DNA of 64,000 bases from an uncultured Acidobacteriia bacterium. GTDB taxonomy: Bacteria; Acidobacteriota; Terriglobia; Bryobacterales; Bryobacteraceae. The stretch covers positions 62,001 through 126,000 of the forward strand of contig CAIXXM010000030.1 in assembly GCA_903923395.1 (NCBI GenBank), written 5' to 3'. Below, in pieces: positions 1 to 64,000 of the stretch; positions within the stretch are counted from its first letter, which is position 1, and each line of letters starts with the position of its first letter. The notes below the pieces were generated by a model, which had not been told where the DNA came from, made no database searches, and saw nothing but the letters and a program-made list of their open reading frames with translations. Position numbers and translations under genes: made by a program.

Positions 1-662
1 ACCGGCGTTCCTACCGAGGCCGCGAGATGAGTGATGCCCGAATCATTCCCGATAAACACCCTGGCACCGGCCAGAAGACAGGCCAGTTCATGGAGATTCG
101 ACACAGTAACCGCCCCCGGCAGGTGCTCTTCCGGACCGGCCAACCACCGAACTGGCATATCGAGCCGCTGTGCGATATTGCCGAACCATTCCATGGGTGC
201 TTGTTTGTTCTTCGAACTCGCGAAGGGGTGGATGGCCGCGAACGTTCGGGGAATCCGGGGCACGTCGAGACGGGGTATCCTCGCAGGATGGCTCGCGCCC
301 AGTTCCACCGCCTGCCGGTTGTAAAACTCCACCGCATGGCAGTTGCGGGGCAGGGCCTCCACAAATCGGAACGGCAGCCCCAGCGTGGCGACGAGGGCAC
401 GGAAGTCCGGGCGCTTCGAGCCATACCACGAAACGATGTCATCAAAGTCACGCAGCCTCTCCACAACGTCCTCTGCGAAGGTGAGGCCCAATCGGTCCAG
501 CCCATTCGTCACAATGGAACCGGCCCGGTCAGCGAATCTGGCGAGCGGCACATTTTGCTCCGCGCACCAAACCTCCGTGTAATCCGCCCGCAGACTCTCC
601 ATGGCTGGAAGGCTGACGAGGAAATCGCCGATGGCACCGGGACGGATCAGTAAACGCCGCAT
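1..662 (-). CDS. Glycosyltransferase family 9 (heptosyltransferase-like), C-terminus cut by window edge
   Basis: GT9 enzymes transfer heptose or related sugars from a nucleotide donor to lipopolysaccharide core or similar glycans at the inner face of the membrane. Reading the minus strand gives an uninterrupted frame starting MRRLLIRPGAIGDFLVSLPA, the classical N-terminal GT9 motif (RPGAIGD). It continues into VFIGNDSGITHLAASVGTP near the window edge, the conserved GNDSG..HLAA donor-site motif. About 220 residues are visible; family members are usually 300-350 residues, so roughly the last third lies outside. The ATG at 660-662 is the first possible start because an in-frame TAG stands directly before it. 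An AAGGAG lies about 20 bases upstream, too far for an ordinary ribosome site. The gene is divergent from cysM. The sugar substrate cannot be told. Confidence 0.88.
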   Translation of the reverse strand, partial: MRRLLIRPGAIGDFLVSLPAMESLRADYTEVWCAEQNVPLARFADRAGSIVTNGLDRLGLTFAEDVVERLRDFDDIVSWYGSKRPDFRALVATLGLPFRFVEALPRNCHAVEFYNRQAVELGASHPARIPRLDVPRIPRTFAAIHPFASSKNKQAPMEWFGNIAQRLDMPVRWLAGPEEHLPGAVTVSNLHELACLLAGARVFIGNDSGITHLAASVGTP

Positions 663-716
663 CTATAACAGCTTCGCAGGAATCTCCTTTAGTAAGATGG
701 AGATGATCCTGAATCA

Positions 717-1673
717 ATGAGTTCCGCCGCCACCATGACGCCTGTCTCCACCCGTGCGGGCCACGATTTGATTGACCAGATCGGCGACACTCCACTTCTG
801 CGCCTGCAAAAAGTGGCGGGGGATCTGCCTGGCATTGAGATCTATGCCAAAGCCGAGTATTTCAACCCCGGCGGAAGCGTAAAGGACAGGCCCGCCCTGA
901 ATATGATCCGCGATGGCGAGCGCTCCGGCAGGCTTGCGCACGGGAAGATTCTTCTCGACGCGACCAGTGGCAATACGGGCATAGCCTACGCGATGATCTG
1001 CGCCGCGAAGGGGTACAAGGTCAAGCTCTGCCTTCCGGCCAACGCATCCATGGAGCGCAAACGAATCCTGAAAGCTTACGGTGCGGAATTGATTCTCACC
1101 GATCCCGGCGAAGGTTCGGACGGGGCGATTCGCGAGTGCCGCAAGATCTACGCCGCGGATCCGGACCGCTATTTTTATCCCGATCAGTACAACAATCCAG
1201 CCAACTGGCAGGCGCACTACGAGACCACCGGGCGCGAAATTATCCGCCAGACCAATGGCCGTGTGACACATTTCTCCGCACTGTTGGGCACCAGCGGAAC
1301 GTTCATGGGTAACGCCAGACGTTTGAAGCGCGACGTGCCGGGCGTGACCTGTATTTCCGTGCAGCCATCAACAGGTTTTCACGGCATTGAGGGCACCAAG
1401 CACATGCCGACTGCCATTGTTCCCGGGATTTATGACCCGGAGGTGGCGGATGAAAATCGCTGGATTGAGACCGAGGATGCAACCCGGATGGTGCGTCGGC
1501 TCGCGAAAGAGGAAGGTCTGCTGGTGGGCATCTCAGCCGGCGGCAACGTCCACGCGGCTGTGCAACTGGGGCGCCAACTGCATGCGCAGGGCAGGGAAGC
1601 GGTCATCGTCACAATCCTCTGTGATGCTGCTGACAAATATCTGAGCGAACACTTCTGGGACGATACTGAATGA
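717..1673 (+). CDS. cysM: PLP-dependent cysteine synthase (CysM type)
   Basis: This is a cytoplasmic fold-type II PLP enzyme that makes cysteine from an activated serine (O-acetyl- or O-phosphoserine) and a sulfur donor. The pyridoxal lysine is K56 in NPGGSVKDRP. The phosphate-binding loop GTSGT lies near residue 198, and the substrate loop TSGNTG near residue 104. At 318 residues the length is normal. What sets its likely donor is the context: it is the first gene of a four-gene operon with a JAMM protease, a ubiquitin-like sulfur carrier and a MoeB-like activating enzyme, as in the mycobacterial Mec-CysO-CysM pathway, so a protein thiocarboxylate rather than free sulfide is the probable sulfur source (inference). 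An alternative start is the ATG at 735. The stop overlaps the next start (ATGA). Confidence 0.93.
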   Translation: MSSAATMTPVSTRAGHDLIDQIGDTPLLRLQKVAGDLPGIEIYAKAEYFNPGGSVKDRPALNMIRDGERSGRLAHGKILLDATSGNTGIAYAMICAAKGYKVKLCLPANASMERKRILKAYGAELILTDPGEGSDGAIRECRKIYAADPDRYFYPDQYNNPANWQAHYETTGREIIRQTNGRVTHFSALLGTSGTFMGNARRLKRDVPGVTCISVQPSTGFHGIEGTKHMPTAIVPGIYDPEVADENRWIETEDATRMVRRLAKEEGLLVGISAGGNVHAAVQLGRQLHAQGREAVIVTILCDAADKYLSEHFWDDTE

Positions 1674-2095
1674 TTCACGTAGAACGGCAGCCCTGGCGCG
1701 AGATGGTGAACCACGCGCAGGCCATTTATCCGAACGAGTGCTGCGGCGCGATGCTGGGCACCATAGACGGCGACACCAAGACGGTCACGATTGCGATGCC
1801 CCTCGACAACGCTGCCTCCGGTTCACAGGCCGCGTATTACGAACTCCGCCCGGAAGATTTATTGCGGGCTGACAAGGCCGCACGGGAACACAAGCTGGAC
1901 CTCATCGGGATCTATCATTCCCATCCCGATTGTGGCGCTTACTTTTCGGAAACTGATTTGAAGAACTCCTGTCCCTGGTATTCGTTCATCGTGCTCTCCG
2001 TACAGAATGGAAAGTTCGATCATGCCAACAGCTGGCTTCCGAATGCTGAACAGACACACGCAGAAAAAGAGGAATTAACATGGCCCGAATCCTGA
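1670..2095 (+). CDS. mec: JAMM/MPN+ metalloprotease for a sulfur-carrier protein (Mec-like)
   Basis: This is a small zinc protease of the Mov34/MPN/PAD-1 family. All JAMM catalytic residues are present: E23 in the NECCG segment, then HSHPDCGAYFSETD giving H83, H85, S93 and D96 (H-x-H-x7-S-x-x-D). In Mycobacterium, Mec hydrolyses the CysO-cysteine adduct to free cysteine; in other bacteria related proteases trim extra residues from the carrier to expose its Gly-Gly end. Both jobs are possible here, because the carrier encoded next ends in GG plus three residues. The gene overlaps cysM by 4 bases and the carrier gene by 16 bases, which argues for translational coupling. At 141 residues the length is typical. 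Confidence 0.93.
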   Translation: MIHVERQPWREMVNHAQAIYPNECCGAMLGTIDGDTKTVTIAMPLDNAASGSQAAYYELRPEDLLRADKAAREHKLDLIGIYHSHPDCGAYFSETDLKNSCPWYSFIVLSVQNGKFDHANSWLPNAEQTHAEKEELTWPES

Positions 2096-2361
2096 TCCCC
2101 ACACCGCTCCGCCAGTTTGTTGACAAGCTTGACACCGTGGAAGCCGGCGGCTCCACCGTCGGCGAAGTCCTGCTGCATCTTGTGGACAAGTATCCGAACC
2201 TCAAGAAGAATCTTTACTCCGATGAAGGCAAGCTCCGGAGTTTCGTCAACGTCTATGTGAACGACGAAGATATCCGTTACACCGGGAAAGAAAAGACCCC
2301 TGTGACCGACGCGGATGTCGTCTCCATCGTACCCTCCATCGCCGGCGGCAAGAATGCCTGA
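2080..2361 (+). CDS. cysO: Ubiquitin-like sulfur-carrier protein (CysO/MoaD/ThiS family) with a GG-KNA tail
   Basis: This is a 93-residue beta-grasp carrier whose C-terminal Gly-Gly is adenylated and thiocarboxylated by an E1-like enzyme and then used as a sulfur donor. The typical MoaD pattern is visible: TVGEVLLHLVDKYPNL helix, FVNVYVNDEDI strand, DADVVSIVPSIAGG end. Unlike mature CysO, the di-glycine (residues 89-90) is followed by Lys-Asn-Ala, so the product should be inactive until three residues are removed. The neighbouring JAMM protease is the obvious candidate for this trimming, as known for QbsD/QbsE and HcyD/HcyS pairs. The gene is embedded between mec and the E1-like gene with overlaps at both ends. 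Confidence 0.93.
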   Translation: MARILIPTPLRQFVDKLDTVEAGGSTVGEVLLHLVDKYPNLKKNLYSDEGKLRSFVNVYVNDEDIRYTGKEKTPVTDADVVSIVPSIAGGKNA

Positions 2362-3505
2362 AGTTACCCTTTCGAACGAGGAAATCCTCCGTTACAGCCG
2401 GCATCTGATCCTGCCGGAAGTCGGCATGGAAGGGCAGTTGAAGCTCAAAGCTGCCAAGGTTCTGCTGGTTGGCACGGGTGGTCTCGGTGCTCCGTTGGCT
2501 CTCTATCTGACAGCGGCTGGCATCGGGCGGATTGGCCTGGTGGACTTTGATGTGGTGGATGCCACCAACCTCCAGCGTCAGGTCATCCACGGCACGAAGG
2601 ACGTCGGCAAGCCCAAGATCGATTCCGCGATCGAGAGCATGAACGACATCAATCCGAACGTGATTGTCGACCGGCATGAAGTAGCGCTCACCAGCGAAAA
2701 CGCCCTCGAAATCATCAAGGATTACGATTATGTGGTCGATGGCACCGATAACTTCCCCACGCGTTACCTGGTGAATGATGCCTGTGTGTTGCTTGGCAAG
2801 CCGAATGTATATGGCTCGATCTTCCGCTTCGAAGGTCAGTCGACGATCTTTGCGACTGAAGGCGGTCCCTGTTACCGCTGTCTATATCCAGAACCGCCGC
2901 CTCCCGGACTCGTCCCCAGTTGTGCGGAAGGTGGAGTGTTGGGCATCCTCCCCGGCATTATTGGACTGATCCAGGCCACGGAAACGGTGAAACTGATTCT
3001 GGGTATTGGAACGCCGCTGATCGGGCGTTTGATGCTTTACGATGCCCTGAATATGAAGTTCCGCGAATTGAAACTTCGCCGCAATCCGGAATGCCCCATC
3101 TGCGGGGACCAGCCTACCATCAAGGAACTCATTGATTACCAGGAGTTCTGCGGCATTCCGCAGCATGCGCCGGAGCCTGTGCCTGTCACTGGCGATATCT
3201 CCGTCGTGGAATTGAAGCAGAGACTCGACAAGGGCGATAAGTTCCAATTCATCGACGTTCGCGAGCCGCATGAGTGGCAGATCTGCCGCATCCCCGGGAC
3301 TACTTTGGTTCCTCTTGGGGAACTGCCAAAGCGGTTGAGTGAACTGGATCCCAACAGTGAGATCGTGGTCCATTGCAAGAGCGGCGGGCGGAGTGGCAAA
3401 GCCGTTGATCTGCTCAAGCAAAATGGCTTCGTGAACGCCCGCAACGTGGTGGGTGGAATCCTGGCCTGGGCGGATCAGGTGGATAAGTCAGTTCCAAAGT
3501 ATTAA
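2354..3505 (+). CDS. moeZ: E1-like sulfur-carrier adenylyltransferase with C-terminal rhodanese domain (MoeB/MoeZ type)
   Basis: This enzyme activates the C-terminal Gly of ubiquitin-like carriers by adenylation and then transfers sulfur through a rhodanese persulfide. Residues 1-260 are the ThiF/MoeB domain: nucleotide loop GTGGLGAP near residue 40, zinc cysteines C173/C176 and C247/C250, and the conserved crossover-loop C190. Residues 280-383 are a rhodanese domain with the active-site loop CKSGGRS (C341). This start is the ATG at 2354, which sits inside the end of the carrier gene (8-base overlap). A frame opens 39 bases earlier, but that extension has no MoeB similarity. It is the last gene of the cysM operon. 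The two-domain layout matches MoeZ of Actinobacteria and supports a self-contained thiocarboxylate-forming module. Confidence 0.92.
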   Translation: MPEVTLSNEEILRYSRHLILPEVGMEGQLKLKAAKVLLVGTGGLGAPLALYLTAAGIGRIGLVDFDVVDATNLQRQVIHGTKDVGKPKIDSAIESMNDINPNVIVDRHEVALTSENALEIIKDYDYVVDGTDNFPTRYLVNDACVLLGKPNVYGSIFRFEGQSTIFATEGGPCYRCLYPEPPPPGLVPSCAEGGVLGILPGIIGLIQATETVKLILGIGTPLIGRLMLYDALNMKFRELKLRRNPECPICGDQPTIKELIDYQEFCGIPQHAPEPVPVTGDISVVELKQRLDKGDKFQFIDVREPHEWQICRIPGTTLVPLGELPKRLSELDPNSEIVVHCKSGGRSGKAVDLLKQNGFVNARNVVGGILAWADQVDKSVPKY

Positions 3506-3521
3506 GTTGGAGTGTTGTTGA

Positions 3522-3554
3522 CAACGGAACATACTGTCCAGGTATGTTCCGTTG
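3522..3554. terminator. Perfect 13-bp hairpin between convergent genes
   Basis: CAACGGAACATAC is followed, after the 7-base loop TGTCCAG, by its exact reverse complement GTATGTTCCGTTG. The hairpin sits in the short gap between two convergent genes (moeZ-like and arsR), where a bidirectional terminator is expected. No clear T-run follows on either strand, so efficiency cannot be judged, and an operator role is not excluded. Confidence 0.6.
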
Positions 3555-3576
3555 GTCGACAAGCTAGACGCAAATT

Positions 3577-3885
3577 CTACGCCGAGAGGAAGTCTTCGAG
3601 CTTGTCCAGCCTGCGTTCCCAGGTCGAACGGCGCTGTTTCACCCATTGATCGATCAGGTCGAGACCGCGCGGATCGATGCTGCAGGAACGGACTCGGCCA
3701 GTCTTTTCCGTCCGCACCAGTCCACTTTCTTCGAGGATCTGCAAGTGCTGCACGACCGCGGCTAGTGACATCTCGAAGGGTTCCGCCAACTTCGAGACGG
3801 ACATCGGCCCCTGACTGAGCCGCTCCATCATGGCGCGGCGCGTCGGGTCACCCAGGGCACGGAAGATTTGCTCCAGATCAGACAA
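3577..3885 (-). CDS. ArsR-family winged-helix transcriptional regulator
   Basis: This is a 102-residue DNA-binding repressor. The N-terminal motif IFRALGDPTRRAMMERL and the recognition helix region MSVSKLAEPFEMSLAAVVQHLQILEESGLV are typical of the ArsR group paired with AHSA1/SRPBCC proteins, usually called SdpR/YdhK-like activators or repressors. No metal-binding cysteine pair (CxC) is present, so metal sensing is unlikely. The start is a TTG at 3883-3885, lying inside the last codons of the SRPBCC gene (8-base overlap), so the two are co-transcribed and coupled. Its probable target is the shared promoter upstream of the SRPBCC gene, where palindromic sequences overlap the promoter. Confidence 0.9.
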   Translation of the reverse strand: MSDLEQIFRALGDPTRRAMMERLSQGPMSVSKLAEPFEMSLAAVVQHLQILEESGLVRTEKTGRVRSCSIDPRGLDLIDQWVKQRRSTWERRLDKLEDFLSA

Positions 3886-4348
3886 GTTCTATTTCCAGTT
3901 TGCCAAGCAGCTTTTCCCAACCTCCGCGGCGCATCTCAGGCGTGTCTGACCCTTCGAAGTACGCCGCCTGATGCGTGAACACAAGCTCGGTTCCGGTGCC
4001 ATCGGGAAAGAGTTCGAAGGTGGCCAGGCTGGCAGAGATACAGTTCTGATTGAAGCTCATCGTCGCCGCAGTGACAATCCGGGTGCCGTGTGTAATTTCC
4101 AGGTAGACAGCGTTGTTCGTGAACACCGCGCCGGGGAAGGGCATCTTCTCATTGAACCGGCTGACGGTGCGTTCGGTACCGCCAACGCGAAAATCCATGT
4201 CGAACTGCAGGACTTCGTGGTTTTCGCCCTCGGCAAACCATTTGCGCTTGGCCGCGGGTTGGGAGAGTGCCTCGAAAATTCGCTCCACGGGGAGAGAAAA
4301 CTTGCGGGTGAGGTCGAAGGTGTTGTGTACAGCTGGCTTTTGGCTCAT
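3878..4348 (-). CDS. SRPBCC (AHSA1-like) ligand-binding protein
   Basis: This is a 156-residue START/Bet v1-fold protein of the AHSA1 (activator of Hsp90 ATPase homologue 1) superfamily. The N-terminal pattern RKFSLPVERIFEALSQPAAKRKWFA and the later TGTELVFTHQAAYFEG...RRGGWEKLLGKLE are characteristic of bacterial members encoded beside ArsR regulators. These proteins form a hydrophobic pocket. Their physiological ligand is generally unknown, and a signalling or stress role is assumed. It is the first gene of a two-gene minus-strand operon with arsR. A good ribosome site, AAGGAG, lies 9 bases before the ATG. Confidence 0.88.
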   Translation of the reverse strand: MSQKPAVHNTFDLTRKFSLPVERIFEALSQPAAKRKWFAEGENHEVLQFDMDFRVGGTERTVSRFNEKMPFPGAVFTNNAVYLEITHGTRIVTAATMSFNQNCISASLATFELFPDGTGTELVFTHQAAYFEGSDTPEMRRGGWEKLLGKLEIELV

Positions 4349-4363
4349 GTGGTATTACTCCTT

Positions 4364-4410
4364 GTTAGTTAAGCTAACGCTAAAGTATCAGGCCGCCCCG
4401 CAATAGTCAA
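4364..4410 (-). promoter_or_regulatory. Sigma-70-like promoter with palindromic operator for the SRPBCC-arsR operon
   Basis: On the minus strand a TTGACT -35 box (4405-4410) is separated by exactly 17 bases from a TACTTT -10 box (4382-4387). Just downstream lies the imperfect palindrome GTTAG-N5-CTAAC (4364-4378), covering the expected transcription start. A second dyad, AAGT-N4-ACTT (4409-4420 on the plus strand), overlaps the -35 edge. The arrangement fits autorepression by the ArsR protein encoded in the operon (inference). Confidence 0.6.
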
Positions 4411-4481
4411 GTGAATACTTAACTATCTAAAGCCGAACGCCACTCCTATAGAATCTCTAAAGTCATCTGAGAGGATTCCTA

Positions 4482-6026
4482 ATGAACAAAACCCTGCTCG
4501 CGCTCCTTCTGCTTCCCTTCGCTCTGCGGGCCGAATTGAAGCTCCCTGCCATCATCAGCGACCACATGGTCCTGCAACAGAAACAAGCCAACCCGATTTG
4601 GGGCTGGGATACGCCCGGCACAAAGGTCAGTGTCAGCTTTTCGGGCAAAGACTATACCGGGACCGCCGGCAGTGACGGCAAGTGGACCATCAAGCTGGCC
4701 CCGCAAACTGCAAACGCAACGCCGCAGGTGATGACGGTCACCGGCACGTCGAAACGCGAAATTCAAGACATTCTCATCGGCGAAGTTTGGATGTGTTCCG
4801 GCCAATCCAACATGGGCTTTACTTTGGTGGAAGACTGGAATGGGGATCTGGAGGCTGCGGCCACGGACCTTCCTGCGCTCCGTTTGGTGACGATCCCCCT
4901 GGTGGGGACGCAGGATCTCCAGACCGACTACAAGGGCGGTGAGAACAGCAAGTGGCGTGCGGCAACCCCGGCCACATCCCTTCGCTTCAGTGCCGTGGGC
5001 TTTCTGTTCGGGCGGTATATCCAGCAAATTCTGCATGTTCCCGTGGGCTTGATCAACAATGCGTGGGGTGGCTCGTCGGCGGAAGCCTGGGTTCGCAGAA
5101 CGTCCTTGCAGGAAGACCCGCGCTTCAAACTGCTGATGGAACGCACGGTAAAGCAGGAGAACACGCTGCTCTCCGAAAAGGGCAAGGCGGATTTCGAAAA
5201 GGTCGTTGCTGATTGGAAGGTGGCTGCGGCCAAGGCGAAGGCGGACAAGTTGCCCGCACCGCGTCAGCCCGATGATTATCTGCGGGGCAATCACCGCCCT
5301 GGCAACATCTTCGCTGGAGTGGTTTACCCCACGCTTGGCTATGGAATCAAGGGCGTGATCTGGTACCAGGGCGAAGCCAATGCCGGTCAGGCGTACGAGT
5401 ACAAGAGCCTTTTCCCGTTCCTGATCGAACAATGGCGCAAAGAACAGGGGCAGGGCGATTTCCCGTTCTACTGGGTGCAACTGGCCGACTATCAGGCGGA
5501 GAAGCCGAACCCCGGCGACAGTAGCTGGGCGGAACTGCGTGAAGCCCAAACCCAAACCATGAAGCTGCCGAATACGGGACAAGCCGTGATCATCGACCTT
5601 GGTGAAGGCAACAACATTCACCCCCGCAACAAGCACGACGTCGCCGCCCGGCTCGTGCGTTGGGCACTCGTGAAGGACTACGGTCTGAAGATGCCGTACC
5701 GCAGCCCTGAGTATAAGAGCATGGCTGTAAACGGCAACAAAGTTACCATTACGCTGGACCTCTTCGGCAGCACCACATTGCGGCCGTTTGACGTTGCGGA
5801 GGCGAGGGGCTTCGCGGTTTGCGGCGAGGACAAGAAGTGGTATTGGGCCAAGGGAAAGATCACCGGCAAGGATCAGGTGGAGGTGTGGAGCGACGAAGTC
5901 GCCGCTCCCATTGCCGTCCGTTATGCGTGGGCGGATAACCCGGTCTTCAACCTGTTCTCGAATGAAGGTCTGCCAGTGACTCCGTTCCGTACCGATGACT
6001 TCCGGATGGTGACCCAGCCGAAGTAA
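4482..6026 (+). CDS. Secreted sialate O-acetylesterase-like SGNH hydrolase
   Basis: This is a 514-residue enzyme of the sialate O-acetylesterase family (domain formerly DUF303), which removes acetyl groups from sialic acids or other decorated sugars and is often found with glycan utilisation genes. Residues 1-18 form a signal peptide (hydrophobic run LLALLLLPFALRA). The typical N-terminal ISDHMVLQ opening follows. The catalytic serine lies in CSGQSNM (about residue 107). The block NNAWGGSSAEAW and the WYQGEANA motif are conserved family blocks, and the C-terminal DVAARLVRWAL carries the usual histidine region. GAGAGG precedes the ATG by 7 bases. It converges with the TonB-dependent receptor gene with no gap, which suggests a shared glycan niche but not a shared transcript. 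Confidence 0.9.
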   Translation: MNKTLLALLLLPFALRAELKLPAIISDHMVLQQKQANPIWGWDTPGTKVSVSFSGKDYTGTAGSDGKWTIKLAPQTANATPQVMTVTGTSKREIQDILIGEVWMCSGQSNMGFTLVEDWNGDLEAAATDLPALRLVTIPLVGTQDLQTDYKGGENSKWRAATPATSLRFSAVGFLFGRYIQQILHVPVGLINNAWGGSSAEAWVRRTSLQEDPRFKLLMERTVKQENTLLSEKGKADFEKVVADWKVAAAKAKADKLPAPRQPDDYLRGNHRPGNIFAGVVYPTLGYGIKGVIWYQGEANAGQAYEYKSLFPFLIEQWRKEQGQGDFPFYWVQLADYQAEKPNPGDSSWAELREAQTQTMKLPNTGQAVIIDLGEGNNIHPRNKHDVAARLVRWALVKDYGLKMPYRSPEYKSMAVNGNKVTITLDLFGSTTLRPFDVAEARGFAVCGEDKKWYWAKGKITGKDQVEVWSDEVAAPIAVRYAWADNPVFNLFSNEGLPVTPFRTDDFRMVTQPK

Positions 6027-9000
6027 TCAGAACGAAAGCCTTGCGCCGAATTCGACGACGCGAGAACCGGAACGGCCCGTCGAAACTCCAGCCTGCGAAT
6101 TGCTGATATTGGTTTGCAGGCTGGAGAGGTTCGCGTGATTGATGGAGTTAAAGGCCTCCATGCGGATCTGCAGTCCGATCCGCTCCGTGATTTTGCTCTG
6201 CTTGTACAGAGCGGCATCCCAGTTGAAGGAGCCGGGTCCCTGAATGCTGTACGGGGCGGAAGTGCCATAGACATAAGCCGATGGCACGGCGTAGGCAGCC
6301 GGATTGAACCATTGGTATTGTGTCTGCTGCGCGACGCCGGGATCGCCCACAATGTTGGCGCGGGGCGAGCAGGTCGGATACTGGTATCCCGTCGCTTTGG
6401 CGTTTGTCGTGATGCAGACATAGTGACCGCTGGCGGCCGTGACAATGCCCGCAATCTGCCAGCCCGAGACCGCCTGGTTCAGCATCTTCGGTGTGTTTCG
6501 CAGCAGCAGTTTCCCGCGGCCGATGGGGAGGTCATAGATATAGTTCGCGACCAGATAGTTCCGCGAGTACATCGGGTTGTTCCCGCGGTCGAGCCGTGTG
6601 TTGTAGGGATCATACGGCAGCACACCGTTGTAATTCGGCGTCAGATCCTTGGTCAGCGAATATTCGAACCCGAACTGCAGTCCGTGGCCCACGCGGTGCT
6701 GCACGCCTAACTGAAACTGATTCAGGATGTCATTGCGCGTGGATTGATAAAGGTAGATATCGCTGAAGGGTTGATACTGCCGCAGCGGCTGCAAGGAAGC
6801 ACTGGTTGGCAGGGGTTCATTGACATCGATCGTAATCGGCAGATGCGTGCCTTTGCTGCCCAGATAACTCGTGCGCACCACATAGCCGCGCAGTGCTTCC
6901 CATTCCGTGGTGAAGTTCCAGTTCTGTTCGTATCCGGCGTGGAAATTCGGCGTGATCCCGTAGACGGAGGGGTTCGCCGTGCCGGTCGTGGTGCCGATGC
7001 CCGGGAAGGGATTCGCCCAGGTGATGGTGGGAACACCGGCGGTGCCGTTGAAGACGTAAGTGGCGCGGAAGGGCGGATTCAAGCCGAGGTCACGGGCATC
7101 AATCTGGTCATCATATTCGGACATCGGGTTATAGAAGATCCCGTAACTGGCCCGCACAACAAAGCGGGAGGTATTGAAGGGCCGGTATGCCAGACCCACA
7201 CGCGGTGCAAAATTCTTCTTGCCGAGATTGATGTAATTGCTGTTGGTCATCCCCAGGCTCTTGCCAGAAACAGTCGGGACAATGCCCTGAAACGCCGGTA
7301 CGGAGTTACCCTGAATCACAATCAACTGATTGAGCGCCTGTGACCAGATGGAAAGGTCATTCCGCTTCTCCCACGGCGTGGAATACTCATAGCGCACACC
7401 AATATTCACAGTGAGGCGGGAGGTCGCGCGCCAGTCATCCTGGAAGTAATATGCCGTGCGGTAATTCACATCATCCATGGTGAAGTTACTGGTGTTATAC
7501 GAACTGCTGGTGATGTTACCCATCAGGAAGTCAGCAAACGACTCGCCGCTGTAGGTGCCATTGAACGTAAAGGAACCACGGTAAGGAGCCGAGTTCTGAC
7601 GGTTCACCGCCGAGATACGCGTCAGGCTCAAGCCAACTTTCAGGGCATGTCTGCCCTGCTGCCAGTTGAGCGAATCTGTAATCGTCTGGTTGTGATTCAC
7701 ATCGGCGGAGCCCGGTTGATCCTGCACTGTGGTGAAACCGCTCATGGTGATGGTGGGGACACCGCCGAGTCCCATCTGGGGAGCCGGATCCTGCGGAATA
7801 ATGCTGTTCGGATTGAAAGTGCTGTTTTGCGGAGTGCGGTAATCCTGCCAGTAATTGATATTGAAGCCGAAGACATTCACCAGGGATCGGGTCAGGATGC
7901 GCGTGTAGCTGGAGGAAAGGTTCTTGCTGGTCAGGCCAAAGCCGCCCCAGTTATCGGTCAGAATGCCGCCGCCCGTGGCACTGACATAAGGGCCGTTATT
8001 CACCCAGTAATAGCGGACATTGAGCGTGTCTTTGGAGGAAATCTGGTAATCGGCCCGCGTGGAAAACCGGTCGTTCGGCTGGGTAGTCGGTACGTTGACG
8101 GCCAGGTTCACGCCCAGTCCGTTCGAACTGCCGGCCTGATTTGGATTCGGAATAAATTGCAGCAGAGTGGTTGCCACGGGACTGATGCGCGTAGGCGGAA
8201 TCACCGCGCCGGGGAACAGTGCCCCGCCGGCCAGAGGATCTTTAATCGCATAAATACCGGCGAAGTTACCAGTCTTCATCGCCGGGGTGGGAACACTATC
8301 CTGCGTGAGCGTGTATTGCACCAACCGCAGGCCTTCAAACGAGCTGAAATAGAAGAGCTTGTTCTTCTTGACCGGTCCACCAACGGACCCGCCGTATTCA
8401 TTGCGCTTGTAAGGTGGCTTGTCGATCAACTGCGCCGCATGGCTCTTGGCCGCCAGCACGTTGTTGCGGTTGAATTCGAGAAGGCTGCCGTGGATCTTGT
8501 TGCCGCCGCCCTTGGTCACCACGATCACCTGCGCCGGTTTGCCGAATTCGGCAGGCGAACCGTTCGTCAAGACCTTGAATTCCGAGACCGTGTCGAGCGA
8601 GGGAACTGGCAGGTTGATGCGTTCGTTCAACGCGTCATCATTGTTGGCCCCATCCACTGTCATGGAGGTTCCACCGCGGTAAGCCGAACCGCTGATCATC
8701 GGATTTGAGCCCGAATTCTGCACACCCGGCACCGTTGCCAGCAGTGCGTAAATGGAATCACGCCCGTTGAGCGGCATCTGGTTGACTTGTGCGCCATCAA
8801 CCACCTGGCCAATGGAGGACGTTTCCGATTGCACCAGCGGCACACTGGCCTCCACCTGCACGGAGGTCGCGGCATCGCCAACAGCGAGCGCAATATCCTC
8901 ACGAGCGGTCTGGTTGACCAGGATCACGACACCCGTGCGGACCGCAGCTTTGAAGCCCTTGGCCGTGGCACTCAGCTTGTAAGTGCCTGGTTCCACGAGT

Positions 9001-9194
9001 GGCAGAATATAGTCGCCCTGCGCGGAAGCCGTTGCAGCCGTCTTGAGGCCGGTGTTGGCATTTTCGAGCTCAATCTTCGCTCCCGCCACGGCCCCGCCGG
9101 AGGGATCGGTTACATGACCGACAATGACACCTGAAGTTTGTGAAAATAGTGACGCTGCTATGAGAGCAGGCAGAGCAGATTTCCAAAGACCCAT
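6027..9194 (-). CDS. Oar-like TonB-dependent receptor with carboxypeptidase-regulatory N-domain
   Basis: This is a 1055-residue outer-membrane beta-barrel protein. After a signal peptide (residues 1 to about 20) comes an Ig-like CarboxypepD_reg domain (about 22-105, VGHVTDPSGGAVAGAKIELEN). A plug domain follows (about 115-230; NQMPLNGRDSIYALLATVPGVQ, SMTVDGANND), and then a long barrel ending in the aromatic terminus RLSF, as required for outer-membrane insertion. Acidobacteria carry dozens of such Oar/SusC-like receptors, presumed to import oligosaccharides or other large substrates with TonB energy. No SusD-type lipoprotein, TonB or ExbBD gene is adjacent. It converges with the sialate O-acetylesterase gene. 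The substrate is unknown. Confidence 0.9.
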   Translation of the reverse strand: MGLWKSALPALIAASLFSQTSGVIVGHVTDPSGGAVAGAKIELENANTGLKTAATASAQGDYILPLVEPGTYKLSATAKGFKAAVRTGVVILVNQTAREDIALAVGDAATSVQVEASVPLVQSETSSIGQVVDGAQVNQMPLNGRDSIYALLATVPGVQNSGSNPMISGSAYRGGTSMTVDGANNDDALNERINLPVPSLDTVSEFKVLTNGSPAEFGKPAQVIVVTKGGGNKIHGSLLEFNRNNVLAAKSHAAQLIDKPPYKRNEYGGSVGGPVKKNKLFYFSSFEGLRLVQYTLTQDSVPTPAMKTGNFAGIYAIKDPLAGGALFPGAVIPPTRISPVATTLLQFIPNPNQAGSSNGLGVNLAVNVPTTQPNDRFSTRADYQISSKDTLNVRYYWVNNGPYVSATGGGILTDNWGGFGLTSKNLSSSYTRILTRSLVNVFGFNINYWQDYRTPQNSTFNPNSIIPQDPAPQMGLGGVPTITMSGFTTVQDQPGSADVNHNQTITDSLNWQQGRHALKVGLSLTRISAVNRQNSAPYRGSFTFNGTYSGESFADFLMGNITSSSYNTSNFTMDDVNYRTAYYFQDDWRATSRLTVNIGVRYEYSTPWEKRNDLSIWSQALNQLIVIQGNSVPAFQGIVPTVSGKSLGMTNSNYINLGKKNFAPRVGLAYRPFNTSRFVVRASYGIFYNPMSEYDDQIDARDLGLNPPFRATYVFNGTAGVPTITWANPFPGIGTTTGTANPSVYGITPNFHAGYEQNWNFTTEWEALRGYVVRTSYLGSKGTHLPITIDVNEPLPTSASLQPLRQYQPFSDIYLYQSTRNDILNQFQLGVQHRVGHGLQFGFEYSLTKDLTPNYNGVLPYDPYNTRLDRGNNPMYSRNYLVANYIYDLPIGRGKLLLRNTPKMLNQAVSGWQIAGIVTAASGHYVCITTNAKATGYQYPTCSPRANIVGDPGVAQQTQYQWFNPAAYAVPSAYVYGTSAPYSIQGPGSFNWDAALYKQSKITERIGLQIRMEAFNSINHANLSSLQTNISNSQAGVSTGRSGSRVVEFGARLSF

Positions 9195-9242
9195 GGCGCA
9201 TACGCTATCACAGGCCTGATGCTGCAGGGCCGGAAGAAGGGT

Positions 9243-10502
9243 CTACTCCTGCAGGTGGAAGACCCGCCGGATCGCATCGATCACCTGCTCACCGTCGGGC
9301 GTCGCTGCGTTTTTCCGTAACTCGGAAATAGGACCATGCGCGATCTTATTGATGATAGATTTCGTCATTGCCTCAACGGCCTGTTGCTGCTCTGGAGTTA
9401 GTCCGGGAGCTTTACGGAAGAGTTTGGTCACTTCCCCAAGGCGTATCTCTTCCAACTGACCCTGCAGGCTGACGATGGTCGGTTTGACCTGTTCTATCTT
9501 CAGCCGCATCATCATCTGATCGACTTCGTCACGAACAATCCGCTCGGCGTCTTCCGCCTGTTTCGCCCGCTCCTGGATGTTGGCAGTAACTACGCCTTCC
9601 AGATCATCCACGTCATAGAGAAAGACGCCGCCGATCTGGTTGACCACAGGGTCGATGTTACGCGGAACAGCGATATCAATCAGAAACATCGGCTTGTTCT
9701 TGCGCGCAGCAATTGCCCGCCGCATATCTTCGGGCAGAATCAGATAGTGATCCGCGCCGGTGGAGGCGATGACAATATCCACCTCATGCAGCATTGCCTT
9801 GAAGCGGTCATACGGCACGGCGGTTCCATCGAAGATACGGGCAAACTCCAGTGCCCGCTCCCACGTCCGGTTGGTAACGAGAATCTTCTCGGCACCGCTG
9901 CGGCGCAGGTGACGGGCAGCCAGTTCACCCATCTTTCCCGAGCCCACAATCATGACAGACTTGCCCTTCAGCGAACCAAAGATCTTACGCGCCAGTTCCA
10001 CCGCGGCATAACTGACGGAAACAGCCATCTGCCCAATTCCGGTTTCCGTCCGGACCCGCTTCGCGACCCCAAACGCGTGCGTGATCACGTTTTCAAGCAA
10101 CCCGCCGAGCGTGCCTTCCTGCTTGGCAATCTGATAGGCAGCCTTCATCTGGCCGAGGATTTGCGGCTCGCCAACCACCATGGAATCCAAACTCGAAGCG
10201 ACGCGGAACAGGTGATGAATAGCGTCCTCGTGATCCAGCGTGTACAGGTGGCCGTCGAATTTCGCACTGCCGCCTTTCCACTCTTGCACGAAACGGCTGA
10301 CGATTTCGCGGGAACCGGAGCCGTTATCCGCAGTCACTGCGATTTCCACGCGGTTGCATGTAGATACGATGACAGCTTCCGAAGCCCCGAGACGCTGCAA
10401 ATCCTGCAGGGCTTTCGGCAGCATGTCTTCTTTGAACGCGAAATCCTCACGGACCTTAACGGGTGCGGTCTTGTGGCTCAAGCCCAGGACGGTGATCTTC
10501 AT
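9243..10502 (-). CDS. hemA: Glutamyl-tRNA reductase
   Basis: This enzyme catalyses the first committed step of C5-pathway tetrapyrrole synthesis, reducing glutamyl-tRNA to glutamate-1-semialdehyde with NADPH. The 419-residue protein shows the catalytic domain with GLSHKTAPV and the nucleophile C49 in STCNRVE, the NADPH-binding VGSGKMGELAARHL segment, and the C-terminal dimerisation helix region. The start is the ATG at 10500-10502, overlapping the TGA of the upstream ccsA/hemX-like gene (ATGA). The open frame extends further upstream, but that part belongs to the other gene in another frame. The pairing with a HemX/CcsA membrane protein is common and suggests co-regulation of haem synthesis. 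Confidence 0.97.
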   Translation of the reverse strand: MKITVLGLSHKTAPVKVREDFAFKEDMLPKALQDLQRLGASEAVIVSTCNRVEIAVTADNGSGSREIVSRFVQEWKGGSAKFDGHLYTLDHEDAIHHLFRVASSLDSMVVGEPQILGQMKAAYQIAKQEGTLGGLLENVITHAFGVAKRVRTETGIGQMAVSVSYAAVELARKIFGSLKGKSVMIVGSGKMGELAARHLRRSGAEKILVTNRTWERALEFARIFDGTAVPYDRFKAMLHEVDIVIASTGADHYLILPEDMRRAIAARKNKPMFLIDIAVPRNIDPVVNQIGGVFLYDVDDLEGVVTANIQERAKQAEDAERIVRDEVDQMMMRLKIEQVKPTIVSLQGQLEEIRLGEVTKLFRKAPGLTPEQQQAVEAMTKSIINKIAHGPISELRKNAATPDGEQVIDAIRRVFHLQE

Positions 10503-11317
10503 CCGTGCATCAACCCCTTCAGGTTGGAATGCGCGACCCATGTGGCGGCGGAAAGAAACACGGCAGCAATCGCGAGGATGGCGGTCTTGCGCCCCCGCCA
10601 GCCGAGGCTGACACGGAAGAACACCAGCGCCAGATAGATTCCCCACGTGATGAAAGAAAGGCCAATGCGGCTGTCGCCCAGCCACGCTGTGCCGTACTCC
10701 TTGTAGGCCCAGATGGTGATCACGATCATGCTGGCCGTCACGAAGACGAAGCCCGCGCCAAGGGATTGGAAAATCAGATCATCCAGCATGCCCAGCGGGG
10801 GCAGAAAACGGGAAAAGTTCTTCGGCTGCTTCGTCTTCAACTGGCGCTCCTGCAGCAGGTAGGCGATGGCAGCAACGGCAGTGAACAGCAGCGACGCATA
10901 ACCCAGCAGCGAGAGAACGATGTGGACAATCAGCCAGGTGCTGCGCAGCGTGGGATTCGACCAGGACGACGCCGGGCCGCCGAGGGCCGAGACCAGCGTC
11001 ATGGCAAATACGAGCGGGAAGATGAACACCGCCAGGCTGGCAGTCTTGAAGCGGAACCACGTGGCGAGAAACCCGATGGTCACAGCCAGAGCACAGATCG
11101 AAAGCGTCTCAAATACATTGTTGGCCGGGAAATGGTGTTGCGCAATGCCGATCTCGACCAGCGAAACCAACTGGAAGACTGCCGCCAGTCCAAACGCACC
11201 AAAGGCGACCTTGAAAATCCCCTCGTGCTGCCGGACGACCATAATGATCGCGTGCAGCAAGCCGAGCGAATACAGACCCGCCGCAACCCGCAGCCACAAT
11301 ACGCTCGATTCACCCAT
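10499..11317 (-). CDS. CcsA/HemX-type cytochrome c assembly membrane protein
   Basis: This is an integral membrane protein with about eight hydrophobic segments, of the cytochrome-c-assembly (CcmC/CcsA/HemX) family. It is either a haem-handling protein or, like HemX, a post-transcriptional modulator of HemA. The conserved region SWSNPTLRSTWLIVHIVLSLLGYA with its histidine, followed by WGIYLALVFFRVSLGWRGRK, fits the family, although the classical WGS-W-WDP tryptophan-rich motif is weak (SFITWGIYL). The start is uncertain: the ATG at 11317 or one at 11332 are both plausible; the open frame reaches 11455, but that would run into the divergent mtaB gene. A TATAAT lies immediately before the first ATG, so the transcript may be nearly leaderless. 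It overlaps hemA by 4 bases. Confidence 0.82.
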   Translation of the reverse strand: MGESSVLWLRVAAGLYSLGLLHAIIMVVRQHEGIFKVAFGAFGLAAVFQLVSLVEIGIAQHHFPANNVFETLSICALAVTIGFLATWFRFKTASLAVFIFPLVFAMTLVSALGGPASSWSNPTLRSTWLIVHIVLSLLGYASLLFTAVAAIAYLLQERQLKTKQPKNFSRFLPPLGMLDDLIFQSLGAGFVFVTASMIVITIWAYKEYGTAWLGDSRIGLSFITWGIYLALVFFRVSLGWRGRKTAILAIAAVFLSAATWVAHSNLKGLMHG

Positions 11318-11453
11318 TTGCGATACCACCATTATACGGGCGGGCCATTGAGCCCAAAGGGTGCGGCGCGCCGCCCGCGTATCGCCTTGCTTGACCCTAT
11401 TCATGCTGCGGACGGCGGCCTGTGCGCTTCTGCGAAACTGAAGGTTGCCGTCC

Positions 11454-12740
11454 ATGCGTTTCTTTGTTCAAAATTTCGGTTGTCGTGCAACCCAGGCTGA
11501 TGGCGCTGCGCTTGAAGCGCAATTGGCAGCCCGTGGCCTCAGTGAGGCTGGCGAGCGGGCGGAAGCGGAAGTGGTCATCCTCAACACCTGCACCGTCACA
11601 CAGAACGCGGATGATGATGCGCGGCAGACGATCCGCCGCGTTCGGCGGGAGAACCCTGCGGCGAAGATTCTCGTCACCGGCTGTTATGCGCAAAGGGCTC
11701 CCGACGATCTGGCGCGGATGGAAGGCGTGGAATGGGTCGTCGGGAATTCACACAAGACCCAGATTGCCGATCTGGTCTCTGGCGCCATGGAGTATCACGG
11801 ACAAATCCTGACCGGCGATATCTTTGATACCCGCGAAATTCTGACCGCACCGATTTTGGATTCCACGTCAGACCGGACGCGTCCCAATCTCAAGATCCAG
11901 GATGGCTGCCACAACCGCTGCTCCTTCTGCGTAATTCCTTATGTGCGGGGGAAGAGCCGCTTCGTACCCGCGGACGACGTTGTAGAGCAGGTGCGCAGTC
12001 TGGCCACGCGCTACAAGGAGGTCGTGCTCAGCGGGATCAATCTGGGGCGCTGGGGCAGGGAAGCGGGCGTTGGCATGCGGCTCGCGGATCTCATCCGCCG
12101 CCTGTTACAGGAGACCGATATCCAGCGGATCCGCCTCAGTTCCGTGGAGCCGATGGATTTCACTGATGACCTGCTCGGTCTGATGGCCGAATCGCCCCGC
12201 ATCGCCAAGCACGTCCATGCGCCATTGCAATCGGGATCCGATACGATCCTGCGGAAAATGCATCGCAAATACCGGCCTCGCCATTATGCCGACCGGTTGA
12301 GCAAGGCGCGTTCCTGGATGCCGGATGCCGCCATAGGCGCTGATGTGATGACTGGCTTTCCTGGTGAGACCGATGAGTTATTCGAGGAATCGAGAGCCTT
12401 CATCGCCGCCATGCCATTCACGTATCTGCATGTCTTCACTTACTCGGAACGGCCGGGTACGCCAGCCACGGAGATGGAGGGTAAAGTTCCCATGCATGTC
12501 CGCAAGGCGCGCAACAAGGTACTGCGGGAACTTGCGGATGAGAAGAATTTCGCCTTCCGCCAATCTTTTTCGGGCAGGGAATTGACCGCAGTCACCATGG
12601 ATCCCCCGGGAACGGCGCTGACCGATAACTTCCTGAAGGTAAACCTGGATATGCCCTATATGCCGAACCGGCTGGTGCATTTACGCATCCAGGGGCCGGA
12701 TGGCAGCGTTCTGCGGGGCACAGTCGCGGGCGAAATTTAA
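11454..12740 (+). CDS. mtaB: tRNA (t6A37) methylthiotransferase, radical SAM
   Basis: This enzyme adds a methylthio group to N6-threonylcarbamoyladenosine at position 37 of tRNAs reading ANN codons. The N-terminal UPF0004 domain carries the second cluster cysteines C10, C46 and C77. The radical-SAM cluster motif is CHNRCSFC (C152, C156, C159). The C-terminus shows a TRAM-like region. The motif pattern QNFGCRATQADG and GCHNRCSFCVIPYVRGKSRF fits MtaB/YqeV better than MiaB. The ATG at 11454 has AAGG 9 bases upstream; an in-frame TTG at 11445 is less likely. The t6A synthesis genes tsaB and tsaD, which make its substrate, also lie in this window. It ends convergent with the LssY_C gene, overlapping by 4 bases. 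Confidence 0.92.
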   Translation: MRFFVQNFGCRATQADGAALEAQLAARGLSEAGERAEAEVVILNTCTVTQNADDDARQTIRRVRRENPAAKILVTGCYAQRAPDDLARMEGVEWVVGNSHKTQIADLVSGAMEYHGQILTGDIFDTREILTAPILDSTSDRTRPNLKIQDGCHNRCSFCVIPYVRGKSRFVPADDVVEQVRSLATRYKEVVLSGINLGRWGREAGVGMRLADLIRRLLQETDIQRIRLSSVEPMDFTDDLLGLMAESPRIAKHVHAPLQSGSDTILRKMHRKYRPRHYADRLSKARSWMPDAAIGADVMTGFPGETDELFEESRAFIAAMPFTYLHVFTYSERPGTPATEMEGKVPMHVRKARNKVLRELADEKNFAFRQSFSGRELTAVTMDPPGTALTDNFLKVNLDMPYMPNRLVHLRIQGPDGSVLRGTVAGEI

Positions 12741-14155
12741 GCCGGGGGTGCTTTTCGCAGCGCTGCCCGCGTCCACTTGGTGACGCGGTACATCCAGAAT
12801 ACTGAGTTCTCACGTTCCACGTATTGGCGGCTTTCGAGGATGATCCGCCGCGCAATTGCCGCCAGCCGTGCCGTCCTGCCTACCGGGGTGGAAAAGGTCA
12901 GGCCTCGCCGTGTCGCCTCGCACGAGTGCAGTTCCAAGTAGGCGAGTCGTTTATCCGTCATGATGCCCGGGGCTTTGATATCAGGGCGCGCGACATACCC
13001 GGTTCCCGTGGAACAACCGGAATAGGCGATATCATCCACCACTTTCTGCCGCTCTTCATCGATGGCCCGGTCAATCCGGTGCGTAAACTTCACCTTGCGC
13101 AGGTCCGCGCCAACGCCAATGTCGTGTGTCGCCGCGCCAACCCAGACCGTGTGGCCATTCACATCCTCTTTCCAGACGCGGATGTGATGGCGGTACATCA
13201 CGTTATTGAGGGATTTCTCAAAGACGAAATCCGGTTCACGATTGCGGTAAAGCAGCAGAGAAGCAGGCGCACGGGCATAGCCACGCTTCTGCGTGAAGGC
13301 CTGGTATTCCTCGGCCACCGAATGTTTCGTAATGTCTTCGGCAGTGCTCCAGCCCGCGGTCAGGAAGGCGTTTTGCACCTGTTCCGCTGTGCCATCGAAG
13401 GCAACGTTGATGATGTCTTTCACCGGTGCGCCTTCAGGCTTCGTGACCTCGACTGGCAAGGCGGTTAGAGCGGATGCGATGCGCTCTGGAACCTGGATTT
13501 CCTCCGGCAACTCATAGAGCGGCACATCAGTCGGGAGATTGACCAGGCGCAGTTGCAATTCCGTGCCGGCGGGCAGGCGTATCTCCGGGTCCGGCAGTCG
13601 GAACAACGCGCAACGCAAGCCGAACAGACCAATCGCGCCAATCGGGCCGGGCGCGTAACTTCGCCAGGCTTTTTCACTGGCACCGGTAAGACCTATTGTC
13701 GCCCGCTGGAACAGGGAGCGGCTGGGAACAGTCCAAACACCGTTCAAGACCTGCTGCGGACTATCCGCCGCGAGAATACCGCGGATCTTTCCATCCTTGG
13801 TGACTGATTCGCGGGCATTATCCACCTTTTCCACCCTCGCGATAATTGGGTAGACGCGGTGGTTCGGCAACTCATATTCGTGAAATTCCAGCCACACTGA
13901 GGCGCGTTCATGAACGATCCCGAGTCCAGTGGCATGGCGGTTCATCACGGTGCCATGGAGAACCGTGCCCGCGGGCAGCAGAACGCCATCTCCGAATCGA
14001 ACTGGGGCGATGACCTCAGCTTGAATATCCAGGCCCGGAACGGAGGCCACCGAGGACACCTGTGTCGTCAAACGTACCTGTGCGACAGGTGTTTGCCCGT
14101 GGGTTGTTGCGGCGAAACAGAGGAGTGTCAAAATCCAGTGCAGTCGTCGTATCAA
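12737..14155 (-). CDS. Secreted protein with LssY C-terminal domain
   Basis: This is a 472-residue protein with an N-terminal signal peptide (hydrophobic WILTLLCFAATTHG). The N-terminal half has a beta-rich segment resembling conjugal TrbI/VirB10-like wall domains (LLPAGTVLHGTV, LRLVNLPTDVPLYELP). The C-terminal half (about 225-430) matches the LssY_C domain: VQNAFLTAGWSTAED, HHIRVWKEDVNGHTVWVGAATHDIG and HRIDRAIDEERQKVVDDI are typical. LssY_C occurs attached to PAP2 phosphatases in Legionella LssY and alone in many Acidobacteria; its biochemical role is not known. No PAP2 domain is present here. The two genes on either side (mtaB convergent, kbl-like beyond a 46-base gap) give no functional clue. 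Confidence 0.75.
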   Translation of the reverse strand: MIRRLHWILTLLCFAATTHGQTPVAQVRLTTQVSSVASVPGLDIQAEVIAPVRFGDGVLLPAGTVLHGTVMNRHATGLGIVHERASVWLEFHEYELPNHRVYPIIARVEKVDNARESVTKDGKIRGILAADSPQQVLNGVWTVPSRSLFQRATIGLTGASEKAWRSYAPGPIGAIGLFGLRCALFRLPDPEIRLPAGTELQLRLVNLPTDVPLYELPEEIQVPERIASALTALPVEVTKPEGAPVKDIINVAFDGTAEQVQNAFLTAGWSTAEDITKHSVAEEYQAFTQKRGYARAPASLLLYRNREPDFVFEKSLNNVMYRHHIRVWKEDVNGHTVWVGAATHDIGVGADLRKVKFTHRIDRAIDEERQKVVDDIAYSGCSTGTGYVARPDIKAPGIMTDKRLAYLELHSCEATRRGLTFSTPVGRTARLAAIARRIILESRQYVERENSVFWMYRVTKWTRAALRKAPPA

Positions 14156-14201
14156 GGCCTATAGTACGCCGGAAATTACAGGAATGTTTCGATTTCGAGT
14201 A

Positions 14202-15386
14202 TTAAAGAATGGACATTCTTTTGGCAACGGTGCGGAATACGTCCAAAGCACGGTCCAACTGGGCTCTGGTGTGGGTCGAAGAGACGATGGTGCGCACGCG
14301 CGCTTTGTCTTTCGCGACAGTGGGGAAGCCGATACCCGTGGCCAGCACGCCAGCTTCAAACAGTTCGCGTGAGAAGCGATGCGCGAGCGCGGTGTCTCCG
14401 ACAATCACGGGATTGATGGGGGTCTCACTGATGCCTGTATCAAACCCGGCATCCACCAGGCCGGCCTTGAAGTACCGTGCGTTCACCCACAGCTGTTCAA
14501 TGCGTTCAGGCTCTTCTTCCAGAATGTCGAAGGCAGCCAGGCACGACGCTGCAACTGAGGGCGGGTGCGACGTGGAGAACAGAAACGGCCGGGCCCGCTG
14601 GTAAAGATATTCGATGAGGTCCTTTGAACCGCAGACATAACCACCCAGAACGCCAATCGACTTCGAGAGCGTGCCGACCTGAATATCGACGCGTCCATGC
14701 AGATCAAAGTGGTCGATCGTGCCGCGGCCATTGCGGCCCAGAACGCCGGACGAATGGGCGTCATCGACCATCATGATGGCGCCATACTTCTCGGCCAGTT
14801 CCACCAGCGCCGGCAGGTTGCCGATATCGCCATCCATGGAGAAAACGCCGTCTGTGATGAGCAATTTTCTGCCTGGAACTCCTTCGAGCGCCGCCAGTTT
14901 TTCCTCCGCCACCTTCATGTCGCTGTGGGGAAAGACATGGATTTTGGCGCGCGACAGCCGGCAGCCATCGATGATGCTGGCGTGATTGAGCGCATCTGAA
15001 ATCACGTGGTCTTCCGGAGTCAGAACGGAGGAAACCGTGCCCGCATTTGCCGTGAAGCCCGATTGGAAGACAACGCAAGCTTCCACATTCTTGAACTTCG
15101 CAATGCGCTCCTCCAGTTGCATATGCAAATCCATGGTGCCGCAGATGGTGCGGACGGCACCGGAGCCCGCGCCATATTTGCGGGTGGCCTCGAGGGCGGC
15201 TTCAATGAGTTTTGGATGTGTGGTGAGTCCCAGGTAATTGTTTGAGGCGAGGTTGATGACCTCATGGCCGTCATAACGGGATTCGGCGGCGCTGGGGCCT
15301 TGCAGGATGCGGAGATTGTTGTAGGTTCCGGCCTGCTTCCATTCAGCGACCTGGCTGCCAAGGTAATCGAGCGGGTTTGCGCGCAT
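14202..15386 (-). CDS. kbl: Glycine C-acetyltransferase / 2-amino-3-ketobutyrate CoA ligase-type alpha-oxoamine synthase
   Basis: This is a 394-residue PLP-dependent alpha-oxoamine synthase. Family members condense an acyl-CoA with an amino acid: Kbl cleaves 2-amino-3-ketobutyrate to glycine and acetyl-CoA in threonine breakdown, and BioF makes the biotin precursor. The PLP lysine is K242 in GTLSKSIG, and DDAHSSG is at 208-214. The stretch GTMDLHMQLEERIAKFKNVEA is closer to the Kbl/Thermus-type bifunctional group than to dedicated BioF. No threonine dehydrogenase or biotin gene is adjacent. Instead it follows the NfrB-like glycosyltransferase gene with a 3-base gap, so the two are probably one transcript. 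The choice between Kbl and BioF activity is an inference. Confidence 0.85.
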   Translation of the reverse strand: MRANPLDYLGSQVAEWKQAGTYNNLRILQGPSAAESRYDGHEVINLASNNYLGLTTHPKLIEAALEATRKYGAGSGAVRTICGTMDLHMQLEERIAKFKNVEACVVFQSGFTANAGTVSSVLTPEDHVISDALNHASIIDGCRLSRAKIHVFPHSDMKVAEEKLAALEGVPGRKLLITDGVFSMDGDIGNLPALVELAEKYGAIMMVDDAHSSGVLGRNGRGTIDHFDLHGRVDIQVGTLSKSIGVLGGYVCGSKDLIEYLYQRARPFLFSTSHPPSVAASCLAAFDILEEEPERIEQLWVNARYFKAGLVDAGFDTGISETPINPVIVGDTALAHRFSRELFEAGVLATGIGFPTVAKDKARVRTIVSSTHTRAQLDRALDVFRTVAKRMSIL

Positions 15387-15389
15387 ACT

Positions 15390-17162
15390 TCAAAGATACC
15401 GTTCCTGCAGTTCTTGAAAGTCGGCCGGCTTCAGGAGTTGGAATCGGATTTCGAATCGGGTGAACCGGCGAAGGTCAGACTCCATGGCGGGCGATGGCGG
15501 GTCCGGTCCGGCAATGTAGAGTTCGCCACCGGCGATCCGAAAGGGCAACACCTGCCACTTCTTCACGATCGTCATTGGCAGGGAACGCGTGACGGGCGGA
15601 GATACGGTTTCCTCGTCCGGCCTGCCGCAGGGCAACCCGGATTGCAGACTTAATGCCGCGTAGAGATCGTCTTCATTCATCCAGCCGCGTGCGATGAGAT
15701 ACTCACCAAGTTTCTGTGTTGCGGGCTTCCGCGCCAGCGCCTCTGCCAACTGCTCTTTGGTGATCCACTGCGACCCGGTCAGCACTTCGCCGAGTGGTTT
15801 GCGTTCGGTCACCAGGGCACTGCGGCTCGGATAGTTATGCTCTGTCTTGACCCATCGCAATGGTCTGCCGGTGATCTTACAAATGGTGTAGGTCTGCACC
15901 GCCTTCCAGGTGGCGAAGAAGTTGATCCAGTTGCCCGCTATCACGCGGACCGGCACGAAGCAGGCAAACTGCAACCCATAGATCCGGTTGCTGCACCAAC
16001 AACGGATACCCACATGAAAGACCTGCAAACCGAGCCCCGCAGCGCAGGCTTGCCAAGTGTTCGCGGCCACTGACGCCAGCCCCCAGGCTTGATGCATCGC
16101 TTGTGCCCAGAGCCAGGTGAGGAACCCGTAGACGAAGATCACATTGGTGAGCGGTGTGACCAGGTTGCCGATCACGCCTTTGCGGTCGCGCCAGAACCAG
16201 TAGGCCCAACGCAGCGTCTCATGGAAGCCGTGAAACTCCCACGATTGCAGGGTGATGCCCGTGACCCAGCGGCTGCGCTGCCTCACCGCCGAATGAAAAT
16301 CCCGCGGGAAAAATTCGCGTGTGGCGATGGGCCGCCCGTGCCGGATCATGATGGGAATGAATTTTTGCGGCATCCCCATGCGCCGGATGCGGAAACCGTT
16401 TTCATAATCCTCAGTCAAACAGATGGGTTCGAAGATCCTGTTATTATGTGCAGCCGCAAGAGCTTCCAGGGCCTTGCGGGAGAAGCCGGTGCCCACGCCG
16501 TTCGACGGAATGAAACCGCCCATCCACTGCCGTGCGTGCATGTCTTTGAACTGGAATTCCGCGAACTCATCGCAGTAGACGCCGTGCGATATTTCCTTCA
16601 CCGGCGTAGGCAGTGCCAGCACCGGAATCTGCACCATTTCGTTCCACTGCGCGTAGTAATTGATCCAGCGCAGTGCGTCGGGGTCCATCAGATCTTCGGC
16701 ATCATGCGTCAGGACCATGTCAAACCGGATGCCGTGGTCCTGCTCAAACAACAGCATGCGCTGGAAGATCCAGTTGAGGTTATCGGCCTTGGAGGTCGGT
16801 CCGTCATGCGGCAGGATGGCGTAGTGAACGTTCGGATATTTTGATGAGGCTTCTTTGACGGCGGAGACGGTGGGTCCGTCATTGGGATAAACGCCGATGA
16901 AGAACTCGACATTGTCATAACGCACCTGGGTAACGTTGTTTTCGATCATCTTCTGGATGACCCTGTGTTCTTTCCACAGGGCGACGAAGATGGCCATTTG
17001 CCGTTGGGGAACCGCGTCCAGGTCTGCCTCGGAGGGCAGCGTGAGCTTCCAGTAGCTGCACGCTGCGGCAATGTCGATGACAAAGTCGTCCAAGCCGTTG
17101 AGAAGAATCCAAACGGCGAGAGGGATGAGCAATGCAGCGACGATGTGGTCCGCGGTTACCAC
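15390..17162 (-). CDS. NfrB-like membrane glycosyltransferase (GT2) with C-terminal MshEN domain
   Basis: This is a 590-residue inner-membrane protein. A hydrophobic N-terminus (AALLIPLAVWILLNGLDDF) precedes a processive GT2 catalytic domain with THDAEDLMDP (DxD-like), CLTEDYENG and the QRSRW product-site motif. Transmembrane helices follow around residues 330-440. The last 160 residues hold two MshEN-type repeats, PLGEVL...WITKEQLAEAL and KLGEYLIARGWMNEDDLYAALSLQ, a known c-di-GMP-binding module. E. coli NfrB has the same layout and is a c-di-GMP-activated glycosyltransferase for an N4-receptor exopolysaccharide. A c-di-GMP-controlled polysaccharide synthase is therefore the best inference. 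No NfrA-like outer-membrane partner is nearby. It is co-transcribed with the kbl-like gene. Confidence 0.85.
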   Translation of the reverse strand: MVTADHIVAALLIPLAVWILLNGLDDFVIDIAAACSYWKLTLPSEADLDAVPQRQMAIFVALWKEHRVIQKMIENNVTQVRYDNVEFFIGVYPNDGPTVSAVKEASSKYPNVHYAILPHDGPTSKADNLNWIFQRMLLFEQDHGIRFDMVLTHDAEDLMDPDALRWINYYAQWNEMVQIPVLALPTPVKEISHGVYCDEFAEFQFKDMHARQWMGGFIPSNGVGTGFSRKALEALAAAHNNRIFEPICLTEDYENGFRIRRMGMPQKFIPIMIRHGRPIATREFFPRDFHSAVRQRSRWVTGITLQSWEFHGFHETLRWAYWFWRDRKGVIGNLVTPLTNVIFVYGFLTWLWAQAMHQAWGLASVAANTWQACAAGLGLQVFHVGIRCWCSNRIYGLQFACFVPVRVIAGNWINFFATWKAVQTYTICKITGRPLRWVKTEHNYPSRSALVTERKPLGEVLTGSQWITKEQLAEALARKPATQKLGEYLIARGWMNEDDLYAALSLQSGLPCGRPDEETVSPPVTRSLPMTIVKKWQVLPFRIAGGELYIAGPDPPSPAMESDLRRFTRFEIRFQLLKPADFQELQERYL

Positions 17163-17295
17163 GTCCGGGCGCGATTCTCCAATCTAGTAAGTGGGGCGGG
17201 GCGGGGAAGTTCTCAGGAAAATATTTACAGGGGAAGAGAGTTGCGCGGGGTGTGCTATCTTCCCCCACATGTCTGATATCGGTTTGCCTGGGGCG

Positions 17296-18333
17296 ATGAA
17301 ACGTCCGCGCTTCATCACCGGCCTGATTCTGCTGCTGGTGCCTGACCTGTTGTTGCAGGCGCAGCAACCCTCCGCGCGTCCACTGTATTTCCTCACGAAG
17401 GATGAGCAGTGGTGCCTCTATGACAACGAACGCAAATGGGCGGACGAGCAGGAAGCGGGGGCGCTGGTAGGCAAAATTGAGTACAACGGGAATCGAATAG
17501 CCCGTGTTTACGTGACAACGCCCGACGATCCCGGTGCCGGGGATTGGGCCGCCTTCGATCTCTATACTCTGGATGCCAAGGGGAACTTCCGTTCGCTCAA
17601 CCGTACGATCAATGTACTTCCGGGCAATCTCAGCCGGCTCGAAAACTGGAAAATCACCAATGGCAAGGCGCTGCGGGGTAAGGTGGTCAACCTCGACCTG
17701 GACACGCACAAACCGAAGCAGGAGCCGGAAGATTGGGTTCCGGAACTGGAGGTTTTGCAGAGTCCGAAAGAACTTCCCATTTGGCCGCTGGCACAAAATG
17801 CTGCCCGCTCTTTGGCGGGTACCGGAAAGGCCTGTGTCAGTGTTCCAACACCTCTGCCTGCGCCCCCGCCGCCCCCAACGCCAGTAAAGTCCTGGTCGAC
17901 TTACGTAGACGAAAGGTTTGGTTGGTCAGTGGAGTATCCGTCGACATGGAAGGTTCACAACAGTTGCCCTGCAGGGTGTCAGGCACCTGGTGACGCCGTG
18001 TCGTTTTCGAACCCCGTGAGTGGAAACTGGGTGATCGTATCCAGCATGACGGACCCTCTGCGGGGAAGGAATATCACCGAACGGCTCTCGGCTCTCCGCC
18101 ACACGAATCAGAATCCTATCGTCAAAGAGGCCCCAGTCAAAATCGGACAATTGCAAGCCCTGACAGTGAGGTATGCGAATCAAGAATTACAAATGGAGTC
18201 TACATACCTGGTGACGGAGAGCGCGTACTTCAAGGTCTCGGTGAGTTCGTCCAACTGGCCCATCGAGCAGTTACCGGATTATCCAGCGTATCGCCACCTG
18301 CTCGAAAGCTTCAAAATTGCCGGGGCGCACTAA
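17296..18333 (+). CDS. Secreted protein of unknown function with PsbP-like C-terminal domain
   Basis: This product of about 345 residues was not recognised as a named family. The likely start is the ATG at 17296, preceded by GGGG, because it opens a signal peptide (RPRFITGLILLLVPDLLLQAQ). Upstream in-frame starts would add a poor leader. Residues about 25-175 are a beta-rich domain with repeated W/Y residues. A proline-rich linker (PTPLPAPPPPPTP) follows. The last 130 residues (YVDERFGWSVEYPSTWKV... to AYFKVSVSS...YRHLLESFKI) have the signature of PsbP-like or lipoprotein-type domains widespread in extracytoplasmic proteins. It is divergent from the NfrB-like gene and stands alone. A periplasmic location is likely; the function is unknown. 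Confidence 0.7.
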   Translation: MKRPRFITGLILLLVPDLLLQAQQPSARPLYFLTKDEQWCLYDNERKWADEQEAGALVGKIEYNGNRIARVYVTTPDDPGAGDWAAFDLYTLDAKGNFRSLNRTINVLPGNLSRLENWKITNGKALRGKVVNLDLDTHKPKQEPEDWVPELEVLQSPKELPIWPLAQNAARSLAGTGKACVSVPTPLPAPPPPPTPVKSWSTYVDERFGWSVEYPSTWKVHNSCPAGCQAPGDAVSFSNPVSGNWVIVSSMTDPLRGRNITERLSALRHTNQNPIVKEAPVKIGQLQALTVRYANQELQMESTYLVTESAYFKVSVSSSNWPIEQLPDYPAYRHLLESFKIAGAH

Positions 18334-18442
18334 CGAATTGTGATGAGAGCAGAGAGCCGCTGAACCGGAACAGTCGGAGGACTGACGATCCGAGAGTTGA
18401 TTTGGGTCTTTAGAAGGTAGTCCACAGAAGTGGCTATACAAA

Positions 18443-18688
18443 TCAACAAACCGGCAGTAACATTGTCTCCCGGCCCGCGCAGGCAATCGCCTCCACCGCA
18501 CGCATCGCCGCTGCCGGGTTGAGGAATGTTCCGATCACCCGGAATGTAGCGCTCTCCTGACTCAAGCGTGTGCCATCGTAGGCCACCCACTGTCCGCCGG
18601 TCATCACGACGTGTCCCAAGTGCCGCTCTTCATCGCTCAGCGCACAAATGGTGGGTGAAGTGCGCCAGTGGTTCTTGTTTGCTTGCAT
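18443..18688 (-). CDS. Small conserved-looking hypothetical protein
   Basis: This is an 81-residue open frame with sensible composition and no overlap with another supported gene. The centre reads GGQWVAYDGTRLSQES followed by FRVIGTFLNPAAAMRAVE, which looks like a folded alpha/beta unit rather than a random translation. No signal peptide, membrane segment or known motif is present. No convincing ribosome site precedes the ATG. It shares its strand with the membrane-protein gene about 70 bases upstream of its start. The function is unknown. Confidence 0.5.
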   Translation of the reverse strand: MQANKNHWRTSPTICALSDEERHLGHVVMTGGQWVAYDGTRLSQESATFRVIGTFLNPAAAMRAVEAIACAGRETMLLPVC

Positions 18689-18760
18689 CGGTATGAGAGT
18701 GCGCCGGCCCCGGAGAATTTCTCAGAAACCTTTTCGCGGTCCGCTGCGCACCGCATCCCC

Positions 18761-19099
18761 TTACCCCCGCGTCAATTGCGTCTGCCCGTCATCGCCCTCA
18801 TCCGGGGGCGGCTCATTGAGGTGGTAATAATATGTCACCGCCCCCGCTGCCAGCATCACCGTCAGCAGCATGGACACCAGCAGAATACCCCGCCGTGTCC
18901 ATTTCCCGTGGCTCCGCACCCACTCCGCCGTCAACGCCGTGAACAATCCGGCCGCAGCCAAACCCAGCCCCAGCTTCCATGGCCAGAACATCAAATCGAG
19001 GTGATATTGCCCGCCTGCCTGCGACCACAGAGAGAACACCGCGGGCAGCGCCACCAGGAATTCGACCGCCAGAAGAATTCGTATCAGTTTTTGAATCAT
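18761..19099 (-). CDS. Small integral membrane protein, unknown function
   Basis: This is a 112-residue protein with three hydrophobic stretches (LIRILLAVEFLVALPAVFSLW, KLGLGLAAAGLFTALTA, GILLVSMLLTVMLAAGAVTYYY) and a short acidic soluble tail (NEPPPDEGDDGQ). No catalytic motif is seen. It is transcribed divergently from the MacB-like permease pair, about 55 bases apart, which may reflect a shared promoter region. It is clearly coding by hydrophobic pattern, but its role is not known. Confidence 0.62.
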   Translation of the reverse strand: MIQKLIRILLAVEFLVALPAVFSLWSQAGGQYHLDLMFWPWKLGLGLAAAGLFTALTAEWVRSHGKWTRRGILLVSMLLTVMLAAGAVTYYYHLNEPPPDEGDDGQTQLTRG

Positions 19100-19154
19100 G
19101 AGCGCAGGATTGGTCCGAACTTGCAGCCTTCATCTTACGTTACTCTGGAAAGAC

Positions 19155-20408
19155 ATGCCCTCCACCCGGTATGAGCTCCTCAGCGCGCTTTCCCTCGCCT
19201 GGGACTCCATCATTGCCCACAAGCTCCGCAGCTTCCTGACCCTGCTCGGCGTCATCGTCGGCGTCGCCAGTGTCATTCTCGTCGGTTCCGCGATTGACGG
19301 CCTGGGAATCTATGCCGAACAGAGCACGGCGAAGGCCTTCGGCAGCGAGTCGTTTCTGATCGCGCAGATCGCCGCCAGCGGACGCATGACCCGGAAAGAG
19401 ACCTTTGCCAAGCTCAAATACAACAAGCGCATGACCGCCGATGAGAACAAGTACCTCAACGACATCAATGCCGAAAAGGTCATCTACAGTCCGTACCGCA
19501 ACCAAATCGGGGATACCAAGCGGAACAGTGTGATCTGCGAAGAGACCTCCATTATTGGCGTCTCGGCGAACATGGTGGATATCCGCGATATCACCGTGGT
19601 GGACGGCCGCTTTTTTACCGAACAGGAAGACAAGAACGGCGAGTTCGTTGCAGTCATCGGCGATGACGTCAAGACCATCCTGTTTCCGACAGTGAGTTCG
19701 CCCATCGGCAAGACCTTCAAGATCCAGAATCTCGACTTCACAGTCGTTGGCGTGCAGGAACGATTGGGCTCCGCCTTCGGGCGCAGTCAGGATAAATCGG
19801 CCTACATTCCGGCCACGGCTTTCAACCGGCTTTACGGTCCGGGGAACGGATTCGGGCTCTTCGGCCGCCCAAAGAAGGAAAGCGGCCTCACGATGGATGC
19901 GGCTCTCGATGCCACACGTTCCGCGCTGCGCACCAAGTTTCACCAAAAGCCTGGCGAGCCGGACCGGTTTGACTTCCTGACACCCGACGCAATCCGTGGT
20001 TTTATTGACCAGTTGCTTTCCATTATTACCGTGATTGTGGTCCCGGTAACTCTGATTTCGCTCGTGGTCGGGGGAATCGTCATCATGAACATCATGCTGG
20101 TAAGTGTGACCGAGCGGACCCGTGAAATCGGCATACGCAAAGCTCTCGGCGCCACGCAGTACAACATCCTCTCTCAGATCCTGATTGAGTCGCTGCTGAT
20201 GGCGGCCGCAGGAGGTGCGATTGGTGTGGGTATCGGTGCCGGGTTGACAGCCATCCTTGCCGTCGTGCTGAACGTAACATTGCGCGTGCCACCTGCTTAT
20301 GTCTTGCTTTCCGTATTTGTTTCGGGAGCTGTGGGCGTGGTCAGCGGCTGGTACCCAGCCTCGCGCGCGGCACGCCTGGACCCCATTACAGCGTTGAGAT
20401 CGGAATAA
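19155..20408 (+). CDS. MacB/FtsX-type ABC transporter permease (first of a tandem pair)
   Basis: This is a 417-residue permease of the MacB_PCD + FtsX layout: a first transmembrane helix (HKLRSFLTLLGVIVGVASVILV), a large periplasmic domain (about 60-280), then three helices with the cytoplasmic motif RTREIGIRKALGA near residue 337. MacB-type transporters do not move substrate through the membrane; they couple ATP hydrolysis to periplasmic events such as efflux or lipoprotein release. The ATG at 19155 has GGAAAG just upstream and matches the family N-terminus (RYELLSALSLAWDSIIAHKLRS). It is followed after 9 bases by a paralogous permease. No ATP-binding subunit lies beside the pair. Confidence 0.9.
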   Translation: MPSTRYELLSALSLAWDSIIAHKLRSFLTLLGVIVGVASVILVGSAIDGLGIYAEQSTAKAFGSESFLIAQIAASGRMTRKETFAKLKYNKRMTADENKYLNDINAEKVIYSPYRNQIGDTKRNSVICEETSIIGVSANMVDIRDITVVDGRFFTEQEDKNGEFVAVIGDDVKTILFPTVSSPIGKTFKIQNLDFTVVGVQERLGSAFGRSQDKSAYIPATAFNRLYGPGNGFGLFGRPKKESGLTMDAALDATRSALRTKFHQKPGEPDRFDFLTPDAIRGFIDQLLSIITVIVVPVTLISLVVGGIVIMNIMLVSVTERTREIGIRKALGATQYNILSQILIESLLMAAAGGAIGVGIGAGLTAILAVVLNVTLRVPPAYVLLSVFVSGAVGVVSGWYPASRAARLDPITALRSE

Positions 20409-20417
20409 AGGAAGATC

Positions 20418-21665
20418 ATGCTTTCTCCCAGGGAAAACGTACTTATGGCACTGGAGGGCGTCTGGACCCACAAGTTCCGGTCTGGACTCACCATCCTCGG
20501 TATCGTCATCGGCATCACGACGGTCGTCGTGGTTGCTTCACTTTTGACGGGCGTACGTGCGGGAATTGTGACATTCTTTGATGAATTGGGCCCGGACAAC
20601 GTCTTCATTTTCAAAACGAGTGGCGACCCCGGCCAGCAGGGTTCAGAAAAGGAGCGGAAGCGCCGTGCGCTCAAGCCCGAGTATGTCGACGGCATCAAAC
20701 GTGCCGCGGGGACCATCGCAGAGGTTGGCCTGGTGCTCTATATTCCCGGTGCCATCAATGGCCAGGTGATTACCGCCAAGGTGCCGGGTTTCGAGTCCGA
20801 CACGCTCAGCATCGTGGGCCAGACACCGAATTACATGGAGCTTGCCCCGCGTGATTTTGACCAGGGCCGCTTCTTCACGGAAGAAGAAAACAACCGCACA
20901 GCCCACGTTGCCGTGCTCGGTTTCGACATCGCACAGACGCTCTATCCGGATGGCAACGCCGTGGGGCGCACTTTCATGCTGGACGGCGCGGAATACACTG
21001 TTGTGGGTGTGAACGCCAAGGCCAAAGGCGGCTTCTTCGGGCAGAACGGTCTCGATACGCAGGTGACGATTCCCATGAAAACAGCCCACAGCCGGTATCC
21101 ACAAGTGGACCGTTACATGATCACCTGTAAAGCCAAACAGGGCATGCGCAAGGATGCTCCGGACGAAGTGGATGCCATCATGCACCGGTTGCGCCACCTC
21201 AAGCCGAAGGATGAAGCCGATTACTCGCTTTCCACACCCGATCAGATTGTGCAACAGTTTGACAACATCACGGGACTGGTCGTGCTGATCTCCATCGCGA
21301 TCTCGGCGCTGGGCCTGCTGGTGGGCGGCATTGGTGTGATGAACATCATGCTGGTGAGCGTCACTGAGCGGACCCGCGAGATTGGAGTTCGGAAGGCTCT
21401 CGGAGCAAGGCGGTTTGACATCATTGGCCAGTTCCTGGCGGAAGCAAGCACCCTGACCGGAGTTGGTGGCTTGCTGGGCATTGTGATCGCGATACTGATC
21501 ACCCTGCTGGTCGGCGCTCTTGTGCCTTCCATCAAGACCACGGTTCCCACGTGGGCCGTCGTGACCGCTTTCGGCGTATCCGTCGCGGTAGGGATCTTCT
21601 TTGGCGTCTGGCCAGCGGTCAAAGCCGCCCGGTTGGACCCTGTGGAAGCCCTGCGGTACGAATAA
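20418..21665 (+). CDS. MacB/FtsX-type ABC transporter permease (second of a tandem pair)
   Basis: This is a 415-residue paralogue of the preceding permease with the same layout: helix GLTILGIVIGITTVVVVASLL, periplasmic MacB_PCD domain, and a three-helix FtsX domain containing NIMLVSVTERTREIGVRKALGA. AAGGAAG precedes its ATG by 4 bases, and the spacing to the first gene is 9 bases, so the two are one operon and probably form a heterodimer. They must borrow an ATPase encoded elsewhere, or the one in the exporter operon a few kilobases away (inference; that operon has its own permease). A short dyad, GGGCA-N6-TGCCC at 21668-21683, follows the stop and may help terminate the transcript. Confidence 0.9.
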   Translation: MLSPRENVLMALEGVWTHKFRSGLTILGIVIGITTVVVVASLLTGVRAGIVTFFDELGPDNVFIFKTSGDPGQQGSEKERKRRALKPEYVDGIKRAAGTIAEVGLVLYIPGAINGQVITAKVPGFESDTLSIVGQTPNYMELAPRDFDQGRFFTEEENNRTAHVAVLGFDIAQTLYPDGNAVGRTFMLDGAEYTVVGVNAKAKGGFFGQNGLDTQVTIPMKTAHSRYPQVDRYMITCKAKQGMRKDAPDEVDAIMHRLRHLKPKDEADYSLSTPDQIVQQFDNITGLVVLISIAISALGLLVGGIGVMNIMLVSVTERTREIGVRKALGARRFDIIGQFLAEASTLTGVGGLLGIVIAILITLLVGALVPSIKTTVPTWAVVTAFGVSVAVGIFFGVWPAVKAARLDPVEALRYE

Positions 21666-21689
21666 GCGGGCAGGGAAGTGCCCTACCCC

Positions 21690-22127
21690 TCAAAGTCCCA
21701 CTTGCCGCCGAACGCGCTGCTTTGGGGCCCCAGACGTTTCCCTTGTCATCGGCGCGCGTGACGGAAGATTGGAAGCGCCATCATCGGCTCGAATGGACCG
21801 GGCGGATAATCGGAAGCCTGTGTGACCGGGATGCCGGCATCCAGAAAGCTGCGCACTGCGAACATCCGGTTTAGACGCTCCGGGCCATACTCCTTCATTT
21901 TCCCGCCGTGGTGGTAGGCATAAGAGGCGTTCATAGACGCGAACGATCATCTTGTCCTGGCGCGCGATTTCGCGGATCACCTGCTGAATGGCGTTTGCTT
22001 CTGGATTTGCCGGGTCCATCGTGTGGATGGTGGCGTTGTACAGAATCGTGTCAGCCTTTTGGGTAGTCGCGGAGGCTGCAACAGAGGCTGCACTCAGGGC
22101 AAGGAAGCGGCGCCGGATCGGTTGCAT
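21690..22127 (-). pseudogene. Decayed amidohydrolase (YtcJ-like), internally deleted and frameshifted
   Basis: Only pieces of a protein normally near 550 residues remain. A normal N-terminus with signal-like sequence (RRRFLALSAASVAASA) leads into TILYNATIHTMDPANPEANAI, the standard opening of secreted amidohydrolases. It then jumps, after a short uncertain stretch, to C-terminal sequence in a second frame (YHHGGKMKEYGPERLNRMF, DAGIPVTQASDYPPGPFEP) and in a third frame (VTRADDKGNVWGPK). The metal-binding core is absent. At least one large deletion and two frameshifts are therefore visible in about 440 bases. A long open frame crossing this region is not a real protein. Confidence 0.8.
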
Positions 22128-22171
22128 TGCGTCAGTATAGACACAGCCCGGCGCCGTTGGTAACAGCGAGC

Positions 22172-23092
22172 TTAGACTTTGGTCAACCAGCCATGCATGT
22201 CCGGCTTGCTGCCGTTCACAATGGCGAAGAATTCCGTCTGCAGCTTTTCGGTGATGGGGCCGCGCTTGCCGGTGCCAATCGTAATGCGGTCGATAGAGCG
22301 GATCGGCGTCACTTCCGCCGCGGTGCCGGTGAAGAAGACTTCGTCGGCGATGTAGAGCAGTTCCCGGGGGATGTTGGCTTCCACGATGGGAATCGACATC
22401 TCGCGGGCGAGGGTGAGAATCGTATCGCGTGTGATGCCGGGCAGCACGGATGCGCCAAGCGGCGGCGTAACGATCTTGCCATCGCGCACCACGAAAAGGT
22501 TCTCGCCGGAGCCCTCGCTGACCTGACCGCTGGAATCGAGCGCGATGCCTTCGGAGTAACCGTTGGCCACGGCTTCCATCTTGATGAGTTGCGAGTTCAT
22601 GTAGTTCGCACCAGCCTTGGCCAGCGCCGGAAGCGTGTTGGGTGCCATGCGGGTCCAGCTGGCGATGCAAACGTCCACACCCTGTGCCAGAGCTTCTTCA
22701 CCGAGATACTTGCCCCATTCCCAGCAGGCGAGATAAATATCGACCGGGTTCTTGGTGCCGAGCACGCCGATTTCACCGTAGCCACGAAGGGCAATCGGGC
22801 GAATGTAGCAGCTCTTGAGTGCGTTGACGCGGACCAGCTCAAGCATGGCCTCCTCAAGCTGAGGACGGGTGAAGGAAAACGTGTCCATGCGGTAGATCTT
22901 TGCGGAATCCACCAGACGGCGAACATGCTCCTGCAGACGGAAAATCGCGGGACCATTTGCGGTCTCATAGCAGCGGATGCCTTCGAACACCGAGCTGCCA
23001 TAGCTCACAACGTGGGAGAGGACGTGGATCTTGGCGTCGTCCCAGGCGATGAATTCGCCATTACGCCAGATCTTCCCGGTAGCTTTCAACAT
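22172..23092 (-). CDS. ilvE: Branched-chain amino acid aminotransferase
   Basis: This is a 306-residue class IV PLP aminotransferase that interconverts branched-chain amino acids and their 2-oxo acids in the last step of valine, leucine and isoleucine synthesis. The PLP lysine is K159 in [12 protein letters not shown]. The N-terminal [16 protein letters not shown] and the [13 protein letters not shown] block are typical. The length is normal. The start ATG at 23092 has a GGATGA shortly upstream. It is a single gene on the minus strand, separated from the TolC-like gene, with no other branched-chain pathway gene nearby. Confidence 0.95.
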
Positions 23093-23181
23093 TCATCCAG
23101 TATAAACAGGGGTGCGATGGGATTCGGGGTTGGAATGGCTGAACAAGCTGTTCGGTACTGATAACATATATTATGTCTAAT

Positions 23182-24561
23182 TTAGTTCCACCCGCCACCC
23201 AGGGCCTTAAATAGAGCCACCGAATCCGTCACCACGGCCACGCGGCTCTCCTCCAGCAGCGCTTCTGTCTCCAGCAATGACCGCTGGGCATCCAGTACGG
23301 AAAGAAAATCCGCCAGGCCACGCGAGTACAGTTCTTGCGACAGTTCCACGGCCTTCCGGCTCGCGTCCGCGGATTCCGACAACCTGCGCAAACGCTCCTG
23401 TTCGCGGTCATACGCCGTCAGCGCTATCTGCACATCCTGCATGGACGCCAGCACCACAGCCTCATACTGCAACTTTGCACTCTGCAGCTTCTCATCCTGA
23501 AGCGCAATGTTGGCCTTGATCCTACCGCCGGAAAAGACCGGCAAAGAAACGCTGGGGCCAAAACTGAAGAAGTTTCCGCCACCCAGCGTCAACCCGTCCA
23601 CGCTGGCGGCTTGCCGGCCCATCGTGCCGGTCAACCGGATCTTGGGGTACAGATCGGCCCGGGATACCCCATACCTAGCCACCTGCGCCACAATTGCCTC
23701 TTGCGCCTCGCGAACATCGGGACGGCGCACCAGCAATTCCGATGGCAACCCCGTGGAGATGACAGCTGGCGGTACGGGTAGCTTCACAACGTTCTTCAAT
23801 TCGGAATCCAACTGGCCGGGTGTTTGTCCAAGCAACACGGCGAGCTTGTACACACCCTCTGCACGTCCCGCCTCCAGCACGGGCACACTGGCCTGCGAAG
23901 CCGCCACAAGAGCGGCTTGCCGTTCCACATCGAGCCCCGTTGCCAAACCCGCTTCCGCACGGACGCGAATCAGATCGAGGGAGTCCTGCTGCAAGGCAAC
24001 ATTCCTACGGAGGATTGCCAGCCGGTTGTCAAACCCTCTCACTTCCATGTAGTTACGACAGATTTCTGAAAGTACTACTAGAAGAACGTTCCGCCGGGCC
24101 TCTTCGGTACCGTTCGCATCCGCCACAGCCGCCTTTGTGGCATTCTTTTTGGCTCCGAAGAAATCGAGTTCCCAACTGGCGTCAAAGCCGTTCTGGAAGA
24201 CGCCCGTTTCGTAAGCCGAGATCAGACTGGAGCCGCTTTGCGCGTGGATGACACCTTGATTGACGCCGCCACGGACGCGCGAGACATTCCCTGTACTGTT
24301 GACGGCCGGCAACTGGTCTGCGCGGGTCACACGTGAGGAAGTCCGGGCCTGGATCACCCTGGAGGCGGCAATCTGCAGGTCCTTGTTCCCCGCTATCCCC
24401 TTGGCGACGAGAGCATCCAACTGCGGATCCCCATAACGTTTCCACCATTCCCGGAGTTCCCCGGCGCTGGAATCTGTGCCCTCAGCGCTCCGAAACTTCG
24501 TGGGGAGATCCGCCGCAGAAAGTGATAGGGCGGCGAGTGCAATGAGCAGGGTCCGCATCAC
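23182..24561 (-). CDS. TolC-family outer-membrane efflux protein (NodT type)
   Basis: This is a 459-residue outer-membrane channel that forms the exit duct of a tripartite exporter. A signal peptide (residues 1-17, LLIALAALSLSA) is followed by the ELREWWKRYGDPQLDALV opening common to NodT-type proteins, two long helical repeats and beta segments (ADLYPKIRLTGTMGRQA, FSFGPSVSLPVFSGGR). No lipobox cysteine is evident. The 5' end overlaps the stop of the membrane-fusion gene by 4 bases, so it is the last gene of the exporter operon (tetR, permease, ATPase, fusion protein, TolC). Confidence 0.92.
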   Translation of the reverse strand: MMRTLLIALAALSLSAADLPTKFRSAEGTDSSAGELREWWKRYGDPQLDALVAKGIAGNKDLQIAASRVIQARTSSRVTRADQLPAVNSTGNVSRVRGGVNQGVIHAQSGSSLISAYETGVFQNGFDASWELDFFGAKKNATKAAVADANGTEEARRNVLLVVLSEICRNYMEVRGFDNRLAILRRNVALQQDSLDLIRVRAEAGLATGLDVERQAALVAASQASVPVLEAGRAEGVYKLAVLLGQTPGQLDSELKNVVKLPVPPAVISTGLPSELLVRRPDVREAQEAIVAQVARYGVSRADLYPKIRLTGTMGRQAASVDGLTLGGGNFFSFGPSVSLPVFSGGRIKANIALQDEKLQSAKLQYEAVVLASMQDVQIALTAYDREQERLRRLSESADASRKAVELSQELYSRGLADFLSVLDAQRSLLETEALLEESRVAVVTDSVALFKALGGGWN

Positions 24562-25619
24562 TTCCCTCCCCCAGTCTGCGTGGAAGCCTCAATCGACACG
24601 TCCATCTGCTGACCCACATGCAACGGCACACCCTTGTCGAACGCGTAAATCGCCTGCAACACCCGTGTATCCACGCGCTCTGTACTATCGCCGGTGAGAT
24701 TCTTCTTGGGCACCACATAGGGCTCAAAGCGAACGAAATGCAGTGGATACTTCACGCTTCCATTACCGCGGATGGAGGCCTGCGCCGCCGCGCCTGCACG
24801 AACCCGCCAGGCATCTTCTTCGTCAATATCCGCCCGCACGTGCAAGGTATCTACTGCACCGATCACCATTAATGGCACCTGTAACTGGCCCGCCTGTGCA
24901 TATTCGCCAACGTGGACTTTGCACTGTAAGATCTGACCATCAATCGGCGATGTTACTGTCAATCTCTCCACATCGGTCTGGATGCGCTTCACCTGTTGTT
25001 CGGCCTGTGCCAGTTCCGCTTCGGCCACACGCAAGTCCGGGGCCCAGGTGCCTGCTTTCAGCAGTTTGAGATTGGCCCGGGCTTCCTCCAAGCGTGCCTG
25101 CTGGGCTTTGACCGCAAGCCGGCGGCGCTGCAAATCCTCCTCACGGATGGCACGCTTATCTTTCACGCCCTCAATCAATCGAAGCTGCACCTCTGTATCC
25201 GCGAGGACCTGCTCCGCCTCATGCACTTTCGCTTCAGCGGGCGGAAGGTCTTCAGGACGCGGGGAATTGCGCAGCTTCTCCAACCGGGCCCGGGAGACCG
25301 CAACCGCAGCCTGGCGCAGCGTCAATTCGGCACGCAAGTCGCGATCATCCAAAACCAGCAGGACCTGCCCTTTGTGAACGTTGTCACCAGCCGCCACAGC
25401 AACTTTGGTAACCAAGCCCGGCACAGGCAGGCTCACCTGTATGTTTTCCGTACGTGCTTCGACCAGACCCACTGCCCCGACTTGATTGGCATAGAGTGCA
25501 ACGGGCGGAGAAACAGGTGGTTCTGCCTTTGCCTGCACTGGACGCATTCTGACCATGCTCACGATTGCAAACGTAAGCAGGAACCCGGCAATCACCGGCA
25601 CTCCGTATTTCGTAAACAT
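24558..25619 (-). CDS. HlyD/DevB-type periplasmic membrane-fusion protein
   Basis: This is a 353-residue adaptor linking the inner-membrane ABC transporter to the TolC channel. An N-terminal membrane anchor (GVPVIAGFLLTFAIVSMV) leads to a lipoyl half-motif (VAAGDNVHKGQVLLVLDDRD), a long coiled-coil region (about 95-215, rich in A, E, R, L) and the returning lipoyl half (LTVTSPIDGQILQCKVHVGEYA), followed by a beta-barrel domain. The order matches DevB of the cyanobacterial DevBCA exporter. It lies 2 bases after the ATPase gene and overlaps the TolC gene. Confidence 0.92.
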   Translation of the reverse strand: MFTKYGVPVIAGFLLTFAIVSMVRMRPVQAKAEPPVSPPVALYANQVGAVGLVEARTENIQVSLPVPGLVTKVAVAAGDNVHKGQVLLVLDDRDLRAELTLRQAAVAVSRARLEKLRNSPRPEDLPPAEAKVHEAEQVLADTEVQLRLIEGVKDKRAIREEDLQRRRLAVKAQQARLEEARANLKLLKAGTWAPDLRVAEAELAQAEQQVKRIQTDVERLTVTSPIDGQILQCKVHVGEYAQAGQLQVPLMVIGAVDTLHVRADIDEEDAWRVRAGAAAQASIRGNGSVKYPLHFVRFEPYVVPKKNLTGDSTERVDTRVLQAIYAFDKGVPLHVGQQMDVSIEASTQTGGGK

Positions 25620-25621
25620 AA

Positions 25622-26320
25622 CTATCTCCTTTTCACTTCCACGTGCGTTATCACGCCATCGTTCATATGGCTGATACGGTCGGCAAAATCAAACACCCGC
25701 GAATCATGAGTGACAACCACAATCGCCCTGTCTGGACGGACGGCTGCTTTCATCAATAGCTCCATGACGGCATGACCTGTCTTTTCATCGAGCGCCGATG
25801 TTGGCTCATCACAAACAATCAGCCGTGGATCATGCACCAAAGCGCGAGCCAGAGCCACCCTCTGTTGCTGCCCACCGGATAGCTCATTGGGACGTGCGTT
25901 GAGACGCTTCTCCAGGCCCAGTGTGCTCAACAGGGACTTAGCCCGGTCCACCGCTTCTTTTCTCTTCATCCCCGCCGCCAGGAGCGGTACCGCTGCGTTC
26001 TCCGCAGCCGTCAGCGAAGGAAGTAAGTTGTATTGCTGGAAGACGAAGCCGAGGTTCTTGCGGCGGAATTTCACGCGCTCCCCTTCCCCGCTCTGACTTA
26101 GATCCCGGCCCAGCACCTCGATCTTGCCGCCGGACGTATCCAGCAGCCCCGCAATCACACTGAGCAGCGTGGTCTTGCCGCAGCCGCTTGGCCCCACCAG
26201 CAGATTCATTTCACCGAACGGCACACCGTAGTCCACACCGCGCAGGACCGGCGTTTTATTCTCCCCCTGGCCGAATTCCTTTAACACGTTTGCGCAAAGT
26301 ACTGCCTGAGTATTTTCCAT
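25622..26320 (-). CDS. ABC transporter ATP-binding subunit (DevA/LolD type)
   Basis: This is a 232-residue cytoplasmic ATPase. The Walker A motif is GPSGCGKTTLL (about residue 43), the Q-loop lies in VFQQYNLLPSL, the signature is LSGGQQQRVALARAL, Walker B is LIVCDEPTSALD, and the switch histidine is in VVTHDSR. This belongs to the MacB/LolD/DevA group that drives mechanotransmission-type exporters. It sits 6 bases after the permease gene and 2 bases before the fusion-protein gene, so it is the engine of this exporter. It is also the only ATP-binding ABC subunit close to the MacB-like permease pair at 19-21 kb. Confidence 0.95.
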   Translation of the reverse strand: MENTQAVLCANVLKEFGQGENKTPVLRGVDYGVPFGEMNLLVGPSGCGKTTLLSVIAGLLDTSGGKIEVLGRDLSQSGEGERVKFRRKNLGFVFQQYNLLPSLTAAENAAVPLLAAGMKRKEAVDRAKSLLSTLGLEKRLNARPNELSGGQQQRVALARALVHDPRLIVCDEPTSALDEKTGHAVMELLMKAAVRPDRAIVVVTHDSRVFDFADRISHMNDGVITHVEVKRR

Positions 26321-26326
26321 GTTTCC

Positions 26327-27466
26327 TCATCCCCGGAAGACGACAGCGGGCTCCAGCACCAACACCCTGCGAATGCTCAGGAGGCTGGCCAGGATTACGA
26401 TTAGAAAGACCGCCACGGCTGTACCGCCGGCGATCTCTCCAAGTAAGACAAAGCCGCGGAGATCCAGAACGTTCTTGGTGGTTTCAAAGAACGCGGCAGT
26501 CATCGCGATCCCGATCGAATAACCAATTGCCCCCACTACAAACGCCTGCAGCAAAATCATCCCCGTGATGCGCCAGTTAGTGACTCCGATCGCTTTCAAC
26601 GCCCCGAATTGCTTGAGATTCTCGATGGTAAAGATATAGAAAGTCTGGCCCGCGACAACAGTGCCCACGATCAGTGCGATGAATACGGTGATGCCGAAGT
26701 TAATGGGAATGCCGGTGTGGCCGATGTAATACCAGATGGTCCGCCAGCCGAACTGCTCATAAGTGAGCGCTTCGAGTCCGGTAGCCGCCTTGATACGCGT
26801 GGCCACTTCTTCTCCTGTGACGCCCGGCAAGGGTTTTACTAGAACATAGGAGAGCAGATTTCTTTCCCGGCCGACATAACCGAGCGCATTCGAATACCTC
26901 GTGTAAACCACTGGGAAATTCTGAAACGGAGCGGCCGAATCACAGATCCCGACCACCCTCACCCGGTGATCATTCATTTCGAGCGTATCGCCCAGCCGCA
27001 TCGCCTGGTTCGGGAAATAGAACTCGAAGGCCACCTGGTCAATAATCACGGCATCCGGTTCCCGCAGCGAGTTGTAGGTGCCGAGCAGCATCTTGCGCGG
27101 CACGCCCGTCAGTGACGCGTCATCCACGCCCAGCAGGATCACCGCCCGGAAGACTCCGTCTCGCGCCTTCGCCCTGGTAGAACCTTTGAAAAGTGGCACC
27201 GCCCACTGGACACCGTTTACTCCGCGCACTCTGTAGAGATCCTGATCGGTCAGCGACTTGACCTCATCCAGGTATTGCGTGTATCGGTCCATCACCCATA
27301 CGTCGGCGTCTTTGATGTCCAGAATCTGGCTCTGCGTGCGGTTCATCAAACCGGTAAAAATCGAGACCTGATGCGACATCAGGAAGGTGGAAAAGGCAAT
27401 GGCGAAGATGAGCCCGAAGTATTTGGCCTTGTCTCCGGTCAGCATCTGAAATGCGACAAAGTTCAC
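26327..27466 (-). CDS. DevC-type ABC exporter permease
   Basis: This is a 379-residue inner-membrane permease of the FtsX family, DevC branch. The N-terminus (AFQMLTGDKAKYFGLIFAIAFSTFLMSHQVS) is typical of DevC, as is the following DADVWVMDRYTQYLDEV region. Three C-terminal helices carry the LKQFGALKAIGVTN coupling motif. Cyanobacterial DevBCA exports heterocyst glycolipids; in other bacteria the cargo is mostly unknown. The start codon is GTG with a clear GGAGG 8 bases upstream. A TetR-type palindrome lies between its promoter region and start. Confidence 0.92.
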   Translation of the reverse strand: MNFVAFQMLTGDKAKYFGLIFAIAFSTFLMSHQVSIFTGLMNRTQSQILDIKDADVWVMDRYTQYLDEVKSLTDQDLYRVRGVNGVQWAVPLFKGSTRAKARDGVFRAVILLGVDDASLTGVPRKMLLGTYNSLREPDAVIIDQVAFEFYFPNQAMRLGDTLEMNDHRVRVVGICDSAAPFQNFPVVYTRYSNALGYVGRERNLLSYVLVKPLPGVTGEEVATRIKAATGLEALTYEQFGWRTIWYYIGHTGIPINFGITVFIALIVGTVVAGQTFYIFTIENLKQFGALKAIGVTNWRITGMILLQAFVVGAIGYSIGIAMTAAFFETTKNVLDLRGFVLLGEIAGGTAVAVFLIVILASLLSIRRVLVLEPAVVFRG

Positions 27467-27499
27467 AGTTTACGCCTCCGTATTGAACAACGCCTATGA

Positions 27500-27516
27500 G
27501 ATGAACAGTGTTCATC
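27500..27516. promoter_or_regulatory. Palindromic TetR-type operator in front of the exporter genes
   Basis: GATGAACA-G-TGTTCATC is a perfect 17-bp palindrome (8-bp arms around one base) in the 67-base gap between tetR and the permease gene. A TATGAT that could serve as a -10 box on the minus strand overlaps its edge. The core TGAACAGTGTTCA recurs exactly at the tetR start. Confidence 0.72.
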
Positions 27517-27533
27517 ATAGTTGCAAAAAAAGA

Positions 27534-28148
27534 CTATTTGTTTCGGATCCCCTCGATCAGTGTTTCAAGCACACGGTCAATCAACCGGCCCTGTTCAATG
27601 AAGGGAAAGCCGCACTTTGCGATCAAAAGCGAGGTGATCCCATGCGCACCCGCCCACAGCGCCTGGCTGATCTCCTGCGGGTCCCCAACTGGGATGCTCC
27701 CCGCCTGCATACAACTCTGAACCATAACGACCAAATGCTGGAACGAAGCCATCGCATTCTGCAGTTTCAAGGGATCCATGGGGCGGGACAGTTGTTCCGG
27801 CGGCAGCATGAAAACCAGGCAGTAATGATGGGGGTGTTCGAGGCCGAATTCGATGTACACACGAAGCCCGCGCCGTAGACGGACCAAGGGATCTCCCCAG
27901 GAATCCTGTTCGATAGCCTGCATGCGCTGATCCAGACGACGGAACATTTCGTCCCCCAGCGCCTCCAGCACGGCTTGCTTGTCTTCGAAGTAAAGGTAGA
28001 TCGTACCCGGCGAGTATTCCGCTTTGTGGGCAATTTTCCGGATCGAGGTGGCCTCGTAGCCCTCTTTGACGAAGAGTTCACGGGCGGCATCCAGGATCTC
28101 CTGTCTGATGCCAGCCTTCTCGCGCGCTCTACGTTCGGCAATGCCCAT
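27534..28148 (-). CDS. TetR-family repressor of the exporter operon
   Basis: This is a 204-residue regulator. The N-terminal helix-turn-helix (about 12-58) shows ILDAARELFVKEGYEATSIRKIAHKAEYSPGTIYLYFEDKQAVLEAL, the typical TetR pattern; the helical ligand-binding remainder is variable and gives no clue to the inducer. It is the first gene of the exporter operon on the minus strand. Identical palindromes at its own promoter and before the permease gene strongly suggest that it represses both itself and the exporter. The ATG follows the operator by 2 bases with no ribosome site, so its mRNA may be leaderless. Confidence 0.93.
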   Translation of the reverse strand: MGIAERRAREKAGIRQEILDAARELFVKEGYEATSIRKIAHKAEYSPGTIYLYFEDKQAVLEALGDEMFRRLDQRMQAIEQDSWGDPLVRLRRGLRVYIEFGLEHPHHYCLVFMLPPEQLSRPMDPLKLQNAMASFQHLVVMVQSCMQAGSIPVGDPQEISQALWAGAHGITSLLIAKCGFPFIEQGRLIDRVLETLIEGIRNK

Positions 28149-28150
28149 GG

Positions 28151-28191
28151 TGAACAGTGTTCATTATTTCAGTTGATCCCTCCAGTGTCAA
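28151..28191 (-). promoter_or_regulatory. tetR promoter overlapped by its operator
   Basis: On the minus strand a consensus TTGACA (28186-28191) is followed after exactly 17 bases by AATAAT (28163-28168). The palindrome TGAACA-G-TGTTCA (28151-28163) starts at the edge of the -10 box and covers the expected start point, ending 2 bases before the tetR ATG. Binding there would block transcription directly. Confidence 0.75.
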
Positions 28192-28219
28192 ACCCAGGGC
28201 CGCACCATCGCGAATTAGG

Positions 28220-28837
28220 TCACTTCGATGAAGACACCGGTTCCTGGTACCGAAGACTCAACCAAACACCCAGCATTAGCACGTTCAAGCCGAGTCCAGC
28301 ATAGCCATTCCAAAAGCAAAGCACTGTCGAAGTGGCATATACCGCCAATCCGAAGTGGTATGTGCGGCGGATCTTCAGAATCGCCGTGCTCTCCAGATGC
28401 CCGTGCAGAAGACGGTGATTGTGAGCCACTGACGCCAGCAGTGCGTTGTAAGTCAGGGCAATCACGACGAAGGTTCCGCAGTAGAATGCCGCTGCGGTAT
28501 CGGTGGCCGGGGTACCCAGGTATTGCGCGAGGACTGCCGTCGGGAACGGGACAAAAGTAACCATTAACAACACCAGACCATTGCAAAGCATCAAGGGATT
28601 ATCCACACCCCGCACCAGGCGCAGCAATTCGTGATGATTCATCCACATCAGCAGGACAACGAAGAAACTGATGAAGTAACTCGCGAACGATGGCCACAAG
28701 CCGCGGAGAGCAACGCCCAACGCGACATCGGTCAGGTGTTCCAACTTGGGCACACGGATTTCGAGGATCAGCAGCGTAATCGCAATGGCAAAGACGCCGT
28801 CGGAAAACGCTTCCAACCGGCCAGTCTCTTTATCCAA
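28220..28837 (-). CDS. TMEM175-family (DUF1211) membrane protein, putative potassium channel
   Basis: This is a 205-residue protein with about six hydrophobic segments. The N-terminal helix holds RLEAFSDGVFAIAITLLIL, the FSDGVFAIAITLL signature that forms the selectivity filter in TMEM175 channels. Bacterial members have one six-helix repeat and assemble as tetramers, and several conduct potassium. The apparent start is TTG (28835-28837); no ATG fits the conserved N-terminus, and no strong ribosome site is seen. It lies on the same strand as tetR but upstream of the tetR promoter, so it is probably a separate transcript. Confidence 0.88.
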   Translation of the reverse strand: MDKETGRLEAFSDGVFAIAITLLILEIRVPKLEHLTDVALGVALRGLWPSFASYFISFFVVLLMWMNHHELLRLVRGVDNPLMLCNGLVLLMVTFVPFPTAVLAQYLGTPATDTAAAFYCGTFVVIALTYNALLASVAHNHRLLHGHLESTAILKIRRTYHFGLAVYATSTVLCFWNGYAGLGLNVLMLGVWLSLRYQEPVSSSK

Positions 28838-29264
28838 CGGCTTTTAGAGTATACTCACTTTGATCGAACTGACATAAGTGAGAATTAAGCCAAGAGACAA
28901 TTTGAACGCGTTCAATAAATCAATCGTGCGATTGCAAAGTACAGCCCATCGCAGAGCTGGGAGAGAGGAAAGAAATGAGTACGAACGCGGCTGCAGCTGG
29001 TGAATAGTGAGTTCACACACAGGACTAAGTAGTTCGGGTCGGCTTCGGGGTAGCCACTGGGCGCTAGTATTTGACAGCGACCGGTTTCGGTTAGTAAGGC
29101 CACGAGTCTACAGAGTTCGTAGGGCGGTCCCCCAGGACGGCGGCCGACGCCCACGTCGGCCTCTTCCAAATAACGAGAACACAGGTGGGGGGCCGGCAGC
29201 CGATGCGGGCGTCCACCCTACCGAAGGACAGCGCCGGCTTGTTAGGTCGATTCGCCCCGGAAAG
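28838..29264. other. Intergenic stretch without a supported gene
   Basis: No frame here has convincing protein features. The right half contains the REP-like element listed separately (29119-29221). The left part is comparatively A+T-rich and may hold the promoter of the TMEM175-type gene, but no consensus boxes can be assigned with confidence. Confidence 0.6.
29119..29221. repeat. REP/BIME-like palindromic intergenic element
   Basis: The element is bounded by GTAGGG (29119-29124) and its complement CCCTAC (29216-29221). Inside are two consecutive small hairpins with the same CCCA loop: GTCC-CCCA-GGAC (29127-29138) and GGCCGACG-CCCA-CGTCGGCC (29142-29161, a perfect 8-bp stem). Such GTAGGGCGG...GGCCGAC units resemble dispersed extragenic palindromes of Bryobacterales genomes. 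Only one copy is visible here, so dispersal is inferred. Confidence 0.5.
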
Positions 29265-29597
29265 TTACGGTTTGCAGATCTTGCAGCGCTTCAACTTCCT
29301 GGCGAGAGCCTCGCTGCGGGCGATAGGCATGGCAGCTTCCGGTTTTTCAGCACAGACTCCCCGGTGGAATGTGGTGTTATCGGCGTAGACGAGTTCGGCA
29401 TTGGGATTGGGCTTGGGGGTTTTGGCAGGTTTGGCTGTTGCTGCGGCGGAGACCGGCGCGGGATCGGTGGTGACCTTCTTCTTGTTCTTTCTGACCCGGT
29501 TTGGATCCGTCGACTTTGTGTCCTGCGCGTGGGAGAGCGGGGTGAGGAGCGTTGCGCCCAGGAGGGTAAGCGTGGTGAGGATTCGTCTGTGTGCCAT
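29265..29597 (-). CDS. Small secreted protein with C-terminal His/Cys (zinc-site-like) motif
   Basis: This is a 110-residue product. The ATG at 29597 has AAGGA about 9 bases upstream and opens a signal peptide (ILTTLTLLGATLLTPLSHA) cut near AQD. A Lys/Pro/Ala-rich linker follows (KNKKKVTTDPAPVSAAAT). The last 40 residues (TTFHRGVCAEKP...ARKLKRCKICKP) match a widespread small domain with an H-R-x-x-C and a C-x-x-C that probably holds one zinc ion, also found behind nuclease or lipoprotein domains. It lies 13 bases after the giant kinase gene and is probably co-transcribed with it. The function is unknown; an open frame further upstream is only the reverse-phase extension into the kinase gene. 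Confidence 0.75.
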   Translation of the reverse strand: MAHRRILTTLTLLGATLLTPLSHAQDTKSTDPNRVRKNKKKVTTDPAPVSAAATAKPAKTPKPNPNAELVYADNTTFHRGVCAEKPEAAMPIARSEALARKLKRCKICKP

Positions 29598-29610
29598 TTT
29601 GCTATTCCTT

Positions 29611-32600
29611 CTATTTGTTAGTGAGAGCGGCGAGCTTGCCTTCGGCGTTCTTGATAGGCAGCGGGATAGTTGAGGAGGGCTTCCTCCCTGCAAGTGCAAA
29701 GGCTTCCCAACTCGCATCGAGACTTTTGTGAAGCAGCGATTCCAACTCACTTCCGTGCTTCGAGCGCGCCTCGTGGAGTAGGGCAGTGCCGAGTTCGGCA
29801 AGTGATATGACGAGCGAATCCCTTACATCGTCGCCACCGTGGTCGGCTATCGGTCGTAGAAGCTCGACTGACTTCGCAGCCTCCAATGTTGCTTCTTGAT
29901 ACAAACCATATGAGATGAGAGTCCGCGCACGGAAGCAGAAACTGCGGGCATATGCCGTTTGGACCTCCTGCGCAGTCACGCCAGGCACGACCGAAGTGAA
30001 GTCTGCGTGCTCTCCCTGCATAATCTTCAGCAGTCGGACGATACGATCAAACGCGTTACGCTCCTGTGGAGGGACTATCCTGAGCCGGGATGGCTCAGCA
30101 AGCAGAAGTTTTTGATAATGAAGAGCCTGCGGAAAATCTCCCAATTGTTCCGCGATAAAACTGAGCTGCGTGTAGTTGGAGCGGAGGGATGGTTCACCAC
30201 CAATCAAATCCATGCTTTGCCGGAGCGCCCGGTTTGACTCCGACGCCCGGCCGGTTAAGCGCAAGGCAGTCGCCAGTAGTAAATAATCTTCCGCTTCGGC
30301 ACGTTTCCTGGCGGGAGTCTGTTGGAGCTTACTATTCAAATCGAGCAGATCTTGGCGATGCCCGACACTCGAATTAAAATCCCCAATGTCCAGTTCCAAG
30401 TCCGCCTCGAGACGGAGCAGTTGCATGAATAAGGAAGGTGTCGTGTCACTCATCGTCATTGCAAACCTCACCAAACGTAGGGCTTCGTGAGGTTCTTCCA
30501 GCGCCCGAAACGCATTCGCGGTGACAATAACATCGAAATCCAGGTTCGCTCTCCGTGTCGAAGGGTAACCTGCTTCTATGAATTGCTCCAACGCTTCCCG
30601 ATTCCGGGATAATGCTTCTTCCCGGGCCTGCATCCCCGACCGCCGCACAAGCGAATATCTTGCGAGGGTGTTCTGGCGCCTGATCATAGCTGGCACATTT
30701 TTTCGGATTGAGGTTACCAGAATTTGGTCTTTAGGAGAAGCAAGATTACTGTCTGCAGGATGCAGGTATCGGTCGAATGCTACTTCAACCGCCGTCATCT
30801 TGTCATCACCAGTTCCCGGCCCCTGTGTAATCAAAGTGATTTCTTTCTCCAGCGCCGAGTAACACCATGTCGCATAAGGCTTTCTTAGAGGGTAGGCCTT
30901 CACCAGTTTTCGGAGGATGGACTGACCTTCATGTATTTCCTGAAGCCGATTAGGATTGGAAGTGCCCCCGGCCGCCGATATAAAAAGATGGGTTTTGGCG
31001 ACCTCCAAAACAAAGTCGGGGTCGTTGGCATGCAAGGCAGCAATTTGCTCATGGATCTGCACGGATCTCTTCGTTAGCGATTCTGCTTCGAACTGCTTCC
31101 CTGTGATGAAGAGTTCCGCAGCCAGAAACAACTGGAGTTCGCTCAGATCTAACTGCACGCTTGTATTGAAGGGATCCGCTGAAGCGAGTTCCTCCATGAT
31201 TGCGTTGGAGCTACGATAGAACTTTTCGATGGCTGGCCTCTTGGCCCGTCTGCCAAGCACCATATGCGCAATGGCGCGCTCCCGCTGGTAGAGAATATTC
31301 GTTGGGTCATCGCGGTGCAGTTCATCCAATGATGCCAAGGCCTGCTTGGTGATCTGAACGACATCGTCAAACCCTCGTTGCACGCCCGCAAGCCCCCATT
31401 CCACCTGGGATCTGGCAAGCTCCCACCGCGCATTTATCGAAGCCGGATTGGCATTCAGGATCTCCGTCCGGAGCGCAACCGCACGTTGAGGGTTGGCCAT
31501 TGAGGCGCAATTCAGGAATAAACCGCAATTGAAGCGGTCCATCAGTACTTCCGCCAAGTCCGCCTTGGCCTGCAGGTTGGTTGGTTCGTCCTTGACAAAC
31601 TGCTCCGCCATCGCTCGGACTTTTGAGAAGTCGAATTGCTGTTCATTCAGGACTTTCTCGGTCTGACCATACCGTAAGGCAGCGATGATCAACTTGTGCC
31701 TCAATTCCGAGTTACGTGGATCCTTCGCTAACTGGGCTTCGAGCAGCCTCTTACTGCGCTCAAAACTATCGTGGGCCAGTTTCATTTCCCGCAGGTTTGA
31801 ACCGCGTGGGTCACCAGCCAACTCACCCATTCGAAGATAAGCTGTCGCGAATTGCCTTTGCAATTCGGGACTTTCATGGACCTTCCCCCGCCTCTCATAG
31901 ACTTTATTTAGGTATTCAATGCCGAGTTTGGACATTGTCTCCCGGGCCCTGGTGGCACCAGACAGATTGCGGATCTGGTCATTGAGATCTCCGAACATGG
32001 CGTTGGCGAGAGACTGGACATCCCCGAGACTGGCTTCAGCGAGTTGAGCTTGCTCCCGCGCGGCAAGTTCCTGACGGGTGGCCAGGGCCGCCTGCTCTTC
32101 TGCGCGAACTCTTTCAAGGGCGGCTTCGCGGCTCTGTTCTTCCGCGCGGCGGCTTTGTGCTTCTGCACGGGCACGAAATTCCACGGCTATGTTGCGTTCG
32201 CGGTTGGCCACGGCGGCCTGAGTCACGGCGACGGCTGTTCCTAAGACCAGTGCGAGGATGACCGCGACACCCGCCGCGACCGGTAGCCGGTGGCGGCGGA
32301 TGAACTTGCTGGCTCGGTAGACCGTGCTGGGTGGAGAAGCGAGAACAGCTTCGTTGTTCAGATGTCGGTGGATGTCGGCGCCTAAGTCGGAGACCGACGA
32401 GTAGCGGCGATGGCTTTGTTTTTCCACCGCGCGGGTGACGATCCAGTTCAGATCGCCGGCGAGTTTGCGGCGAAGTTCGGGGAGGGTTGTGGCGCGGCGG
32501 GCGGCGATGTCCGTAGCAGTATTGCCGAGAGAACTGAGCTTGGCCTGCATCGGCGGATTCTCCACATCCCGCACGATGCGGAGCAGTTCGGCTAGTCCGG

Positions 32601-33414
32601 CTTTGCGGAGAGTCGGACCATCGAAGGGAACGGCACCGACGAGCAGTTCGTAGAGCAGAATGCCGAGCGAGTAAACGTCAGAACTGGTATCAACGACGCC
32701 GGTCATGACATCGGCCTGTTCGGGGGACATGTACTCCGGGGTGCCGATGAATTGGCCGAGTTCGGTGAAGGCGGTACCGTCGAGATCGCGTTGGTCGGTG
32801 GCTTTGGCGATGCCGAAGTCGATGACTTTGGGAACCGCTTCGCCATCGATTTCGGTAACCATCACGTTCGAAGGCTTAATATCGCGGTGGATGATGCCTT
32901 TGCCGTGCGCATGCTGGACGGCGCTGCATACCTTTACGAAGAGTTCCAGCCGCTGTTCGGTGTTGAGGCGTTTGTCGTCACAGTATTTGGTGATGGCGAC
33001 ACCATCGACGAATTCCATCACGAAGAACGGGCGGCCATTGGTGGTGATATCGGCATCGTAGACGCGGGCGATGTTTGGGTGATCCATCATCGCGACGGCC
33101 TGGCGCTCGTGGTTGAAGCGGGAAAGCACCTGCTTGGAATCCATGCCGGGCTTGACGACCTTCAAGGCGACTTTGCGCTGGATGGGACGGGTCTGTTCCG
33201 CGAGGTAGACGGTGCCCATGCCACCCTCACCGAGGGTGCTCAGAATGCGGTAACGGCCAAAGAGGTCGGCTTCGGAGGTAGCGGCGCGTTGGCCTGAATC
33301 GGGAGTAAACGTCGGGAGTTCGGTACCCGCTCCGCCGAGGAAGAGGCAAGCAGCACAAAGCCCGGCAGGGTCACCGGGAGCAAGCGGGTTGCGGCATTCG
33401 GGACAGAGTTCCAC
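29611..33414 (-). CDS. Giant membrane-anchored Ser/Thr protein kinase with TPR-like C-terminal region
   Basis: This is a 1267-residue Hanks-type kinase. Residues 4-23 form a zinc-ribbon-like C-x-x-C...C-x-x-C motif (CPEC, CAAC). The kinase domain spans about 54-350, with glycine loop GEGGMG (62-67), lysine K85, catalytic D178 in HRDIKPSN and DFG at 199-201; all key residues are present, so it should be active. One membrane helix lies near 375-400. A coiled coil rich in A, E, Q and R follows, and then about 750 residues of helical TPR-like repeats. The start is GTG (33412-33414). It follows the ECF sigma gene by 43 bases, an arrangement typical of Acidobacteria and Planctomycetes, where the kinase is thought to control the sigma factor. 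The signal is unknown. Confidence 0.92.
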   Translation of the reverse strand: MELCPECRNPLAPGDPAGLCAACLFLGGAGTELPTFTPDSGQRAATSEADLFGRYRILSTLGEGGMGTVYLAEQTRPIQRKVALKVVKPGMDSKQVLSRFNHERQAVAMMDHPNIARVYDADITTNGRPFFVMEFVDGVAITKYCDDKRLNTEQRLELFVKVCSAVQHAHGKGIIHRDIKPSNVMVTEIDGEAVPKVIDFGIAKATDQRDLDGTAFTELGQFIGTPEYMSPEQADVMTGVVDTSSDVYSLGILLYELLVGAVPFDGPTLRKAGLAELLRIVRDVENPPMQAKLSSLGNTATDIAARRATTLPELRRKLAGDLNWIVTRAVEKQSHRRYSSVSDLGADIHRHLNNEAVLASPPSTVYRASKFIRRHRLPVAAGVAVILALVLGTAVAVTQAAVANRERNIAVEFRARAEAQSRRAEEQSREAALERVRAEEQAALATRQELAAREQAQLAEASLGDVQSLANAMFGDLNDQIRNLSGATRARETMSKLGIEYLNKVYERRGKVHESPELQRQFATAYLRMGELAGDPRGSNLREMKLAHDSFERSKRLLEAQLAKDPRNSELRHKLIIAALRYGQTEKVLNEQQFDFSKVRAMAEQFVKDEPTNLQAKADLAEVLMDRFNCGLFLNCASMANPQRAVALRTEILNANPASINARWELARSQVEWGLAGVQRGFDDVVQITKQALASLDELHRDDPTNILYQRERAIAHMVLGRRAKRPAIEKFYRSSNAIMEELASADPFNTSVQLDLSELQLFLAAELFITGKQFEAESLTKRSVQIHEQIAALHANDPDFVLEVAKTHLFISAAGGTSNPNRLQEIHEGQSILRKLVKAYPLRKPYATWCYSALEKEITLITQGPGTGDDKMTAVEVAFDRYLHPADSNLASPKDQILVTSIRKNVPAMIRRQNTLARYSLVRRSGMQAREEALSRNREALEQFIEAGYPSTRRANLDFDVIVTANAFRALEEPHEALRLVRFAMTMSDTTPSLFMQLLRLEADLELDIGDFNSSVGHRQDLLDLNSKLQQTPARKRAEAEDYLLLATALRLTGRASESNRALRQSMDLIGGEPSLRSNYTQLSFIAEQLGDFPQALHYQKLLLAEPSRLRIVPPQERNAFDRIVRLLKIMQGEHADFTSVVPGVTAQEVQTAYARSFCFRARTLISYGLYQEATLEAAKSVELLRPIADHGGDDVRDSLVISLAELGTALLHEARSKHGSELESLLHKSLDASWEAFALAGRKPSSTIPLPIKNAEGKLAALTNK

Positions 33415-33420
33415 AGGGGT

Positions 33421-33450
33421 GTAATAACAATTCGTTGGGAAAGGTTACAG
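33421..33450 (-). promoter_or_regulatory. Candidate ECF-type promoter of the kinase gene
   Basis: In the 43 bases between the sigma-factor stop and the kinase start, the minus strand reads CTGTAAC, 16 bases, then TTATTAC. A CTGTAAC with a similar A/T-rich downstream element at the same distance occurs upstream of the sigma-factor gene. A shared motif at both genes is what an autoregulated ECF sigma factor would need. The assignment rests on two sites only. Confidence 0.35.
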
Positions 33451-33457
33451 ACTTTTT

Positions 33458-34189
33458 TCACGCCCTGCTGAGAGCCGCAGCCAGGTAGCGGAATTCGCCA
33501 TCGATATCAGAGGGGTCATTGACGGTTTCGCCGATCTCCGCGCGTAGAAGATCACGGTAGCGTTTTCTCAGGCGGCTGATGGCAACTTTGAGCGCCCCTT
33601 CCGTGGTCTGCATCTGGAGAGCGAGTTCGGCGTAGGGAACGTCGGAGCGGTCCAGCAGGCAGCCTTTCAGCTTTTCGAAATGTTCCACTTTGCCATGGGC
33701 GGCGAATTCGTCGCGGAGACGGTTGACCACGCGGTCGAGCAGAGCTCTGGCCCAGCGGCGGTCGAAGATGGTCTCTGGCGTTTCGTCGTGAAAGGGCTCG
33801 CGGCTGTAGCTTTCTTCGCCGGAAATAATTTCGAAGGGCAGAACCTGCATACCGCCGCCGCGTTTCTGGGCCTGCGCACTGCGGTATTCGTTCGAGAGGA
33901 AGAACTTCACCGAGGAGAGCAAAAAAGCCCGGAAGCGGCCCTTTTCGGGGTCGGCGACGGAGAAGGTGGGATTCTCGAGGAGCCGGAGGAAGAATTCCTG
34001 GGTAAGATCCCGCGCCCGCTCCGGATCATTACCGCGGCGACGCACATAGGCGTAGATGGGATACCAGTAAGCGGCGCAAAGGGTTTCGAGAGCAGAACGG
34101 CTCTCGCCGGAATCAAGGGAACCGGCGGCGAGAATCAGTGTCCAACGTGTCGCGGGAAAGCCGGAAGCCGTGAGCACTGTCTGGGTCAT
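33458..34189 (-). CDS. ECF-family RNA polymerase sigma factor
   Basis: This product of about 243 residues has sigma region 2 (ALETLCAAYWYPIYAYVRRRGNDPERARDLTQEFFLRLLE) and region 4 (DRSDVPYAELALQMQTTEGALKVAISRLRKRYRDLLR), which bind the -10 and -35 elements. The layout with an FPATRW opening is typical of the ECF group linked to Ser/Thr kinases. Two ATGs are plausible, 34189 and 34225; neither has a ribosome site, and the first is nearer the conserved FPATRW. A longer open frame reaching 34417 lacks family similarity upstream. It precedes the giant kinase gene on the same strand and probably directs transcription of that module. Confidence 0.9.
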   Translation of the reverse strand: MTQTVLTASGFPATRWTLILAAGSLDSGESRSALETLCAAYWYPIYAYVRRRGNDPERARDLTQEFFLRLLENPTFSVADPEKGRFRAFLLSSVKFFLSNEYRSAQAQKRGGGMQVLPFEIISGEESYSREPFHDETPETIFDRRWARALLDRVVNRLRDEFAAHGKVEHFEKLKGCLLDRSDVPYAELALQMQTTEGALKVAISRLRKRYRDLLRAEIGETVNDPSDIDGEFRYLAAALSRA

Positions 34190-34240
34190 AATTGTTGAAA
34201 GAGTAACACCGGTTTGTTCGGTCATAGAGGCAATTACGAG

Positions 34241-34302
34241 GTAATTACCGGAATCTGAAAGATCGTTACAGCGGGAACTGATTTTTCTGAAAAATATTTC
34301 AG
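34241..34302 (-). promoter_or_regulatory. Candidate ECF promoter and dyad upstream of the sigma-factor gene
   Basis: The minus strand carries CTGTAAC (34265-34271), then 16 bases, then GTAATTAC, matching the element before the kinase gene. Immediately upstream is an inverted repeat CTGAAA-AATA-TTTCAG (34287-34302) that could be a regulator site. This suggests autoregulation but is unproven. Confidence 0.35.
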
Positions 34303-34391
34303 TGGAGACAAATTCAGGCCCTCCCGGCGCGGGGAACTGATCGTCCCCGTCTGGGTCATCTACGCAGGCTATGTCGTTTCGCCAATCCCGC

Positions 34392-34592
34392 TCAAACCAC
34401 CAACATGCAATCCCCACAACTAAAGAAACGATACCGTTCCGCCACCGCGTGATGATAGGCCGCCAGCGTCAACTCCCGCCCCGCCAGCGCCGCCACCAGC
34501 AACACCAGACTGGTCTTCGGTAAATGGAAATTCGTCAGCATCGCCCCGGTTTTCTGGAAGGCAAACCCGGGGTAAATGAAGACCTCCGTACT
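34392..34592 (-). pseudogene. queA: C-terminal remnant of queA (tRNA ribosyltransferase-isomerase)
   Basis: About 66 codons encode the recognisable tail of QueA, the enzyme that transfers and isomerises the ribosyl moiety of SAM to make epoxyqueuosine in tRNA. TEVFIYPGFAF, ALAGRELTLAAYHHAV and ERYRFFSCGDCMLVV match the conserved last segment. The first 270 or so residues are missing. The similarity begins directly after the stop codon of the adjacent epimerase gene, so the junction looks like a deletion or rearrangement that replaced the front of queA. No ribosome site serves the fragment. A functional queA, if any, must be elsewhere. Confidence 0.82.
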
Positions 34593-34593
34593 A

Positions 34594-35601
34594 TTAGATC
34601 CCCTGGGCCATACGGCCTGCTTCACGGGCCAGGCGGATTAGTTTGTTCTCAAACTCGAAATCCGGCTTCTTGCTGGGATCTGCGTGCTTGAGATACCACT
34701 TATACGTCTCCTTCAGCCCTGCCGCGAATGGGGTCATCGTCACACCGAGCACACGCTTCACCCGACCGGTCGCTTCCGTGATGGGAGGAAGGTCAAAATA
34801 CTGCGCAAAGTAGAGCGGATCCCCAAAAGCATTTCCGCCATTGCGCACAATCACTTCGCGCGGCACCCGGATAATCGATGCATGCTTCCCCGCTGCCTTC
34901 GACATCTCCGTCACCACTTCCACTTGCGTCAGTGGCTTGTCATCGGCCACGTTGAAAGCGCGGCCCGGAGCGGTGGGCTTTTCGAGTGCCGCAAAGCAAG
35001 CCTCCACCAGATCATGCACGTAGCAAAACTGCATGAGGCGGTTACCATCACCAGGGATGATGATGGGCTGTTCGCAGCGCAGACGGTCCCAGAAAAAGGC
35101 CTCCCGGTAAAAAGGATTTTCCGGCCCGTAGACAAACGGCGGCCGCATCGTTACTACAGGAAAACGTGACTCATGATACAGGCGTAACAAGGCGCGCTCA
35201 CTGCCAGCTTTGTTCCGCACATAGGGATCAGGATGTATGTCACTCGCCAGCGGATCATCTTCAGAGTGATTCAAACCGTCGCCATAAGCAGCCACGGAGG
35301 ACATGAAGATATACCGGCAGAGGTCACCGGGAATTGCCTTCGCCGTGGCCTCCACCTGCGCCCCGGTTGTGCCGCGTTCCCAGTCATACGCGATATCGTA
35401 AACAGCGTCGAACCGCAGCCCCGTAAGCGCTTCCCGGATGGTGGAAGCATCATTGCGGTCAGCAGTTACACTACGCACTTTGCGGCCGAACGGGTGCTCG
35501 GCCTTGCGGTGCAAAATGGTGACGTCATGTCCCGCGGTCAGCAGCTTTTTGACGAGCAGCCGTCCGATGTACAGCGTCCCGCCGATTACGAGAACGCGCA
35601 T
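34594..35601 (-). CDS. NAD-dependent epimerase/dehydratase (extended SDR)
   Basis: This is a 335-residue short-chain dehydrogenase/reductase-type protein. The nucleotide-binding motif at the N-terminus is a variant, VIGGTLYIGRLLVKKL (GGTxxIG rather than GGxGxIG). The usual catalytic YxxxK is replaced by YVRNKAGSE, which keeps tyrosine and lysine four residues apart. RPPFVYGPENPF and FCYVHDLVEA are standard extended-SDR blocks. The GGT variant is typical of a subgroup related to plant CSP41/isoflavone-reductase-like proteins; the substrate is probably a nucleotide sugar, but this is not certain. It lies 12 bases after the inositol-phosphate synthase gene, so the two are likely co-transcribed. 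Confidence 0.85.
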   Translation of the reverse strand: MRVLVIGGTLYIGRLLVKKLLTAGHDVTILHRKAEHPFGRKVRSVTADRNDASTIREALTGLRFDAVYDIAYDWERGTTGAQVEATAKAIPGDLCRYIFMSSVAAYGDGLNHSEDDPLASDIHPDPYVRNKAGSERALLRLYHESRFPVVTMRPPFVYGPENPFYREAFFWDRLRCEQPIIIPGDGNRLMQFCYVHDLVEACFAALEKPTAPGRAFNVADDKPLTQVEVVTEMSKAAGKHASIIRVPREVIVRNGGNAFGDPLYFAQYFDLPPITEATGRVKRVLGVTMTPFAAGLKETYKWYLKHADPSKKPDFEFENKLIRLAREAGRMAQGI

Positions 35602-35613
35602 AAGGGTCGGCTC

Positions 35614-36963
35614 TTAGTCGTAATACTCAAGACCCAGGTGGGTAATGAGCGTTTCGCCCATCATCCAGCGCAGGGTGTTTTTCAACTTCATCAGTTGGAT
35701 GAAGATATCGTGTTCCGCGTAAAGTCCGGGAGCAGTCATGGGTGCCTTGAAGTAGAACGACAACCACTCCTGGACACCACGCATGCCGGCGCGCTGCGCG
35801 AGATCGAGGAACAGCACCAGATCGAGGACGAGCGGAGCGGCGAGGATGGAGTCGCGGCAGAGGAAATCGATCTTGATCTGCATGGGGTAACCCAGCCAGC
35901 CGAAGATATCGATGTTATCCCAGCCTTCCTTGGCATCGCCGCGGGGCGGATAGTAGTTAATCCGCACTTTATGGTAGAGATTCTTGTAGAGATCGGGATA
36001 CAACTCCGGCTGGAAGATCTGTTCCAGGGCCGACAGTTTGCTTTCTTCCTTGCTCTTGAACGAGCCGGGGTCGTCCAGCACTTCGCCGTCGCGGTTGCCG
36101 AGAATGTTGGTCGAGAACCAACCCGAGACACCCAGCATGCGGGACTTCAAACCCGGTGCAACAAGTGTCTTCATGAAGGTCTGGCCAGTCTTGAAGTCCT
36201 TGCCGCAAATAGGTACGTTACGGGCGCGGGCATATTCCACCAGGCACGGTGCATCCACCGTCAACTGCGGGGCACCATTAGCAAAAGGCACACCAGCGCG
36301 GATCGCGGCGTAAGCGTAGATCTGGCTGGGAGAAATCTGCGGAGCCGAATTGCGCAGCCCCTCTTCAAAGCTTTCGATGGTGGCGTGGACGGCTTCCGGA
36401 TGATGGAACACTTCCGTGGATCCGCACCAGATCATCACGACGCGCGAGCAGCCGTTTTCCTTCTTGAAGTTTTCGATGTCCGCAATGAGTGCCTCGGCGT
36501 GTTCCATCTTGGAGGCCGGTGCTTTCTTGTTAGGGCCGTCGATCCGCTTGACATACTCCTGATCGAAAACCGCAGACATCGGTTTGATGGCCGACATCTC
36601 GTCTTTGATGGAATCGAGAAGTGTACGTTCCAGTACACCAGCAGTAACTGCGGCTTCGTAACAATTCTCTGAGAAGATATCCCAGCCGCCGAAGACAAGC
36701 TGATCCAACTGGGCCAGCGGGACAAAATCGTTAATCTTCGGGGAGTTATTATCGGTGCGCTTGCCCAGACGGATGGTCGCCATTTGAGTCAAAGACCCGA
36801 TCGGCTTGGCAAGGCCCTTCTTGCAGGCGAGAACACCTGCAATAAACGTTGTTGTAACCGCACCCATACCGATGGTGAGGATACCGAGCTTCCCTTCGGC
36901 GGGCTGAATCTGTGGGGTCGGCTTGGTTGAGTCGGGCTTGGCTGAGTCGGACGTGTTAGGCAA
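35614..36963 (-). CDS. ino1: Inositol-3-phosphate synthase
   Basis: This NAD-dependent enzyme converts glucose 6-phosphate to myo-inositol 3-phosphate, the entry to inositol phospholipids and compatible solutes. The N-terminal dinucleotide loop is GILTIGMGAVTTTFIAGV. The long middle section includes VVMIWCGSTE, YAYAAIRAGVPFANGAP, GKDFKTGQTFMKT, GWFSTNILGNRDGEVL and the active-site region YHKVRINYYPPRGDAKEGWDNIDIFGW, all characteristic of the family. The best start is a TTG at 36961-36963 with CAGGAG about 9 bases upstream, giving 449 residues. A further TTG at 37014 is less likely. It is upstream of an SDR epimerase gene in the same orientation. Confidence 0.93.
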   Translation of the reverse strand: MPNTSDSAKPDSTKPTPQIQPAEGKLGILTIGMGAVTTTFIAGVLACKKGLAKPIGSLTQMATIRLGKRTDNNSPKINDFVPLAQLDQLVFGGWDIFSENCYEAAVTAGVLERTLLDSIKDEMSAIKPMSAVFDQEYVKRIDGPNKKAPASKMEHAEALIADIENFKKENGCSRVVMIWCGSTEVFHHPEAVHATIESFEEGLRNSAPQISPSQIYAYAAIRAGVPFANGAPQLTVDAPCLVEYARARNVPICGKDFKTGQTFMKTLVAPGLKSRMLGVSGWFSTNILGNRDGEVLDDPGSFKSKEESKLSALEQIFQPELYPDLYKNLYHKVRINYYPPRGDAKEGWDNIDIFGWLGYPMQIKIDFLCRDSILAAPLVLDLVLFLDLAQRAGMRGVQEWLSFYFKAPMTAPGLYAEHDIFIQLMKLKNTLRWMMGETLITHLGLEYYD

Positions 36964-37063
36964 TGAAATAGGCTCCTGTTCATGCGCCCCGCAGGTCTTT
37001 GGAACTCCCCGCAAAGGTACATGAAGTGCTGAGGGTTACCGCAACCCGTTAGAATAGCAGTTC

Positions 37064-37834
37064 ATGCGTCCCCGCGCGACAGCACCGATCAGCGCCATCA
37101 TTGCCGATGACGAACAACTTGCCAGGGAAGAGCTCCAGTTTCTGTTGAGCGGCTTCCCGGATATTGAGGTGATCGGGACGGCATCGAATGGCCTGGAAGC
37201 GGTCGAACTCATTGAGAAACTCGATCCCGTCCTCGCCTTTCTCGACATTCAGATGCCCGGCCTCGATGGACTTGGAGTAGCACGCCGGCTCAAGGAACTG
37301 GAAATCGAGCCGCCCCACATCATCTATTCGACGGCTTATGACCAATTCGCCGTGGAGGCTTTCCGCCTGCAGGCCATGGATTATCTCCTGAAGCCCGTGG
37401 AGCGCGAAAGGCTTGCCGAGACGCTCGACCGCGCACGCCGCGCTGTCGCCGAACGCATTGCCGAACCACCCGCCGCCGCTGCCACCACCCGCCCCGCCTT
37501 CACGAAACTGCTGCTCAAAAGTGGCCCTCGCAATCTGATCGTTGATCCACAGGACGTGGTCTACGCCACCATCGACAGCGGGGTAATTTCATTGGTCACG
37601 GCGACGACGGAAGGCCAATCCAACTTCAGGACATTGGAAGAACTGCAGGCCACCCTGGATCCGGATACGTTTTGGCGCGCCCACCGCTCCTATCTGGTCA
37701 ACGTGAACAGGATTCGCGAAGTAATGCCGTGGTTTAAATCCACCTACCAGTTGAAGATGGACGACAAACGTGGGAGTGAGGTGCCGGTGAGCCGTATGCA
37801 AAGCCGGAAACTCCGCGAAATGCTCAATTTGTAG
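37064..37834 (+). CDS. LytTR-type response regulator without adjacent kinase
   Basis: This is a 256-residue two-domain regulator. The receiver domain (1-125) has the acidic pair D15/D16, phosphoacceptor D61 in FLDIQMPGLDG, S89/T90 and K110 (LLKPV), all intact. The C-terminal LytTR DNA-binding domain (about 150-250) contains FWRAHRSYLVNVNRIREV and the final PVSRMQSRKLREML, as in AlgR/LytR. Such regulators are normally activated by a LytS-like histidine kinase, but none is adjacent. It is divergent from ino1. Target genes cannot be inferred. Confidence 0.93.
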   Translation: MRPRATAPISAIIADDEQLAREELQFLLSGFPDIEVIGTASNGLEAVELIEKLDPVLAFLDIQMPGLDGLGVARRLKELEIEPPHIIYSTAYDQFAVEAFRLQAMDYLLKPVERERLAETLDRARRAVAERIAEPPAAAATTRPAFTKLLLKSGPRNLIVDPQDVVYATIDSGVISLVTATTEGQSNFRTLEELQATLDPDTFWRAHRSYLVNVNRIREVMPWFKSTYQLKMDDKRGSEVPVSRMQSRKLREMLNL

Positions 37835-37916
37835 GCAGAGTAATACCCGCATCATGGTTAGTCAGGAAAGTAACTTGTGACACGCCGTGCTTATGGGTAA
37901 TAAGGAATCATCAATC

Positions 37917-39224
37917 ATGAGAAGAGCATTTCCGCTGTTCCTGCTGCTGGCGTGCGTGAGTCTTTGCGCACAAACCGCAACGCCCCACCGCTCTGTGGTG
38001 GTGATCAGCCTGGATGGCTTTCCCGCATCCCTGCTGACCGACCCCAAGAGTCCCATCCCTACGTTGCGAAAGTTAATGGCCACCGGCGCCACGGCTCGCC
38101 ATATGACGACGGTGAATCCGACCGTTACCTGGCCGAATCACACCGCCATGGTCACCGGTGTAGACGCTGCCCGTCATGGTCTGCTGGTCAACGGCACGCT
38201 GGTTCGCACAGGGTCCTGGCCGCCAGTACGTGTGGAACCGTGGATTCCCCAACCGCAAATGGTGCATGTCCCCACCATTTATGACGCTGTTCACGATGCC
38301 GGTCTCACCACGGCCCAGATTGATTGGGTTGCGATCAAGTCTGCTCCTTCCATCACCTGGGACTTTCCAGAAGTGCCCGCGGTGGAGGGCGTCATCGAGC
38401 AGGAAATGATCCGTGCCGGTCTGACGGACCAGGGTTCTATCGCACAGTTCACCAAGGCGAACATCCTTCGTCGCGATCAAATCTGGGCGGATGCGGCGAT
38501 CCACATCCTCAAGGCACACCAGCCCAACCTGATGCTGCTGCACTTTCTCAGTCTGGACAGCACACACCACACTTATGGTCCGAATAGTCTTGCCGGCACC
38601 GCGGCCATCGCGTTTCTTGATGCATGCGTCGCCCGCGTTCTCGATGGCATTGCAACTGCTGGCATGAGTGACCGCACTACCGTGATGATCGTTTCAGATC
38701 ATGGCTTCAAGCCGGTGAAGAACCAACTCCACATCGGCAACGCCATTGCGGAAGCAGGACTGCAGAATGAAGTCTTTCTGCCCGAAGGCGGCTTCGCGAT
38801 GTTATACGTGAAGCCGGAGCACGCCGCGGCAACCATCGCCACTTTGCGTCAGAAGCTGGCGGTGACAGAGGGCGTGGCGGAAGTCGCCGGGCCGGAGCGC
38901 TTCCCTGCCCTGGGCTTGCCGTTGCAAAGCGCCGATCCGCAGATGGCCGATCTGATGGTCTATCCCAAGCCGGGCTACGCGTTTGCTGCGGTCACCGGGA
39001 GCGCTGTCAGCACACCGGTGCCCTCCACGTCCGGCGCACACGGCTATCTGAATACCGATCCGGAACTGGATGCTATCTTCATCGCAAGCGGCCCTGGCAT
39101 CAAACCCGGCGTCGTGCTGGAGAGAATGCGTAATGTCGACGTTGCGCCGACCATCGGCTCGGTGCTGGGCGTAAAAATGAACCCTGATATTTCCGGCCGC
39201 ACATTGACGGATATTCTGAAGTGA
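37917..39224 (+). CDS. Secreted nucleotide pyrophosphatase/phosphodiesterase (alkaline phosphatase superfamily)
   Basis: This is a 435-residue type I phosphodiesterase/nucleotide pyrophosphatase-like protein. A signal peptide covers residues 1-18 (AFPLFLLLACVSLCA). Metal-site blocks of the superfamily are present: VVVISLDGFP (first Asp), NPTVTWPNHTAMVTG (nucleophile Thr), LLHFLSLDSTHHTYGP (Asp and His), MIVSDHGF (Asp-His) and SGAHGYLNTDPELDA (last His). The active site appears complete. The ATG at 37917 is preceded by AAGGA and matches the signal peptide; an earlier in-frame start only adds a short leader. It is followed one base later by an alpha/beta hydrolase gene, forming a two-gene operon. 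Confidence 0.9.
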   Translation: MRRAFPLFLLLACVSLCAQTATPHRSVVVISLDGFPASLLTDPKSPIPTLRKLMATGATARHMTTVNPTVTWPNHTAMVTGVDAARHGLLVNGTLVRTGSWPPVRVEPWIPQPQMVHVPTIYDAVHDAGLTTAQIDWVAIKSAPSITWDFPEVPAVEGVIEQEMIRAGLTDQGSIAQFTKANILRRDQIWADAAIHILKAHQPNLMLLHFLSLDSTHHTYGPNSLAGTAAIAFLDACVARVLDGIATAGMSDRTTVMIVSDHGFKPVKNQLHIGNAIAEAGLQNEVFLPEGGFAMLYVKPEHAAATIATLRQKLAVTEGVAEVAGPERFPALGLPLQSADPQMADLMVYPKPGYAFAAVTGSAVSTPVPSTSGAHGYLNTDPELDAIFIASGPGIKPGVVLERMRNVDVAPTIGSVLGVKMNPDISGRTLTDILK

Positions 39225-39225
39225 G

Positions 39226-40041
39226 ATGAGCGCATTGCGGAAGATACTCTTCAGGCTGGGGTTGTTGGCGGCGCTGGCCTATCTGGCAGTGATGGTTCTG
39301 CTGGTCACGCAGGAGACGCGTTTGATCTTTGCCGCAGGGCAGCAGTTAGGCAAAACCCGGCCGTCAATTCCCTGGCAGGAAGCAGGTTCTGTGCCCGGCT
39401 GGGTTGTGCCCGCGGCGAAAAGTGACAGCAGCCCCTGGGTGATTTACTTCCACGGCAAAGGCGCTGACATTGCTTCGGGTGGCAACATCCATCACTATGA
39501 GCAACTGCGCGGGCTTGGCTTGAACGTGCTGGCACCGGAATACACAGGCTTCGGCGGCGTAATCGGCGAACCCTCTGAGGCCGGACTCAATGCAGACGCG
39601 ATGCGTGCCTACCTGTACCTTCGCAATCAGCGTCACATTGAGCCCAAGAATATCGTGCTCTACGGCTGGTCACTGGGCTCGGCGGTGGCTGTCACACTGG
39701 CTTCGAAGGTCGAAAAAGCTGCCGTGATTCTGGAAGGTGCGCCTGCTTCGGTCGCTGCGATTGGTCAGCATCGATATCCGGTGTTTCCGGTCCGGCTGCT
39801 GATCCACAATCCCTTCGAATCCATCGAGCGCATCGGCAGGATCGGCGCGCCGGTTCTGTTCCTCCACAGTCCCGAAGATCAGACCGTCCCCATCAGTGAA
39901 GCCCGCCGTCTCTTTGAAGCAGCGCCGCAGCCAAGACATTTCGTTGAAGTTGCAGGGGGACACAACAACGCCAGCCGCACGGACCCCCACTTCTTTCCGG
40001 CAATCCATTCGTTTCTGCGGGACCTGCAATTGCTTCCGTGA
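39226..40041 (+). CDS. Membrane-anchored alpha/beta-hydrolase
   Basis: This is a 271-residue alpha/beta-fold hydrolase related to the ABHD12/13-like and Fsh1-type serine hydrolases. An N-terminal hydrophobic helix (LGLLAALAYLAVMVLLVTQE) anchors it or serves as an uncleaved signal. The oxyanion strand IYFHGKGADI, the nucleophile elbow YGWSLGSA, the acid in LFLHSPEDQTVP and the final histidine in VAGGHNNA complete the catalytic triad. The substrate is unknown, although small esters or lipids are usual. It begins one base after the phosphodiesterase gene and is presumably co-translated with it. Confidence 0.87.
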   Translation: MSALRKILFRLGLLAALAYLAVMVLLVTQETRLIFAAGQQLGKTRPSIPWQEAGSVPGWVVPAAKSDSSPWVIYFHGKGADIASGGNIHHYEQLRGLGLNVLAPEYTGFGGVIGEPSEAGLNADAMRAYLYLRNQRHIEPKNIVLYGWSLGSAVAVTLASKVEKAAVILEGAPASVAAIGQHRYPVFPVRLLIHNPFESIERIGRIGAPVLFLHSPEDQTVPISEARRLFEAAPQPRHFVEVAGGHNNASRTDPHFFPAIHSFLRDLQLLP

Positions 40042-40045
40042 CTGA

Positions 40046-40651
40046 TTAGGACGAGTGACGCGACCAAAGCAGGTTGATGATCCAGTGATTTCCCTGAGGC
40101 GAAAGTTCCAGGGTAATCGTATTTCGGCGGGAATCCGTCCAACTGCCCCAATAAGGCGGCGCATGGGAGCTTCTTGTCCATCCTGCCTGGCGCCAGTAAC
40201 TGTCATAGTAGGCGAAAACCGCCCGCGGATCCCGTTTGGTTTCAAAGCGTAAAGACAATAACCGCGGGTCCATGGGATTGAAGTAATCCGTGCTGACCAT
40301 TTCGGCATCTTCGTAGCGGGGGATTGTACTTTTCACGCCGCGCAAGTAAACGGAACCCCGCACATAGGGAAAGACAGCCAATAACAGAGTGATTACCACC
40401 GCGGCAATCATGCAGTTGCGCTCAGAAGCCTCCCGCGGCCGGAGCACGAAGCGTGTTGCGAACAGGACCGCAGCCAGCCCCAACACAAACAACGCGGGCC
40501 AGACAACGAGTACAGCGAGCCCCAAAACGGGATCGTCCCCCTGCGCCGAGTTCGCAGCCAGCAGGAAGCCGAACCCCAGAGCCGGTATTAGCCGGGCGGC
40601 CCAGGGAAGTTTCTCCGCTTTGACTCTTGCACCGGTATCATCCATCGCCAT
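40046..40651 (-). CDS. Membrane protein of unknown function
   Basis: This is a 201-residue protein with three predicted helices in the first half (LIPALGFGFLLAA, GLAVLVVWPALFVLGLAAVLFA, MIAAVVITLLLAVFPYV). The soluble C-terminal half is rich in aromatic residues (FAYYDSYWRQAGWTRS, SWTDSRRNTITLELSPQ). The pattern of the second half resembles small extracytoplasmic domains that recur in Acidobacteria, but no family could be assigned. It converges with the hydrolase gene, 4 bases apart. Coding status is supported by hydrophobic pattern and lack of overlap. Confidence 0.65.
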   Translation of the reverse strand: MAMDDTGARVKAEKLPWAARLIPALGFGFLLAANSAQGDDPVLGLAVLVVWPALFVLGLAAVLFATRFVLRPREASERNCMIAAVVITLLLAVFPYVRGSVYLRGVKSTIPRYEDAEMVSTDYFNPMDPRLLSLRFETKRDPRAVFAYYDSYWRQAGWTRSSHAPPYWGSWTDSRRNTITLELSPQGNHWIINLLWSRHSS

Positions 40652-40762
40652 CAGTTCTGACCATTATATAAGAGAATCAACGCTTTACCGTGTGGTTCAG
40701 CACGTTCGGGGTGATACCATGGGCTTGCGGTTTGAGACCAGATTCTCGCTGCCCTCACATCT

Positions 40763-42982
40763 ATGAAGCTCACCTTTACCAAGACAGACGAGGCACCGGC
40801 CCTCGCGTCTTACGCACTCCTGCCTATCGTGCGGGCCTACCTCAAAGGGACCGGCGTGGAGATCGAAACTGCCGATCTTTCCCTCGCGGGCCGCATCGTC
40901 GCCAACTTCCCGGACCGCCTTCGTGATGACCAGAAGATTCCCGATGATTTGACGCGCCTGGGTGAGTTGGCCAAGACTCCGGATGCCAACATCATCAAGC
41001 TTCCCAATATCAGCGCCTCCATTCCCCAGTTGCGCGCGGCGATCGCGGAACTGCAGGGCAAGGGTTATGACATTCCCGACTACCCCGAAGCCCCCTCGAC
41101 CGACGAGGAACGTGCCATTCAGGCCCGGTATTCCGTGGTTCTCGGCTCCGCGGTCAACCCCGTGCTGCGGGAAGGCAACTCTGACCGGCGCGCTTCAAAA
41201 TCTGTGAAGGCATTTGCGCAGAAGCATCCGCACCGGGGCATGAAGAGCTGGCCGGAATCCGGCTCCGTGACCCGCGTGGCCCACATGAACGCCAAAGACT
41301 TCTATGGCAGCGAGAAATCACTGACCGCCGCTGCACCCACGGAAGTTCGCATCGAATTCGTGGACGCCGCCGGTACGGTGAAAGTGCTGAAGCCCAAAGT
41401 TTCGCTGCTTGCCGGGGAAGTGCTGGATTGCGCCGCGATGAGCGTCGGAGCATTGCGCAGCTTCTACAGCGAACAAATCGCCGCTGCCAAAGCCGACAAC
41501 GCACTGCTCTCCCTGCACCTCAAGTGCACCATGATGAAGATCTCAGATCCCATCATGTTCGGCCACTGCGTCTCCGTTTACTTCGCTGACGCACTGGAGA
41601 AACATGCCGCCGCCCTCCAAAGCATCGGTGCCAACGTCAATAACGGTCTGGCCGACGTGCTCAAGAAACTCGACCAGCTTCCCGCTGAACAGAAGGCGGA
41701 GATTGAAGCCCATATCGCGGCCTGCTACGAAAAGGGCCCCGGCATCGCCATGGTGGATTCCCGCGCAGGCAAGACGAACCTCCATGTCCCCAGCGATGTC
41801 ATCGTGGATGCTTCGATGCCCGTCGTGATCCGCGACGGCGGCAAAATGTGGAACAAGAACGACCAACTGCAGGACACGGTCGCACTCATTCCCGACCGTT
41901 GCTACGCCACCATCTACCAGGCCGTGATCGATGATTGCAACGCGCACGGACAGTTCGACCCCGCTACCATGGGCAGCGTATCGAACGTGGGCCTCATGGC
42001 ACAGAAGGCCGAAGAGTACGGCTCACACGATAAGACCTTCGCCGCAGCGGGCAGCGGCACGATCCGCATCGTCGATACCGCAGGTACGGTTCTGCTCGAA
42101 CAGAGCGTGGAAACCGGTGATATCTTCCGCGCCTGCCAGACCAAAGATGAAGCCATCCGCGACTGGGTCAAACTGGCCGTAACCCGCGCCCGCGCCTCGG
42201 CCACCCCGGCGGTGTTCTGGCTGGATCCAAAGCGCGCCCACGACGCCCAGATCATCCAGAAGGTGAACGCTTACCTGCCGGAACATGATTTGACCGGCCT
42301 GGAAATCAAGATCATGACGCCGGTGGACGCGATCCAGTTCTCGCTGGACCGCATTCGCCGCGGAGAAGACACGATTTCCGTCACCGGCAACGTGCTCCGC
42401 GACTACCTGACCGATTTGTTCCCGATCCTCGAACTGGGAACCAGCGCCCGCATGCTCTCGATCGTCCCTCTGCTGCAGGGCGGTGCGATGCTTGAAACCG
42501 GTGCCGGCGGTTCAGCCCCCAAGCACGTGCAGCAGTTTGTGCAGGAAGGCCATCTGCGGTGGGACTCTCTCGGTGAATATTGCGCTCTGGTGCCGTCGCT
42601 GGAACTGGCGGCCAACAAGAGCGGGAACAATCAGGCCGCGATCCTGGCCAAGGCGCTCGATTATGCCATCGGCCAGTATCTGGAAGACTCACGCTACCCG
42701 TCAGCGAAGGTGAACGAGATCGATAACCGCGGGTCCACATACTATCTCGCTCTGGCGTGGGCGCAGGCACTTGCCGCACAGGACGAAGACGCTGGACTGA
42801 AACAGCGCTTCGCCCCCGTTGCATCTGCTTTGGCGGCTGGCGAAGCTGCGATTACCCGGGAGTTGATCGAAGCGCAGGGCAAGCCGGTGGATATCGACGG
42901 CTATTATTTCCCGAATGAAGCCAAGTGCTCCGCCGCCATGCGCCCGAGTGCGACGCTGAATTCGATCATCGATCAAATGTAG
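40763..42982 (+). CDS. icd: Monomeric NADP-dependent isocitrate dehydrogenase
   Basis: This is a 739-residue monomeric-type enzyme converting isocitrate to 2-oxoglutarate with NADP in the citric acid cycle. The length and sequence are those of the monomeric IDH-II class, not the common dimeric Icd: [57 protein letters not shown] (substrate-binding serines and Arg), [18 protein letters not shown] and [15 protein letters not shown]. It is a single gene. Its end overlaps the convergent methyltransferase gene by 10 bases. Confidence 0.96.
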
Positions 42983-43659
42983 GGCTTCTCGGCCGAGACG
43001 ATCCACATCGGTCCCAGTGCCGTCAGGAAGAAGGAGCGGGAATACAAAACCGTTAACCCGCACTCCTGGAAGGCACTGGCGTAGGCATGAGTGGGCAGAT
43101 AGTCGCCAACCAGCAACCGGCCTCCGGGTTTGAGAACGCGAGCTATTTCCTGGCAGGCGCGCTTCTGCCCTTCATCCTCTTCGATGTTGTGGATGCAGAA
43201 CAGCGAGAAAACTACATCGAACGACGCTGCGGGAAACGATAAGCTGCGGGCATCTTCCGTGCGAATGGAAATCCGGTTCTCCACACCCTCCAGCTCGATG
43301 TTTGCCGCGAGTTGGTCGAGGGAATTGTTCGAAAGGTCTTCCTTGCGCCAAATATCGATCCCCACCGCATTTCCGCCCTTGCCCAGCCTCTTGGCAGCCG
43401 CTATGAGCAGCAGACCCAAGCCGGTGCCGACGTCCAGCACACGTTCATCCCCCCGCCAGGAAATGCTGGACACCATGAAATCCCGCGTGCGGAGCTTACC
43501 CAAAAGGCCATAGAGGAGCATAATGATACCGAGTGTGGTTGGAATTGCGCTGAGCAGAAGCAGCAGAAGTCCTGCCACGTGCAACCAGCCGCTCAGGTTT
43601 GCCGCTATGCCGCAGCCAGCCAGCAATCCCGCACACCCTGCGGATAGCATGGTAAGCAT
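42973..43659 (-). CDS. Membrane-associated SAM-dependent methyltransferase
   Basis: This is a 228-residue protein. Two or three hydrophobic helices occupy residues 1-65 ([43 protein letters not shown] pattern). A class I methyltransferase domain follows, with SAM-binding motif [17 protein letters not shown], the acidic residue in NAVGIDIW, and post-motifs [13 protein letters not shown] and [13 protein letters not shown]. The UbiE/COQ5-like pattern suggests a small-molecule or lipid substrate. It is divergent from a TetR gene 67 bases away, which may control it (inference). Confidence 0.87.
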
Positions 43660-43693
43660 GATGCCCGGGGCGTCGAAGCCGTACTTGGGAGAT

Positions 43694-43722
43694 TTGACAT
43701 TAATTAGTGTACACGGCTGTAT
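43694..43722 (+). promoter_or_regulatory. Candidate promoter and GTGTACAC operator between methyltransferase and tetR
   Basis: A consensus TTGACA (43694-43699) on the plus strand is followed by the perfect 8-bp palindrome GTGTACAC (43707-43714). A weak -10 (CTGTAT) stands 17 bases after the -35 box and just before the tetR start. The palindrome in the spacer is a natural place for the TetR protein to bind. Confidence 0.4.
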
Positions 43723-43726
43723 CTAA

Positions 43727-44359
43727 ATGGCAAGCAAGCAACCAGCGAGGCCTGTTGGCCGCCCCCGCGATGAAGAGAAAACTGAAGCCATTCTCACGGC
43801 TGGCTGGGACGAATTCCTCCGCCGCGGAGTGCACGCCGCTTCGCTCGAAGCCATTGCACGGACCGCAGGAGTATCACGCGTCACTTTATACCGTCAGTTT
43901 CCGGATAAAATGGCACTCTTCCAAGCCACTGTCCAGCAACAGATGGAGCGGCTGCAAACCACGCAGTTACCGCCCGATCCTTCCATCCCGCTCCGGGACG
44001 GACTGATCGGCTTTGGGCTTGCCCTGATGCGCTACCTGACCTCGCCCAGTGTGATTAGTTTTTACAGTGCGCTGGCCGGCGACCTGCGGCGTCATCCCGA
44101 TTTGGCCCGTGCCTTTTACGAACACGGTCCCGCTGTCACGCTCAGCAACCTCACTTACATCCTCACCGCCGCTCAGCAGCGTGGCGAACTCTGGCTCACA
44201 GACCCGCGGGAGGCCGCCGAGCAGTTGATCGGCATGTGGCAGGGCCTCTCCAACTACCGCCTCGCGCTCGACGTAGATACACCGGAGTTAATCGCTGGAC
44301 TGGAAACCAGGGTTCGCAACGCCGTAGACGTATTTCTTGCCGCCTATTCGAGGCCCTGA
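43727..44359 (+). CDS. TetR-family transcriptional regulator
   Basis: This is a 210-residue regulator. Helix-turn-helix residues lie in about 20-65 (AILTAGWDEFLRRGVHAASLEAIARTAGVSRVTLYRQFPDKMALF), with the RPVGRPRDEEKT basic leader typical of AcrR-like members. The C-terminal TetR_C domain (AAEQLIGMWQGLSNYRLAL) belongs to the type found in many Proteobacteria and Acidobacteria. It is divergent from the methyltransferase gene and has its own promoter with a palindrome. The inducer is not predictable. Confidence 0.93.
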   Translation: MASKQPARPVGRPRDEEKTEAILTAGWDEFLRRGVHAASLEAIARTAGVSRVTLYRQFPDKMALFQATVQQQMERLQTTQLPPDPSIPLRDGLIGFGLALMRYLTSPSVISFYSALAGDLRRHPDLARAFYEHGPAVTLSNLTYILTAAQQRGELWLTDPREAAEQLIGMWQGLSNYRLALDVDTPELIAGLETRVRNAVDVFLAAYSRP

Positions 44360-44369
44360 GTCAGGCCTG

Positions 44370-45671
44370 TTACAAGGCCAACTTCGGCCTGGGCTGTGTC
44401 TTTAAATGCCACGGTTTCCGCATCTCACGGTGCAGCATCTGTGCCGCCTTCTTGTTGCCGTTAATCGTTTCATGCACGTCATCAAAGTGAATGCGCTCCC
44501 CGGTCCGGAACGCGATATCCCCCAGCAGGCCGCCCTTCGACAAACGGTGCCCGTAGCGAACATTACAGGTGGTCTGTAAGTTGCGCGACTTGACGGCATC
44601 CAGGAACTCGCGGATATGTCCCGGTGAATCCGGAATCGTTTGCGGCGGCGGAACGAAATCCTCTATCTTCTTGCCTTTAACCCAGACCTCATGTTTCGTA
44701 TAGTTGGTGACCAGTGAGGCCTCCGTGCCCTCAAATACACAGCCGATGCTGCCCATATGTTCGAAACCAGTCACGGGAGTAGCGCGCAGGCTGAAGGTGT
44801 AGACGAAGTTGGGATATTCGTACACCGCCTCCACAACATCGGGAGTCTCCGTGGGATCATCCTGCAGCCACTTACCGCCGGTGGAAGATACAGACAAGGG
44901 AGCCTGTAAGTCCAGCGCCCAATAGACGACGTCTGAGATATGGCACCAGAAGTCCATATACATGCCGCCCGAGTAATCCCAGAAATACCTATAGTAGAAA
45001 TGCGAACGCAGGGGTGTGTAAGGTTTCTTCGGTGCCGGACCCTGCCAGAAGTCATAATCGAAACCTTCCCTCGGCGCGGCTGGTTCCTGCGTCTTATAGG
45101 GTGTGATCGAAGAGGCCTTCCAGGCGTGCGCCCTCACAATTTTGCCCAGCTTACCTGACTTCACAATCTCCACCACACGCCGGTAATTCGGATTTGCGTT
45201 GTGAATGTGATTGCCCATCTGTGTAACGCGGGCATGATTGAGTGATGCATCAGCCATGGCGCGGCCCTCGGCCACGCTGAAGCTGAGCGGCTTCTCGACA
45301 AAAACATCCTTGCCTGCTTCGAAAGCCTGCACCGTGGGGATGGCATGCCAGTGGTCCGGCGTCACCACGGTAACTGCATCGATATCCTTGCGCTCCAGCA
45401 GCTTGCGGAAGTCGGTGTATCTTTCCGGCGCCGTGCCGCTGGCATCCTTTGCGACGGCAATCGCACGGTCCAGATGCAGCGGGTCCAAATCGCAGATCGC
45501 TGCCACTTTCACATCCGCCTGTTTCAGAAACTCACGCAGCCGGGAAGTTCCCTGCCCGCCGACGCCAATCATCCCCATGACAATCTGATCATTCGGGCCT
45601 TTCGAAGCGGCGAGGGCGCGGTAGTTTGCAGCCGTGAGCGCGGCAGTGCGGAGCAGATCTCTTCTGGTCAT
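44370..45671 (-). CDS. Gfo/Idh/MocA-family oxidoreductase with twin-arginine-like signal
   Basis: This is a 433-residue NAD(P)-dependent sugar or inositol oxidoreductase. The N-terminus TRRDLLRTAALTAANYRALA is a twin-arginine-type leader, so the protein is probably exported folded with its cofactor. The Rossmann motif is MGMIGVGGQGTSRLREF, the EKP motif lies in DVFVEKPLSFS, and the C-terminal substrate domain contains YYRYFWDYSGGMYMDFWCHISDVVYWAL. The ATG at 45671 lies 8 bases after GGAAGG and is preferred over the ATG 6 bases earlier. The open frame continues upstream through the neighbouring pseudogene, but that part is not coding. The substrate is unknown. Confidence 0.9.
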   Translation of the reverse strand: MTRRDLLRTAALTAANYRALAASKGPNDQIVMGMIGVGGQGTSRLREFLKQADVKVAAICDLDPLHLDRAIAVAKDASGTAPERYTDFRKLLERKDIDAVTVVTPDHWHAIPTVQAFEAGKDVFVEKPLSFSVAEGRAMADASLNHARVTQMGNHIHNANPNYRRVVEIVKSGKLGKIVRAHAWKASSITPYKTQEPAAPREGFDYDFWQGPAPKKPYTPLRSHFYYRYFWDYSGGMYMDFWCHISDVVYWALDLQAPLSVSSTGGKWLQDDPTETPDVVEAVYEYPNFVYTFSLRATPVTGFEHMGSIGCVFEGTEASLVTNYTKHEVWVKGKKIEDFVPPPQTIPDSPGHIREFLDAVKSRNLQTTCNVRYGHRLSKGGLLGDIAFRTGERIHFDDVHETINGNKKAAQMLHREMRKPWHLKTQPRPKLAL

Positions 45672-45721
45672 CGACATATCCTTCCCATAGTAGTTATCAT
45701 GGGCGGTACAATTCCTGAAGC

Positions 45722-46239
45722 TATGACCCCGGTGCCCTCGTCGCGGCACTGCAAGCCTCCGCCCATCCTGTGTTCGAGTTCCGACAGGGCGAACCGATCC
45801 AGCCACTGTACGGCACCTGGCGCTTCCAACCAGGCGACTCACCGCAACGCGACGGCATTCTCACGTGGGCCAAACCGGGATTTCGACGATTCCCATTGGG
45901 CCACGATGGACCTGCAAGGCGCTCCCGCCGTCAGGGACCCCCGCCTTTGGCAACCTAGGCTTCATGCCAGGATGGACCGCACGTGGTTATCCCGGACATT
46001 ATGGTTTCGCGTGATATCGTGCGCGAATCCACATCCAGGATCCCGGGCGGCCTCTTGCTGGGTTCCTGCTGTCGGCAATACTGGAGAACCTGCGGAGCGG
46101 AGAGGTAAGGGATCGTATTCTTGGCCAGTTCACAAGTATATTCGTCTCCATCCTGGCACTGCTGGGAGCTATCGGCGCGTTCGCACTGTGACCGGAAGAC
46201 GACATCACCGTGGTGCAGGTCAACCTTTCCGCGGCTTGA
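45722..46239 (+). pseudogene. Broken SpoIIE/PP2C-like sensor phosphatase
   Basis: Three plus-strand frames must be joined to read this. Frame one gives FEFRQGEPIQPLYGTWRFQPGDSP. Frame two gives FDDSHWATMDLQGAPAVRDP. Frame three gives GFMPGWTARGYPGHYGFA, an in-frame TGA where tryptophan is expected, then YRARIHIQDPG. This is the extracytoplasmic sensor start of large Acidobacterial signalling proteins. The sequence then jumps to an unclear segment and closes with PEDDITVVQV, which resembles the terminal motif of PP2C/SpoIIE phosphatases. At least two frameshifts, one nonsense codon and a large internal deletion are visible. The exact parent family is an inference. Confidence 0.58.
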
Positions 46240-46240
46240 C

Positions 46241-48145
46241 TTAGCGCAGATCCACTTCCAGCAACTGGATCGAGTAAGCCGGTACCGTGTGCGTGAGCTT
46301 GCCGCCATTGACAGAGAGCTTCGATCCCACCGGAACAATTCGCGCGGGCGCAGTAATCGAATTCGTCGCCCAGGTTGTCGCCGCATGCAGCGTCTGAACA
46401 TTTACGGGATGAACGCCGCCACCGGCCCCGGTAAGTGACAGTGTTACCGGCTGCGCCATGGACGACGCATTGACCAGCTTGATACAGGCCTTCGCACCTG
46501 GCGTGTAGGTCACCGATTGGAAGAACTTATCACCGGCACCGCTCAGGTCCGCCTGTGCCGTTTGACTGCCCAGACACGAAGCAAACATCACCTGTGTGTA
46601 ATAAGACGGCGAACCATAACTCGTCATGGCATCATACCCGATCAGATCACTGCTCCACTGCATGCCGCCGGGATTTACATTCACCAATAGCGGTGCATAA
46701 GCTGCCATGACGACAATGTCGCTGTTGCGCTCCAGTCCGGTAAGGAATGCTGCATCGCCAAGCGCGGAACCGAAATTCGGAGTCGGGGAACCCTCGCGCG
46801 TCGCCCACTCGCCGACGAAGATCTTCGGACCCTTGCGGTCGGTTTGATCGTACTTCTTCGCCAGATCAAACATGCCCTGTTCCCGCTGGTAGTAATGATC
46901 GTCGAGCACGTCCGGCGTCATTCCCTTCACCGGCATGGTCGCAATGATTTCCAACTTCGGATACTTAGCCTTGATCGCCTTGTAGAACTGCGCGTAGCGG
47001 CCATCATACGTCTTCGCCTTGTCAAAGTTATCCTCATTGCCAACTTCCACATAGCGCAAAGGGAATGGCGCCGGATGCCCGTTCTGGAAGCGGACGGCAC
47101 CCCATTTCGTCTCCGGTCCGCCTGTCACGTATTCAATTTCTTCGAGCGCTTCCTGCACGTAGGGATCGAGATCCGGACCAGGCTTCACCACCTGTCCGCC
47201 CAGCGAGTACCCGCCATAAACCGCCAGCACCGGCTCCATTTTCAGGTCTTCACACCATTCCAGGAATTCCAGCAGCCCCATGCCGTCCGTGGAATGGTAA
47301 CTCCAGGTGCCGGGATGTGTGGGACGGTCCACCAGCGGGCCAATCGTCTTCTTCCACTGGTAGCGGCTCTCGATGCGGTTGCCCTCCAGATAGTTGCCCC
47401 CGGGGAAGCGCAGGAATGATGGCCGCATCTTGGCAAGCATCTCCATCAGATCCGGGCGGTTCCCGTTCACGCGGTTCTTATAGGTCGGCGGAAAGAGAGA
47501 AACCAGTTGGAACCATAGTGTCCCAGGGCGCTCCACCTTGATTTCCAGATGATTTTCAGCCGACGCTGCACCCGCGGCGGACTTCATGCTGAACTTATAC
47601 TCTTTCCAGGCCGAACCCTCCACACTTACCGCGGTGCCGGCCAGCACCTTCCCGGTAAGATCCTCCACCAGTTCCACGCGAAGTGGCACCGCACCGGCGG
47701 CATCGCTCTTGGCGAAAAACGAACCTGTGAAGGGCGTATTCGCCCGGACCGGCATCCCCCAGTAACCTTCATTCAAGAGCACGGCCGGATTCGCGGCATC
47801 GGCACGCGTCACCTCAAACTTGCCACTATTGGTCAGCGCGGAAGATGGCCCGGTCTTCGAATCCACCGTAAGCTTCGCAGCTGCCGTTCCCTTCTCCACC
47901 ACATACCAGTTCAGGACGCCGGTCCAATCCGAACGGAAGGTCCGGTTGCGAACCAACTCGGCATAGAGTCCGCCATCGTAAGAGTAGTTGATCTCCTCTG
48001 TCATCAAGCCATAGAGCATCGGACTCACCGGTGCCTTGGGCTGACTGAGATCAATCTTCAACGCAGCACCCGGCTGCGCCTGCAGAAGCACTGCCGCTGC
48101 ACTGAATGCGCCAATCGCCAGAAAAGGGAAACCACACAGTTTCAT
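46241..48145 (-). CDS. Secreted GH51-type alpha-L-arabinofuranosidase
   Basis: This is a 634-residue enzyme releasing terminal arabinofuranose from arabinoxylan, arabinan or similar plant polymers. The signal peptide starts at the chosen ATG (CGFPFLAIGAFSAAAVLLQAQ). The family opening PVSPMLYGLMTEEINYSYDGGLYAELVRNR is followed by a carbohydrate-binding-like domain (about 85-215) and a TIM barrel. The barrel shows FLRFPGGNYLEG, the acid/base glutamate in YVEVGNED and the nucleophile glutamate in FVGEWATR. A C-terminal beta-sandwich completes it. An in-frame ATG 27 bases upstream would give a longer leader. It is divergent from a membrane glycosyltransferase-like gene. Confidence 0.93.
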   Translation of the reverse strand: MKLCGFPFLAIGAFSAAAVLLQAQPGAALKIDLSQPKAPVSPMLYGLMTEEINYSYDGGLYAELVRNRTFRSDWTGVLNWYVVEKGTAAAKLTVDSKTGPSSALTNSGKFEVTRADAANPAVLLNEGYWGMPVRANTPFTGSFFAKSDAAGAVPLRVELVEDLTGKVLAGTAVSVEGSAWKEYKFSMKSAAGAASAENHLEIKVERPGTLWFQLVSLFPPTYKNRVNGNRPDLMEMLAKMRPSFLRFPGGNYLEGNRIESRYQWKKTIGPLVDRPTHPGTWSYHSTDGMGLLEFLEWCEDLKMEPVLAVYGGYSLGGQVVKPGPDLDPYVQEALEEIEYVTGGPETKWGAVRFQNGHPAPFPLRYVEVGNEDNFDKAKTYDGRYAQFYKAIKAKYPKLEIIATMPVKGMTPDVLDDHYYQREQGMFDLAKKYDQTDRKGPKIFVGEWATREGSPTPNFGSALGDAAFLTGLERNSDIVVMAAYAPLLVNVNPGGMQWSSDLIGYDAMTSYGSPSYYTQVMFASCLGSQTAQADLSGAGDKFFQSVTYTPGAKACIKLVNASSMAQPVTLSLTGAGGGVHPVNVQTLHAATTWATNSITAPARIVPVGSKLSVNGGKLTHTVPAYSIQLLEVDLR

Positions 48146-48208
48146 GCCGTCTAAGTTATCAGAACGCTGCATCGCCGATTCTCACCGGTGCAATGCGATC
48201 CTATCCCC

Positions 48209-49690
48209 ATGAGGCTCGCTTTCCCCGCGGCTTGTGCTGTCGCCGCCTGTATCTGCGCTGTACTCCTCACCGTCCGCATGTTTCTCGGGCCGTTCGGGGG
48301 ACCCGTTCCCATCCACTCGCCCCTGAATCTCGAAGGCATCTTCGCGCTCCTTGTGCTGCTGACCGCCGCGCTCCGCAGCCGCAAGACTCCTATTGAACTC
48401 CGCGGCTATTGGCCCGGCTGGGTGAGCCTGGCTGTCATCGCCATCCTCATTCTGGGGGCATTTGGGCGCAATTTGAGTTTTCCCCTGCTCGCCGACGACT
48501 ATCCCCATATCTGGAATGCGCGGCACATCACCTGGAATTCTGCGCTGGCACACTTCACGCAACCGGAACCCGACCGTTTCTTCCGGCCACTGGTGTATTG
48601 GGCATACGGTCTCGAAGCCCCTTTTGCCGGCTTGAACCCCGCGATCTGGCGCAGTATCAGCCTCATGTGGCACGTCGCCGCGTCGCTGCTGGTGTACGGC
48701 GTGTTGCGCGCCATCCATGCCGAGCGACTGGGTGCCTTCGCCGGAGCCGCCCTCTTTGCGGTCCACGGCGCGCGCCCGGAAGCCGTCTTCTGGGTCGCGG
48801 CACGCTTTGATCTCATGGCCGCAACGTTTGGATTACTCGCCCTGTGGCTGCTGCTCAAATGGCGGACGAATTGGTCGCTCGCTGCCTTGATTCCGGCCCT
48901 GCTCTGCAAGGAATCAGCCTTCGTGTTCCCGTTGCTTGCGTTGCTGTTCGTCATGGTGGAGAACCGCTCCTGGACCAATGCCGCCAAACGGCTCTGGGGA
49001 TGGTTCGCCGCCGCTGCTGTGGTCTTTGCCTGGCGGCTCCATGTGCTGGGCGAAATCGGTGGCTATCACAATACGGCTGATGGACGGCCCACCATCTTCA
49101 ACCTGCGGCTTTCCACCACGCTAAAAGGCTTCTTCGTGCGCGCCTGGGCCGCATTGATGGTGCCACTGAATTGGACGGATTCGCCGGACATCGCCATCAG
49201 CCTTCTTGGCTTCGGAGCGCTGCTGACCCTCGTCTGGTTTGCCTGGCGCGGTGGCAACCGGAAGCTGATCCTCACGGGTCTTGCCGTCTTCCTGATTGCG
49301 GCGCTGCCTGTCCACCAATTCCTGTCGATTGGTGACGACCTTGAAAAGTCCCGCGTTCTCTATCTGCCGTCACTCGGTTTCGCGATGGTGCTCGCCGGAC
49401 TTACCCGCGGACCGCTTGCCGTTAACCTGCTTGGGATCTTCCTTGCGTTTCACCTCGCGGCACTTGATCACAACCTGGCAATCTGGCAGCGCACCGGAAT
49501 CCTCGCCCGGCAGACCTGCCAGCAGGCGGAAAGTCCGCAGGGTTACGCCACAGTGCCAGACATGCCGAACGTGGTGGATGGTGTTTACTTCCTGAAAACC
49601 GGCTATCCACATTGTGCGTGGCTCGACGGCAAGACAACACCAGCGCCGCAGACGCTCCATTGGGATGACAAGACGCGCCGGCTGAGGTAA
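48209..49690 (+). CDS. Polytopic membrane protein, GT-C-like glycosyltransferase candidate
   Basis: This product of about 493 residues has ten or more hydrophobic helices. The first periplasmic loop carries an acidic motif after helix 3 (FPLLADDYPHIWNARH), the DD/DE-type motif expected for GT-C enzymes such as PMT, ArnT and TMTC-type proteins that use lipid-linked sugars. It continues with FFRPLVYWAYGLE. Further family-like features are LFAVHGARPEAVFWVAARFDLMAA and ALLCKESAFVFPLL. A soluble tail of about 70 residues ends the protein. The start is either GTG at 48188 or ATG at 48209; the latter opens directly into a helix. No substrate can be named. Confidence 0.72.
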   Translation: MRLAFPAACAVAACICAVLLTVRMFLGPFGGPVPIHSPLNLEGIFALLVLLTAALRSRKTPIELRGYWPGWVSLAVIAILILGAFGRNLSFPLLADDYPHIWNARHITWNSALAHFTQPEPDRFFRPLVYWAYGLEAPFAGLNPAIWRSISLMWHVAASLLVYGVLRAIHAERLGAFAGAALFAVHGARPEAVFWVAARFDLMAATFGLLALWLLLKWRTNWSLAALIPALLCKESAFVFPLLALLFVMVENRSWTNAAKRLWGWFAAAAVVFAWRLHVLGEIGGYHNTADGRPTIFNLRLSTTLKGFFVRAWAALMVPLNWTDSPDIAISLLGFGALLTLVWFAWRGGNRKLILTGLAVFLIAALPVHQFLSIGDDLEKSRVLYLPSLGFAMVLAGLTRGPLAVNLLGIFLAFHLAALDHNLAIWQRTGILARQTCQQAESPQGYATVPDMPNVVDGVYFLKTGYPHCAWLDGKTTPAPQTLHWDDKTRRLR

Positions 49691-49692
49691 CT

Positions 49693-52533
49693 TCAGCTTC
49701 GGAGGAACCGGCCGGTGTGTGTATCGGCTTTTGCCACTTGCTCAGGCGTTCCCTGCGCCACCACTTTGCCGCCACCGCCGCCGACTTCAGGCCCCATGTC
49801 GATGACCCAGTCCGCGGCACGGATCACATCCAGATTGTGCTCGATGATGAGTAATGAACCGCCATTATCAATCAAACGCTCGAAAGCTGTCAGCAGTTTG
49901 GTGATGTCATCGAAGTGCAGTCCGGTGGTCGGCTCATCGCAGATGAACAGAGTGCCGTCATTTGTCGATTGTGCCAGGTAAGCCGCCAGCTTGACCCGCT
50001 GCGCTTCCCCGCCCGAAAGCGTCGTTGCTGACTGCCCCAGCCGCAGATAGCCCAGCCCCACTTCATCGAGTAACTTCAACTTGGTGACCAGCCGCCCGGT
50101 GTCATGGAAGAAACCAATCGCCTCCCGGACGGTAAGTTGCAGGACCTCATTGATATTTAAGCCCTTGTACTTAATCTCCAGGATCCCCGACTTATATCTC
50201 GTCCCTTTACACTCATCACAGACCAGTTCCACATCGGCGAGAAACTGCATCTCTACGGTGACTGTGCCATCACCCTGGCAGACCTCGCAGCGTCCGCCGG
50301 GTACGTTGAATGAGAAATGGCCCGCGGAATAACCGCGCTTCTCAGCCATGGGCACGGCAGCAAATAAACCGCGAATCACGTCAAACGCTTTGATGTAAGT
50401 GACCGGGTTGGAGCGCGGCGTACGCCCAATCGGCGTCTGGTCGATCATGATCACTTCCCGGATCTTATCCGCACCTTCCAGCCTGGTGCAGGTCATCCGG
50501 GGAGTATCATTGACTCCACCCGTTTCCTCATCCTCAGTTTCTTTTTGCTCTGCCTGGATCAACTTCGATTGCAGGGATTTCCAGATCACCTCATGCACAA
50601 GGGAGGATTTGCCAGAGCCAGAGACTCCGGTGATCACGCACATCAGCCCCAGCGGAACGGTAACATCAATGCCCTTGATGTTATGAATCCGCGCCCCGAA
50701 AACCTGCAGGACATTCTTCTTATCCACTTTCCGGCGGTGTTTCCGGTGACTTACCTGGGCATCTCCACGGAGATATTTAGAAGTAAGTGAAGCGCCACCA
50801 TCGGACAGCAACTTTGCGTAATCCCCTTCGAAAACCACGCTGCCGCCGCTCTCCCCCGCACCCGGCCCGAGATCGAGGATATGATCGGCAGCCTTCATGA
50901 CGTCCGGATCATGCTCGACCACCAGGATGGTATTTCCGAGATCGCGCAGTTCGTGCAGGATGTTGATCAGCCGTTCGGTATCGCGGGAATGGAGTCCAAT
51001 GGAGGGCTCATCGAGAACATAGAGCGCACCCACCAGACGGGAACCAAGACACGTCGCGAGTTGGATGCGCTGTGCTTCGCCGCCGGAGAGCGTCGCGGAT
51101 AAACGGTCCAGAGTCAGATATTCCAGGCCGACATCATAGAGGAACTTCAAGCGCTGCTGGATTTCCACCAGCACTTTGCCGGCGATGCCCTGCTCTTCCG
51201 GGGTGAGCACCAAACCGTCGAAAAAGTCTCTGGCCTCGCTGATGTTCGCGCGCGTGGCTTCCGTGATGGTCTTGCCGCCCACCTTCACATACAACGCTTC
51301 CTTGCGCAAACGCGCCCCGAGGCACTGCGGACACTTCGCATAGCCGCGATACCGGCTCAGAAACACGCGCACATGCAGCTTGTATTTCTTCGTGTCCAGA
51401 AAGTTAAAAAACTGGCGGACCCCGTCGACTTTCTTATCACCCTCCAGCACCAGTTCCTGTTCGGCTTCGGTCAGGTCGGCGAAGGGGACATTCAGGCGGA
51501 CACGTCCCGCGGCCTGCCGGCGGAAATCCAGATACCATTCCCTGCCCTTTGGCTTGGTCCAGGGCTCTACGGCACCTTCTTCGAGAGACAAGCCACGGTT
51601 GGGGATAATCAAATCCGTGGAGTAATCGATGGTGTTGCCGAAACCCTGACATCGGGAACAGGCCCCGGCCGGTGAGTTGAAGCTGAAGAGCACCGGCTCG
51701 GGTGTGCGGAACTCCAGCATGTCGTACTTGCAGAGAAACCGCTCGCTGAACAGTAATTGCGTCCCGGCTTTGGGACCGGAAGCGTACTCAAAGATCGCGT
51801 CGCCCGCCTCGCGGTAGCAGGATTCCGTGGAGTCCACAATCCGCTGGCGTCCATCGCGGCTGATGGCAATACGATCCACCAGGGAGTACACGGGCTTCGA
51901 CCAATCGAGATCAATCAGTGATTCGGGTGTGGAGAACTCAAACGTCTTGTCGCCCTGCCGCAGACGGTTGAAGCCGCGGGCGCGCAACTCCATCAGGCGT
52001 TCTTTGGGAACATGCCCTGCCTCATGAGCAACAGGAAACAGGATATAGAAGCGGGTCCCGTCGGCTTCCTGCAGCAGTTCATGCGCTACATGATCGACGG
52101 TGTCTTTCCGGATCTGCCTCCCGCACTTCGGGCAAAACGTCCGGCCGGCGCGCGCCCACAAGAGGCGCATATAGTCGTAAATCTCAGTGGTGGTGGCCAC
52201 CGTGGAGCGGGAATTGCGCGTGGTATTTTTCTGCCGGATGGCGATGGCCGGGGCAATGCCCTCAATGTCGTCCACCGCGGGCTTTTCCATCCGCTCCAGG
52301 AATTGCCTCGCGTAAGCGGACAGCGATTCCACATAGCGCCGCTGCCCTTCGGCATAGATGGTGTCAAAGGCAAGAGAAGACTTGCCTGAGCCAGAAACAC
52401 CCGTGACCACAGTCAGGCAATTGTGCGGAATCGCAACCGTCAAATTCTTGAGGTTGTGAAGACGCGCACCCTTTACCAGGATGGCCGATACTTCGTCAGT
52501 TTTTTGGGAGGGATTCAACGCAGCGCCGATCAC
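49693..52533 (-). CDS. uvrA: Excinuclease ABC subunit A
   Basis: This is a 946-residue DNA-damage recognition ATPase of nucleotide excision repair. Two ABC modules are present: Walker A sequences TGVSGSGKSSLAFDT and TGVSGSGKSSLVHEV, two LSGGEAQR signatures, and Walker B regions YVLDEPSIGLH and ICDEPTTGLH. Zinc modules CPKCGRQ, CSRCQGFG...CPQCLGARL and CEVCQGDG...CDECKGTRY are intact, as is DQTPIGRTPRSNP. The start is a GTG at 52531-52533 without a clear ribosome site. No uvrB or uvrC is nearby. The upstream hairpin isolates it from the tsaB transcript. Confidence 0.97.
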   Translation of the reverse strand: MIGAALNPSQKTDEVSAILVKGARLHNLKNLTVAIPHNCLTVVTGVSGSGKSSLAFDTIYAEGQRRYVESLSAYARQFLERMEKPAVDDIEGIAPAIAIRQKNTTRNSRSTVATTTEIYDYMRLLWARAGRTFCPKCGRQIRKDTVDHVAHELLQEADGTRFYILFPVAHEAGHVPKERLMELRARGFNRLRQGDKTFEFSTPESLIDLDWSKPVYSLVDRIAISRDGRQRIVDSTESCYREAGDAIFEYASGPKAGTQLLFSERFLCKYDMLEFRTPEPVLFSFNSPAGACSRCQGFGNTIDYSTDLIIPNRGLSLEEGAVEPWTKPKGREWYLDFRRQAAGRVRLNVPFADLTEAEQELVLEGDKKVDGVRQFFNFLDTKKYKLHVRVFLSRYRGYAKCPQCLGARLRKEALYVKVGGKTITEATRANISEARDFFDGLVLTPEEQGIAGKVLVEIQQRLKFLYDVGLEYLTLDRLSATLSGGEAQRIQLATCLGSRLVGALYVLDEPSIGLHSRDTERLINILHELRDLGNTILVVEHDPDVMKAADHILDLGPGAGESGGSVVFEGDYAKLLSDGGASLTSKYLRGDAQVSHRKHRRKVDKKNVLQVFGARIHNIKGIDVTVPLGLMCVITGVSGSGKSSLVHEVIWKSLQSKLIQAEQKETEDEETGGVNDTPRMTCTRLEGADKIREVIMIDQTPIGRTPRSNPVTYIKAFDVIRGLFAAVPMAEKRGYSAGHFSFNVPGGRCEVCQGDGTVTVEMQFLADVELVCDECKGTRYKSGILEIKYKGLNINEVLQLTVREAIGFFHDTGRLVTKLKLLDEVGLGYLRLGQSATTLSGGEAQRVKLAAYLAQSTNDGTLFICDEPTTGLHFDDITKLLTAFERLIDNGGSLLIIEHNLDVIRAADWVIDMGPEVGGGGGKVVAQGTPEQVAKADTHTGRFLRS

Positions 52534-52620
52534 TAAATTTTACCAGTCACGCGAACCAAATCGCGTATGGCGCGTATATATCTACAGACGCTGCCATGAA
52601 CCCCCTTCAGGCAGATTAAA

Positions 52621-52650
52621 GGGGTCCGGTTTTTGAGATTTCCGGACCCC
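52621..52650 (-). terminator. Rho-independent terminator of the tsaB transcript
   Basis: A perfect 9-bp stem GGGGTCCGG / CCGGACCCC with a 12-base loop lies 10 bases past the tsaB stop on the minus strand and is followed there by TTTAAT. It separates tsaB from uvrA, which must have its own promoter in the remaining 87 bases. Confidence 0.8.
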
Positions 52651-52660
52651 ATCCCGCGAT

Positions 52661-53299
52661 CTAACTTTCCTTCCAGAAAATTTCCGCGTCTGAGCGGCGC
52701 ACATAGTTGGCGTCGAGAGCTTCGGGCACACTGATATTGGACTGCGCCAGCCTGCCAATTCCGCCCGCCAGTGCCAGTGGCGCTTGCAGAAACGTATCTC
52801 CGTCGCGCACCGGCACCACCGTGCGATCGGAACAGATCCATTCCACTGCAGCCGCAGGCAACTCGCGCACAAATACTTCCATCGGACAGACGCGCTCATC
52901 CAGAATCTGGTGTCCAGAGGCATCCCACAGCGCAGCGTAAACCTCCCCGCGCCGTGCATCGATCACAGTGGCGCGCAGTGGCGCTACCCCCAGCTCTGCC
53001 AGCACACGAAGGTTCGAAACGGCTGCCGCAGCCTTGCCGTTGACTTCCGCTAAAGACTTCACGGCCGCGAGACCAATCCTGACTCCGGTAAACGACCCTG
53101 GTCCTGCCGCAGCAGCGAATAACCCGACGTCTTGCAGCGTGCACCCCTGCCGTTGCAACAGAGCGGAAATCTCCGGAAAGATCACCCCGCTGAAGCCCTC
53201 GGGCTCATGCAGGGACACCTCTTCGATAACGCGTTGCCCGCTGACCAGAGCGATGCTTCCATGTTCCCCGGTTGTATCCAACGCCAATGTCAGCATCAT
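52661..53299 (-). CDS. tsaB: tRNA threonylcarbamoyladenosine biosynthesis protein TsaB
   Basis: This is a 212-residue inactive ASKHA-fold paralogue of TsaD that forms the TsaBD heterodimer needed for t6A37 synthesis in tRNA. LALDTTGEHGSIAL is the N-terminal ATPase-like loop, and AAAAGPGSFTGVRIGLAAVKSLAEV is the diagnostic TsaB motif. The length is typical. The ATG overlaps the stop of the upstream secreted glycosidase-like gene (ATGA), so tsaB is translated from that gene's message, an odd pairing. Its partner tsaD lies in this window at about 59-60 kb on the other strand. Confidence 0.95.
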   Translation of the reverse strand: MMLTLALDTTGEHGSIALVSGQRVIEEVSLHEPEGFSGVIFPEISALLQRQGCTLQDVGLFAAAAGPGSFTGVRIGLAAVKSLAEVNGKAAAAVSNLRVLAELGVAPLRATVIDARRGEVYAALWDASGHQILDERVCPMEVFVRELPAAAVEWICSDRTVVPVRDGDTFLQAPLALAGGIGRLAQSNISVPEALDANYVRRSDAEIFWKES

Positions 53300-55023
53300 T
53301 TGCCCAGTGTGAAGTTTTTGTCCACGGAATATAACTTCCCCAGTCCATTCAGGCCGTAGAGTTTGATATGCAGCGCCGCAGGGTAATGCAGTGCGATATT
53401 TGCCGGGATTTCAAAGGTTCCCTGGCTGCCTGTACCGAGCACCCGGAAGCTCTGTTCATCCACAGTGACCTCCCCGGTCCACTCAAACAAAATCCGCTTG
53501 GTGGCTTTGGTTTCGCGCTTCAGTTTCACGCGGAACTGCACAGGCTGAGACAAACTGAAATCCCCGGAAGGCAGTTCGATATCAAAGGGCACCTTATCGG
53601 GATTCGACTCAATCAACTGTAACTGCAGTGGCGGTTGATCCTCGCGGGAATCGAACTTATAAGTCCGCAACATACTCGCCTTGTGCCCTTCCCGTGAGAT
53701 ATGCAAGACCCAGTCATGCGAGTTATCCGGCGGCGTATCCGTGAAGGCCTCAAACCGCTGGCTCTTGAATGGAAAGCGCTCCCCGTTTACCGGATTGATC
53801 CATTCGAAGTCATATTTCTGCTTCTCCAGATTGACCGTCACCTGGCCCGGTTGCTCCAGATACACCAGATACTCCACACCTTCGTAAGCCAGACCGCGTC
53901 CGTTGTCTGTGTCGAAAAAGGGCTCCAACTCCCAGTGCCGAGTGCCGCTCATCACCTCAAACCATGCTTTCATCGCCGCGGCATCCGCCTCATTGTGGAT
54001 CACCGGCGAGGGATACTGCCCGTTCATGGCTGAAGTCCACAAAGCGCGGCGGAAGCTGGCACCATCCGCGACATCGAAGTGATTCACCGCCGGAAACTGA
54101 AACGCCTGCTGCTCCACAGCTTCGAGCGCAGTATCTGTCGTGGTGTAAGACCGGTACCGCAGCCACCCATCGTCAGCCAGCGGAGCAGACGAACTCTTCG
54201 CCCGCGATGACCTGGCATGTTTGTAGGGGTCAAAGTGATTGATTGCCTCGCCGATTTCCTTCAACAGCGCCCGGCCGTTCGCAGTGGACTCCCAATCTTC
54301 AATGCCCTCCCAAGTCACATCAAAGGCAGCCAGACGGGAAATCACATTACTGAACCACTTCTGTCGCGACGCACGGTCCGGCAGCAGGCGGTTGATCAGG
54401 TTGTCGCCGCCGAAAAAGGCAACATCCACCAGGATGCCGTGCTCATTGGCGTACCGGATCTTGGCTTCGGCCTCCTGCAATAAACCCGGCGTCGCAAAGT
54501 CCTTCGCGGCAGTGCCATCCACCAGGGTGACGGCCAAATGATTGAAGTGCTGCGCCGCCCGCGCATCCACCATTTGTTTCCACGCAGCAAGACTCATTGC
54601 CGGGAAGCCGGGCACCGTTGCGCCCATCCAAAGGTGGGGCGTCAGCACCGTTTCGTCCACATGCGCGAAGTGGTGCAGATTCGCCGCTCTCACCCAGCCG
54701 GGGTTCTTATTGGGCGTGGCTGTAAATGAACCGGTCTTGCCGTCAAACGCAGCGAGTCTTGAAGTCAGGCGGAAATCATAGTTCCCCGTCTCAGTGGGCG
54801 TAAACCGGATCACCCATCGCGTGCCGCCATCCCAGAAGGCATTCATCAAGGCGGTTCGTGCGCGTGGCGAGCGGAACTCAGCGTGCAGGTCCACCGCACT
54901 GCCTGGCGCGGCATCGGGAATTTCAAAAGCAATATCGCAAGGGGTATAGCGCGGTACGGGCGGGCAGACGGTCTGCGCCTGCAGACAGACCGCCGCCAAG
55001 AACAGAATCCACCGGAAGCTCAT
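53296..55023 (-). CDS. Secreted glycoside hydrolase-like protein (DUF5060 + DUF4038-type)
   Basis: This product of about 575 residues was recognised as a composite of an N-terminal DUF5060 beta-sandwich (residues about 20-105, CDIAFEIPDAAPGSAVDLHAEF...RWVIRFTPTETGNYDFRL), a central TIM-barrel-like DUF4038 region (LHHFAHVDETVLTPHLWMGATVPGF, ILVDVAFFGGDNLIN) and a C-terminal Ig-like domain of the putative collagen-binding type (YLVYLEQPGQVTVNLE). These proteins are putative glycosidases, some cleaving apiose or other rhamnogalacturonan side chains. Catalytic acids cannot be assigned with certainty. A signal peptide (WILFLAAVCLQAQ) follows the ATG at 55023; a TTG two codons earlier is also open. 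The stop overlaps tsaB. Confidence 0.78.
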   Translation of the reverse strand: MSFRWILFLAAVCLQAQTVCPPVPRYTPCDIAFEIPDAAPGSAVDLHAEFRSPRARTALMNAFWDGGTRWVIRFTPTETGNYDFRLTSRLAAFDGKTGSFTATPNKNPGWVRAANLHHFAHVDETVLTPHLWMGATVPGFPAMSLAAWKQMVDARAAQHFNHLAVTLVDGTAAKDFATPGLLQEAEAKIRYANEHGILVDVAFFGGDNLINRLLPDRASRQKWFSNVISRLAAFDVTWEGIEDWESTANGRALLKEIGEAINHFDPYKHARSSRAKSSSAPLADDGWLRYRSYTTTDTALEAVEQQAFQFPAVNHFDVADGASFRRALWTSAMNGQYPSPVIHNEADAAAMKAWFEVMSGTRHWELEPFFDTDNGRGLAYEGVEYLVYLEQPGQVTVNLEKQKYDFEWINPVNGERFPFKSQRFEAFTDTPPDNSHDWVLHISREGHKASMLRTYKFDSREDQPPLQLQLIESNPDKVPFDIELPSGDFSLSQPVQFRVKLKRETKATKRILFEWTGEVTVDEQSFRVLGTGSQGTFEIPANIALHYPAALHIKLYGLNGLGKLYSVDKNFTLGK

Positions 55024-55056
55024 ACCCAAGAGTCTACGCGCCTGCCGTGCAGCAAG

Positions 55057-55995
55057 TTACCGGTTCGCACGGTACCAGGCAAGCGTTGCCCGCAACCCTT
55101 CTTCAATCGTGAACTTCGGTGCGTGCCCCAGTTCCGCAACCGCAAGCGTTGTATCGGCCTGCGAGTGCTTCACATCACCGGCGCGCTCCGGCCCATAATT
55201 CGCGGGCAACGACACGCCTTCGATCTTCTGCAATGTTTCCCACGTCTGGTTCAGCGTGATGCGCCCGCCATTGCCGGCGTTATACATTTTGCCCGAGCAA
55301 CTGGCCGGCGCCTGCGCAGCCTTCAAATTCAAACCCACCACATCTTCCACAAACGTGAAGTCGCGTGAGGTCTCACCGTCGCCGTAAATGGTTGGATTCT
55401 TCCGGTCCAGCAGACACTTCATGAAGATCGAAATCACGCCCGAGTAGGCGCTCGATGGATCCTGCCGCGGGCCATACACATTGAAGTAACGCAGGCTGAT
55501 GGTTTCGAGCCCGAAACACGACGCCCAGACCGACAGATAATACTCGCCCATCAGTTTTTGCGCCGCGTAGGGAGACTTTGGATTCGGCTGCATCGTCTCC
55601 ACCTTCGGCATCACGGCCGAATCGCCATATGCAGAAGACGAGGCCGCGTAGATCACCCGCCGCACACCGGCTTCTTTCGCCGCCCGCAGCACTTGAAACG
55701 TGCCGTTAATGTTCGTCTCATGCGACAGGACCGGTTCATCAATCGATCTCGGCACAGACGGAATTGCCGCTTCGTGGTACACAATCTCCACACCGTCGAG
55801 AGCGGCCTTTACGGCGTCGAAATCGCGGATATCCACATGACGGAAATCCACGTTGCCCCGGACCTCATCCAGATTCTTTGCAAAGCCCGTCGCCAGGTTG
55901 TCGATCACGGTGACGCGGGAAGCGCCCGCGCCCAGCAATCCCCTGACGATTCCGCTGCCGATAAAGCCCGCGCCGCCTGTCACCGCGAAATTCAT
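55057..55995 (-). CDS. Nucleotide-sugar 4-epimerase (WbpP/GalE-like extended SDR)
   Basis: This is a 312-residue extended SDR. The NAD-binding loop TGGAGFIGSGIVRGLL, the catalytic tyrosine/lysine in YAAQKLMGEYY, the serine region VIYAASSSAYGD and the RYFNVYGPRQDPSSAYSGVISIF segment fit UDP-glucose or UDP-N-acetylglucosamine 4-epimerases. The IPSVPRSIDEPVLSHETNINGTF block is typical of the WbpP/WbgU type. Exact specificity cannot be fixed from sequence alone. It overlaps the stop of the upstream TIM-barrel gene by 4 bases, so both are translated in tandem. Confidence 0.9.
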   Translation of the reverse strand: MNFAVTGGAGFIGSGIVRGLLGAGASRVTVIDNLATGFAKNLDEVRGNVDFRHVDIRDFDAVKAALDGVEIVYHEAAIPSVPRSIDEPVLSHETNINGTFQVLRAAKEAGVRRVIYAASSSAYGDSAVMPKVETMQPNPKSPYAAQKLMGEYYLSVWASCFGLETISLRYFNVYGPRQDPSSAYSGVISIFMKCLLDRKNPTIYGDGETSRDFTFVEDVVGLNLKAAQAPASCSGKMYNAGNGGRITLNQTWETLQKIEGVSLPANYGPERAGDVKHSQADTTLAVAELGHAPKFTIEEGLRATLAWYRANR

Positions 55996-56834
55996 TTCGA
56001 GAATGCCTCTGCAGCCTGTGCGTTCAAGTATTGGATCGAATCACGGGCGATATTCCAGTCACCATAGTCGAAGTTGAAGGCTTCCAGAGATACCCAGCCT
56101 TGATAATTCAACTTGTCCAGCGTGCGTAACAGGGTCTGGAAATCGTAGTCCGCGGTGCCGGGATGGTGTCCGTTCATCTCATTCACGTGCACGTGTTTGA
56201 TGATGTCGAAGTATTTTTCAATCACAACGTCCTGCGTTTCGGTTTCATCTTCCGAATTGTGGGTATCGAACATGGTCTTGACTGCGGGGCTGTTGATTTC
56301 CGCGACAACTTCCGCCGCATCAGCCAAAGTGTTGATCACGTCGGATTGTGATTTCGGCAGTGCCTCAACCAGGATGGTGGCACCACGCTCTTCCGCATGT
56401 TTCGCAATCGAGGCAAGACCGTCAATGTAATTCCGCGTCGCCTCGCCGGGGGTCAAACCGCCAGTGGAATTGCGCTGCTTCGGTGACCCGAATACCATCA
56501 CGCCATTTGGACCCAGGTCGGCGCAAAGGTCCACCAGATTGCGCACGTGCAGCCAGCTCGCGTCACGGAAGGCCTTGTCAGGCGTGGTGACATGCACCGG
56601 TTTTGGACCCACCAGCAGCCAGTGCAAGCCGGCAAAGGTCAGCCCTTCGGATTGGATGATATCGGCATAATCCTTGCGCTTCGCCGCGCTGATATCCAGC
56701 GGATCAGCCGCCAGAGTGAACGGCGCGATCTCAATTCCTTCATAGCCGCAGGCTTTCATGATGCGGCAGTGTTCTACAAACGGCCTTTTCTCAAAGGCTT
56801 CATTGCACATGGCGTGACGGATGTGAATAGGCAT
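55992..56834 (-). CDS. Sugar phosphate isomerase/epimerase (xylose isomerase-like TIM barrel)
   Basis: This is a 280-residue AP-endonuclease family 2/xylose isomerase-like TIM barrel. Metal-binding residues lie in ILVEALPKSQSDVINT (Glu), KTMFDTHNSEDE (Asp-His) and KHVHVNEMNGHHPGTADYDF (His/Glu). The opening CRIMKACGYEGIEIAPFTLA is typical. The ATG at 56834 has GGGGAAG about 5-8 bases upstream; a longer open frame enters the divergent Gfo/Idh gene and is discarded. These enzymes act on sugars or inositol derivatives, often together with Gfo/Idh oxidoreductases. Here one is divergent, 46 bases away, supporting a shared catabolic pathway (inference). Confidence 0.88.
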   Translation of the reverse strand: MPIHIRHAMCNEAFEKRPFVEHCRIMKACGYEGIEIAPFTLAADPLDISAAKRKDYADIIQSEGLTFAGLHWLLVGPKPVHVTTPDKAFRDASWLHVRNLVDLCADLGPNGVMVFGSPKQRNSTGGLTPGEATRNYIDGLASIAKHAEERGATILVEALPKSQSDVINTLADAAEVVAEINSPAVKTMFDTHNSEDETETQDVVIEKYFDIIKHVHVNEMNGHHPGTADYDFQTLLRTLDKLNYQGWVSLEAFNFDYGDWNIARDSIQYLNAQAAEAFSK

Positions 56835-56880
56835 CGGTTCTTCCCCAGTTTCACATATAATCTCGTATGGACAAGCCCAA

Positions 56881-57996
56881 ATGACCACACGCAGAGACGT
56901 CCTCACCACAGCCACAGCCTTCACCATCATGAGTTCCGCCACCGCCCTCAAGGCCCAGGCGAACTCCGCATTAACCGTCGGCCTCATCGGCTGCGGACGC
57001 CGTGGCACTGCTATTTCCCAATGGTTTGCGAAGAATGAATTCGCGCGCATGGCCGCGCTCTGTGACATCTACGATGACCAGTTGGCGGGCGCGCAGAAGA
57101 TGTTCTCCGGCGCGAAGACCTTCAAGAACATGGACGATGTTCTTGCCAGCGACGTCGACGCCGTCTACATCGCCACCCCGCCATACCTGCACCCCGAACA
57201 CTTCGAAAAGGCCGTGAAGGCACGCAAACACATCTTCATGGAGAAGCCAGCCGGTGTGGACCCCGCCGGATGCCGCCGCGTTCTTGCCGCCGCCAAACAA
57301 GCCGATCCGAAGAAGCGCATCACCGTCGATTTCCAGCAGCGCTACGGCAAGGATTACAAGAAGGCATATGAGGTCGTAAAGTCCGGCGAACTTGGCCGCA
57401 TCGTGCAAGTGCGCGCCTCCTGGCTTGGCGGCGGACTGCCCGTCCGCGAGGGCGTCAAGGAGGATGAGGAATTGATGCGGAACTGGCTGTTCTACCGCGA
57501 AAAGTCCGGCGACATCATCGTCGAACAAAATTGCCACAACCTCGACGTCGTCAACTGGTTCACAGGCATGCCCCACCCCGCCCGCGCCACAGGTTTTGGC
57601 GGACGCATGGTCCGCAAGAGTCCGGGCAACATTCTGGACAACCTGGCCGCGACGTTCGTCTACGAAAACGGCCTGATTCTCAGCTACTCCGCCAACCAGA
57701 TCTCGCAGGGATCCACCGATATCAGCGAAACCTTCTACTGCGAAAACGGCTCCATACGCACCTCCCGCAAGGGCTACACACTCTGGCGCAAGGGTGCCAA
57801 GACGCCGGAGGAGGTGACCACCAGCTACGACATCACGAAGGACGCTGTGGATGAATTCGTTGATGGTTCGCGCAACGGTGTCTACACCAACGCCGCACCC
57901 GCCGCGGTCGCCAGCACCTTGACTGCGATCATGGCGCGCGAGTCGATCTACAAGAACGGCCAGGAAATGCTCTTCTCGAAAATCGAGAGCATGTAG
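56881..57996 (+). CDS. Gfo/Idh/MocA-family oxidoreductase, exported type
   Basis: This is a 371-residue NAD(P)-dependent dehydrogenase. The N-terminus TTRRDVLTTATAFTIMSSATALKAQ is twin-arginine-like. The Rossmann motif is VGLIGCGRRGTAI. HIFMEKPAGVDPAGC carries the EKP dyad, and NCHNLDVVNWF supplies the conserved catalytic histidine region. The set resembles the inositol/sugar dehydrogenase-like proteins abundant in Acidobacteria. A TATAAT lies about 20 bases before the start. It is the first gene of an operon with rlmI and tsaD, and is divergent from a TIM-barrel isomerase. The substrate is unknown. Confidence 0.9.
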   Translation: MTTRRDVLTTATAFTIMSSATALKAQANSALTVGLIGCGRRGTAISQWFAKNEFARMAALCDIYDDQLAGAQKMFSGAKTFKNMDDVLASDVDAVYIATPPYLHPEHFEKAVKARKHIFMEKPAGVDPAGCRRVLAAAKQADPKKRITVDFQQRYGKDYKKAYEVVKSGELGRIVQVRASWLGGGLPVREGVKEDEELMRNWLFYREKSGDIIVEQNCHNLDVVNWFTGMPHPARATGFGGRMVRKSPGNILDNLAATFVYENGLILSYSANQISQGSTDISETFYCENGSIRTSRKGYTLWRKGAKTPEEVTTSYDITKDAVDEFVDGSRNGVYTNAAPAAVASTLTAIMARESIYKNGQEMLFSKIESM

Positions 57997-58004
57997 TCTG
58001 GAAG

Positions 58005-59159
58005 TTGGAACTCAATACCGTAACCGTCAACCGCAAAGGTGCCGAGCGCTGGCGCAATGGCCACCCCTGGATCTTCCGGTCTGACATTCTCAACACCGCG
58101 GAAGCGCAGCCGGGCGACCTCGTTCGCGTCGTGGATCACCGCAAAGCCCCTCTCGGCTTCGCCCATTACAGCGCCAGCTCGCAGATCGCCCTGCGAATGC
58201 TTGGCCGCAAAGATTTCTCTCTGCGTGACCGCATCCGCGCCGCACAAGCCTTCCGTGACCGTGTCGTGCAGGATTCCAACGCCTACCGTTTGGTGCACGC
58301 CGAAGCTGATTTTCTACCTGGCCTCACGATTGACCGCTACGGTGATCAGTTCACCGTCCAGGCGCTCAACCAGTCGATGGACCGTCTGCTGCCTGAAGTA
58401 ACCGAAATTCTCCGTGATGAATACCATCCGACGGCCATCATCGCCCGGAATGATGCCTCCGTTCGCACGCTCGAAGAGCTGCCGCGCGAAACCAAAGTCA
58501 TCCACGGCGAAGTCCCCGGCCCTGCCGCGATCCACATGAATGGACTCCGCATGGAAGCCGATCTCATCCACGGCCAGAAAACCGGCGTGTATCTCGACCA
58601 GCGGGAAAACTACCCTGCCGTTGCGAAATGGTCCCGAGGGCGAGCGCTCGATTGCTTTACTTCCACCGGCGGCTTTGCGCTCCATATGGCCCGCAACTGC
58701 AGTCACGTGGAAGCCGTGGATTCCAGCCGTGCCGCGCTCGATACCGCCGCACGCACCGCCGCCGCAAATGGCATTCAAAACGTGTCTTTCCGGGAGGCTG
58801 ACGTTTTTGAACTCCTCTCCAATTACTCTTCGGCGCGGCACACTTTTGACACGGTAATTCTGGATCCCCCGGCCTTCGCCAAGAACCGCAAACAGCTCGA
58901 CGGCGCTGCCCGCGGCTACAAGGACATCAATCTGCGCGCCCTGCGGCTGCTTGCCCCCGGCGGCATTCTGGTCACTTGCAGTTGTTCGCATCACATGAGT
59001 GAAGCCATGCTGCTCGAAACAGTGGCGCAGTCCGCTCTCGATGCCGGCCGCACGCTGCGGGTTCTGGAGCGCCGCATGCAGGCCTCGGACCATCCGGTGC
59101 TTCTCACTGTGCCGGAGACCCTCTATCTGAAACTGCTGATCTTTGAGGTCACCGCTTGA
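58005..59159 (+). CDS. rlmI: 23S rRNA (cytosine-C5-)methyltransferase, RlmI family
   Basis: This is a 384-residue class I methyltransferase. An N-terminal PUA domain (residues 1-75; [40 protein letters not shown]) precedes the RlmI catalytic part, with [11 protein letters not shown], the SAM loop [14 protein letters not shown], the catalytic TCSCSHHM and [11 protein letters not shown]. RlmI methylates C1962 of 23S rRNA in E. coli; the same specificity is assumed. The only start fitting the conserved N-terminus is TTG at 58005, 8 bases after the preceding stop. The next gene, tsaD, starts one base after its stop, so both RNA-modification genes share a transcript. Confidence 0.9.
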
Positions 59160-59160
59160 T

Positions 59161-60249
59161 ATGGCGCTGATTCTCGGCATCGAAGGCTCCTGCGACGAGA
59201 CCGCGGCCGCAGTGCTCTCAGGCGAAACCACGGTGTTGTCTTCCGTTGTCGCCAGCCAACTCTCTGTGCATGGGAAATATGGCGGTGTCGTGCCGGAACT
59301 GGCCTCGCGCGAACATCTGCGTTCCATTGTGCCGGTGGTCCGGGAAGCGATGCAGCGCGCGGCGGTCACCTTCGATGATCTGGATGCCATCGCGGTCACC
59401 AGCGGCCCGGGACTCGCGGGCGCACTGCTGGTGGGCCTCACTTACGCCAAGGGCATCGCCTTCTCCACGGGCAAGCCGCTCATCACGGTGAACCACATTG
59501 AAGGGCACATCCATGCCGTGGTTTTGGAAGCCCGCCAGAAGGGAACGCCGGTGGAGTTCCCTGCCCTCGCCATGATCGTGAGCGGCGGCCATACACACAT
59601 GTTCGCCGCCTCAGCCGCAGGCAGCTACCAACTCCTCGGCAAGACGCGCGATGATGCCGCGGGCGAGGCCTTCGACAAGGTCGGCAAGCTCCTCGGCTTC
59701 GGTTACCCTGGCGGACCGGTCATCGACAAACTCGCCCCCTATGGCAATCCGAAAGCCGTCAAATTCACCATCGCGAAGATGAAGAGCAACCCGCTCGACT
59801 TCAGCTTCAGTGGACTCAAAACCGCCGTCTTGCGCTGGTCGCAGGCCAATGCGGTCGACGAAGAAGTGCGGGTGCGCAAGGCGCTGCTCAAGACAGATCC
59901 GTCACCGGCTCTGGAACAGTGGCTCGCTGTCACGCCACAGCGCACGCTCGATGTGCTTGCCAGCTTCCAGCACACGGTAATTGAGGAGATCCTGAACCAT
60001 GCCGAAATGGCCGCGGAAGGCCTCGAAGGGATTCGCAGCATCATCATTTCGGGTGGCGTCGCCTGCAATGCCGGCCTGCGCCTCGCGGCAGCCAAGGCGG
60101 GTCTCGGTGTTCCCGTACACTTCCCCAGCCCCGGACTTTCCACGGATAACGCCGTCATGATCGCGGCCGCTGCGGTGCCCAAGTTCGATCGCGGGATCTT
60201 TGCGGGCATGGAAGCCGCGGCGCAACCGAATCTTACTTTGGCGAACTGA
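59161..60249 (+). CDS. tsaD: tRNA N6-adenosine threonylcarbamoyltransferase TsaD
   Basis: This universal enzyme transfers the threonylcarbamoyl group to A37 of tRNAs that read ANN codons. The product is 362 residues. [12 protein letters not shown] is the opening motif. Metal ligands H112 and H116 are in [42 protein letters not shown] and [12 protein letters not shown] are typical. The ATG at 59161 was chosen because it sits immediately before the conserved N-terminus; the reading frame opens 18 bases earlier inside rlmI. Its partner tsaB is at 53 kb, and mtaB, which modifies the t6A product, is at 11.5 kb. Confidence 0.97.
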
Positions 60250-60260
60250 CCCTTGCCCCG

Positions 60261-61118
60261 TCAGACCTTGCAGATAGCGAACGCCTCTTCCAGACTCTTG
60301 ATCTGCGGTGACGCCGCGGGCACAAACTCATGCGCAATGAAGCCCTGGTAGTTGAGATCCGCGATGGCTTTCGCTACGGCGTTCCAATTCAGCTCCTGTG
60401 TGCCGTCGATCTCATGCCGCCCCGGCACGCCGCCGGTGTGGAAGTGGCCGATGAAGTCGATATAAGTGCGGATGTTGCGGATGATGTCGCCCTCCATGAT
60501 CTGCATATGGTAGATGTCATAGAGCAATTTCACACGCGGTGAGCCGACTTTCTTCATCAACTCCGCGCCCCAGGCCACGTGATCTGCCATGTAGTCCTTG
60601 TGGTCTACTTTGCTGTTGAGAAGTTCCAAACAGACGGTGACGTTCTTCTCTTCGGCGTAAGCTTTGATCTTGTTCAAACCGGTGAGGCAGTTGGCCAGGC
60701 CTTCGCCATCCGGCATGCCTTTCCGGTTACCGGAGAACGTAATCACATTCGGCACCACCTTCGCCTCCGCAGCCAGAGTGATGTCGCGCTTCACGCTTTC
60801 GAGAACCTTCTCGTGGTTCTCCAGGCGGTTCAAGCCGATCGGAATGGTGTTGGGGGCAGTGCCGGAGGTCATGGCGGGCACCAGACCATGGGAAATCACG
60901 GTGGCGTATTGTTCCGGCGTCACCAGATCAATGCCTTTGAGGCCGATCCGCTTGGCTTCCACGCAGAGTTCATCGAGTTTGAACCACTTCTGGTAGGTCC
61001 AGTAGGAGACGGATTGCTTCAGGCGGCCAGTACCCTCCACGGCAGGTAACAATCGGGCAGCGGCAAAGGCCCCGGCAGCAGTCTTCAATGCGGAACGGCG
61101 AGTCATCATCTCCGGCAT
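60261..61118 (-). CDS. Sugar phosphate isomerase/hydroxypyruvate isomerase-like TIM barrel, exported type
   Basis: This product of about 285 residues begins with a twin-arginine-like leader (TRRSALKTAAGAFAAARLLP) followed by an AP-endonuclease-2 TIM barrel. Metal-site residues are in VCLELLNSKVDH (Glu), KLLYDIYHMQ (Asp/His), IGHFHTGGVPGRHEID (His) and FIAHEFVP (Glu). The RVKLLYDIYHMQIMEGDIIR block and the overall pattern are those of hydroxypyruvate isomerase-like proteins. The start could be the ATG at 61118 or one of two ATGs 9-12 bases later, the last close to GGAG. It is convergent with tsaD and lies downstream of the TonB-dependent receptor gene, separated by a terminator. Confidence 0.87.
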   Translation of the reverse strand: MPEMMTRRSALKTAAGAFAAARLLPAVEGTGRLKQSVSYWTYQKWFKLDELCVEAKRIGLKGIDLVTPEQYATVISHGLVPAMTSGTAPNTIPIGLNRLENHEKVLESVKRDITLAAEAKVVPNVITFSGNRKGMPDGEGLANCLTGLNKIKAYAEEKNVTVCLELLNSKVDHKDYMADHVAWGAELMKKVGSPRVKLLYDIYHMQIMEGDIIRNIRTYIDFIGHFHTGGVPGRHEIDGTQELNWNAVAKAIADLNYQGFIAHEFVPAASPQIKSLEEAFAICKV

Positions 61119-61129
61119 CGTACCAGAAA

Positions 61130-61155
61130 GGCGGTGTGCCGGAGAACACACCGCC
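61130..61155 (-). terminator. Terminator of the TonB-dependent receptor gene
   Basis: A perfect 9-bp stem (GGCGGTGTG / CACACCGCC) with an 8-base loop lies 13 bases past the receptor stop on the minus strand and is followed there by TTTCT. It separates the receptor gene from the following TIM-barrel gene. Confidence 0.75.
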
Positions 61156-61168
61156 CTCTGTTTACTGG

Positions 61169-64000
61169 TTAAAACGAATAGCGCAGCTGGAAATCAATGA
61201 TTCTCGCCCCGGGGTTGTTCGTCGAGTTGATGTCATTGAACGCATTCCGCGTCTGGCCGAAGGTGCTGTTGATGGTGATGTTGCCCGTGCTGTTGGGAAC
61301 CAGGAAGAAGTTCGCGTGATTGAAAACGTTCAGCGCCTGCACGCGGAACTCAATCGACTGCTTCTCTTTGATCTTGGTCCGCTTCACCAGGCTGAGGTCC
61401 AGATTCGTGAACCAGGGGCCATAGACCCAGATCTGGTTGCCGAACTGGCCCGGTGTGGTGGGCGGTCCAATGTAGGGTTGCGTGGTGTCCACGGCCTGCG
61501 GAATCAGGTTGAAGGCCGCCAGCGTGTTGTTGATGAGCGATTGTGGCAGGTAGGTCACAATGCCGCTGGGCTGCTTCTGAATGCTGATCATGCTCTGCAG
61601 TTGACTGGTGGTCATGTTGTGCAGCACCGCGCCGCCATCGATGCCGTTGAAGGTCAACCGGCCGCTGAGCAATTCGGAAGGCGTGCCGGATTGCAGACGT
61701 GCCACGCCCGCCAACTGCCAGCCTTCAAGAGCCTTCTTCACAAAAGCATTGCCGTTGGCAAGAAATGCCTTGCCGGGTCCGAAGGGAAGCTCATACACCC
61801 AGTTGCCCTTGATACCGTGGCGCTGGTCAAAGGCAGAGGGATAAGTAACACCCGTGCGGTCCCGCAGGGAAAGAATGTTCCCCGTTGCGAGAGAGTGCGA
61901 CAGCGTATAACTCGCACCAAGCAACAAGCCCTTCGAGAACCGCCGCCGGACTTCCGCCTGCATCGAGTTATAGTTGGTGCCACCCTGATTTGTGGTCAAG
62001 TTCGCTGCGGATCCACCCGTTGCCGGATTGACTTCGAAGAGGTTCGCCGCGTAGCCAGCACTCGTCAAACGGGCCATTTGCGACGTGTTGCTGGCAATGC
62101 TGTTCGCCAGCGAGCCGCTCTGTCCCTGGGCTACATAGGTGGCAAGTGTAGAGTTGGCCGAACTTGCCAGAGCCGTGGAAATGATGGGGATGTTTGTCTG
62201 CCCCGGCAGGTTCTGGTTGAAGAAGTTGGTGCTCTTCAAGCTGGTGAGTGTGGCCAACTGCGCTACGGTAACTCCATTCGCGATCGCAAGATTATTCTGC
62301 GCTGCAATGAACTGGGTGTTGAAGCCGTTCTCCACCACATTCACTTCGTTGAGGTTGACCGCTGTCCAGGTCCGTCCAGAATGGTTGCCCACATAGCGGA
62401 CTTCGAGCACCGTGTCCTTATCCAAAGGCCGCTGCCAGCCCAGATTCCAGGAAGACACATAGCGAACCTTGAGATTCGGATCATAGTCGTAAATCTGGTT
62501 GCCGGGCAGCACGGGCAATGGATAATTCGGCGTGCTGCTGTATGGAGCGGAAGGCAGAGTTGCATTGCTAAATAAAACACTGCCCGCCGGTCCGAAGGCC
62601 GAGGTGTTGGTCGAAACCGGATCGGTGCCGACGTTGATGCTCACACCCTGATTGTTGCTCCAGGGCACGGTGAACTGTTCGCGGACCGTGGCGATGGAGA
62701 AACCGCCGCGCAGCACCGAACCGCCTGCGGGAGCAAAGATTTTGCCGACCCAGCCATCCATCTTGGGGATCACATAGGCTACGCCAACGGTGGGCGAGAA
62801 GAAATGCGTTCCACCGTAGCCGGTAACATCGGGACCCACCAGACTTAACGTCGGCGTGGAGCCACCGGAAGCACCGGGCTGGAAGAGATTCCCTGCGCCG
62901 GAGATGCCGAACAATCCCGCATATCCGGGGCGGGTGAACGTATTATTCAAGCTGTGAAAGGGGGTCTGGTTTTCCAGGCGGAGTCCGGCATTCAAAGTCA
63001 GGCTGCGGTTGATCTTCCAGCTATCCTGCACAAAGAAGCCATACTCCTGCTGCTTGTAGCGTGCCACCACACCATTGGGACCATACGTGTGGTTCTGGTC
63101 ATTCAGTGCCACGGTCTTGGTAATAGCGGATACGCGGCCCGTCAGCATGGCGTAGAGGTTTTCTGCGTTGGTCAGATCGCTGGAGGAAGCGCCGGGGAAA
63201 TTCGCCGCTGTGAACATATTCAGTGCCGGATCATTGCTCTGGATCGCGAAGGCTACTTTCGGGATCACCTGGGTGGAAAAGCTCTGTGTGTATTCGCTGA
63301 TGCGTGAGTAACTGGAACCAAAGACCAGCAGATGGCTGCCCTTCACCCAGTTCAAAGAACCGTTCAACTGCTTGACAGGGTCATTGCGGCGGGAGTAACT
63401 GCCGCTGCCGCTATAAGGCGTTGTCACGTAAGTAAAGGCCGGCGCATATCCACGCCAGGGGTTGAACAGATCCGGCGTCACATCGTTGAAGAAGAGCACG
63501 TTGCCGGAGCCCATGCCGTAGCGAATTTCGCTGGTCAGCGTGGTAGTCCACGTGGAACGGAGAGAAGTGGCACCAGTCCAGAAGGCTTCACGCTGTCCGG
63601 CCACAACCTTGGAACCTAGCACTGTGCCGCTGCCGGGGAAGGCCGGAAGCAGGCTGTTGATACCGTCCGGGAAGAGCCGGTAAGGGTTGACACCGCCGGT
63701 GATATCGAAGTGGTGCTTGCTGTTGATCACATAGTCGAGCTTGCCGGTGGGGAAGTCGATCTTATGGCTGCCGGGGGCCTGGAAGTTGAAGTTATTCCGG
63801 TTATAGTCATTCGCGCTGGCGACGCGGGAAGTAAGAGAACCCTGCAACGTTGCCTGTGCGATCTGACTGAGGGTGTTACTGATGATCGGGTCCGGCGTGG
63901 AAGGTAGTCCGTTCGCGGCAGCGGTGTTGTAAAGGTTGACCTGGCGGACGGTTCCCGTGGAGTCCTTGTAAGTGAAAAGACCGCCGCGGGCGGAATCCGT
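61169..64000 (-). CDS. Oar-like TonB-dependent receptor, N-terminus cut by window edge
   Basis: About 943 residues of a minus-strand frame are visible and remain open to the window edge. The first internal methionine (63847) is not the true start, because RGGLFTYKDSTGTVRQVNLYN and further barrel sequence precede it without a stop. The pattern of alternating aromatic residues, the HHFDITGGVNPYRLFPDG and TLNAGLRLENQTPF strands and the final aromatic terminus LRYSF identify an outer-membrane barrel like the one at 6-9 kb. The N-terminal CarboxypepD_reg and plug regions should lie outside. The substrate is unknown, although the sugar-enzyme neighbours suggest a glycan fragment. Confidence 0.88.
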   Translation of the reverse strand, partial: TDSARGGLFTYKDSTGTVRQVNLYNTAAANGLPSTPDPIISNTLSQIAQATLQGSLTSRVASANDYNRNNFNFQAPGSHKIDFPTGKLDYVINSKHHFDITGGVNPYRLFPDGINSLLPAFPGSGTVLGSKVVAGQREAFWTGATSLRSTWTTTLTSEIRYGMGSGNVLFFNDVTPDLFNPWRGYAPAFTYVTTPYSGSGSYSRRNDPVKQLNGSLNWVKGSHLLVFGSSYSRISEYTQSFSTQVIPKVAFAIQSNDPALNMFTAANFPGASSSDLTNAENLYAMLTGRVSAITKTVALNDQNHTYGPNGVVARYKQQEYGFFVQDSWKINRSLTLNAGLRLENQTPFHSLNNTFTRPGYAGLFGISGAGNLFQPGASGGSTPTLSLVGPDVTGYGGTHFFSPTVGVAYVIPKMDGWVGKIFAPAGGSVLRGGFSIATVREQFTVPWSNNQGVSINVGTDPVSTNTSAFGPAGSVLFSNATLPSAPYSSTPNYPLPVLPGNQIYDYDPNLKVRYVSSWNLGWQRPLDKDTVLEVRYVGNHSGRTWTAVNLNEVNVVENGFNTQFIAAQNNLAIANGVTVAQLATLTSLKSTNFFNQNLPGQTNIPIISTALASSANSTLATYVAQGQSGSLANSIASNTSQMARLTSAGYAANLFEVNPATGGSAANLTTNQGGTNYNSMQAEVRRRFSKGLLLGASYTLSHSLATGNILSLRDRTGVTYPSAFDQRHGIKGNWVYELPFGPGKAFLANGNAFVKKALEGWQLAGVARLQSGTPSELLSGRLTFNGIDGGAVLHNMTTSQLQSMISIQKQPSGIVTYLPQSLINNTLAAFNLIPQAVDTTQPYIGPPTTPGQFGNQIWVYGPWFTNLDLSLVKRTKIKEKQSIEFRVQALNVFNHANFFLVPNSTGNITINSTFGQTRNAFNDINSTNNPGARIIDFQLRYSF

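Follow-up and report, generated by a model that had tools for sequence, protein, structure and literature searches.

An NfrB-like synthase and a probable glycine C-acetyltransferase as neighbouring genes in a Bryobacterales genome

The two adjacent genes at positions 14,202 to 17,162 of the window, which is the whole 64,000-nucleotide stretch of DNA that was analysed, are best understood as two neighbouring functions with no partnership between them, and we give this reading a probability of roughly 0.8. According to this reading, a synthase of an order-wide lineage that stands alone without NfrA and an alpha-oxoamine synthase (AOS) of the glycine C-acetyltransferase (KBL) type were joined once, and the AOS was later lost in some lineages. 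The evidence is drawn from the domains and motifs, the linkage pattern, the co-occurrence of the AOS with threonine dehydrogenase (TDH), and the AOS orthologues that lie directly behind tdh in other genera. The features of the locus are as follows.

15390..17162, minus strand: NfrB-type GT2 synthase, 590 aa, GTG start (PF13641, NF011305 over cut-off, NfrB alignment)
16692..16706, minus strand: HDAED (DxD motif), residues 153-157; H, D, E and D in 41/41 aligned sequences, A in 40
16407..16415, minus strand: TED motif, residues 250-252; 41/41 aligned sequences
16266..16280, minus strand: QRSRW (QxxRW motif), residues 295-299; Q, R and W in 41/41 aligned sequences
15642..15797, minus strand: MshEN N-part with two 24-residue c-di-GMP half-motifs, residues 456-507 (NF053729, 47.3 bits, cut-off 38)
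15396..15638, minus strand: MshEN C-part (PF05157 stretch), residues 509-589 (46.5 bits, cut-off 23.1)
14202..15386, minus strand: AOS of the TIGR01825 subfamily, 394 aa; its most likely function is that of KBL (glycine C-acetyltransferase)
15153..15155, minus strand: V78 of the AOS, equivalent of ThAOS Val79; V in 26/26 orthologues
14661..14663, minus strand: K242 of the AOS (TLSK), which from the AOS family we take to be the PLP lysine; K in 26/26 orthologues

The coordinates, the strand and the gap of 3 nt between the synthase and the AOS in the original prediction were borne out when the window was read again. A short gap is common to the relatives too and is not restricted to the window's genome; in five linked relatives it measures about 7, 34, 58-67, 49-70 and 45-117 nt, varying with the start codon chosen. 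The two genes are probably co-transcribed. A promoter and terminator scan of positions 12500-17700 returned fewer sites than were found in shuffled sequences (1 vs 1.9; 3 vs 5.5).

In profile searches, the synthase matches PF13641 (9.9e-36) and PF13632. The DxD, TED and QxxRW motifs are invariant in all 41 sequences of an alignment composed of the window's protein and 40 relatives taken from the better matches, in agreement with the earlier statement that both GT2 catalytic motifs are kept. A synthase of the c-di-GMP type, as had been proposed, is likewise supported by the sequence; its membrane topology, its c-di-GMP binding and its sugar are matters that we infer. An AlphaFold model built from 5 sequences reached a mean pLDDT of 49.4 and a pTM of 0.35. 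The two MshEN repeats that had been described do not represent two domains, a possibility that we rejected; they stand as two half-motifs inside the N-part of one MshEN domain. In motif I the first R of the published consensus is replaced by P, the inner G by Q and the last Q by K, and T and W occupy two of the core positions. In motif II the contact residues are conserved apart from the first, where K stands for R, a change that is accepted by PMC11731258; the L, the G, the inner G, both late L residues and the Q are all present, and two core positions carry W and M. The LG is retained in both motifs.

With its GT2 domain, its DxD, TED and QxxRW motifs and its C-terminal MshEN, the protein resembles NfrB of E. 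coli K-12 (32% identity over 594 columns), although it is shorter (590 aa vs 745). On the NCBIfam NfrB equivalog NF008411 it scores 392.7 bits, far below the cut-off of 1170, and because this cut-off was missed we call it NfrB-like and do not file it as NfrB proper. According to the available parts of two reports (mBio 2021, PMC8669469, PMC8669472), NfrB is the c-di-GMP-activated glycosyltransferase of the E. coli NfrBA-YbcH system and works with NfrA. In contrast, a profile search of the window's own genome returned no NfrA_C, while the E. coli control was detected, and the predicted absence of an NfrA partner is thus confirmed. Across the order, the NfrB-like synthase occurs in 223 of 257 genomes, and NfrA_C in 4 (3 over cut-off), with no match in the remaining 253. 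Three genomes contain the window-type synthase and also a separate, more NfrB-like synthase located about 3.6 kb from NfrA_C. On our preferred reading, the window's synthase is a member of an order-wide stand-alone lineage without NfrA. WecB is present in the window's own genome (451.7 bits, cut-off 210.15). No conserved third gene emerged when six genes on either side were compared (families linked at E<1e-15): any one neighbour family was limited to at most 8 of the 41 loci around the synthase and at most 6 of the 23 around the AOS.

The original assignment of the 394-aa protein to the alpha-oxoamine synthases is upheld by two profiles, TIGR01825 (539.5 bits, cut-off 535.4) and the glycine C-acetyltransferase model NF005394 (498.1 bits, cut-off 460). 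The stricter KBL equivalog TIGR01822 was failed (404.3 bits, cut-off 493), and for this reason we file the AOS in the TIGR01825 subfamily, although it probably works as KBL. It is the single AOS of its genome, with no further match at E<=1e-5, and the carboxylate Arg is conserved in 26/26 orthologues. The most likely function is that of a glycine C-acetyltransferase in threonine breakdown. The enzyme would convert 2-amino-3-ketobutyrate to glycine and acetyl-CoA, and a threonine dehydrogenase (485.9 bits, cut-off 458.35), whose gene lies on a different contig, would supply the substrate.

Across the order, in counts that ignore relatedness and with AOS classes (orthologue, paralogue, distant) delimited by our own cuts on identity and E-value, TDH is present in 117 of the 124 genomes with a window-type AOS, in 60 of 70 with an AOS paralogue that is 41-46% identical, and in 12 of 63 with neither type. 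The exceptions are therefore 7 genomes with the AOS and no TDH and 12 with TDH and neither AOS type. Any other AOS is absent (E<=1e-50) from 74 of the 124 genomes, and 71 of these 74 have TDH. In the genus that contains the linked loci, the presence of TDH matches that of an AOS, whichever its type, in 17/19 genomes; G010 has the window-type AOS without TDH, and G011 has TDH and neither type of AOS. Outside the linked set, tblastn placed the AOS orthologue directly behind a TDH gene on the same strand in 10 of 35 AOS loci, made up of 2 of the 20 loci sampled from as many genera regardless of TDH (G213, G151) and 8 of 15 picked for a low-scoring TDH. The two TDH proteins from such loci that were scanned both pass the L-threonine 3-dehydrogenase model NF003808 (421.5 and 423, cut-off 380). 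The KBL reading gains a little from these 10 loci. The neighbour clustering had missed tdh beside the AOS, which tblastn revealed. Among the matches listed, with TDH counted only over the TIGR00692 cut-off, the AOS is near TDH in 0 of 91 genomes with positions for both; the TDH positions came from 150 of 189 genomes, all of the higher-scoring type, and AOS orthologue positions were available for all 124. For the paralogue, positions were taken from the best 24 matches, none in a genome with an orthologue, and among these it adjoins tdh in 14/19 genomes; the three tdh-adjoining paralogues that were scanned all pass TIGR01822. Compared with the classical pair, in which a TIGR01822 protein stands beside tdh, the window AOS has the same inferred role and has orthologues behind tdh, but it scores below the TIGR01822 cut-off and its gene is not beside tdh.

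The original prediction had considered that the pairing could indicate an amino-acid-derived or acylated glycan. On that view, the AOS product, an aminoketone or an acyl amino acid, would be built into or decorate a glycan under c-di-GMP control. The 3-nt gap speaks for such a single pathway, as does the fact that all 6 genomes of the linked genus with a window-type AOS have it directly behind the synthase despite unconserved surroundings. When window genes from 5000 to 27000 were compared with four linked flanks, none recurred except an ABC ATPase at 26-28% identity; because the flanking genes do not recur, the pair has lasted longer than the genes around it. This might reflect selection for linkage and was counted against a chance neighbourhood. 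However, 13 of the 19 members of the genus have the synthase and no window-type AOS, and the genes are unlinked in 69 of the 75 genomes in which both were positioned. The synthase and the AOS lie within 5 kb in only the other 6, among the matches listed, all of one genus; synthase positions were taken from 150 of the 223 genomes carrying it, and some synthases stand at a contig edge (e.g. G041), where linkage is not visible. The pair is accordingly not unique to the strain, nor does it represent a conserved system. In family f1, moreover, the AOS is independent of the synthase (orthologue in 12 of 19 genomes without a synthase vs 111 of 218 with one), and it tracks TDH, with orthologues behind tdh elsewhere. 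On this distribution we rejected a glycan-modifying AOS and consider the single pathway very improbable. The alternative first offered beside it, chance operon membership, is the better reading, with the rider that the linkage recurs beyond the strain. In the AOS tree the linked loci group together as a single clade (92/93), and in the tree of the synthases they are interspersed with unlinked ones. A scan of further genome contigs yielded 5 loci: 3 with the pair, which are not independent of G019, G007 and G020, and 2 (L036, L038) cut at contig ends. We infer a single joining event, which probably dates to the base of the genus or earlier; in later lineages the AOS would then have disappeared while the synthase stayed.

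Other identities of the AOS and another fate of the MshEN domain must also be weighed. The nearest solved structure is ThAOS of Thermus thermophilus, an AOS of the KBL/BioF type (7poa, PMC11906848), which aligns at 422 bits over residues 13-393 with its Val79 equivalent kept. According to the available part of PMC11906848, wild-type ThAOS turns over Gly, Ala, Ser and L-Aba with C2-C8 acyl-CoAs, and together with the failure on TIGR01822 and the distance from TDH this favours a broad C-acyltransferase that chiefly makes something other than 2-amino-3-ketobutyrate (e.g. an aminoketone or a sphingoid-like lipid precursor). We regard this as improbable given the co-occurrence with TDH, the loci behind tdh and the Val at the ThAOS Val79 site, although that residue does not discriminate in our sample, in which a bioF-leaning paralogue shares it. 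Serine palmitoyltransferase was rejected on scores below the cut-offs (NF047600, 396.6 of 640; NF047599, 328.8 of 500; NF047603, 247.9 of 670), which also weighs against the broad enzyme. BioF of biotin synthesis comes close by profile, as TIGR00858 gives 424.2 against a cut-off of 426.45 and the orthologue in G010 passes at 433.5. However, the window's genome has no BioB over cut-off, merely three weaker radical-SAM-type matches, and BioB occurs in just 8 of the 124 genomes with a window-type AOS; because BioB is lacking, BioF was rejected, and we give it next to no weight. For the synthase, the degenerate motif I might indicate a relic MshEN and freedom from c-di-GMP control. Judged by tail length and letters, 6 of 8 short-aligning relatives stop too early to hold an MshEN domain, and in the other 2 a deletion removes the motif part of the domain. 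Yet E. coli NfrB departs from motif I at the same three main places (P, Q, R) and, according to the available part of PMC8669469, binds c-di-GMP, and the window's domain exceeds the NF053729 cut-off with both LG intact. A relic is therefore unlikely in the window, whereas in several lineages of the order the domain, on the length and letters of the protein tails, is missing; such forms are under-represented in the 41-sequence alignment because its relatives were drawn from the better matches.

Taken by itself, the pair is of little consequence: it illustrates that genes of otherwise independent histories can come to lie only a few bases apart, and it provides one AOS from the TIGR01825 subfamily with a threonine-breakdown assignment. 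Of greater interest is the synthase, because the 2021 papers, in their available parts, pair NfrB with NfrA, yet in this order the ratio is 223 genomes to 4. We see about an even chance that nearly the whole of this order of soil Acidobacteriota has a stand-alone, c-di-GMP-gated NfrB-type synthase, for which the NfrA outer-membrane pore and the operon were never present or were lost, with the glycan kept in the envelope or exported by another route, and that several lineages shed the sensor domain and thereby uncoupled the synthase from the signal. The natural MshEN-less synthases offer a comparison.

The two adjoining minus-strand ORFs and the three-base gap between them were found as described in the original prediction, and an LssY_C-domain gene, which shared no gene family with the relatives' flanks retrieved, is possibly a third gene of the same transcript.

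15390-17162, minus strand: synthase ORF, 590 aa, GTG start
14202-15386, minus strand: AOS ORF, 394 aa, three bases after the synthase ORF
12737-14155, minus strand: LssY_C-domain gene, 46 nt downstream of the AOS

According to the family-model scan, the 590-aa ORF matches GT2 models and clears NCBIfam NF011305 with 495.7 bits (cut-off 409). Its C-terminal part matches the c-di-GMP motif model NF053729 over residues 456-507 and PF05157 MshEN over residues 509-589. These domains and the alignment with E. coli K-12 NfrB (32% over 594 columns) uphold its description as NfrB-like, although its score against the NfrB equivalog NF008411 (392.7 bits) is far below the cut-off of 1170.

The proposed coupling of the synthase and the AOS is unsupported by the survey of the order (257 genomes). 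The synthase is present in 223 genomes (E<=1e-40) and the AOS orthologue (identity of 68% or more) in 124, and the two lie within 5 kb of each other in 6 of the 75 genomes with both placed, where synthase places were among the matches listed (150/223 genomes). The pair is not unique to this strain, as five linked relatives exist, but the linkage found is confined to the window's genus, in which 13 of the 19 members have the synthase without an AOS orthologue. The six linked cases comprise four regions read directly, the window and a contig of genome G019 (L034); direct reading found the AOS in 4 of 40 synthase regions and the synthase in none of 20 AOS regions. In a class sample of 399 genomes, a synthase match occurred in 101, two of them outside the order; the synthase at locus L036 (NZ_CAJCHS010000329.1) is 57% identical to that of the window. 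We consider the pair to be ordinary.

The linked AOS genes, six in all, group in a single clade (92/93), and the six linked synthases are interleaved with unlinked ones in their own tree, which requires three changes; given these two patterns, the history of the pair would most simply be a single joining followed by losses. The gap between the genes is about 7 to 117 nt in the five linked relatives, and the flanks of four of them share with window 5000-27000 only the pair and an ABC ATPase (26-28% identity). The pair has thus outlasted its surroundings, either, perhaps, because linkage was selected for or because so short an interval offers few breakpoints. Elsewhere in the window, the protein encoded at 29611-33414 (1267 aa) has a Ser/Thr protein kinase domain at its N-terminus and matches TPR weakly, and that at 49693-52533 (946 aa) is of UvrA type, with UvrA interaction and DNA-binding domains.

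The AOS passes TIGR01825 and NF005394 (glycine C-acetyltransferase) and falls under the cut-offs of TIGR01822 and the bioF and serine palmitoyltransferase models; among proteins of solved structure, ThAOS from Thermus is the nearest to it. All 26 of 26 orthologues retain the PLP lysine, the Asp and His, the carboxylate Arg and Val78. The valine is described as conserved in KBL enzymes in PMC11906848, and a bioF-leaning paralogue also carries it. In its own genome, the AOS is the sole match at E<=1e-5 (10 candidates scored), no BioB over cut-off was found, and a TDH over cut-off is encoded on a different contig. Across the order, TDH (E<=1e-100) occurs in 189/257 genomes: 117 of the 124 with the AOS orthologue, 60 of the 70 with a 41-46% identical paralogue and 12 of the 63 with neither, counts that are not independent because the genomes are related. 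Where the orthologue is the only AOS (E<=1e-50; 74 of 124 genomes), TDH is found in 71, and the rule that TDH accompanies either AOS type fits 17 of the 19 genus members (exceptions G010 and G011). BioB occurs in 39/257 genomes, eight of them among the 124. We conclude that the window AOS, of TIGR01825 type, has a predicted KBL function.

Among the matches listed, 14 of the 19 genomes with both have the paralogue no more than 5 kb from TDH, and the orthologue lies near the high-scoring TDH type in 0/91. Four paralogue proteins, three TDH-linked and one unlinked, pass TIGR01822, and the fifth scanned leans to bioF under its cut-off. When AOS loci were read directly, 10/35 had a co-oriented TDH gene as the immediate upstream neighbour: 2 of 20 sampled one per genus (G213 and G151) and 8 of 15 selected because the genome's TDH was low-scoring or under the TIGR00692 cut-off (G053, G113, G164, G167, G201, G205, G208 and G215). 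No TDH was seen upstream in the other selected loci (G104, G133, in which the AOS sits at the contig start, G150, G181, G212, G226 and G098). The aligned ends are about 10-40 nt apart in eight loci and 266-369 nt in two, and two of the TDH proteins encoded there score above the cut-off of NF003808 (L-threonine 3-dehydrogenase). This second TDH type, directly upstream of the AOS orthologue (L088, L095, L133, L135, L138, L139, L141, L142, L143 and L145), is 41-46% identical to the own genome's TDH. At L113:2012-4952 (G018), a classical KBL is followed by a tandem second AOS leaning to bioF under cut-off, with no TDH match within the fetched stretch.

The original prediction was largely right in its observations, with one count wrong: the two MshEN repeats are a single MshEN domain with two 24-residue half-motifs, as the domain is defined in PMC5013675. 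Motif I departs at three places (first R to P, inner G to Q, last Q to K), and motif II keeps its contact residues save R to K. E. coli NfrB carries P, Q and R at those three motif I positions; according to PMC8669469, the Kd of NfrB for c-di-GMP is about 1 uM. In the PilF paper (PMC11731258), the first position is widened to R, K or L, and a PilF domain that binds has P there in one motif. Judged from its residues, the window synthase's MshEN likely binds c-di-GMP. Two further MshEN proteins are encoded as open frames in the own genome (L001 on C67, 559 aa; L002 on C100, 554 aa).

Among eight relatives picked for short synthase alignments, six (L117-L121 and L124, in G063, G143, G225, G003, G152 and G108) stop soon past the GT/membrane region, 460-499 residues after the first aligned residue and too short for MshEN, and are apparently c-di-GMP-blind natural forms; the other two (L122 and L123, in G146 and G076) have the motif segment deleted and the C-part kept. 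In the class sample, the alignment extends only up to residue 460 in 12 of the 99 matched genomes of the order.

The reported lack of an NfrA partner was borne out, as NfrA_C was not found in the own genome; it occurs in 4/257 genomes of the order, three over cut-off. In G154, G153 and G037, the NfrA_C matches fall in open frames 1127-1325 aa long, and a second synthase (L125 on C2, L126 on C42 and L127 on C99, respectively) lies about 3.6 kb away; the NfrA search thus works in the order. These second synthases match E. coli NfrB at 34-38% (E 1e-118 to 1e-132, reaching residue 626-710) and the window's protein more weakly (31-33%, E 1e-88 to 1e-98); each of these genomes also has the orphan-type synthase elsewhere. 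Because the more NfrB-like synthase near NfrA_C coexists with the orphan type, the latter looks, from sequence comparison, like a lineage of its own. Around the 41 orphan loci, even the commonest neighbour gene family is present at no more than 8. An Eggerthella NfrB without NfrA is noted in PMC8669469, so that an NfrB lacking this partner is not novel as such; a literature search, with most subscription journals outside its scope, returned no paper on NfrB in Acidobacteria or Bryobacter. Since WecB is present, UDP-ManNAc could be the substrate of the orphan synthase, and we regard this orphan lineage as a modest lead.
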